Assembly: GCA_902522015.1 (NCBI GenBank)
Contig: CABYTX010000010.1
Coordinates: forward strand, 1 to 34,494
Source of the DNA: an uncultured Alphaproteobacteria bacterium
Lineage (GTDB): Bacteria > Pseudomonadota > Alphaproteobacteria > HIMB59 > GCA-002718135
Reading direction: 5' to 3'
Length of the DNA stretch: 34,494 bases
The notes beneath the pieces were generated by a model. That model saw only the letters and a list, made by a program, of their open reading frames with translations, did no database searches and was not told where the DNA came from. Below, one piece after another: positions 1 through 34,494 of the stretch (positions are counted from its first letter, which is position 1; every line of letters begins with the position of its first letter). A program made the position numbers and the translations under genes.

Positions 1-351
1 GGTTGGTCAGGATTTCCACCTCATAAGCATGATACAGATCGTCTACCTGATGAAACTAGACATGATGAAACATATAATTACAGATTTAAACCTAATAATG
101 GATTTGGTTTTCAGATGTTTCAGCAAGTTGATGATAAAGTTGGTAAAGCTGAACATATAATTGATGGGTCAACCATTATGATTAGAACAGGCTATCATCC
201 TTGTGTTGTGGCACCAGGCTACGAAATGTATTATTTCACAATTCTTGGTGGATTGTCTCAAAGATCTCTTGTCCAATTTTTTCAACCTGAACATGCTTAT
301 CAGGTAGAAACGATTCCAGGAATTAAGGATATGATTGCTAAATACAAATAA
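1..351 (+). CDS. iolB: 5-deoxy-glucuronate isomerase (IolB/KduI family), C-terminal part; 5' end outside window
   Basis: Frame is open from base 1 (GWSGFPPHKHDTDRLPDETRHDETYNYRFKPNNGFGFQMF...), so the ATG at 115 is internal. Cupin motifs HKHD, E.YNYRF, GYHPCVVAPGYEMYYFTILGG are IolB-like. Confidence 0.85.
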   Translation, partial: GWSGFPPHKHDTDRLPDETRHDETYNYRFKPNNGFGFQMFQQVDDKVGKAEHIIDGSTIMIRTGYHPCVVAPGYEMYYFTILGGLSQRSLVQFFQPEHAYQVETIPGIKDMIAKYK

Positions 352-1182
352 ATGACAGCTGTAAATTTAAAAAAAATTTTAAATGATGCAAATAAAAATA
401 ATTATGCTGTAGCAGGTTTAGTTGTACTTGGCTGGGATGATGCCCTAGCTTTTACTCAAGCCGCTGATGAAACTGGAATTCCGATTATATTGCAAGCTGG
501 TCCTTCATGTAGAGCGCATACACCAATTCCTATATTAGGAAAAATGTTTAGATACCTAGCAAGTCAAACAAAAACGAATATTTGTTGTCATGTTGATCAT
601 GGATATACTTTAGATGAATGTTATGAAGGGATTGATAGTGGCTTTACATCTGTAATGTTTGATGGTTCTAAATTAACCTTAAAAGAAAATATAAATATTA
701 GTAAAAAAATTGTTTCAAGAGCTCACAAATATAATATTTCTGTTGAGGGGGAAATAGGTTTTGTAGGTTATGATAATGGTAAAATTTCAGAAGGTACTAA
801 TGTTGAAGATGCAGTAACTTTTGCAAACAAAAGTAATATTGATGCAATGGCAATTTCAGTAGGTAATACACATTTACAAACTTCAAAAAAAGCAAGTATT
901 GATTTCAATAAAATTAATTTAATTGAAGCAAAAACAAAAATCCCGTTAGTACTTCATGGTAGTAGTGGTATTCCTGTAGAGCAAAGAAAAAAATTAGCAA
1001 GAAAAACAAAAGTAGCAAAATTAAATATTGGCACTGAAATTAGAATGACATTTGGTGAAGCTTTAAGAAAAAATCTCAAAAATAATCCTAAAACATATGA
1101 TAGATTGCAATTACTAAAACCTACAATTAAAGATTTAATAAAAGTTACAAAAAAAATTATAAAACAAATTGGTCCAAATTAA
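352..1182 (+). CDS. Class II fructose/tagatose-bisphosphate aldolase family; possibly 6-phospho-5-dehydro-2-deoxygluconate aldolase (IolJ-like)
   Basis: CHVDHGYTLDECYEGIDSGFTSVMFDGS, VEGEIGFVG, LVLHGSSGIP motifs of class II aldolases; immediately follows iolB. Confidence 0.8.
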   Translation: MTAVNLKKILNDANKNNYAVAGLVVLGWDDALAFTQAADETGIPIILQAGPSCRAHTPIPILGKMFRYLASQTKTNICCHVDHGYTLDECYEGIDSGFTSVMFDGSKLTLKENINISKKIVSRAHKYNISVEGEIGFVGYDNGKISEGTNVEDAVTFANKSNIDAMAISVGNTHLQTSKKASIDFNKINLIEAKTKIPLVLHGSSGIPVEQRKKLARKTKVAKLNIGTEIRMTFGEALRKNLKNNPKTYDRLQLLKPTIKDLIKVTKKIIKQIGPN

Positions 1183-1712
1183 TGAGACAAATTTTTATTG
1201 CAGCACTTAAAGAAGAAACTCCAAATCTTAAAGATTTTCACTATTCAGGTGTGGGAAAGATAAATGCAACAATCAAAATTATGCAATTAATTTCAAAATT
1301 TCAACCTAATGAAATTATTAATTATGGAACAGCTGGATCAACAAAGCAAAACTTATCAGGATTAGTGGAATGCACGAAGTTTGTTCAAAGAGATATGGAT
1401 GCGAGAGGTTTGATGAATTTTAAATTAGGCGAAACTCCTTTTGACCCTATATCAAAAATTACGTATTCTAATGAGGGGTATATATGTGCCTCAGGAGATA
1501 GTTTTGTTCAATCATCAGTAGAAATAGATTGTGATATTGTTGATATGGAAGCTTACTCTTTTGCTAAAGTATGCAAATTACACAAGATTAAATTTAGATG
1601 TTTTAAATATATTTCTGATTATGCAAATGAAAATTCAAATAATGATTGGATTGATAATTGTTCAAAAGGAGCTAAGTTATTTTCTGAGATATATCCTCAA
1701 TTAAAAATATGA
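1182..1712 (+). CDS. MTA/SAH nucleosidase-like protein (PNP/UDP phosphorylase superfamily), short
   Basis: ALKEE near the N-terminus, INYGTAGS, VDMEAYSFAKVC and KYISDYAN correspond to MTAN catalytic/substrate motifs. TAATG overlap with upstream stop. Confidence 0.75.
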   Translation: MRQIFIAALKEETPNLKDFHYSGVGKINATIKIMQLISKFQPNEIINYGTAGSTKQNLSGLVECTKFVQRDMDARGLMNFKLGETPFDPISKITYSNEGYICASGDSFVQSSVEIDCDIVDMEAYSFAKVCKLHKIKFRCFKYISDYANENSNNDWIDNCSKGAKLFSEIYPQLKI

Positions 1713-2125
1713 TCCTAAAAATACTTGAAAAATTAGGAAGAAAAAAAATTGTATTAGACAGAGGTCCATCGCATCCAGAATTTCATATGGCTAAACCATG
1801 GATGGAAAGATATTATTTGTTATTTAGAAAAAGACCCAAATGGTTTCCATTTAATATCTTAATTCATAAAATGTTAGACGATGATCATGGTGAAGGAGTT
1901 CATAATCATCTTTGTCCTTATATAACAATTATTTTAAAAGGGGGTTATTGGGAAACTACTAATAAAGGTAAATTTTGGAGGCCACCAGGTTACATTGGTT
2001 TTAGATCAGCAGATCATTTACATAGAGTTGATTTAAAACCAAATACAAATACCATGACGTTATTTATTCCCGGTCCCTTTGGACTTAGAAAAACTAAAAG
2101 AGCTGATTATAAAACAAAAATTTAG
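1709..2125 (+). CDS. Cupin-like protein of unknown function
   Basis: HGEGVHNHLCPYITIILKGGYWE ... PPGYIGFRSADHLHRV metal-binding cupin-like pattern; ATGA overlap with upstream gene. Confidence 0.6.
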   Translation: MILKILEKLGRKKIVLDRGPSHPEFHMAKPWMERYYLLFRKRPKWFPFNILIHKMLDDDHGEGVHNHLCPYITIILKGGYWETTNKGKFWRPPGYIGFRSADHLHRVDLKPNTNTMTLFIPGPFGLRKTKRADYKTKI

Positions 2126-2138
2126 CTATCTATATAAT

Positions 2139-2873
2139 TTAAATTATTCCGTCGTATATTAATTTAAATCCACTCAAAAAAAGCAAAACATAAACAATAT
2201 TAAAAAATAATTTTTCTGGAATTTTTTTTTGCACAAAGTAACCAATTAAAACACTAATAAAAGCTAGTGGAAGTAAATAGAGAGAAATCATAAGATTTGA
2301 AGGTGCTAATAATCCTACGTAATAATAAGGAATCAATTTAACAAGATTTATAACCATAAATGCCAATGTCATTGTGCCAATAAAGGAAATTTTATCTAAC
2401 TTTAGAGGAAGCATATAAAAGTTAATAGGTGGATTTCCTGCATGAATTAAAAAACTAGTATATCCAGCGATAGACGACCAAAAGTAACCTTTAACTTTAG
2501 TTGGTTTAAGCAAATAATTATTTTTCTGAATAAATGAAACTAGAACAAAAATAATTGATATAACACCAACCATTATTCTTATTTGATCTTCATTCGTAAA
2601 CTCAAAGGTTAAAGTTCCAAATAAAATACCAATTATAGATGCTGGGATTATAACTTTTAAAATACTATTTATCCACTTTTTCCAATACAAATAGATTGCT
2701 GAAAAATCCATTATTATTAAAAGTGGCAATAAAATACCGGCAGCTTGTAAAGGACTCATCGCAAATGACATAACAGGAACAGCTAACATTGCTATTGGTC
2801 CAGGCACACCACCTTTAGATAATCCAAATACGAAAACTCCCAATGATGCAAAAATATAAAAATATAAGTCCAT
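2139..2873 (-). CDS. TauE/SafE family sulfite exporter-like membrane protein
   Basis: Multi-TM protein with GLSKGGVPGPIAMLAVPVMS N-terminal motif and a repeat-like second half, typical of TauE/SafE. Confidence 0.8.
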   Translation of the reverse strand: MDLYFYIFASLGVFVFGLSKGGVPGPIAMLAVPVMSFAMSPLQAAGILLPLLIIMDFSAIYLYWKKWINSILKVIIPASIIGILFGTLTFEFTNEDQIRIMVGVISIIFVLVSFIQKNNYLLKPTKVKGYFWSSIAGYTSFLIHAGNPPINFYMLPLKLDKISFIGTMTLAFMVINLVKLIPYYYVGLLAPSNLMISLYLLPLAFISVLIGYFVQKKIPEKLFFNIVYVLLFLSGFKLIYDGII

Positions 2874-4033
2874 TAATTAAAAATTTTTAATGCATTTTTT
2901 ATATCTTTTATTTGATCATCAATATCTTCCAATCCACAATACAATCTAATTAAAGTTCCGGTATTTCTGTTTTTAAACTCTCTTTTATCTAGTGGAGGAA
3001 AAGTAATAAGACTATCAAAGCCACCCCAACTGTATCCCAATTTAAAAATTTTAAGTTTATTAAAAAACTTTTCAATTTGATTATTTGAATATTTCTTTTT
3101 AAGCATAAATGAAAATAAACCAGTGCTACCAGAGAAATCTCTTTTCCATATTTTATGATTTTTTGTATGCGGTAATGCAGGATGAAAAACTTCAGATACA
3201 AGATCGTGTTGTAATAAATATTTTGCCATTAATAATGCATTTTTTTCAATTTCTCTCATTCGAATTTCAAGTGTTGGCAACCCTCTAATTGCTAAATACA
3301 CTTCTTCTGAACCAGGACATATACCTAAAGTTTTTGAAGTTGATCTTATTTTTTTGGAATATTTTTTATTAGATGAGACGAAACCGATTAATACATCCGA
3401 GTGACCGTTTATATATTTAGTTCCTGCGTCTATAATAATATCAATACCTAATTTAATTGGATTACAAAATAAAGGTGAGGCCCAAGTATTATCCATAACA
3501 GTTGGTATTTTATTTTTTTTAGCAATTTTTGTAATGAAAGGTATATCAATAATATCGAAAGTTGCTGTACCTGGTGACTCTAAATAAATTAGCTTTGTTT
3601 TACTGTTAATTAATTTCTGGAAATTTTTAATTTTTTTTGTTGGATGAAAATATTTTATTTTAACATTATATTGTTTAAGGATATTCTCACAAAAAGTTCT
3701 AGTAGGACTATAAACACTATCATTTACTAAAACCTCATCACCAGATTTTAAAAAGGTAAAAAAAGGAATAACTATAGAGGCTAATCCTGATGGTGATAGT
3801 ACTGTATCATTGCAGTTATATAAAATAGATATACTGTCTTCTAACTGCTTATGAAATGGATTTTTATTAATTCCATAATATGTTGTTCTATCATCAAAAT
3901 TTTTAATATCGTTTAAGTAATCTTTAAATGTATTAAAGATCATTGTAGAACCCTTATAAGTACCAGGATTGATAAACCCTTTTTGTTCAAGTGGATTTCT
4001 ACCTATTTTGGTTAATTTTGTTTTTATTTTCAT
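2873..4033 (-). CDS. metC: Cystathionine beta-lyase (Cys/Met metabolism PLP-dependent enzyme)
   Basis: YLESPGTATFDIIDIP, VMDNTWASPLFCNPIKLGIDIIIDAGTKYINGHSDVLIG with PLP lysine. ATG (MKIKTKL) at 4033 preferred over TTG at 4039 in the ORF track. Confidence 0.85.
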   Translation of the reverse strand: MKIKTKLTKIGRNPLEQKGFINPGTYKGSTMIFNTFKDYLNDIKNFDDRTTYYGINKNPFHKQLEDSISILYNCNDTVLSPSGLASIVIPFFTFLKSGDEVLVNDSVYSPTRTFCENILKQYNVKIKYFHPTKKIKNFQKLINSKTKLIYLESPGTATFDIIDIPFITKIAKKNKIPTVMDNTWASPLFCNPIKLGIDIIIDAGTKYINGHSDVLIGFVSSNKKYSKKIRSTSKTLGICPGSEEVYLAIRGLPTLEIRMREIEKNALLMAKYLLQHDLVSEVFHPALPHTKNHKIWKRDFSGSTGLFSFMLKKKYSNNQIEKFFNKLKIFKLGYSWGGFDSLITFPPLDKREFKNRNTGTLIRLYCGLEDIDDQIKDIKNALKIFN

Positions 4034-4088
4034 AAACAACTAAATATTGTATAAGCCAAAATCTTTATACACAATTTATAGTAGGCAA

Positions 4089-4102
4089 TTTTAAGCTTAA
4101 AA
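4089..4102. repeat. Perfect 14-bp palindrome TTTTAAGCTTAAAA in the metC/aapJ divergent intergenic region
   Basis: Read directly; self reverse-complementary; lies between divergent genes. Confidence 0.5.
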
Positions 4103-4146
4103 AATCTATTATTGGGATTAACTTATTAATTTGTTATAGGGAAGCA

Positions 4147-4162
4147 ATCTTTGAAAAAAGAT
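4147..4162 (+). other. Small hairpin ATCTTT-GAAA-AAAGAT (GNRA tetraloop) in aapJ leader
   Basis: 6-bp perfect stem with GAAA loop, read directly. Confidence 0.5.
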
Positions 4163-4163
4163 A

Positions 4164-4181
4164 TTTAAATAATTATTTAAA
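4164..4181. repeat. Perfect 18-bp palindrome TTTAAATAATTATTTAAA just upstream of aapJ SD
   Basis: Self reverse-complementary across 18 bp; ends 13 bp before the ATG at 4195. Confidence 0.5.
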
Positions 4182-4194
4182 CGGAGAAAATAAT

Positions 4195-5199
4195 ATGAAA
4201 AAACTATTATCTATCTTTGCAGTTGTAGCATTTGCTTTTTCAGCACATGCTGGAACTCTTGATGATGTTAAAAATAGAGGTTTTCTAAAATGTGGAGTAA
4301 CAACTGGTCTTGCTGGTTTTGCTGCTCCAGATGATAGCGGCGAATGGGCTGGTCTAGATGCAGATATGTGTCGTGCAGTTGCTGTAGCTGTTTTTGGAGA
4401 CCGTTCAAAAGTAGAATTTATTACAACGACTGGTAAATCTCGTTTTCCAACATTAGCTTCAGGTGAAGTTGATATGTTAGCGAGAAATACAACTTGGACA
4501 ATTAGCCGTGATGTTAATCTTGGTTTTGAGTTCGTAGGTGTAAACTTCTACGATGGACAAGGTTTCATGGTTCCATCTGCTCTTGGTGTATCAAGTGCAA
4601 CTGAGCTTGATGGTGCTACTGTATGTATCCAAACTGGTACTACTACAGAGTTAAACCTTGCTGACTTCTTTAGATTAAATGGAATTAGCTACGAAGCACT
4701 TCCAATTGAAACTAATGATGAAGGTAAAGAAAACTTATTTGCTGGAAGATGTGACGTATACACAACTGACGCTTCAGGTCTTTCTTCAACAAGAGCCGCT
4801 GCTTCTAATCCAGATAAATGGGTTGTATTACCAGAAATTATTTCAAAAGAACCACTTGGTCCACTTGTAAGACATGGTGATCACCAGTGGGGTGACGTAG
4901 TTCGTTGGTCTTTAAATGCAATGATTATTGCTGAAGAATTAGGTATTACATCTGAAAACGTTGATGCTCAAACGAGCTCTAATGTTCCTGAAGTACTAAG
5001 ACTTCTTGGTGTTGAAGGTAACTATGGAGAAATGCTTGAGCTAAGTAATGATTGGGCTTACCAAATTATCAAACAAATTGGTAATTACTCAGAATCATAC
5101 GAAGCAAACGTAGGTCCAGACACACCTCTAGAAATTGCAAGAGGTCTAAATGCTCTATGGACTCAAGGTGGTATTTTATACGCACCTCCATTCAGATAA
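4195..5199 (+). CDS. aapJ: General L-amino acid ABC transporter, periplasmic binding protein
   Basis: Signal peptide then GTLDDVKNRGFLKCGVTTGLAGFAAPDDSGEWAGLDADMCRAVAVAVFGD, typical AapJ; followed by AapQ, AapM, AapP. Confidence 0.95.
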   Translation: MKKLLSIFAVVAFAFSAHAGTLDDVKNRGFLKCGVTTGLAGFAAPDDSGEWAGLDADMCRAVAVAVFGDRSKVEFITTTGKSRFPTLASGEVDMLARNTTWTISRDVNLGFEFVGVNFYDGQGFMVPSALGVSSATELDGATVCIQTGTTTELNLADFFRLNGISYEALPIETNDEGKENLFAGRCDVYTTDASGLSSTRAAASNPDKWVVLPEIISKEPLGPLVRHGDHQWGDVVRWSLNAMIIAEELGITSENVDAQTSSNVPEVLRLLGVEGNYGEMLELSNDWAYQIIKQIGNYSESYEANVGPDTPLEIARGLNALWTQGGILYAPPFR

Positions 5200-5219
5200 A
5201 TCTTAATTAAATTTAAAAC

Positions 5220-5248
5220 GGGGGGGTTTTAAACCCCCCATTTTTTTT
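5220..5248 (+). terminator. Rho-independent terminator/attenuator between aapJ and aapQ
   Basis: GGGGGGG-TTTTAAA-CCCCCC-A-TTTTTTTT: G/C stem followed by an 8-T run. Confidence 0.85.
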
Positions 5249-5261
5249 GTATATACTAGTG

Positions 5262-6425
5262 ATGCGATCTAACTTAGGTTTCTTTTCTGATGAAAAATTT
5301 AGATCCATTTTTTTTCAAACTTTAGTTGTGGGTTTATTCGCCTTAGGTTTATTCTTTGTAATTAGTACAACTTCTTACAACTTAGAAAAAAGAAATATTG
5401 CAACCGGTTGGAGTTTTCTTCAAAATCCAGCTGGCTTTGATATAAGTTTTTCACCTTTTTTAGAATTTAAATCTACCGATACTCACTTAAAAGTTTATTT
5501 TGTTGGTGTTTTAAATACTCTTTTAGTTTCTGTTACAGGATGTATAGCCGCAACAATTTTAGGTTTTATATTGGGTATAATAAGGCTATCTTCAAATTGG
5601 TTGTTAAGTCGATTAGTTTATATTTATGTTGAATTTTCAAGAAATGTTCCTTTACTTCTTCAAATAATTTTATGGTATAGCATTTTAATTCAACTACCTC
5701 GAGTTAAGCAATCACTACAAATTCTTGATGTATTTTATATTTCAAACAGAGGATTGTATTCTCCAAGACCAATATTTGAAAGTGGATTTTCATATGTATC
5801 CATTGCAATTGTATTGGCTTTAATTTCAAGTTTCTTAATAAATAGATGGGCAAAAAAAAGACAAGATAAGACAGGTCAACAATTCCCAGTATTCTCAAGT
5901 TCAATTGGATTAATTTTTATTGTTCCATTAATTTTATTTTTTATTCTTGGCTCACCTTTGTCTTTTGAGCATCCAGAATTAAAAGGTTTTAACTTTAAAG
6001 GCGGTCTAGTTATTAGACCTGAATTTATAGCAATGTTTTTAGCTTTATCAATTTACACAGCAGCCTTTATTTCTGAAATTGTTAGAGCAGGTATAATGTC
6101 TGTCTCAAAAGGACAAAGAGAGGCCTCAGCTGCTATAGGCTTAAAACAAACATGGATAATGAGGCTTATCATTATTCCCCAAGCTCTCAGAGTTATTGTA
6201 CCTCCGCTAACAAGTCAGTATCTAAACTTAACTAAAAATTCTTCTTTAGGAATTGCTGTTGGATATGCAGACCTTGTTCACGGTTTTGGAGGAATAAGTT
6301 TAAATCAAACTGGTCAGGCTATTGAATGTATGGCAATTGTTATGGCAACTTATTTGTCAATTAGTCTTACAATATCATTCTTTATGAACATTTATAATAG
6401 AAGTATACAATTTAAGGAAAAGTAA
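5262..6425 (+). CDS. aapQ: General L-amino acid ABC transporter permease
   Basis: Permease EAA-like region EIVRAGIMSVSKGQREASAAIGLKQTWIMRLIIIPQALRVIVPPLTSQYLNLTKNSSL. Track start (TTG 5247) lies in the terminator T-run; ATG at 5262 is more plausible. Confidence 0.9.
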   Translation: MRSNLGFFSDEKFRSIFFQTLVVGLFALGLFFVISTTSYNLEKRNIATGWSFLQNPAGFDISFSPFLEFKSTDTHLKVYFVGVLNTLLVSVTGCIAATILGFILGIIRLSSNWLLSRLVYIYVEFSRNVPLLLQIILWYSILIQLPRVKQSLQILDVFYISNRGLYSPRPIFESGFSYVSIAIVLALISSFLINRWAKKRQDKTGQQFPVFSSSIGLIFIVPLILFFILGSPLSFEHPELKGFNFKGGLVIRPEFIAMFLALSIYTAAFISEIVRAGIMSVSKGQREASAAIGLKQTWIMRLIIIPQALRVIVPPLTSQYLNLTKNSSLGIAVGYADLVHGFGGISLNQTGQAIECMAIVMATYLSISLTISFFMNIYNRSIQFKEK

Positions 6426-7558
6426 TGAACAAAATTAATGAAGTTAGAAAACCACCAGTTGCAACAACAGGTATTATTGGCTGGTTACGAATTAATTTAT
6501 TCTTTAATTGGACAAATTCATTAATAACTTTATTTGTTATTTATTGTTTGTATCAGTTTATTCCTTGGATTTTAGATTGGACAATATTTTCAGCTGACTT
6601 TAAATATAATTATCTTGGTGAACAAATTACTAATCAAGAAATGTGTTCACGAAATTTAGATCCTGAAAATGGTGGAGCTTGTTGGGCAGTTATATATGTA
6701 AGGTTTTATCAATTTATTTATGGATTTTATCCAAAGGTCGAAGTTTGGAGAGTTAATATCGCGTATGTTATGTTAGCTTTAGCGCTGCTGCCTCTTTTGT
6801 ATGCTAGACTTCCATATAGAAAGTATTTCTTATATTTTACATATATCTTTCCTGTAATAGCATATTTTTTACTAAATGGTGGATTGGGTTTTGCAGAAGT
6901 CTCTACTAACAAATGGGGAGGTCTTCTAGTAACACTTGTCTTAGGCTGTACCGGAATTGCATTAGCTTTTCCTATTGGAATTATGTTGGCTTTAGGCCGA
7001 AGATCTAAGTTACCAGTTATAAGCATGATGTGTACATTGTTTATTGAGTTTATTAGAGGTGTTCCTCTTATAACTTTATTATTCTTTGGAATGGTAATGC
7101 TTCCTCTTTTTTTACCAGAAGGAATAGATATGGATGGCTTAGTCCGAGTTCTTGTTGCAGTAACTTTATTTCAATCCGCTTACATGGCTGAGGTTATAAG
7201 AGGAGGACTTCAGGCTATACCTCCTGGTCAATATGAAGCCGCGAAATCACTTGGAATGTCTTATTGGAGAATGAATTTATTAATTATTCTTCCTCAAGCA
7301 ATTAGAATTTCCATACCACCAATTGTGAACACATCTATAGGTTTATTTAAGGATACAACGTTAGTTATTATTGTAGGAATATTAGATTTACTAGGTATTG
7401 GAAGAGGTACCTTAGCAGATACTAATTGGTTAGGTCTATCTTATGAAATTTACTTTTTTGTAAGTTTAGTATTTTTTATATTCACATTTGGAATGTCTAG
7501 ATACAGTTTGTATTTGGAAAAGAAATTAAAAACAGGTATTAATATGGGGGCTGATTAA
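6425..7558 (+). CDS. aapM: General L-amino acid ABC transporter permease
   Basis: [60 protein letters not shown]; downstream of aapQ. Confidence 0.9.
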
Positions 7559-7559
7559 A

Positions 7560-8303
7560 ATGAGTGAAGAATCAATAATTTCATTAAAAAATGTAAACAA
7601 GTGGTTTGGAGATTTTCATGTATTACAAGATGTAAATCTTGAAGTTAAGAAAAAAGAAAGAATTGTTGTTTGCGGACCTTCTGGCTCTGGAAAATCTACA
7701 ATGATTAGATGTATTAATAGATTGGAAGAACATCAAGAGGGCTCAATTGTTGTAGATGGAATTGAGTTAACTGGAAATTTAAAAAATATTGATAATGTTA
7801 GGAAAGAAGTTGGAATGGTATTCCAGCAATTTAATTTATTTCCTCATTTATCTGTTAAAGAAAATATAACACTAGCTCCAATTTGGGTAAAAAAAATGCC
7901 TAAAGCTGAAGCAGAGGAACTAGCCATGAGACAGTTAGAAATAGTAAAAATTCCTGAGCAAGCTAACAAGTACCCCGGTCAATTATCTGGTGGTCAACAA
8001 CAAAGAGTAGCAATTGCCAGATCTCTTGCAATGAATCCTAACATTATGCTTTTTGATGAACCAACTTCAGCTCTAGACCCCGAAATGATTAAAGAAGTTT
8101 TAGATGTTATGGTTGATTTGGCAAATGGTGGAATGACCATGATTGTTGTTACTCATGAAATGGGTTTTGCCAAAACAGTTGCTGATAGAATGGTGTTTAT
8201 GGATGAAGGAAAAATTGTTGAGGAAGCTAGTCCAGATAAGTTTTTCAATAATCCAGAGAGTGATCGTACAAAGTTATTTTTAAGTCAGATTCTTCATCAG
8301 TAA
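7560..8303 (+). CDS. aapP: General L-amino acid ABC transporter ATP-binding protein
   Basis: Walker [10 protein letters not shown], signature [15 protein letters not shown], Walker [15 protein letters not shown]. Confidence 0.95.
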
Positions 8304-8304
8304 T

Positions 8305-9006
8305 TTAAGAAGATAACAATAAATTAACTCTTCTATTCATTTTACCTTTGTTTTCTATTTTGCCGATTTGAATTTTACCAATCTCATTAGTTGATTTCAC
8401 ATGTGTACCACCACAAGGTTGTAAATCAACATCACCAATTTTAATTAATCTTATTTTACCATCTACTTGGGGGGGTTTTACTGACATAGTTCTTACAAGT
8501 TCAGGTTTTTCTTCCAATATACTACTTTCAATTACTTCACTAGTAACGGTATGATTATCTTCAACCAACAAATTTATTTTTTCTTCTAATTCTTCTTTAT
8601 TTATTAATTTATCTGGATCATTAAAATCTAATCGACTTTTTTCATAACCAATTTGACCACCAGTTACTCCTAAAGGGACTATAGAACACAACAAGTGCAG
8701 TGCAGTATGCATTCTCATATGCTTGTATCGTAAATCCCAATTTATTTTTCCAATTATGTCAACATTCTCTTCAAGATCTTTTAGATCATCTACAATATTT
8801 ATTATTTTATTATTTTCTTTAATAGTATCTAAAACGTGTATTTTTATATTTTCAGCTTCTATTGCACCTGTGTCTCCAGGTTGACCACCACTTTTTGCAT
8901 AAAATGCTGTCTTATCTAACTCAATACGATTTTCTTCTTTCACAATACCTATAATTTTTGCTTTAAATTCTTTAAGGTATGCATCATCTTCGAATAATTT
9001 TGTCAT
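8305..9006 (-). CDS. Stand-alone alanyl-tRNA editing protein (AlaX-like)
   Basis: HTALHLLC and CGGTHV zinc-binding motifs, FYAKSGGQPGDTG. Confidence 0.85.
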   Translation of the reverse strand: MTKLFEDDAYLKEFKAKIIGIVKEENRIELDKTAFYAKSGGQPGDTGAIEAENIKIHVLDTIKENNKIINIVDDLKDLEENVDIIGKINWDLRYKHMRMHTALHLLCSIVPLGVTGGQIGYEKSRLDFNDPDKLINKEELEEKINLLVEDNHTVTSEVIESSILEEKPELVRTMSVKPPQVDGKIRLIKIGDVDLQPCGGTHVKSTNEIGKIQIGKIENKGKMNRRVNLLLSS

Positions 9007-9068
9007 AGCGTTTTTTAACAGTATTTTAAAAATATTATATTGACTTTTTTCTCATTCTGAATAAATTA

Positions 9069-9083
9069 GAACAAAAGTAGAAC
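9069..9083. promoter_or_regulatory. Candidate LexA (SOS) box GAAC-AAAAGTA-GAAC upstream of umuD
   Basis: Exact direct repeat GAACN7GAAC, the operator format reported for alphaproteobacterial LexA, 62 bp upstream of the umuD ATG. Confidence 0.75.
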
Positions 9084-9145
9084 AAATAATTTTATAAATA
9101 ATATAATTATTATTTATCAATTATTTAAATATTTTTTCTAATATT

Positions 9146-9583
9146 ATGTCTAAAAAAATAGAAAACTTAATATTTAAAGCTGAATCCAAAGGAGATCAAA
9201 TAACACCTTATTTTCTTGATACAGTATCTGCAGGTTTTCCATCTCCAGCTACTGATTATATGGAAAACAAACTTGATCTCAATGAATATTTGGTTCAACG
9301 TCCAACAGCAACCTATATCGTTAAAGCTAATGGCCCTTCTATGACCGATGCAGGCATATTATCAGGTGATTTACTTATTGTTGATAGAAGTATTACACCT
9401 CGCAACGACAATATTGTTATAGCCTCCATCTTTGGTGACCTAACAGTCAAAAAACTGAAAAAGAAAGATCAGTCACTATTTTTAGTTTCTGCCAATAATG
9501 AGTATCCTAGTATTCAAGTTAAAGAAGAAATGGAGTGTTTTATATGGGGGGTAGTGACATATGTCATACACAAAACTACTTAA
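9146..9583 (+). CDS. umuD: UmuD-like S24 peptidase/translesion polymerase subunit
   Basis: SAGFPSPATDYMENKLDLNEYL, KANGPSMTDAGILSGDLLIVDRS (Ser), GDLTVKKL (Lys). Confidence 0.9.
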   Translation: MSKKIENLIFKAESKGDQITPYFLDTVSAGFPSPATDYMENKLDLNEYLVQRPTATYIVKANGPSMTDAGILSGDLLIVDRSITPRNDNIVIASIFGDLTVKKLKKKDQSLFLVSANNEYPSIQVKEEMECFIWGVVTYVIHKTT

Positions 9584-10865
9584 TAGAAATCATAGCTCAG
9601 TAAATCAATCTATAGCATTGATAGATTGCAATAATTTTTATGCGTCATGTGAAAGAATATTTAATCCAAAACTTATAGGAAAACCAATTGTCGTACTTTC
9701 CAATAATGATGGTTGTATCATTGCACGATCAAAAGAAGCAAAAAAATTAGGGATAAAAATGGGTGAACCTTATTTTAAAGCAAAAAATATTATTGAAAAA
9801 AATGATGTTAAAGTTTTTTCATCTAATTATTCTTTATATGGTGATATTTCTCAGAGAGTAATGGAAACTTTATCAAGTTTCTCTTCAGAGGTAGAAATCT
9901 ACTCCATAGATGAAGCATTTCTTGGTTTAAATGGTTTTGAGAACTATGAGTTAAATACTTATTGCAGACATATTAGACAAACAATCAAGAAGTGGGTTGG
10001 TATTCCAGTTAGTATTGGAGTGGGTTCAACAAAAACACTATCAAAAATAGCTAATCATTTAGCAAAAAAACAACTAGACTATAAAGGTGTGTGCATACTA
10101 AAAAATAAAATAGAAATAAAAAAAGCATTAGAATTAACATCCATTGAAGAAGTATGGGGCATTGGAAGAAGATTATCTCTTTTCCTGAAAAAATATAATA
10201 TTCATAATGCTTATCAATTTTCGCAAATGGACAGAGGATGGATAAGAAAAAATATGGGTGTAGTGGGAGAGAAGACATACCTAGAATTAAATAGTGTATC
10301 GTGTTTAGAACTTGATTTGGTTCCAAGTGATAAACAGAGTTGTTGTGTCTCAAGATCATTTAGTCAGCCAATAGAAAAATTATTTGATTTGGAGGAATCA
10401 ATATCAACTTATGGATCAAGAGTATCAGAGAAGATAAGGGAAGAGGGGTTAGTGGCTGAGTCGATGAGTGTTTTTGTGTTAACAAATCATTTTAATAGAA
10501 GAGAGAAACAATATTCGAATTCAATAAAACTACACTTACCTTTTCCAACAAATAATAGCATAAAAATTGTTAAAAGAGCTCTTGAAGGAATTAGAAAGAT
10601 ATACCGACCAGGATTTCGTTATAAAAAAGCTGGAATTACATTATATGGTCTTAGCAGACACAATGTAACTAGAGGATTGCTTGATTATGACCGTGATACG
10701 TCGGATAGAATAATGAATACTATTGATAATATTAATTCTAGATATGGAAGTTCAACGTTAAAGATAGCTTCTGAAGGTATAGAAAAAATATGGAAGATGA
10801 AAAGAGAAAACGTATCCCCATGTTACACAACACGTTTTGAAGAATTGGTAGAAGTTAAAGCTTAG
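9561..10865 (+). CDS. umuC: UmuC-like Y-family DNA polymerase V subunit
   Basis: ALIDCNNFYASCERIFNPKLIGKPIVVLSNNDGCIIARS, YSIDEAFL; overlaps umuD by 23 nt. Confidence 0.93.
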   Translation: MSYTKLLNRNHSSVNQSIALIDCNNFYASCERIFNPKLIGKPIVVLSNNDGCIIARSKEAKKLGIKMGEPYFKAKNIIEKNDVKVFSSNYSLYGDISQRVMETLSSFSSEVEIYSIDEAFLGLNGFENYELNTYCRHIRQTIKKWVGIPVSIGVGSTKTLSKIANHLAKKQLDYKGVCILKNKIEIKKALELTSIEEVWGIGRRLSLFLKKYNIHNAYQFSQMDRGWIRKNMGVVGEKTYLELNSVSCLELDLVPSDKQSCCVSRSFSQPIEKLFDLEESISTYGSRVSEKIREEGLVAESMSVFVLTNHFNRREKQYSNSIKLHLPFPTNNSIKIVKRALEGIRKIYRPGFRYKKAGITLYGLSRHNVTRGLLDYDRDTSDRIMNTIDNINSRYGSSTLKIASEGIEKIWKMKRENVSPCYTTRFEELVEVKA

Positions 10866-10871
10866 ATAAAA

Positions 10872-10946
10872 TGGCTCCCCGGGCCGGGCTCGAACCAGCG
10901 ACCGATCGGTTAACAGCCGATTGCTCTACCACTGAGCTACCGAGGA
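10872..10946 (-). tRNA. tRNA-Asn (GTT anticodon), CCA encoded
   Basis: Reverse complement TCCTCGGTAGCTCAGTGGTAGAGCAATCGGCTGTTAACCGATCGGTCGCTGGTTCGAGCCCGGCCCGGGGAGCCA folds as a cloverleaf; anticodon loop CTGTTAA. Confidence 0.95.
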
Positions 10947-10993
10947 ACACAATTTTGTTGATAATAAAAAAAAATTAAAAAACAAGAAAAATT

Positions 10994-11067
10994 TGGAGGC
11001 TCGGAGCGGAATCGAACCGCTGTGCAAGGCTTTGCAGGCCCCTACATCACCACTCTGCCACCGAGCC
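10994..11067 (-). tRNA. tRNA-Cys (GCA anticodon), CCA encoded
   Basis: Reverse complement GGCTCGGTGGCAGAGTGGTGATGTAGGGGCCTGCAAAGCCTTGCACAGCGGTTCGATTCCGCTCCGAGCCTCCA; anticodon loop CTGCAAA. Confidence 0.95.
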
Positions 11068-11191
11068 TAAAAAAAATGACAATTATCACTATATTATTTC
11101 TAGTCAATTAATGAAAAAAAATTCTAAAGATTAATAATATAATTAAAATAATTGATTATATAATAGGTTTATATAAAGCATCCTTTAAGAA

Positions 11192-11851
11192 ATGAGTGAA
11201 ACATTTGAAATTGCAAGAAAAAATATGGTTGTTAATCAGCTGAGACCAAACAAAATTAATGAAGAAAATATCTTACAAATATTTGAAAATACTCCTAAAG
11301 AAAATTATTTGGATGTCAGCTTATGTAAGAATTGTTACCTAGATAATAATTTAGATATAACTGACAAAAGAGGATATCTTAAAAATTTACACCTAGCTCA
11401 AATTATAAAATATTCGAAAATTTTACATAATGATAAGGTATTGCATATAGGCGGCTTAACGGGCTACTTTTCTGCTTTAATTAGCTCACTATGTAAAGAA
11501 CTTCATGTTGTAGAAGAAAATAGAGAACTATTTAAATTATTAGAACATAATATTAACAATACCGATAATACTAATATTAGTTTATTTAATAATAATCTAT
11601 TAGATGGATTATCTGATAAAGCTCCATTTAGCTTAATTATTATTGACGGACCTATATTTAAAATAACTGATAAGTTAAAGAATCAATTAGCAATGAATGG
11701 AGGAAGGTTAATATATATTAAAAAAATATATGATAATTTGGGTAAGGCTTATAAAATTATAAGAAACGAAGATTTGTATTCATCTGAGTATTTATTTGAT
11801 GTAATGAGTAGTTATCAAATTCAAGAACAACAAGAGGATTTTAAATTTTAA
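11192..11851 (+). CDS. Protein-L-isoaspartate O-methyltransferase-like protein (divergent)
   Basis: Pcm-like layout (ARKNMVVNQLRPN..., KVLHIGGLTGYFSALISSLC as SAM motif I) with degenerate motif; directly precedes tolC. Confidence 0.6.
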   Translation: MSETFEIARKNMVVNQLRPNKINEENILQIFENTPKENYLDVSLCKNCYLDNNLDITDKRGYLKNLHLAQIIKYSKILHNDKVLHIGGLTGYFSALISSLCKELHVVEENRELFKLLEHNINNTDNTNISLFNNNLLDGLSDKAPFSLIIIDGPIFKITDKLKNQLAMNGGRLIYIKKIYDNLGKAYKIIRNEDLYSSEYLFDVMSSYQIQEQQEDFKF

Positions 11852-13138
11852 ATGAGATTATTTATATTATTTTTATTACTTATTTATTCTAAATCTATAT
11901 TTGCTCTATCGATTGATGATTCTGTAAAAAGTACGATTGCAAATAATTTGAAAGTAAAAATTGCTTTTGAAAAACTGAATGAAAGCAAAGAAACTATTGA
12001 GGTAGCTATAGGCAAAAAACTTCCGACAGTTACTGGCACAATTTCTGGTACATATAGTAATAGTGATACAACATCAGCAGCTGGTGTGTCAACAACACCA
12101 GAGACTTTTACAGATAAATATAAAATTAGTATTACTCAAAATTTGTATGATGGCGGTGAAAAAAGTTTAGAAATAGAAAGATCAAAAATTATTTACGAAA
12201 ATGCAGTAATAAACTTTTATAAAACAGTTCAAGATCTATCATTAACAGCTGTAGATGGTTATTTAACTGTAATAAATTATGAAAAATCATTAGAGGCTTC
12301 CGAAAAGAATTTTGATTCTGTTTCAAGATTTTTAGAAGAAGTAAAATTAAAATATGAATTGGGATCAGCAACCATAACTGAATTGAAAAATGCTGAGAGT
12401 GCTTTTTCAATTGCTGAAACAAATCTTTTTTTAGCCAAACAAAATTACAAAGTCAGTTTAACAACATTTAAATCAATTGTTGGTAAAGAAGCTATTAATT
12501 TAGAAGATTATGTAAATATAGAAGATAATTTAAATTTTGATAACATACTTTCTGAAGTTTATAAGAATAATTTTAATATTTTAATTGCTCAAAACAATAT
12601 TAAAATTAAAGAACTTGATCTCTCAAAAGAAAAAGCTTCTAACAGACCAACCTTAGATATAACTGCTTCAACAGAGTATTCTGAGGGTTCACGAATAGAT
12701 CCTGGAAGTGAAAATACCAATGCATCAATAGGGTTAACTTTAACAATTCCTATATTTCAGCAAAACATTGACAAATCAGATATTAGAAAAATAAATTCCC
12801 AAATTTTACAAACTGAAATTGAGTTAGAGGATCTTAAAGAAAGTTTAAATATTGAGGTATCAAACTATTATAAAAACTATTTAGTTAGTAAATCAAATTT
12901 AAATACATCTTTATTAACTATAGAGTATGCAAATACTCTTCTAGAAAGTACCCAAGAGGAATATAATCTTGGGACAAAATCTATCACTGATCTAATAGAA
13001 GCAGAAACTAATCTTTTAAACGTAAATGTTGAATATTTTAATGCAAATAAAAACTATTTGATTAATTATTTTAATTTACTAGCTTTAGATGGTTCACTGA
13101 TTAAATTATTTGAGGAGTATCTTCCTAGCTATAATTAG
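11852..13138 (+). CDS. tolC: TolC family outer membrane efflux protein
   Basis: Signal peptide; ITQNLYDGGEKSLEIERSK and IGLTLTIPIFQQ...; two coiled-coil halves with LGTKSITDLIEAETNLLNV. Confidence 0.85.
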   Translation: MRLFILFLLLIYSKSIFALSIDDSVKSTIANNLKVKIAFEKLNESKETIEVAIGKKLPTVTGTISGTYSNSDTTSAAGVSTTPETFTDKYKISITQNLYDGGEKSLEIERSKIIYENAVINFYKTVQDLSLTAVDGYLTVINYEKSLEASEKNFDSVSRFLEEVKLKYELGSATITELKNAESAFSIAETNLFLAKQNYKVSLTTFKSIVGKEAINLEDYVNIEDNLNFDNILSEVYKNNFNILIAQNNIKIKELDLSKEKASNRPTLDITASTEYSEGSRIDPGSENTNASIGLTLTIPIFQQNIDKSDIRKINSQILQTEIELEDLKESLNIEVSNYYKNYLVSKSNLNTSLLTIEYANTLLESTQEEYNLGTKSITDLIEAETNLLNVNVEYFNANKNYLINYFNLLALDGSLIKLFEEYLPSYN

Positions 13139-13175
13139 AGTTTTATTAATTTAATTAAACATTTATAATACTTAT

Positions 13176-13460
13176 ATGAATACAAAAAATTCTATCAATG
13201 AATCTCTTGAAGTCATACGAAGAGCACTTGAAGATGAAAAAAATATTTCAGATAATGATTTATCATCCAATATTTTGATACTTAACCAAAAGGTTAATAG
13301 TGATGGTACAATAAAATTACTTCAAAAAGATGAAGAGATAAATAGTGAAATTAATGATATTATAGATCAAAAACTCTCCTATCTTGTAGAAAATAAAATT
13401 GAAAAAATACTTGATGAGAAAATCCCAAAATTACTAAAAAATTATTTCGATTCAAAATAG
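13176..13460 (+). CDS. Short PopZ-like (DUF2497-type) polar organizing protein candidate
   Basis: N-terminal SINESLEVIRRALEDEKN resembles SMEEILASIRRIIAED; C-terminal helices IIDQKLSYLVENKIEKILDEKIPKLLKNYF; sits between tolC and valS. Confidence 0.5.
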   Translation: MNTKNSINESLEVIRRALEDEKNISDNDLSSNILILNQKVNSDGTIKLLQKDEEINSEINDIIDQKLSYLVENKIEKILDEKIPKLLKNYFDSK

Positions 13461-13465
13461 TTACG

Positions 13466-16093
13466 ATGGAGCTTGATAAATTTTTTGATTTTTTAAAAGA
13501 TGAAAAAAATCTTTATTCACAATGGGAGCAATCAAATTGTTTTAAACCACAAAAAGGAGGTGAGCCTTATTCTATAATGATGCCACCACCTAATGTTACA
13601 GGCAGCTTACATATGGGTCATGCTTTAACGTTCACAATTCAAGATATATTAATCAGATATCATAGAATGAAGGGTATGGAAGTATTGTGGCAAGCAGGGA
13701 CAGATCACGCAGGGATAGCTACTCAGATGGTGGTTGAAAGAAAATTAAGTGAGTCAAATCTAGATCGACGATCTCTAGGCAGAGAAAAGTTTATTGAAAA
13801 AGTATGGGAATGGAAAAAAGAGTCAGGTGGTCAGATAAGTAATCAATTAAGAAGACTTGGGGCTTCTGCAGATTGGTCAAGAGAAAGATTTACTATGGAT
13901 GAAGGACTTTCCAATGCAGTTAAGAAAGTTTTTGTTAATTTATTTAATGATGGAATTATTTATAAAGATAAGAGATTGGTGAATTGGGACCCAAAACTTT
14001 TAACAGCTATTTCTGATCTAGAAGTAGAGCAAAGAGATACTGAAGGAAGTTTATGGCATATTAAATATCCTATAGATGAAAACAATCATATCATAGTTGC
14101 AACAACAAGACCTGAGACAATGTTAGGTGATACTGCAGTTGCCGTTCATCCAGATGATGAAAAATATAAAAATCTAATTGGCAAATTTTGTAACTTACCA
14201 ATTTCAAATAAGAAAATACCAATCATTGCTGATGAATATGCAGATCCTGAAAAAGGTTCTGGAGCGGTAAAAATTACACCTGCACATGACTTTAATGATT
14301 TTGAGGTAGGAAAGAGACATGATTTAGAATTTATTAATATTTTTGATGAAAATGCTAAACTGAACTCAAATGCTCCTGAAGAATTTCAAAATTTAGATCG
14401 ATTTGATGCAAGAAAACTAATTTTAAAAAAATTAGATGAAATGAATTTATTAATTAAAGAAGAAAAACAGCAAATGGTCATACCATATGGTGATAGATCA
14501 GGTGTTGTTATTGAGCCATGGCTGACAGACCAATGGTTTTGTGATGCAAAAAAATTATCAGTTGATCCAATATCAGCTGTTAGAGATAATACTTCTAATT
14601 TTATTCCCAAACAATGGGAAAATACATTTTATAATTGGATGGAAAACATTCAACCGTGGTGTATTTCAAGACAGTTATGGTGGGGGCATCAAATTCCTGC
14701 ATGGTATGGTCCTGATAAAAAATATTTTGTTAGTGAAACTCTAGAAGAGGCACAAAATCAAGCAAAAGAATTTTATGGAAAGGATGTTGAGCTTAGACAA
14801 GATGAAGACGTTCTAGATACTTGGTTTTCTTCTGCTCTATGGACATTCTCTACTTTAGATTGGCCAAATAAAACGTATGAATTAGATAAATTTTATCCTG
14901 GTAACGTTTTGGTTACTGGTTTTGATATCATATTTTTTTGGGTTGCGCGGATGATGATGATGGGTTCTTATTTTATGAAGGAAACTCCATTTAAAGATAT
15001 TTATATTCATCCTTTAATACGTGATGAAAAAGGACAAAAAATGTCTAAATCAAAAGGAAATATAATTGATCCTTTAGAGTTATTAGATAAATATGGCGCT
15101 GATACATTAAGATTTACACTAACAGCACTATTAAATCCTGGACGAGATGTAAAATTATCTGAAAATAGAGTTAAAGGATATAAATCATTTACAAATAAAA
15201 TTTGGAATGCTGGAAAATTTTTACAATTGAATAATTCAATTTTTATAGATGATATATCAATTGATCCAATTATTTTTGATGCAAACAAATGGATAATAAA
15301 AGAATTGAATGATTTGAACACTCAACTTGATCAATTAACTAAAAAGTATTTGTTTCATGAAATAGCCAATAAAATTTATCATTTCGTATGGCATACTTAT
15401 TGTGATTGGTACATTGAAATTATTAAACAAAATTTTGAAAATGAAAAATTTGCTGATGAAATTAAAAAAGTTTCTGGATGGACATTTATTCAAGTTTTAA
15501 AGATAATACATCCCATAATGCCATTTATAAGTGAAAAATTATGGAGATCTTTAGTTGACGATAAATCATATTTAATGAACCAAGTTTTTCAAAATTATTC
15601 AACAAATAATTCTTTTAATAATTCTAAAAAAAACTTCGAAATATTTATTGAATTCATAACATCTATAAGAAATTTGAGATCAGAACTAAATATACCCTAT
15701 AAACAATTAATAAATATCTTCATAGAAGCAAAAAATGAAGAACTTAATAATTTTCTAATTGGCTATAAAAATGAAATAAGTAATTTTTTAAAAACCAAAG
15801 ATATTAGTTTTGAAAAAATTCAGCCAAATAAGAATTCAGCTTTAATTGTATTAACATCATTGTCAGTTTTAATCCCTTTGGATGGTATTATTGACTCAGA
15901 AGCAGAACTAAAAAAATTAAACAAGAAAAAGCAAGTAGAGCAAGAAAAATTTAATAAAGTTAATGACAAATTAAACAATGATAATTTTATGAGTAAAGCT
16001 TCAGAAGAAATTATTAATAAATTTAAAAATGAGGCAAAAATTTATAAATCTTCTATTGAAAAAATTGATCAAATAATAAATACTATCAAATAG
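13466..16093 (+). CDS. valS: Valyl-tRNA synthetase
   Basis: [16 protein letters not shown] (HIGH) and KMSKSKGN (KMSKS); [14 protein letters not shown]. Confidence 0.98.
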
Positions 16094-16094
16094 A

Positions 16095-17825
16095 ATGGAA
16101 GATAAGGGATCAAATAGAAAATCTAATTTACCTAGTAGATATGTTAGTGTAGGGCCTAAAAGTGCGCCCCATAGATCTTATTATTATGCTATGGGTTTGA
16201 AAGAACATGAAATTTATCAACCATTTGTTGGTGTTGTTAGCACTTGGAATGAATCAGCTCCTTGCAACATTACTCTCCAAGATCAAGCGCAACATGTGAA
16301 GACAGGTGTCAAAGATGCTGGAGGAACACCAAGAGAATTTACAACTATAACAGTAACAGATGGAATTGCCATGGGCCATGAGGCAATGAAATCCTCTCTC
16401 ATTAGTAGAGAGGTTATTGCAGATTCCATTGAATTGTCTGTGAGAGGTCACTGCTATGACGCAATAGTTGGACTTGCTGGCTGTGATAAATCTTTGCCAG
16501 GTTTAATGATGGCTATGGTTAGATTAAATGTACCATCTGTATTCATTTATGGAGGCTCAATCTTACCAGGAAAATATAAGGGTAAAGATGTTACTGTTAT
16601 TGATGTTTTTGAAGCAGTAGGAAAACATGCTGCTGGAACTATATCAGATCAAGATTTAAAGGATATCGAACAAGTTGCTTGCCCATCTGCTGGATCGTGT
16701 GGAGGTCAGTTTACAGCAAATACAATGGCATGTATTTCTGAAGCAGTTGGTTTAGCTCTAACAAATTCGGCTATGCCACCAGCAGTAAATACTGAAGAAA
16801 GAAAAGCTTATGGTGAAAAGAGTGGTAAAGCTATAATGAATTTATTAGAAAAGAATATAAGACCAAGGGATATAGTAACTATTGATTCATTAGTAAACGC
16901 TGCAAGAGTAGTTGCAGCTACTGGAGGTTCAACTAATGCAGCACTCCATCTTCCTGCGATAGCTAACGAAGCAGGTTTAAAATTTACATTAAGAGATGTT
17001 GTAGAAATTTATAATTCGACTCCTTATATTGGAGATATGCAACCTGGTGGAAAGTACGTTGCTAAAGATTTATATGATGTAGGAGGCGTTCCAGTTGTTA
17101 TTAAATCTTTATTAGATGGTGGTTATATAAACGGAGACTGCATAACTGTTACAGGAAAAACAATAGCTGAAAATCATAAAGAAGTAATATTCCCTACAAA
17201 TCAAGATGTTGTTTATAAATGTGATAATCCAATTAGTGAAAATAGTTCAGTCGTTGGGCTGTGGGGTAATCTTGCTCCAGATGGATGTATATCAAAAATA
17301 GCAGGTTTGAAAAATTTAACTTTTAAAGGTAAAGCTAAATGTTTTGACTCAGAAGAAGATGCTTTAACTGCAGTATTAAAAAATGAAATTAAAGCAGGAG
17401 ATGCAGTAATAATTAGATATGAAGGCCCTAAGGGAGGTCCTGGTATGCGTGAAATGCTTTCAACAACAGGTGCAATATATGGTCAAGGACTAGGCGAAAC
17501 TGTTGCATTAATTACAGATGGAAGATTTTCAGGCGGTACAAGAGGATTTTGTATTGGTCATGTAGGACCAGAAGCAGCTGTAGGAGGTATGATAGGTTTA
17601 CTTAAAGATGGGGATGAAATTATTATTGATGCTGTTAAAGGAGAAATCAATGTTACACTTTCAGATGATGAAATAGAAAAGAGAAAAAATGATTGGAAAC
17701 CAAGAAAAACTAATCATAATTCTGGATCCATATGGAAATATTCCCAAACTGTCGGGCCAGCTTACGAGGGTGCTGTTACTCAACCAGGAGCAAAAGACGA
17801 AACGCATACATACGCTGATATTTAA
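16095..17825 (+). CDS. ilvD: Dihydroxy-acid dehydratase
   Basis: [70 protein letters not shown]. Confidence 0.97.
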
Positions 17826-17827
17826 TA

Positions 17828-18613
17828 TTAATTAACTAATTCAATCGTAACTGGAGTGTGATCAGAAGCTTTTTCCCAGCCTCTTGGTTCACGATTAACA
17901 TTAACTGATTTAATTAAATCAGTTACCTCTGGAGTAGTAAGAAAATGATCAATTCGAAGACCATTACCTTTTTGCCAACTTCCACCTCTATAACCCCAAA
18001 AGGTCCAGTTTGTATTTCCATCAACAAAGTATTTAACTGTATCAACAAAACCTAAATTCAAAAGATTTCTAAATTTTTCTCTTGTAAATGGATGGGCACA
18101 AGCATCATTTTTAAAATTTTCTGGTGAATACACATCTTCATCATTAGGTATTACATTAAAATCTCCGCCTATAATAATTGGTTGATTATTATCAATTAAT
18201 TCTTTGATATATTTATTAAAATTTATCATCCAATCAATTTTGTAATCAAATTTTTCAGTTTCAATTGGATTTCCATTTGGAAGATAAATATTTATTAATT
18301 TAATTTTATTTTTTATATTTTTTAAGGATATTTCTGTTTCAATAAATCTGGAATTTGCATCTTTGTAATCAGGAATATTTAAATTTGAAATTTCAATATT
18401 TTCTTTGCTGAGTATGGCTACTCCATTCCAAGCTTTTTGCCCATTTACATAACACTTATAATTAATATTTTCTAATTCCTCTTTAGGAAAACTTTCATTT
18501 GTACACTTTAATTCTTGAATTAAATATAAATCTGATTGATCTTTTTTTATAAATTTTATTAAATGTTCTATTCTTGCATTAACTGAATTTACATTCCAGG
18601 TAGTAATTTTCAT
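17828..18613 (-). CDS. xthA: Exodeoxyribonuclease III (AP endonuclease)
   Basis: MKITTWNVNSVNARIEHL, IIGGDFNVIPNDEDVY, LRIDHFLTTPE, ASDHTPV. Confidence 0.93.
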   Translation of the reverse strand: MKITTWNVNSVNARIEHLIKFIKKDQSDLYLIQELKCTNESFPKEELENINYKCYVNGQKAWNGVAILSKENIEISNLNIPDYKDANSRFIETEISLKNIKNKIKLINIYLPNGNPIETEKFDYKIDWMINFNKYIKELIDNNQPIIIGGDFNVIPNDEDVYSPENFKNDACAHPFTREKFRNLLNLGFVDTVKYFVDGNTNWTFWGYRGGSWQKGNGLRIDHFLTTPEVTDLIKSVNVNREPRGWEKASDHTPVTIELVN

Positions 18614-18940
18614 TTATATTGAAAAAGAAGTACCACACCCACATGAAGAAGATGCTAGTGGATTAGAAATTTTAAAGGATGATCCAATCAATTCATTAAC
18701 ATAATCAATTTTCGATCCTTTAATTAATTCAATTGAAGTTTTATCTATTACTACATCAGCATTTTTATAATTAAAGATTAAATCATCTTCATTTGGTTTA
18801 TCAGAAAAATCAAATTTATATTGAAATCCAGCACAACCACCACCTAATACGGTAATTCTGAAATAGTTTGATTTTTCAGATAGAAGTATCTTGTTGATAT
18901 GATTCTGAGCACTTTCTGTAACTTCAATTATATTGTTCAT
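18614..18940 (-). CDS. erpA: A-type iron-sulfur cluster carrier (ErpA/HesB family)
   Basis: Conserved Cys: GGGCAGFQYKF and C-terminal SSSCGCGTSF. Confidence 0.85.
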   Translation of the reverse strand: MNNIIEVTESAQNHINKILLSEKSNYFRITVLGGGCAGFQYKFDFSDKPNEDDLIFNYKNADVVIDKTSIELIKGSKIDYVNELIGSSFKISNPLASSSCGCGTSFSI

Positions 18941-18994
18941 TTATCTAAATATTGTTATTAGTTATTTTTTTACAATTATAATATAAATTTTCTT

Positions 18995-20113
18995 ATGTTC
19001 AAACATTTAGCTTCCAATCCAGATAATTCAAATGGAAGATTGTATAATGAACTAGATGATGACTTGAGAAATCCATTTGAAAGAGATAGAGCTAGAGTTA
19101 TTCACTCTAATTCTTTTAGGAAATTAAAACACAAAACCCAAGTTTTTATTGAAAGTGAGAGTGATTATTTTAGGACTAGACTAACTCATTCTTTGGAAGT
19201 TGCCCAAATATCTAGATCAATTTGTAGATTACTTGATTTAGATGAAGATCTAGGTGAAACAGTTGCTCTCGCACATGATTTAGGCCATCCTCCTTTTGGT
19301 CACATTGGCGAAGATGCACTTGATAATTCAATGAAAAAGTTTGGAGGTTTTAATCATAATGATCAAACCTTGAGAGTTTTAACATTTATAGAAAAACGAC
19401 ATCCTGATTTTGATGGATTAAATCTAACATGGGAGAGCTTAGAGGGAATAATAAAACATAATGGAATTTTGAGTGGTCATTTACCTTATCACTTAGACAA
19501 TTATTCAAAATTACATAATCTAAATTTAACTGATCAACCTTATTTAGAATCACAGATAGCAAGCATATCTGATGATATTGCTTATAATAATCACGATGTA
19601 GAGGATGCTATTAGAGCAAATTTAATATCATTAGATGATATTGCAGAGTTAAGTTTTTTTGAAAAAATCATAATTAATTTAAAGGATCACTACAAAGATA
19701 TCCCTAATAAACTTCTAGTGTATCAAGTATTAAGAAACTCCATATCTAATATGATAAATGATATATATGAAACTACAAAAAAAAATTTAATTAATAATAA
19801 TATCAATTCTATTGATGATATACGTAAAAAAAATAATTTCGTTGTTTCATTTTCAAATGAAATGAAGAAAAATTGTGACATAATTAAAAAATTCTTATTT
19901 GATAAAGTTTATAATCACAGTCATTTATCAGATAAGAGACAGTATTCAAAAAAGGTTATATCTACTTTGTTTACTTATTTCGTAAAAAATAATAATAAAC
20001 TACCTATAGATTGGAGGGATCAAAATATCGAAATTGAAAGATTAATTTGTGATTATATTTCAGGAATGACAGATAGATTTGCTCTTAATTTATATAAGGA
20101 GATTAGTGAATAA
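18995..20113 (+). CDS. dgt: Deoxyguanosinetriphosphate triphosphohydrolase-like HD protein
   Basis: RVIHSNSFRKLKHKTQVF, TRLTHSLEVAQISRSI, LAHDLGHPPFGHIGEDAL. Confidence 0.92.
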   Translation: MFKHLASNPDNSNGRLYNELDDDLRNPFERDRARVIHSNSFRKLKHKTQVFIESESDYFRTRLTHSLEVAQISRSICRLLDLDEDLGETVALAHDLGHPPFGHIGEDALDNSMKKFGGFNHNDQTLRVLTFIEKRHPDFDGLNLTWESLEGIIKHNGILSGHLPYHLDNYSKLHNLNLTDQPYLESQIASISDDIAYNNHDVEDAIRANLISLDDIAELSFFEKIIINLKDHYKDIPNKLLVYQVLRNSISNMINDIYETTKKNLINNNINSIDDIRKKNNFVVSFSNEMKKNCDIIKKFLFDKVYNHSHLSDKRQYSKKVISTLFTYFVKNNNKLPIDWRDQNIEIERLICDYISGMTDRFALNLYKEISE

Positions 20114-21836
20114 TTTTATAAAAGACCTTTCAGATTTTTTATTTGATTTTACAGATTTTTTAGAGAGTAACAAATTTATATCTCCAATCAATAAAAAACA
20201 GATTAGCATCGATTTCTCTTCAAATAGTAAACAAGGTGATTTGGCAACGAACTTTTATTTAATTGTTAAAAGAAAAATTATTAATGAAAATTTTAATATT
20301 GAAAAAGAACTAAATGATAGAATTAAATCAATCAAATTTATCGATCATTTTGAGGTTTCAAAAAATGGTTTTATAAATTTTTTTTTAAAAGATGAATTTG
20401 TATTAAGAAGTTTAAAAGAAATTTATAGTAAAAATTTTTTAAATCATGTTAATTATGGTGCAGATAGAAAAATAAATGTCGAATTTGTTTCAGCTAATCC
20501 AACTGGACCATTGCATATAGCTCATATAAGAGGTGCTGTATTTGGAGATGTATTAAGCTCTCTTTATACTAAAACAGGTTTTGATGTTACTAGAGAATAT
20601 TACGTTAATGATGCAGGTTCTCAAATTGATAAATTATCAAACTCTCTTTTGAAACGATATTTACAATTATTTGATAAAAAAATTGAGTTAGAAGAAGATG
20701 AGTATCCTGGTGAATACTTAATAGATATTGCCAAAAAAATTAAAAATGAAGATGGTGATAAGTGGTTAAACTTTCAGCAAGAAGAAACAATTCAATATTT
20801 TAAAAATTTCGCATTAAAAAATATACTTTTAAGCATAAAATCAGATTTAGAATTAATAAACATAAGATTTGATAAATTTACTCATGAAACTGAAATAGAA
20901 AAAAGTAAAATTATTGACGAACTTTTTTTAATCTTGGATGAAAAAAAATTATTATATGAAGGTATTTTAGAGAAACCAAAGGGTGATGATTCTGATTGGG
21001 AGCCAAGAGAGCAACTATTATTTAGATCCTCTAAATTACTAGACAATGAAGATCGAGCATTAAAAAAATCAAATGGTGAATGGACCTATTTTGCAAATGA
21101 TGCAGCATATCATTTAGATAAATGTAAAAGAAATTTTGACAGATTAGTAAATATTTGGGGGTCTGATCATATTGGCTATATTCCAAGAATGAATTCGTTA
21201 ATTAAAGCTATTAAAGATGATGAAACTTATTTAAACATTTTAACTTGTCAGATTGTAAGTTTAATTCAAAATAAACAAAAAATTAAAATGTCAAAAAGAT
21301 CTGGAAATTTTGTAACATTAGCTAATGTTCATTCTAAGGTTGGAAAAGATCCTATAAGGTACTACATGATTTCTACTAAAAATGAGACAGCAATTGACTT
21401 TAATTTAGATTCTGTTGTTGAAAAAAATAAAGATAACAAAGTTTTTTATTGTCAATACGCACACGCTAGAGCTTCATCAGTAATTAATAAAGCAAATGAA
21501 TTAGGTATAAAAATTAAAAAAGATTATAATTTTACTGAAATACAAAATCTATCTGATGAGGAGGTAAAATTAATCAAAAAGTTAATTTGTTATCCTTATT
21601 TGTTGTATCAATCATCATATTATAATGAACCACATCGACTAATAAATTACTTAGAAGAAATATCCTCTGATTTCCATTCAATTTGGAATAAAGGTAAAGA
21701 TAATGAATCACTTCGTTTTATAGATTCAAAAAATATAGAAAAGACAATTTCAAAACTATTTTGGTTGGAATCATTTAGAGTTGTTTTAAAAGATATATTT
21801 TCAATTATTGATATAAGCGCACCTGAAACAATGTAA
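20106..21836 (+). CDS. argS: Arginyl-tRNA synthetase
   Basis: EFVSANPTGPLHIAHIRGAVFGD, KMSKRSGNFVTL. GTG at 20106 (VNNFIKDLSDF) gives a short overlap with dgt; preferred over track start 20079. Confidence 0.93.
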   Translation: MNNFIKDLSDFLFDFTDFLESNKFISPINKKQISIDFSSNSKQGDLATNFYLIVKRKIINENFNIEKELNDRIKSIKFIDHFEVSKNGFINFFLKDEFVLRSLKEIYSKNFLNHVNYGADRKINVEFVSANPTGPLHIAHIRGAVFGDVLSSLYTKTGFDVTREYYVNDAGSQIDKLSNSLLKRYLQLFDKKIELEEDEYPGEYLIDIAKKIKNEDGDKWLNFQQEETIQYFKNFALKNILLSIKSDLELINIRFDKFTHETEIEKSKIIDELFLILDEKKLLYEGILEKPKGDDSDWEPREQLLFRSSKLLDNEDRALKKSNGEWTYFANDAAYHLDKCKRNFDRLVNIWGSDHIGYIPRMNSLIKAIKDDETYLNILTCQIVSLIQNKQKIKMSKRSGNFVTLANVHSKVGKDPIRYYMISTKNETAIDFNLDSVVEKNKDNKVFYCQYAHARASSVINKANELGIKIKKDYNFTEIQNLSDEEVKLIKKLICYPYLLYQSSYYNEPHRLINYLEEISSDFHSIWNKGKDNESLRFIDSKNIEKTISKLFWLESFRVVLKDIFSIIDISAPETM

Positions 21837-22348
21837 TGATTAAAAGAATTATTTTTAAAAGAAAAAATAATCACATTTTAAAATATTCTTTATTATTATT
21901 GCTATTTATTATTATTCTTTATCTTATCTCATTTTATTATTTTAGTAATAGGGAGTATTTTGTCATTCCTAAATTTACTGATAAATATTTTGTTATTCCT
22001 ACTAATAAAGAAGGTGAGGTTGTTGATTATTTAGACAAGAAAAGTTTAAATAACATAGATAATGAAATTAAAGATTTTGATTTTAAAAATATAGACGAAC
22101 TTGATTTTACAATTCAATTATATAGCAATGATAATTTTGAAAATATTAATAAATATTTGTACAATTTATTAGAAAATAAAAAAGCAATTATAGATCATGA
22201 AGATATTTTTGTTTTTTATAAAAAAACTGAAATAGGTACACAATATTTTATTACCTATAAAAATTATATCTCTAAGAATAACGCTTTTGAAGCTTGTGAT
22301 TTATTAACAATTGTTAAGACTTGCATAATACTTAATTTACAAAATTAA
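21836..22348 (+). CDS. Single-TM protein with possible divergent SPOR-like C-terminal domain
   Basis: One N-terminal TM helix; C-terminal FTIQLYSNDNFENINKYLYNLLENKK...YFITYKNYISKNNAFEACDLL resembles SPOR; position between argS and scpA. Confidence 0.45.
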   Translation: MIKRIIFKRKNNHILKYSLLLLLFIIILYLISFYYFSNREYFVIPKFTDKYFVIPTNKEGEVVDYLDKKSLNNIDNEIKDFDFKNIDELDFTIQLYSNDNFENINKYLYNLLENKKAIIDHEDIFVFYKKTEIGTQYFITYKNYISKNNAFEACDLLTIVKTCIILNLQN

Positions 22349-22351
22349 TAA

Positions 22352-22370
22352 TATTGAGAGAATCTCAATA
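22352..22370 (+). other. Hairpin TATTGAGA-GAA-TCTCAATA between SPOR-like gene and scpA (possible weak terminator)
   Basis: 8-bp perfect stem, 3-nt loop, followed by ATTTTAT. Confidence 0.4.
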
Positions 22371-22387
22371 ATTTTATATAAAAAGTT

Positions 22388-23155
22388 GTGTTAAATGTTC
22401 CAGATACAGAAATAAAAGAAGGTCAATTTAACCTATTATTAGACAATTTTGAAGGTCCTATAGACCTTTTGTTGGTTTTGGCTAGATCACAGAAGGTTGA
22501 TTTATCTGATATATCTATATCCGAGTTAGCTGATCAATATATTAATTTTATTAATCAATATAGAAATATTCATATTGAAATAGCTGCAGATTATTTAGTG
22601 ATGGCAGCATGGCTAACGTATTTGAAATCAAGATTACTATTGCCAAAAGAAGAAAAAACAGATGAATATACAGCTGATGAATTAGAAGAGGCTTTAAAAT
22701 ATCAATTACAGAGACTAGAGGCTTTTCAAAATATTTCTAAAATCATATATTCAAGACCTCTTGTTAATAGAGATGTATTTTATGGGGGGTCATCTGAAGG
22801 TCTCAAAGTTAAATATAATATTAATTATACTTCTAATTTATATGACTTACTAAAATCATATAGTCAAATACTTAAATCGAATGAACAGGTAAAACAATTA
22901 ACTATTGAGTATTCAGAACTTTATTCAGTTGATCAAGCAGTTAAAAGATTAAAAGGTATTTTTGGAAATATTACAGAATGGACTAATTTTTTAAATGTAA
23001 TTCCAAATTTAATTAAAGCTAATAAGACAATTAATAAATCCATTATCTCATCTAATTTTGTTGCTTCTTTAGAATTATCAAAAAATGGCTTTATTGATTT
23101 AAAACAAGATGAAAGTTTTGGGAATATTTATTTAAAATTTAATCAAAATGAATAA
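22388..23155 (+). CDS. scpA: Segregation and condensation protein A
   Basis: LLLDNFEGPIDLLLVLARSQKVDLSDISISELADQYINFI; AADYLVMAAWLTYLKSRLLLP. Confidence 0.95.
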   Translation: MLNVPDTEIKEGQFNLLLDNFEGPIDLLLVLARSQKVDLSDISISELADQYINFINQYRNIHIEIAADYLVMAAWLTYLKSRLLLPKEEKTDEYTADELEEALKYQLQRLEAFQNISKIIYSRPLVNRDVFYGGSSEGLKVKYNINYTSNLYDLLKSYSQILKSNEQVKQLTIEYSELYSVDQAVKRLKGIFGNITEWTNFLNVIPNLIKANKTINKSIISSNFVASLELSKNGFIDLKQDESFGNIYLKFNQNE

Positions 23156-23783
23156 TAAAGATATTAAAATTTTAGAAGCAATATTATTTGCATCAGGAGA
23201 GCCACTTGATGAAAATGATTTAAAAGAAAAAATTAAAGATAAAAATAATATAAGTAAGCTATTACTAGAAATTAAAGATTTTTATAAAAATAGAGGTATT
23301 AATTTAATCAAAACTGGCAACAAATGGTCTTTTAGAACTGCTGAAGATCTCAGTGATGAATTAACAATTTTTAAAACACAGAAAAGAAAATTATCAAGAG
23401 CAGCATTAGAAACATTATCTATAATTGCTTACCAACAACCAATAACAAGATCAGAAATTGAAAATATTAGAGGTGTTCAAATGGGTAGAGGCTCTCTAGA
23501 TCATTTGATGGAAATAGGATGGATACGTCCTTCAGGTAGAAAAAGTATACCTGGTAAACCTACTTTATGGTCTACCACAGATTTGTTTGTTGAACATTTT
23601 GGATTGAATAGTTTATCCGATTTACCCAATAAAGAGGAGCTAAAGGCAAGTGGTTTTCTTGATAAACGTTCTGCGATTGCAACTATAAGTGATCTTGCCA
23701 AAAATGATGAAAATTTACAAAGTAATGATAATTTAGAACAGGATGATGAAAATAATATTGATGATTTTATTCAAAATACTTAG
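23148..23783 (+). CDS. scpB: Segregation and condensation protein B
   Basis: ILEAILFASGEPL, LSRAALETLSIIAYQQPITRSEIENIRGV. Confidence 0.95.
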   Translation: MNNKDIKILEAILFASGEPLDENDLKEKIKDKNNISKLLLEIKDFYKNRGINLIKTGNKWSFRTAEDLSDELTIFKTQKRKLSRAALETLSIIAYQQPITRSEIENIRGVQMGRGSLDHLMEIGWIRPSGRKSIPGKPTLWSTTDLFVEHFGLNSLSDLPNKEELKASGFLDKRSAIATISDLAKNDENLQSNDNLEQDDENNIDDFIQNT

Positions 23784-23833
23784 TTAACTTATTACTTCTT
23801 GTTTTTTTCCTATAGTTTCCGTATAAGCCCTGT

Positions 23834-24019
23834 ATGACACCTAGTATTTGGCAATTATTAATTGTACTCGTTATTGTTCTACTTCTTTTCGGTAGAGGTA
23901 AAATACCTCAACTTATGGGTGATATGGCAAAAGGAATCAAATCATTCAAGAGAGGAATGTCTGACGAAGAAAAAAAAGAAGATAAAAATTTAGAGAATAA
24001 AAACGACGAAGAAAAGTAA
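23834..24019 (+). CDS. tatA: Sec-independent translocase TatA
   Basis: [38 protein letters not shown]. Confidence 0.95.
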
Positions 24020-24024
24020 ATATA

Positions 24025-24339
24025 ATGTTTACTTTTGGTTGGAGTGAAATTTTCTTAATTGGGATAATAGTCGTTGTTGTTATTGGCCCAAAAGATCTTC
24101 CAAAATTCATTAAACAAGTTGGATCTTTTACTAAATATATTAAAAAAATGTCTTCTGAATTTAAGTCATCTATAAATGAAATTGCTGAGGAGGAAGAAAT
24201 TAAAGAATTAGCTAAATCAGTCAAAGAGGTAAAAAAAATAAAAGACGGCATTAATATCAAAAAAAATTTTGAAAACGAGATTAAAGAAGTTCAAGAAACA
24301 GTGAAAATGACCGAGAATGAATTTTCAAAAAAAAATTAA
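24025..24339 (+). CDS. tatB: Sec-independent translocase TatB
   Basis: FGWSEIFLIGIIVVVVIGPKDLPKFIKQVGSF; between tatA and tatC. Confidence 0.93.
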   Translation: MFTFGWSEIFLIGIIVVVVIGPKDLPKFIKQVGSFTKYIKKMSSEFKSSINEIAEEEEIKELAKSVKEVKKIKDGINIKKNFENEIKEVQETVKMTENEFSKKN

Positions 24340-24354
24340 TTTATTATTTTTGTA

Positions 24355-25110
24355 ATGGCTGAAGAAAAATTTGAAGAAATGTCTCTAATAGGGCATCTCA
24401 CCGAGTTACGAAAAAGACTACTATGGAGTTTTTTATATATTTTATTAATCTTTATTGTTTGTTTTTACTTTGCAGATGAATTATTTGCCTTTTTAGCCAG
24501 TCCTCTAGTAGAACTATTTGATAAAGATAAAGGTCAAGGTTTTATTTATACAGCTTTACAAGAAGCTTTTTTTACAGAATTAAAAATAGCTTTTTTCTTT
24601 GCTTTATTTTTTTCATTCCCATTAATTGCAATACAAATATGGAGATTTATTGCACCAGGATTATACAAAAAGGAAAAGAGAGCTTTTTTACCCTATTTAG
24701 TTGCGACACCAATTTTATTTTTTGCCGGTGGATCAATGGTTTATTATATTATTGCGCCATTGGCATGGTCTTTTTTCCTATCTTATCAAAACCTTGGTTC
24801 TAGTGGTGTTCCTATTCGATTAGAAGCTAAGATGGGGGAATATTTATCCCTTATGATGCGATTTATTTTTGCTTTTGGTTTAGCATTTCAGCTTCCTGTT
24901 GTTTTATCTTTAATGGCAAGAGTAGGGATGGTTACTTATGAATCACTTAAAAAATTTAGAAAATATGCAATTGTATTAGCATTTTTATCGGCAGCATTCT
25001 TAACTCCACCTGATCCATTTAGTCAAATAAGTTTAGCTCTGCCAATTATATTTTTATACGAAGTTTCAATTTATATTGCAAAACTAATACAAAAAAATAA
25101 AGATAAGTAA
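24355..25110 (+). CDS. tatC: Sec-independent translocase TatC
   Basis: MSLIGHLTELRKRLLWS; six-TM protein; FLSAAFLTPPDPFSQ. Confidence 0.96.
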   Translation: MAEEKFEEMSLIGHLTELRKRLLWSFLYILLIFIVCFYFADELFAFLASPLVELFDKDKGQGFIYTALQEAFFTELKIAFFFALFFSFPLIAIQIWRFIAPGLYKKEKRAFLPYLVATPILFFAGGSMVYYIIAPLAWSFFLSYQNLGSSGVPIRLEAKMGEYLSLMMRFIFAFGLAFQLPVVLSLMARVGMVTYESLKKFRKYAIVLAFLSAAFLTPPDPFSQISLALPIIFLYEVSIYIAKLIQKNKDK

Positions 25111-26372
25111 TGCATAATATTAATTTTATCAGAGAAAATCCAACAGAGTTTGATAATTATATGAAACAAAGAGGTGAGCATCCAATATCAAATAAAATAT
25201 TAGAAATAGATAAAGTTAAAAGAGAAACTCAGACTGTTCTTCAGAACCTTTTAGCAGAAAGAAACTCTATTTCTAAAAATATTGGTAAACTTAAAAGTGA
25301 AAATAAAGATGCTTCATCAGAAATGAATAAAGTTGATGAAATTAAAAATAAAATTATTAATTTAAAGGAACTTGAGACTATTAAAGACGAGGAGCTAAAA
25401 ACTATTCTCTCTAGACTTCCAAATATAGCTGATAAGACTGTACCTATAGGAAGCAATGAAGCAGACAATACAAAATATAGAGAATGGGGTGAAAAACCAG
25501 AATTTGATTTTAATCCTAAAACTCATTTTGAATTAGGGGAAAATTTAGGTTTAATGAATTTTGAAACTGCATCTAAATTATCAGGATCTAGATTTGTTTT
25601 ATTAAAAAATCAACTTTCTAAGCTGGAAAGAGCAATAGCAAATTTTATGTTAGATAAGCATACGAATGAAAATGGTTATATTGAATATAATTTACCTTTT
25701 TTGGTTAAAGATTCTGCCCTTTTTGGAACAGGGCAATTACCTAAATTTGGTGAAGATTTATTTACTGCTGGGGAAGATCATTGGTTAATACCAACTGCTG
25801 AAGTTCCTTTAACAAACATGGTTAGAGAGGAAATACTTAACCAAAATCAATTACCCATGAGAGTTACTTCTTATACCCCATGTTTTAGATCAGAGGCTGG
25901 TGCTGCTGGTAAAGATACTCGTGGTATGTTAAGACAGCATCAATTTACTAAAGTTGAATTAGTTTCAATAGTAGAGCCACAGCATTCACAAGATGAATTA
26001 GAAAGAATGCTTGAAAGCGCTGAGAGTATTCTTCAAGATTTAAATATTCATTATAGGATTATGACTTTGTGTACTGGTGATATGGGCTTTTCAGCATCAA
26101 AAACATACGATATTGAAGTGTGGCTTCCAGGTGAAAATACTTATAGAGAAATTTCAAGCTGCTCAAATTGTAATGATTTTCAAGCTAGGAGAATGAATAC
26201 AAGATATAAATTAGAAAATAAAAATATTTTTGTTCATACACTTAATGGATCCGGCTTAGCAGTAGGAAGAACACTAATTGCTATTCTTGAAAATTATCAA
26301 ATGAAAGATGGAAATATTAAAATTCCAGAAGTTTTGAAAAAATATTTCAATAATTCTGATACTCTTATCTAG
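25110..26372 (+). CDS. serS: Seryl-tRNA synthetase
   Basis: N-terminal coiled coil; LIPTAEVPLTNM, TPCFRSEAGAAGKDTRGMLRQHQFTKVELV, LNGSGLAVGRTLIAILENYQ. Confidence 0.97.
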   Translation: MHNINFIRENPTEFDNYMKQRGEHPISNKILEIDKVKRETQTVLQNLLAERNSISKNIGKLKSENKDASSEMNKVDEIKNKIINLKELETIKDEELKTILSRLPNIADKTVPIGSNEADNTKYREWGEKPEFDFNPKTHFELGENLGLMNFETASKLSGSRFVLLKNQLSKLERAIANFMLDKHTNENGYIEYNLPFLVKDSALFGTGQLPKFGEDLFTAGEDHWLIPTAEVPLTNMVREEILNQNQLPMRVTSYTPCFRSEAGAAGKDTRGMLRQHQFTKVELVSIVEPQHSQDELERMLESAESILQDLNIHYRIMTLCTGDMGFSASKTYDIEVWLPGENTYREISSCSNCNDFQARRMNTRYKLENKNIFVHTLNGSGLAVGRTLIAILENYQMKDGNIKIPEVLKKYFNNSDTLI

Positions 26373-26998
26373 TGCTTGATGTAAGGAAAATAAGATTAAT
26401 ACTCGAGTTACGAGAGTCAGGTATTAGTAATGCTGAAGTTCTCTCTGCAATTGAAAAAATTCCAAGAGAAAAGTTTATTAGTGAAGCTTACAGAAATCAA
26501 GCTTATGAAAATATAGCTTTACCAATTGAAAATAATCAAACAATTAGTCAACCCTACGTTGTAGCAAGGATGACTGAATTACTTGATGTTAAAAGTAACC
26601 ACAAGGTATTAGAAATAGGCACTGGTAGTGGATATCAGTGTGCAGTATTATCAATCTTGGCAAGGCGTGTGTACACTATTGAAAGAATTAAAAATTTACA
26701 TGAAGGTTCTAATAATATTTTTGAGAAATTAAAATTAACTAATATTGTTTCAAAATACGATGATGGTAATAATGGTTGGATTGAACAAATACCTTTTGAT
26801 AGAATAATATTTACAGCAGCATCAAAAAAAATAAATAATGAAATTTTTTCTCATATTGAAAATGAAGGAATTATTGTTTGTCCTATTGTTAAAAATAACA
26901 AGCAAATACTTGTAAAATATATAAAACAAAATAATAAAATTATTTCTGAAGAATACGATGATGTTTTATTTGTTCCAAATCTTCAAGGTGTAGTATAG
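26372..26998 (+). CDS. pcm: Protein-L-isoaspartate O-methyltransferase
   Basis: LPIENNQTISQPYVVARMTELL, KVLEIGTGSGYQCAVLS; GTG start overlaps the serS stop. Confidence 0.88.
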   Translation: MLDVRKIRLILELRESGISNAEVLSAIEKIPREKFISEAYRNQAYENIALPIENNQTISQPYVVARMTELLDVKSNHKVLEIGTGSGYQCAVLSILARRVYTIERIKNLHEGSNNIFEKLKLTNIVSKYDDGNNGWIEQIPFDRIIFTAASKKINNEIFSHIENEGIIVCPIVKNNKQILVKYIKQNNKIISEEYDDVLFVPNLQGVV

Positions 26999-28356
26999 CT
27001 GTTTTGAATATTTCGAATTTTATTTGAAGAATAAAAATAATATAAGATACCAATTATCCAATGAACAAGAGTTAACGCAATAAACATATAGATATAGTTT
27101 TCTTCTATAAAATTATTTACAAATAATATTACAATTATAGGCACTAATACAAATCTAATTATGGCCATATACATTACTATTATTGCTTTTTTTAGCCCTT
27201 GGAATGAAGCATTAGAAATAAAGAAGAAAGGAAAAGCAGGAAAACCAAGTGCGTAAATTTTAAGATATATTGATCCATAGTAAATTACTTCTTTATCATC
27301 AGTAAATAATCTCATGGAATCTTCTGCAGTTATAAATAAGATTAATCCTGCTATAGTTAATATTATAACTCCTGTAATCATAGCTTTATTATAAGTTTCT
27401 AAAATTCTTTCATAGTTTTTAGCACCAAAATTTTGACCAACAATGGCTGTTACTGCTGTACTTAAACCTAATAAGGGTAAGAAAAGCAGTTGTTCATATC
27501 TTCCAGCTGAAGAAAAACCAGCAATTGCATCATTACCAAAACGACTTACAAAAAATAATAATATATATGATCCAAGAGCAATCATCATTAATCCTAATGC
27601 TGCTGGAATAGCCTGAAATGAAATTTCCTTAATTAAACTTAATCTAGGAATTAAATAATTATTTTTAAAATTTTCAAAAATCTCTGTTTTATAAATTTTA
27701 TATAGTAAATATAAAAGACCAATTATTTGAGAGAGTATTGTAGCTATTGCTATTCCAGCTATACCCATTGGCGCAAATAATTCAAAATTAATTATCTTTC
27801 CTGTAATTAATATTGGATTTAAAATTATATTAAGAAAAAAACTAAAAATTAAAACATTCCTATAACTTTTAGTATCTCCTTGAGCTGATAAACATGAATT
27901 ACATACCATCAGTAAAAGAATTATGACTGATCCTAAATAAATTACATTCATATATAATGATGAAAGATTAAGAGTTTTTGGATCATCATTTAGAGATTCT
28001 AAAATTATGTTTCCAAAATAAAGTCCAAAAATAGTTATAACTAAGCCTACTAAAATTGTTACAACAAAAGATTGTGAAAATGCATGACTTGCTTTTTTAA
28101 TATTTTTTTCTCCTAAAGAATTAGCAACATTACTTGTTGTAGCTATGCTCAGCCCTATCCCCAGAGCAATAATTATAAAATATACAGGAAATGTTTGACC
28201 AATAGCTGCTAAAGCTGTTTCAGAAATCATTCTACCTGCAAAGATTGTATCAACTAAAGAATAAAGATTATTAAATATAGTTCCAATTGAGGCTGGCAAA
28301 GCAATTTTTATAAATAGCTTATAGATATCTTCGTTAAGTAAATTAATTTTTTTCAT
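26983..28356 (-). CDS. MATE family multidrug efflux transporter
   Basis: Twelve-TM pattern; LYSLVDTIFAGRMISETALAAIGQTFPV. Confidence 0.88.
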   Translation of the reverse strand: MKKINLLNEDIYKLFIKIALPASIGTIFNNLYSLVDTIFAGRMISETALAAIGQTFPVYFIIIALGIGLSIATTSNVANSLGEKNIKKASHAFSQSFVVTILVGLVITIFGLYFGNIILESLNDDPKTLNLSSLYMNVIYLGSVIILLLMVCNSCLSAQGDTKSYRNVLIFSFFLNIILNPILITGKIINFELFAPMGIAGIAIATILSQIIGLLYLLYKIYKTEIFENFKNNYLIPRLSLIKEISFQAIPAALGLMMIALGSYILLFFVSRFGNDAIAGFSSAGRYEQLLFLPLLGLSTAVTAIVGQNFGAKNYERILETYNKAMITGVIILTIAGLILFITAEDSMRLFTDDKEVIYYGSIYLKIYALGFPAFPFFFISNASFQGLKKAIIVMYMAIIRFVLVPIIVILFVNNFIEENYIYMFIALTLVHWIIGILYYFYSSNKIRNIQNSYTTP

Positions 28357-28358
28357 AT

Positions 28359-29189
28359 TTATAAATATCTTAATTTAAACCTGGTACTATTTTCCTCTTG
28401 TTTTAAAATATTTTGAATTTCGTGTATTGCCTCTTTGAGGTTTTTCATTATAGATCTATTTGAAAAATTTATTAATAATAAGCCACTTCCTTGCATTCCA
28501 ACATTGTCTCCATATTTCATAATAGGCACTTCAACATTGATAATATTACTTATACCTTTTTTTCTAATATTCTGAATAAAGGAGTCATTTTCCAAAATAT
28601 TCAAAACTGGATACCATATGATGATTTTGGATTTTGAGAATAAATTATCAATATTATTTAGTATCTCCTCTACTTTTTCAAAATCATCCTTTATTTCATA
28701 TGATGGATCTATAAATACAAAATAATTCTTCTCTTTATTAACTTTATTAAAAATAAAATTAAATCCATCAGCATTTAAAATTTTAATATTGGTATATTTG
28801 TTTAAGTTTTTTTTTAATAATTCATATTCGTTCTTGTGTAGTTCACAAAAAAATAATTTATCTTTTACATTAGCTACGGATGAAATAAATATAGGTGATC
28901 CAGGATAAAAATTATTTTTTCCAGTAATTTTAGAAATAGTTGAAAGATAATTTTTAATTAAAATATTATTACCTTTGTAATTTTGTATCTTTTTAATTCC
29001 TTCTTTATACTCTTTATTCTTATCCATGTACTTTGATATATATTTATAAATTCCATTACCAGAATGAGTATCAATATAACTTATTGAATTATTTACTTTT
29101 TTTTCAAGATTATATAAGTAAAGCATAATAATGTGTTTCATAACATCTGCATGATTTCCAGCATGATATCCGTGTTTATAGCTAAGCAT
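28359..29189 (-). CDS. rlmJ: 23S rRNA (adenine(2030)-N6)-methyltransferase
   Basis: MLSYKHGYHAGNHADVMKHIIM; IDTHSGNGIY; FIDPSYE. Confidence 0.9.
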   Translation of the reverse strand: MLSYKHGYHAGNHADVMKHIIMLYLYNLEKKVNNSISYIDTHSGNGIYKYISKYMDKNKEYKEGIKKIQNYKGNNILIKNYLSTISKITGKNNFYPGSPIFISSVANVKDKLFFCELHKNEYELLKKNLNKYTNIKILNADGFNFIFNKVNKEKNYFVFIDPSYEIKDDFEKVEEILNNIDNLFSKSKIIIWYPVLNILENDSFIQNIRKKGISNIINVEVPIMKYGDNVGMQGSGLLLINFSNRSIMKNLKEAIHEIQNILKQEENSTRFKLRYL

Positions 29190-29316
29190 AAAAATAAAAA
29201 AAAATTGTTGAAATTAATTTCTTATTAGTTATTTAAAGTATTAAATTAATCAATATACAATATTTATATAAGTTAAATAAATTTAATCCCCCAATAATAA
29301 ATAAGGAGAATATAAT

Positions 29317-29520
29317 ATGCCAAGTGGTAAAATTAAATGGTTTAATCCGACCAAAGGTTATGGATTTATAGAAAATGATGATGGAGGAAAAGATGTTTTT
29401 CTTCATGTTTCAGCTTTAGAAGCTGCTGGTATTGATACTTTAGAAGAAGGTATGCCAGTTGAATTTGAAATCGGTGAAAACCGTGGAAAAGAAAACGCTA
29501 TTAATATTAAGAAAAAATAA
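29317..29520 (+). CDS. Cold-shock domain protein (Csp family)
   Basis: [31 protein letters not shown]; good SD (aaggag). Confidence 0.95.
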
Positions 29521-29527
29521 TATTTAA

Positions 29528-29755
29528 TTGAATTCAAACAAACTTTTAGAATGGATTGGCGTAACAACAGCCATCCTTTATTCCCTACTAGTTGCATTTA
29601 ACATTGGATTAGAATTTATTGGTTTTTCATTATTATTGCTATCAGCATTATTAATTGGAGTCTGGGCCTATAAATTAAAACACAATGGGATATTGTTTTT
29701 ACAATTCTTCTACGCTGGTGCAGGTATTATAGGAATGTATAGATGGTTTGGATAA
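29528..29755 (+). CDS. Small membrane protein of unknown function
   Basis: 75-aa ORF (TTG start) with about three hydrophobic segments; tightly packed between csp and the EF-hand gene. Confidence 0.6.
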   Translation: MNSNKLLEWIGVTTAILYSLLVAFNIGLEFIGFSLLLLSALLIGVWAYKLKHNGILFLQFFYAGAGIIGMYRWFG

Positions 29756-29991
29756 AAATATTTTTTACATTTTTATTTTTACATTCTTCTATCGCATATT
29801 CTGCTGAATTAAATGAAGAAGAAGAAATGTACTTTAATTTTGTTGATTTAAATAATGATGGAGTTATTTCTTATGAAGAGATTGAACAATCATTAAATCT
29901 ACTCTTTCAAATTATAGATCTGAATCAAGATAATAAAATTTCTCAAAAAGAGATAAATGAATTAAAAGGTATAATTGAATCTTTAAAATGA
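29743..29991 (+). CDS. Secreted EF-hand (calmodulin-like) small protein
   Basis: Signal peptide, then DLNNDGVISYEE and DLNQDNKISQKE calcium-binding loops. Confidence 0.8.
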   Translation: MVWIKIFFTFLFLHSSIAYSAELNEEEEMYFNFVDLNNDGVISYEEIEQSLNLLFQIIDLNQDNKISQKEINELKGIIESLK

Positions 29992-30731
29992 GTATTTGGG
30001 GAAGAGTTATAGGCGGAGCAGCAGGATTTGCTTTAGGCGGACCTATAGGGGCTATATTAGGTGTAATGGCTGGTGGTGCTTTTGACAGAAGATCTAAATC
30101 AAAGTCATCATTTAACTTCAATCGAATAAATAATAATCAAAAACAACAAATTTTTACATTAAGTTTTATTATTCTAGCTGCAAAATTAGCTAAATCAGAT
30201 GGCATTGTATCAGATGATGAAATCAGAGCATTTAAAGAAAAATTTAAAGTTCCAAAATCTGAAATTCCTAAAGTTGCAAAAATATTCAATGAGGCAAAAA
30301 AAGATACGTATGGCTATAAACAAATAGCAAATCAAGTAGGAGATTTATTTTCAGCTAATAAAATTTTATTGGAAGAATTATTAAATAATTTATTTTATAT
30401 TGCTGCATCTGATGGAAAGGTATCTATTAGTGAAATAGATTTTTTAAGATCAATTTCTAAATCATTTAAATTTAGTGAAAAAGATTTCCAAAGAATTTTC
30501 CAATCAAATTTAAAAAACAGTGAATCTGACCCTTACAAAATATTGGGTGTGAATAGATCGTCCACTGATAATGAGATAAGAAAAAAATGGATAAAATTAA
30601 ATAAAGAACATCACCCAGATAATTTAATTGCCAAAGGTATGCCAAAAGAATTTATTAAACAATCTAATAAAGAGTTAGCAGCTATAAATATTGCTTACGA
30701 TAAAATTAAAGAAATTAGAGGAATTTCTTGA
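29988..30731 (+). CDS. DjlA-like protein: glycine-rich membrane segment, TerB domain, C-terminal J domain
   Basis: GGAAGFALGGPIGAILGVMAGGAFD; TerB-like middle; C-terminal DPYKILGVNRSSTDNEIRKKWIKLNKEHHPDN (HPD). Confidence 0.85.
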   Translation: MSIWGRVIGGAAGFALGGPIGAILGVMAGGAFDRRSKSKSSFNFNRINNNQKQQIFTLSFIILAAKLAKSDGIVSDDEIRAFKEKFKVPKSEIPKVAKIFNEAKKDTYGYKQIANQVGDLFSANKILLEELLNNLFYIAASDGKVSISEIDFLRSISKSFKFSEKDFQRIFQSNLKNSESDPYKILGVNRSSTDNEIRKKWIKLNKEHHPDNLIAKGMPKEFIKQSNKELAAINIAYDKIKEIRGIS

Positions 30732-31699
30732 TACCTAAAGATTTATCTGTCGATAATATTAGTAAAATTTATAAAAAAATTAGACCATTTATTAATAAAA
30801 CTCCTTTTTTGAAGTGTTCTGATGATATTGATAATTTTTTTTCTACTAATTTATTTTTTAAATGTGAATTTTTACAAAAATCTGGTTCATTTAAGGCAAG
30901 AGGTGCTATTAATAATATAATTTCTCAAGATCAGAATAAATTTAACAAAGGAATTACAGCAGTTAGTGCTGGAAATCATGCAATCGCTGCTTCATTTGTG
31001 GCCAATCAATTCAAATTGAAAAATAAAATTTTCTTATACGAAAGTGCAAATAAATATAGAGTTCAAACTTGTAAAAATTATGGTGCTAACATTATCTTTA
31101 CAAATCCAAAACAAGCTTTTCTTGATGCTGAAAATGCTAAAAATGAAGGTTACTATTTTATTCATCCTTTTGACGGCCCATTGACATTACAGGGTAGTGC
31201 TACCTTGGGATTAGAAATTGTAGAATATTTAAAATCAATTAATACTAAAATTGACAATTTATTAATTTCAGTTGGAGGAGGGGGATTAATAAGTGGAGTT
31301 TCATCGTATGTAAAACAATTTTATCCTAAGATTCAAATTATTGGGGTTGAGCCTGAAAATGCTAATGGTTTAAATCAAAGTTTTAGAGCTAACAAACCAC
31401 TAAATAATGTTAAAGTTAATAGTATTGCTGACAGTCTTTCAGCACCCTTACATATGCAATATTCTTTTGATGTAGCAAAAGAAGTAATTGATGAAATGGT
31501 AAGTGTTTCTGATGATCAAATGAAAGAATTTATGGTCTTTTGTTATAAAAAATTTAAGTTATTCCTTGAACCCGCATGTGTTGCTGGACTTGCTGCCTTA
31601 AAGTATAAAATCAATAATGAGCTTATTGGTAAAAATACAATGGTGATATTGTGTGGCTCAAATATTGATAAAAAAACTTGGTTAGATTTAACTAATTAA
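30728..31699 (+). CDS. Threonine/serine dehydratase-like PLP enzyme
   Basis: KCEFLQKSGSFKARGAINNI (PLP Lys), SAGNHAIAASF, SVGGGGLISG; TTG start overlapping upstream stop. Confidence 0.88.
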   Translation: MIPKDLSVDNISKIYKKIRPFINKTPFLKCSDDIDNFFSTNLFFKCEFLQKSGSFKARGAINNIISQDQNKFNKGITAVSAGNHAIAASFVANQFKLKNKIFLYESANKYRVQTCKNYGANIIFTNPKQAFLDAENAKNEGYYFIHPFDGPLTLQGSATLGLEIVEYLKSINTKIDNLLISVGGGGLISGVSSYVKQFYPKIQIIGVEPENANGLNQSFRANKPLNNVKVNSIADSLSAPLHMQYSFDVAKEVIDEMVSVSDDQMKEFMVFCYKKFKLFLEPACVAGLAALKYKINNELIGKNTMVILCGSNIDKKTWLDLTN

Positions 31700-32802
31700 T
31701 CTGGAAAATATACAATACCACCACTTAAATTTTTTTTTACACCTGTAGTATTTTTATTACTTATTTCTAAATTTTTAAATGATCTCATGCCAATATATGC
31801 AAACATTTGAGCTTCTACTAAATCACCATTTATTTTATATTTATCAATAAGTTCGATTTTTTTATTTAGTTTATTCATTAATATTTCTCTGAGTAATTTA
31901 TTTTTTCTTCCTCCTCCAGTAAGTAAAATTCTGTCAATCTTAAATTTTTTATTTTTTAATAATTCTTTAAATCCAATATAAGTCATGTAGTTAGCAGTCA
32001 TTAGCGCATCATATTTATTCAATTTTATTAGCTTATTAAAATAATTTCTAAAATAATTTCTATCTAATGATTTTGGGAACTTTTTCTTAAAGAATTTATC
32101 TTTTTTGAATTTTTCGATTAATTTATTATCAATTTTTCCTTTTCTTGCATAATTTCCATCTTTATCAAATTTTTTTTTAAAAAAATAATTACAAAGATCA
32201 TCGCTTAAGCAATTTGCAGGCCCTATATCTGATGATAATAATGTTCTTGAAACTACAGTTGAAAAATTTGCTATACCTCCAAGGTTTACTATAATCGCTT
32301 TTTCTTTAAATTTTTGAATTAAAAACTTATGATAATATGATCCAATTGGTGCTCCCTGACCGCCATTTTTAATATCATTATCTCTTAAATTACTTATAGT
32401 TTTAACTTTAAGATTTTTTGCAATTTTGTTTCCATTTCCTAATTGTATAGATATTTTATTTGATGGGTCGTGGTAAACAGTCTGCCCACTAATTGATATT
32501 AAATCGATATTTTTTTTATTAATTTTTTTTTGTTTCAGAAATAAAATTATTTTTTTTTCTAAAATATCTGTAACGAACTTATCTTTTTTTAAAAAATATT
32601 CTTTAATTTTATTATTAGTTTTTGGTTTATTTATTATTAGATTATTTATTGTATTTTGATAATTTTTATTAAATTTATATGATTTTTCACATTTAATTTT
32701 TACAAAGTCAGTCCCATTTGTATTAATCAAACTGATATCAACTCCATCCATTGATGTGCCTGTCATAACTCCTAAGACATTAAGTTTTGAATTTTTACTC
32801 AT
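31696..32802 (-). CDS. anmK: Anhydro-N-acetylmuramic acid kinase
   Basis: GVMTGTSMDGVDISLI, NLGGIANFS, SSDIGPANCLSDDL, LLTGGGRKN. Confidence 0.93.
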   Translation of the reverse strand: MSKNSKLNVLGVMTGTSMDGVDISLINTNGTDFVKIKCEKSYKFNKNYQNTINNLIINKPKTNNKIKEYFLKKDKFVTDILEKKIILFLKQKKINKKNIDLISISGQTVYHDPSNKISIQLGNGNKIAKNLKVKTISNLRDNDIKNGGQGAPIGSYYHKFLIQKFKEKAIIVNLGGIANFSTVVSRTLLSSDIGPANCLSDDLCNYFFKKKFDKDGNYARKGKIDNKLIEKFKKDKFFKKKFPKSLDRNYFRNYFNKLIKLNKYDALMTANYMTYIGFKELLKNKKFKIDRILLTGGGRKNKLLREILMNKLNKKIELIDKYKINGDLVEAQMFAYIGMRSFKNLEISNKNTTGVKKNLSGGIVYFPD

Positions 32803-32923
32803 TTTTGATCAAATTTAATTTTGCACATTTTATTAACAAACATATCAACAAAAAAAGATTATTTACTTTTAAAAATACATTTTTTTATTGATTGATAAAT
32901 AACAAACAGATAAATTATTTTTA

Positions 32924-33038
32924 ATTATTACACGCAAAGGTAATAATCAATTTAATAAAAGGAAACGATTATTAAATTGTATCGGGAGGAAATGCACGAT
33001 ACACAAAAGGGGCCTAGCTTGCTGGGTCCTTTTTTTTT
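32924..33038 (+). ncRNA. Candidate structured RNA (sRNA or regulatory leader) ending in an intrinsic terminator
   Basis: Alternative stems 32924-32930/32941-32947, 32941-32948/32967-32974, 32948-32956/32971-32979; hairpin 32978-32984/32997-33003 with GGAGG loop; terminator at the 3' end. No plus-strand gene immediately upstream. Confidence 0.55.
33009..33038 (+). terminator. Strong rho-independent terminator
   Basis: GGGGCCTAGC-TT-GCTGGGTCCT then a T run through 33038; stem pairs with G-U wobbles. Confidence 0.85.
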
Positions 33039-33082
33039 GTTTTATGGACAAATCTAATAAATAAAGTATCAGACATTTCATA

Positions 33083-33655
33083 ATGATAACAAATTATGAA
33101 AGAATTTTAGATATAATTTTAGATGATCTAATCCCATTAACAAAAATTTCAATTAATGAAGGAAATAAAATATTTGGTGGATTTATTGTTAAAAAATCTG
33201 ACCTAAGTCTTGTTTGTCTAGGCACAAACCAGGAAATCAAAAATCCCTTATTTCACGGAGAAATTTCAACTCTTTTTAATTTATTTGAAAAAAAACTGTT
33301 TAATACAAAAGATTATTACTTCATAAGTACACATCAGCCTTGTTCTATGTGTTTATCAGCTATAACCTGGTCTGGATTTGACAATTTTTACTATTTTTTT
33401 TCCTATACCGATACAAAAAAAGGTTTTCATATTCCTCATGATCTTAAAATTTTGACAGAAGTATTTAAAATCAAAGATGGTAAATATAATATTAATAATG
33501 ATTATTGGGAGAGTTTCTCAATTTTATCGGAGATTAAAAGATTAGGCATAGAGGGCTCATTATCAGATAAAATATATCAGATCAAAGAAGAGTACCAAAA
33601 AATGTCAGAAATTTATCAAAAATCAAAAATTGATAATAAAATTCCTCTAAATTAA
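33083..33655 (+). CDS. Zinc-dependent nucleoside/cytidine deaminase-like protein
   Basis: HGE (FHGEISTLF) and PCxxC (HQPCSMCLSAITWSG) zinc-binding motifs. Confidence 0.8.
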   Translation: MITNYERILDIILDDLIPLTKISINEGNKIFGGFIVKKSDLSLVCLGTNQEIKNPLFHGEISTLFNLFEKKLFNTKDYYFISTHQPCSMCLSAITWSGFDNFYYFFSYTDTKKGFHIPHDLKILTEVFKIKDGKYNINNDYWESFSILSEIKRLGIEGSLSDKIYQIKEEYQKMSEIYQKSKIDNKIPLN

Positions 33656-33690
33656 TTGTTAAATTATAAAAATAAGTATAAAAATAATTA

Positions 33691-33832
33691 ACGGGAGATA
33701 CTGAAATTTCAGAGCCGAAGGAGCAACGACCCGGAAACTCTCAGGCACAATGGACCGTTAAAAAAAAACTCTGGAAAAGAGCATTTAGCTCTACCGAAGG
33801 TGAAAAGCTCTCAGGTAAAAAGACAGAGGGGT
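33691..33832 (+). ncRNA. Tandem glycine riboswitch (two aptamers) upstream of gcvT
   Basis: Two copies of the glycine aptamer core: GCCGAAGGAGCAA...GAAACTCTCAGGCAC...GGAC and TACCGAAGGTGAAAAGCTCTCAGGTA...GACAGAGG. Confidence 0.92.
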
Positions 33833-33848
33833 AGCTTGGAGAATTTAT

Positions 33849-34494
33849 TTGAACCAGTTACCAATAGACATTCCGCTGAAAAATTTTCATCAAAATAATG
33901 GTGCAAAGATATTGCCATTTGCAGGTTTTAATATGCCTATTAATTATAAAACTGGAATAATTAATGAACACAAAAACGTAAGAAATCATTCTGGTATTTT
34001 TGATGTTAGTCATATGGGGCAAATTTTAATTGAAAATAATGAATCTTATTTACATAAATTAGAAAAATATATTCCATTACAATTAAAAAAATTAATTAAA
34101 AATAGATCGCATTATTCATTTTTGCTCAATAAAGATGGTGGTGTTATTGATGATCTAATTATTTCAAATATTGATATTAAAGATAAGTCATATTTATATA
34201 TTGTTTATAATGCATCTCGAAAAAAAGAAGACGAAGAAATATTTATTTCTTGCGCTCCTAATGCAGAAAAAATTTATAACAAAAATTGTTTATTCGCGAT
34301 CCAGGGACCTGACTCTATTAATGTTTTAAAAAATATTATTGATATTCCAAATGATATGAATTTTTTTGATATTCTAATAAGTAAATACAATAACAATGAA
34401 ATAATAGTAAGTAGATCAGGTTATACTGGTGAAGATGGTTTTGAACTTTCTATTCCAAATGAAAGTGCAGAAAATTTAATTACTAATTTACTTA
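33849..34494 (+). CDS. gcvT: Aminomethyltransferase (glycine cleavage T protein), 5' part; runs off window end
   Basis: Absent from the ORF track. Frame from TTG 33849: LNQLPIDIPLKNFHQNNGAKILPFAGFNMPINYKTGIINEHKNVRNHSGIFDVSHMGQ... open to the window end. Confidence 0.9.
   Translation, partial: MNQLPIDIPLKNFHQNNGAKILPFAGFNMPINYKTGIINEHKNVRNHSGIFDVSHMGQILIENNESYLHKLEKYIPLQLKKLIKNRSHYSFLLNKDGGVIDDLIISNIDIKDKSYLYIVYNASRKKEDEEIFISCAPNAEKIYNKNCLFAIQGPDSINVLKNIIDIPNDMNFFDILISKYNNNEIIVSRSGYTGEDGFELSIPNESAENLITNLL

Follow-up and report, generated by a model that had tools for sequence, protein, structure and literature searches.

An IMES-4 family RNA with covarying hairpins and a conserved terminator beside anmK in a marine alphaproteobacterial genome

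The window, that is, the whole stretch of 34,494 nucleotides analyzed here, contains a 280-bp gap between the divergent neighbor anmK (31696-32802, minus strand; Pfam AnmK, 225 bits) and a deaminase-family gene (33083-33655, plus strand; Pfam dCMP_cyt_deam_1, 40.6 bits). An IMES-4 RNA gene of approximately 112-115 nt, including its terminator, occupies positions 32924-33038 of the plus strand in this gap. In Rfam 15 the model RF02037 (IMES-4; type Gene) aligns over its whole length (positions 1-80 of 80) with plus-strand positions 32924-33003, scoring 101.7 bits, more than twice the curated cut-off, or gathering score, of 48 bits. An extended model, R1, which was built from an alignment containing the window's own sequence, matches 32924-33035 with 125.6 bits. 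At curated thresholds the window holds four Rfam 15 matches: IMES-4, two tRNA genes close together (10875-10946 and 10997-11067, both minus strand) and a glycine riboswitch aptamer (RF00504, 33682-33767, plus strand, 61.4 bits) immediately upstream of gcvT, which runs from 33849. The aptamer is single in the window and in other relatives, and two occur in tandem in L033 of genome G001. Most start codons in the window lack a recognizable Shine-Dalgarno sequence.

A sequence-only reading of this DNA had given the same gap length and had proposed that the gap encodes an undescribed structured RNA with mutually exclusive stems, serving either as a stand-alone sRNA or as an attenuated leader of the deaminase gene. 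That reading named an Rfam search as a test of novelty; since the search matched RF02037 over its full length, the label "undescribed" had to be dropped, and the RNA is a copy of the already catalogued, highly conserved IMES-4 family. IMES is an acronym of "identified in marine environmental sequences", and the source of the motifs is reportedly the study by Weinberg and co-workers (Nature, 2009). The literature searched contained no mention of IMES-4 or RF02037, and to our knowledge no function has been assigned to this RNA.

All segments of the proposed structure were located where they had been described. Segment A (ATTATTA) lies at 32924-32930, B (TAATAATC) at 32941-32948 and C (CAATTTAAT) at 32948-32956; D comprises GATTATTA (32967-32974) overlapping ATTAAATTG (32971-32979). 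These are followed by the GGAGG hairpin TGTATCG-GGAGGAAATGCA-CGATACA (32978-33003), the terminator (33005-33034) and its nine T's (33030-33038). The region 32918-33042 folds at -34.7 kcal/mol compared with -18.9 kcal/mol for shuffled sequences (z -5.07), and the minimum-free-energy fold contains A:B, C:D, the GGAGG hairpin and the terminator simultaneously. These elements correspond to the IMES-4 model, where A:B is hairpin 1, C:D hairpin 2 and the GGAGG hairpin hairpin 3. Hairpin P1 (32924-32947) pairs 32924-32931 with 32940-32947 around the loop ACGCAAAG and contains A:B; hairpin P2 (32949-32978) pairs 32949-32961 with 32966-32978 under an invariant G-GAAA-C cap and contains C:D; hairpin P3 (32979-33002) pairs 32979-32984 with 32997-33002 around the loop GGAGGAAATGCA.

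Alignment of relatives revealed that these helices are maintained by paired changes. Amongst 27 aligned distinct sequences, standard pairs fill 95.2% of the cells in the four helices, and two-sided change is seen at 25 of 38 pairs, including 19 of the 27 pairs of P1-P3, which reproduces the three-hairpin consensus of the family. The covariation score was 0.359, compared with 0.179 for shuffles and at most 0.112 for slid controls, and the observed covariation values were reached by none of 500 shuffles. In this alignment, two-sided changes occur at 4 of 8 pairs of P1 and at 11 of 13 pairs of P2. In a larger, hand-anchored alignment of 48 distinct sequences, P1 is paired in 98.4% of cells with two-sided changes, P2 in 88.5% and P3 in 99.7% (two-sided changes at 5 of 6 pairs), and the terminator stem is paired in all sequences. 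The expectation that a structured plus-strand RNA with its own terminator exists here was thus borne out by the fold, the covariation and the conserved terminator. The sequence-only reading had cautioned that stems made only of A and T arise readily by chance; by these comparisons A:B, C:D, the GGAGG hairpin and the terminator are beyond chance, and the caution was fair for the alternative pairing B:D.

One alternative reading has B:D toggle with A:B plus C:D in a leader, attenuator or riboswitch, that controls the deaminase gene in cis. In its favor, B:D is a perfect 8-bp match in the window, where the deaminase gene lies downstream in the same orientation. The perfect match is, however, confined to 20 of the 48 distinct sequences, the window's own and 19 from its close relatives, while the remaining lineages retain between 3 and 7 of the 8 pairs, and the B:D covariation measures equal those of shuffles among the aligned relatives. 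Enforcing B:D costs approximately 5 kcal/mol, its pair probability is approximately 2e-4, and the terminator stem overlaps no alternative pairing. A comparable 8-mer inverted repeat is found in 66 of 299 stretches of 115 nt (22%; the window is 28% GC). In our view B:D is a coincidental match between AT-only stems. The two-state switch was rejected based on the conservation, energy and chance frequency of B:D; a conserved mutually exclusive pairing, as expected of a riboswitch or attenuator, was not found, B:D being broken in most lineages.

The neighboring genes also bear on the leader role. The upstream gene is anmK (minus strand) in the window's group, and an EamA transporter gene (plus strand) intervenes in other members. 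Although a deaminase-family gene lies downstream of IMES-4 in most genomes, it is not a conserved partner. In genomes G001, G103 and G108 a convergent, opposite-strand PBP-like gene adjoins IMES-4, with the deaminase gene behind it, whereas G020 and G092 gave no deaminase match beside IMES-4, and two IMES-4 copies there precede gcvT. Because the downstream gene changes between lineages, and no consistent gene follows on the same strand, a conserved deaminase leader is ruled out; some read-through coupling to the deaminase gene may occur, as most genomes keep it downstream. The switch leader is already refuted as a conserved mechanism, and a regulatory leader of this kind is very improbable altogether.

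Tandem copies are thus present in two species, G020 (L039, 2257-2336 and 2475-2554) and G092 (L040, 2390-2469 and 2608-2687); they are 218 nt apart, and each copy has its own terminator. Three of the four are divergent, with a different P2 and a terminator loop of GCAA instead of CUUG; the fourth (L040, 2608-2687) is a standard copy.

Conserved promoter-like elements precede the RNA. With 55 distinct upstream sequences anchored on hairpin 1, two conserved motifs stand out, TTGAT (-36 to -32) and TANNTT (-13 to -8). Their counterparts in the window are the -35 element TTGATT (32888-32893, plus strand) and the -10 element TAAATT (32911-32916, plus strand), which are separated by a 17-nt spacer, the latter ending 7 nt before the RNA. 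The match to the promoter consensus is modest, averaging 8.4 of 12 compared with 7.4 of 12 for shuffled sequences, and the positional conservation is the stronger point. TTGAT-17-TANNTT would represent a sigma-70-type promoter, putting the predicted transcription start on the base that opens hairpin 1.

At the other end, the intrinsic terminator (33005-33038, plus strand) consists of a lower stem whose base covaries, a near-constant core, CTAGCTTGCTGG, and the nine T's. The core CUAGCUUGCUGG is constant except in the three divergent tandem-type copies, which have the GCAA loop and are still fully paired. It occurs once in the window's assembly and is therefore not the generic terminator of this genome. 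Weak minus-strand R1 matches fall on the terminator palindrome and beyond. Because promoter and terminator are both conserved, the RNA is best taken as the full length given above, probably longer than the 80-nt Rfam model. The stand-alone sRNA, the other role raised at the outset, is the one favored by the conserved promoter-like elements, the terminator and the changing neighbors.

The loops are the least variable parts of the hairpins. GGAAAC is invariant amongst the aligned relatives, and GGGAGGAAATG and CACGCAAAGG are nearly so; the window carries the near-invariant loops CACGCAAAGG, GGAAAC and GGGAGGAAAUG. Loop identity amongst close relatives overstates constraint, yet the loops hold across six genera. 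In the most divergent genus (G109; L041, 2195-2276) the P1 loop reads CTCTTCAAAAGG in place of CACGCAAAGG; as the loop is altered otherwise there, the comparison suggests that CAAAGG is its essential part.

The distribution of IMES-4 is narrow. The Rfam model detected it in 78 of 162 genomes of the window's order, all in one marine alphaproteobacterial family and spread over six genera, and R1 recovered the same 78 genomes. Some 78 of the approximately 110 genomes of this family (which G000-G109 appear to make up) therefore carry the RNA, a figure close to the expectation for universal presence given incomplete assemblies; a single copy is present in the window's own assembly. Twenty genomes of the order reach 90% completeness or more, and the RNA occurs in ten of them, all within the same family (G002, G031, G037, G049, G078, G088, G103, G106, G108 and G109). 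Neither model found a copy in the sister family (G110 onward), not even in G110, a single contig that is 99% complete. A 385-genome sample of the class gave two matches only, in the window's genome and in one of its own genus. A sequence anchor gave 75 matches in genome contigs titled alphaproteobacterial or Pelagibacter-type, including MarineAlpha5 bins and Pelagibacteraceae MAGs, several with marine names. A phage origin was rejected, as the anchor pattern gave no match in viral contigs. A search of three sister-family genomes for a syntenic RNA found no Rfam family near the deaminase relatives, which were weak (26-29% identity) and present in two of the three. The host probably belongs to the AEGEAN-169/HIMB59 group. 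That group comprises two subclades, one of which contains the isolates HIMB59 and LSUCC0245 (PMC10308909).

The protein partners of known sRNAs were sought in 11 genomes from both families, G000 and G110 among them; all but one of the 11 have a completeness of 90% or more. Hfq, CsrA and ProQ were each found in 0 of 11 genomes while the controls gave matches, and a Hfq- or ProQ-dependent sRNA and a CsrB/RsmZ-type sRNA, which depends on host CsrA/RsmA, are thus not supported. The 6S RNA model (RF00013) had no match in the 11 genomes or in the window, although a divergent 6S RNA could be missed by it; a 6S identity is not supported by these searches or by the fold, which consists of four separate hairpins and not of a long duplex with a central bubble. 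With Hfq, CsrA, ProQ and Rfam-type 6S RNA undetected in both families, the post-transcriptional toolkit of these bacteria seems unusually bare.

Altogether, the window's IMES-4 is very probably a free-standing sRNA gene with its own sigma-70-type promoter and terminator and a fixed fold, acting in trans. Transcription is predicted to start at 32924 or one or two bases from it and to end at the intrinsic terminator near 33038, so that IMES-4 would be transcribed alone. The product would adopt one fixed structure of three hairpins and a terminator hairpin. Its stems differ between relatives through paired changes, whereas the loop sequences (CGCAAAGG, GAAA in the cap, GGGAGGAAAUG) and the terminator core CUAGCUUGCUGG hardly change. 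Action in trans is most likely because loops and terminator core hardly vary while the stems do; the loops would serve as the functional surface, contacting a protein, the ribosome or target mRNAs, and would act without Hfq, ProQ or CsrA.

What this surface contacts is a matter of weighing three readings. The loops and the GAAA-capped stem may dock an RNA-binding protein, by analogy with the way in which CsrB-type RNAs bind CsrA. This reading would account for GGA in two hairpin loops and for long loop runs that are nearly invariant beyond the needs of pairing, but one GGA belongs to the GNRA cap and CsrA itself is absent from the matches in the 11 genomes; we consider it a serious candidate that falls somewhat short of probable. 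Base pairing of the loops with specific mRNAs is possible but rather doubtful. The loops are the most conserved unpaired segments, and each genome holds 15-24 complements of the P3 loop (ATTTCCTCC), approximately twice the reversed-pattern control; this excess, however, is confounded with Shine-Dalgarno-like sequence on the other strand (e.g., in L168 and L165), no conserved target emerged from the loop-complement search, and neither Hfq nor ProQ was found in the 11 genomes.

The purine-rich loops could instead mimic a Shine-Dalgarno sequence and modulate translation initiation by binding the anti-Shine-Dalgarno end of 16S rRNA. The P3 loop carries GGAGG and the P1 loop AAAGG, both of which agree with the Shine-Dalgarno sequence at five bases; G000, G037, G049 and G078 contain the 16S-type motif GGATCACCTCCT; and GGAGGAAATAATATG stands at some strong start sites of these genomes (e.g., before a 499-codon open reading frame in L168). 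Five-base matches in a purine-rich loop are nevertheless weak, most genes of the window have no clear Shine-Dalgarno sequence, and the conserved GAAAUG and CGCAAAGG would be left unexplained. The Shine-Dalgarno-like loop and the ribosome contact are suggestive only, and this reading is unlikely. More speculatively still, IMES-4 could be a lineage-specific global regulator whose Shine-Dalgarno-like GGGAGGAAAUG loop engages the ribosome or an RNA-binding protein not yet described, with the terminator core as part of the surface; we give this little credence.

Compared with the catalogued family, the additions made here for this probable trans-acting sRNA are modest. The host range is narrowed to a single family of marine Alphaproteobacteria, the gene is defined more fully (candidate promoter, RNA length and conserved terminator), a conserved cis role for the neighboring gene is excluded, and the usual sRNA chaperones are undetected in the 11 genomes. 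These points make the function of IMES-4 testable in metatranscriptomes.

The closest known system is IMES-4 itself as modeled in RF02037. The window's RNA matches that model from the first to the last of its 80 positions and shares its three hairpins and loop sequences; the model ends short of the terminator, whereas the terminator hairpin here belongs to the RNA. The glycine riboswitch RF00504 lies in the same neighborhood on the plus strand, 0.7 kb downstream of IMES-4, but is a separate element before gcvT with no overlap with or relation to IMES-4. CsrB/RsmZ-type protein-sequestering sRNAs resemble IMES-4 in having GGA in hairpin loops and in being terminated, stand-alone RNAs; they differ in that IMES-4 genomes lack a detected CsrA and that IMES-4 has only three hairpins before its terminator. 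The likeness concerns layout, and no sequence relationship is claimed.
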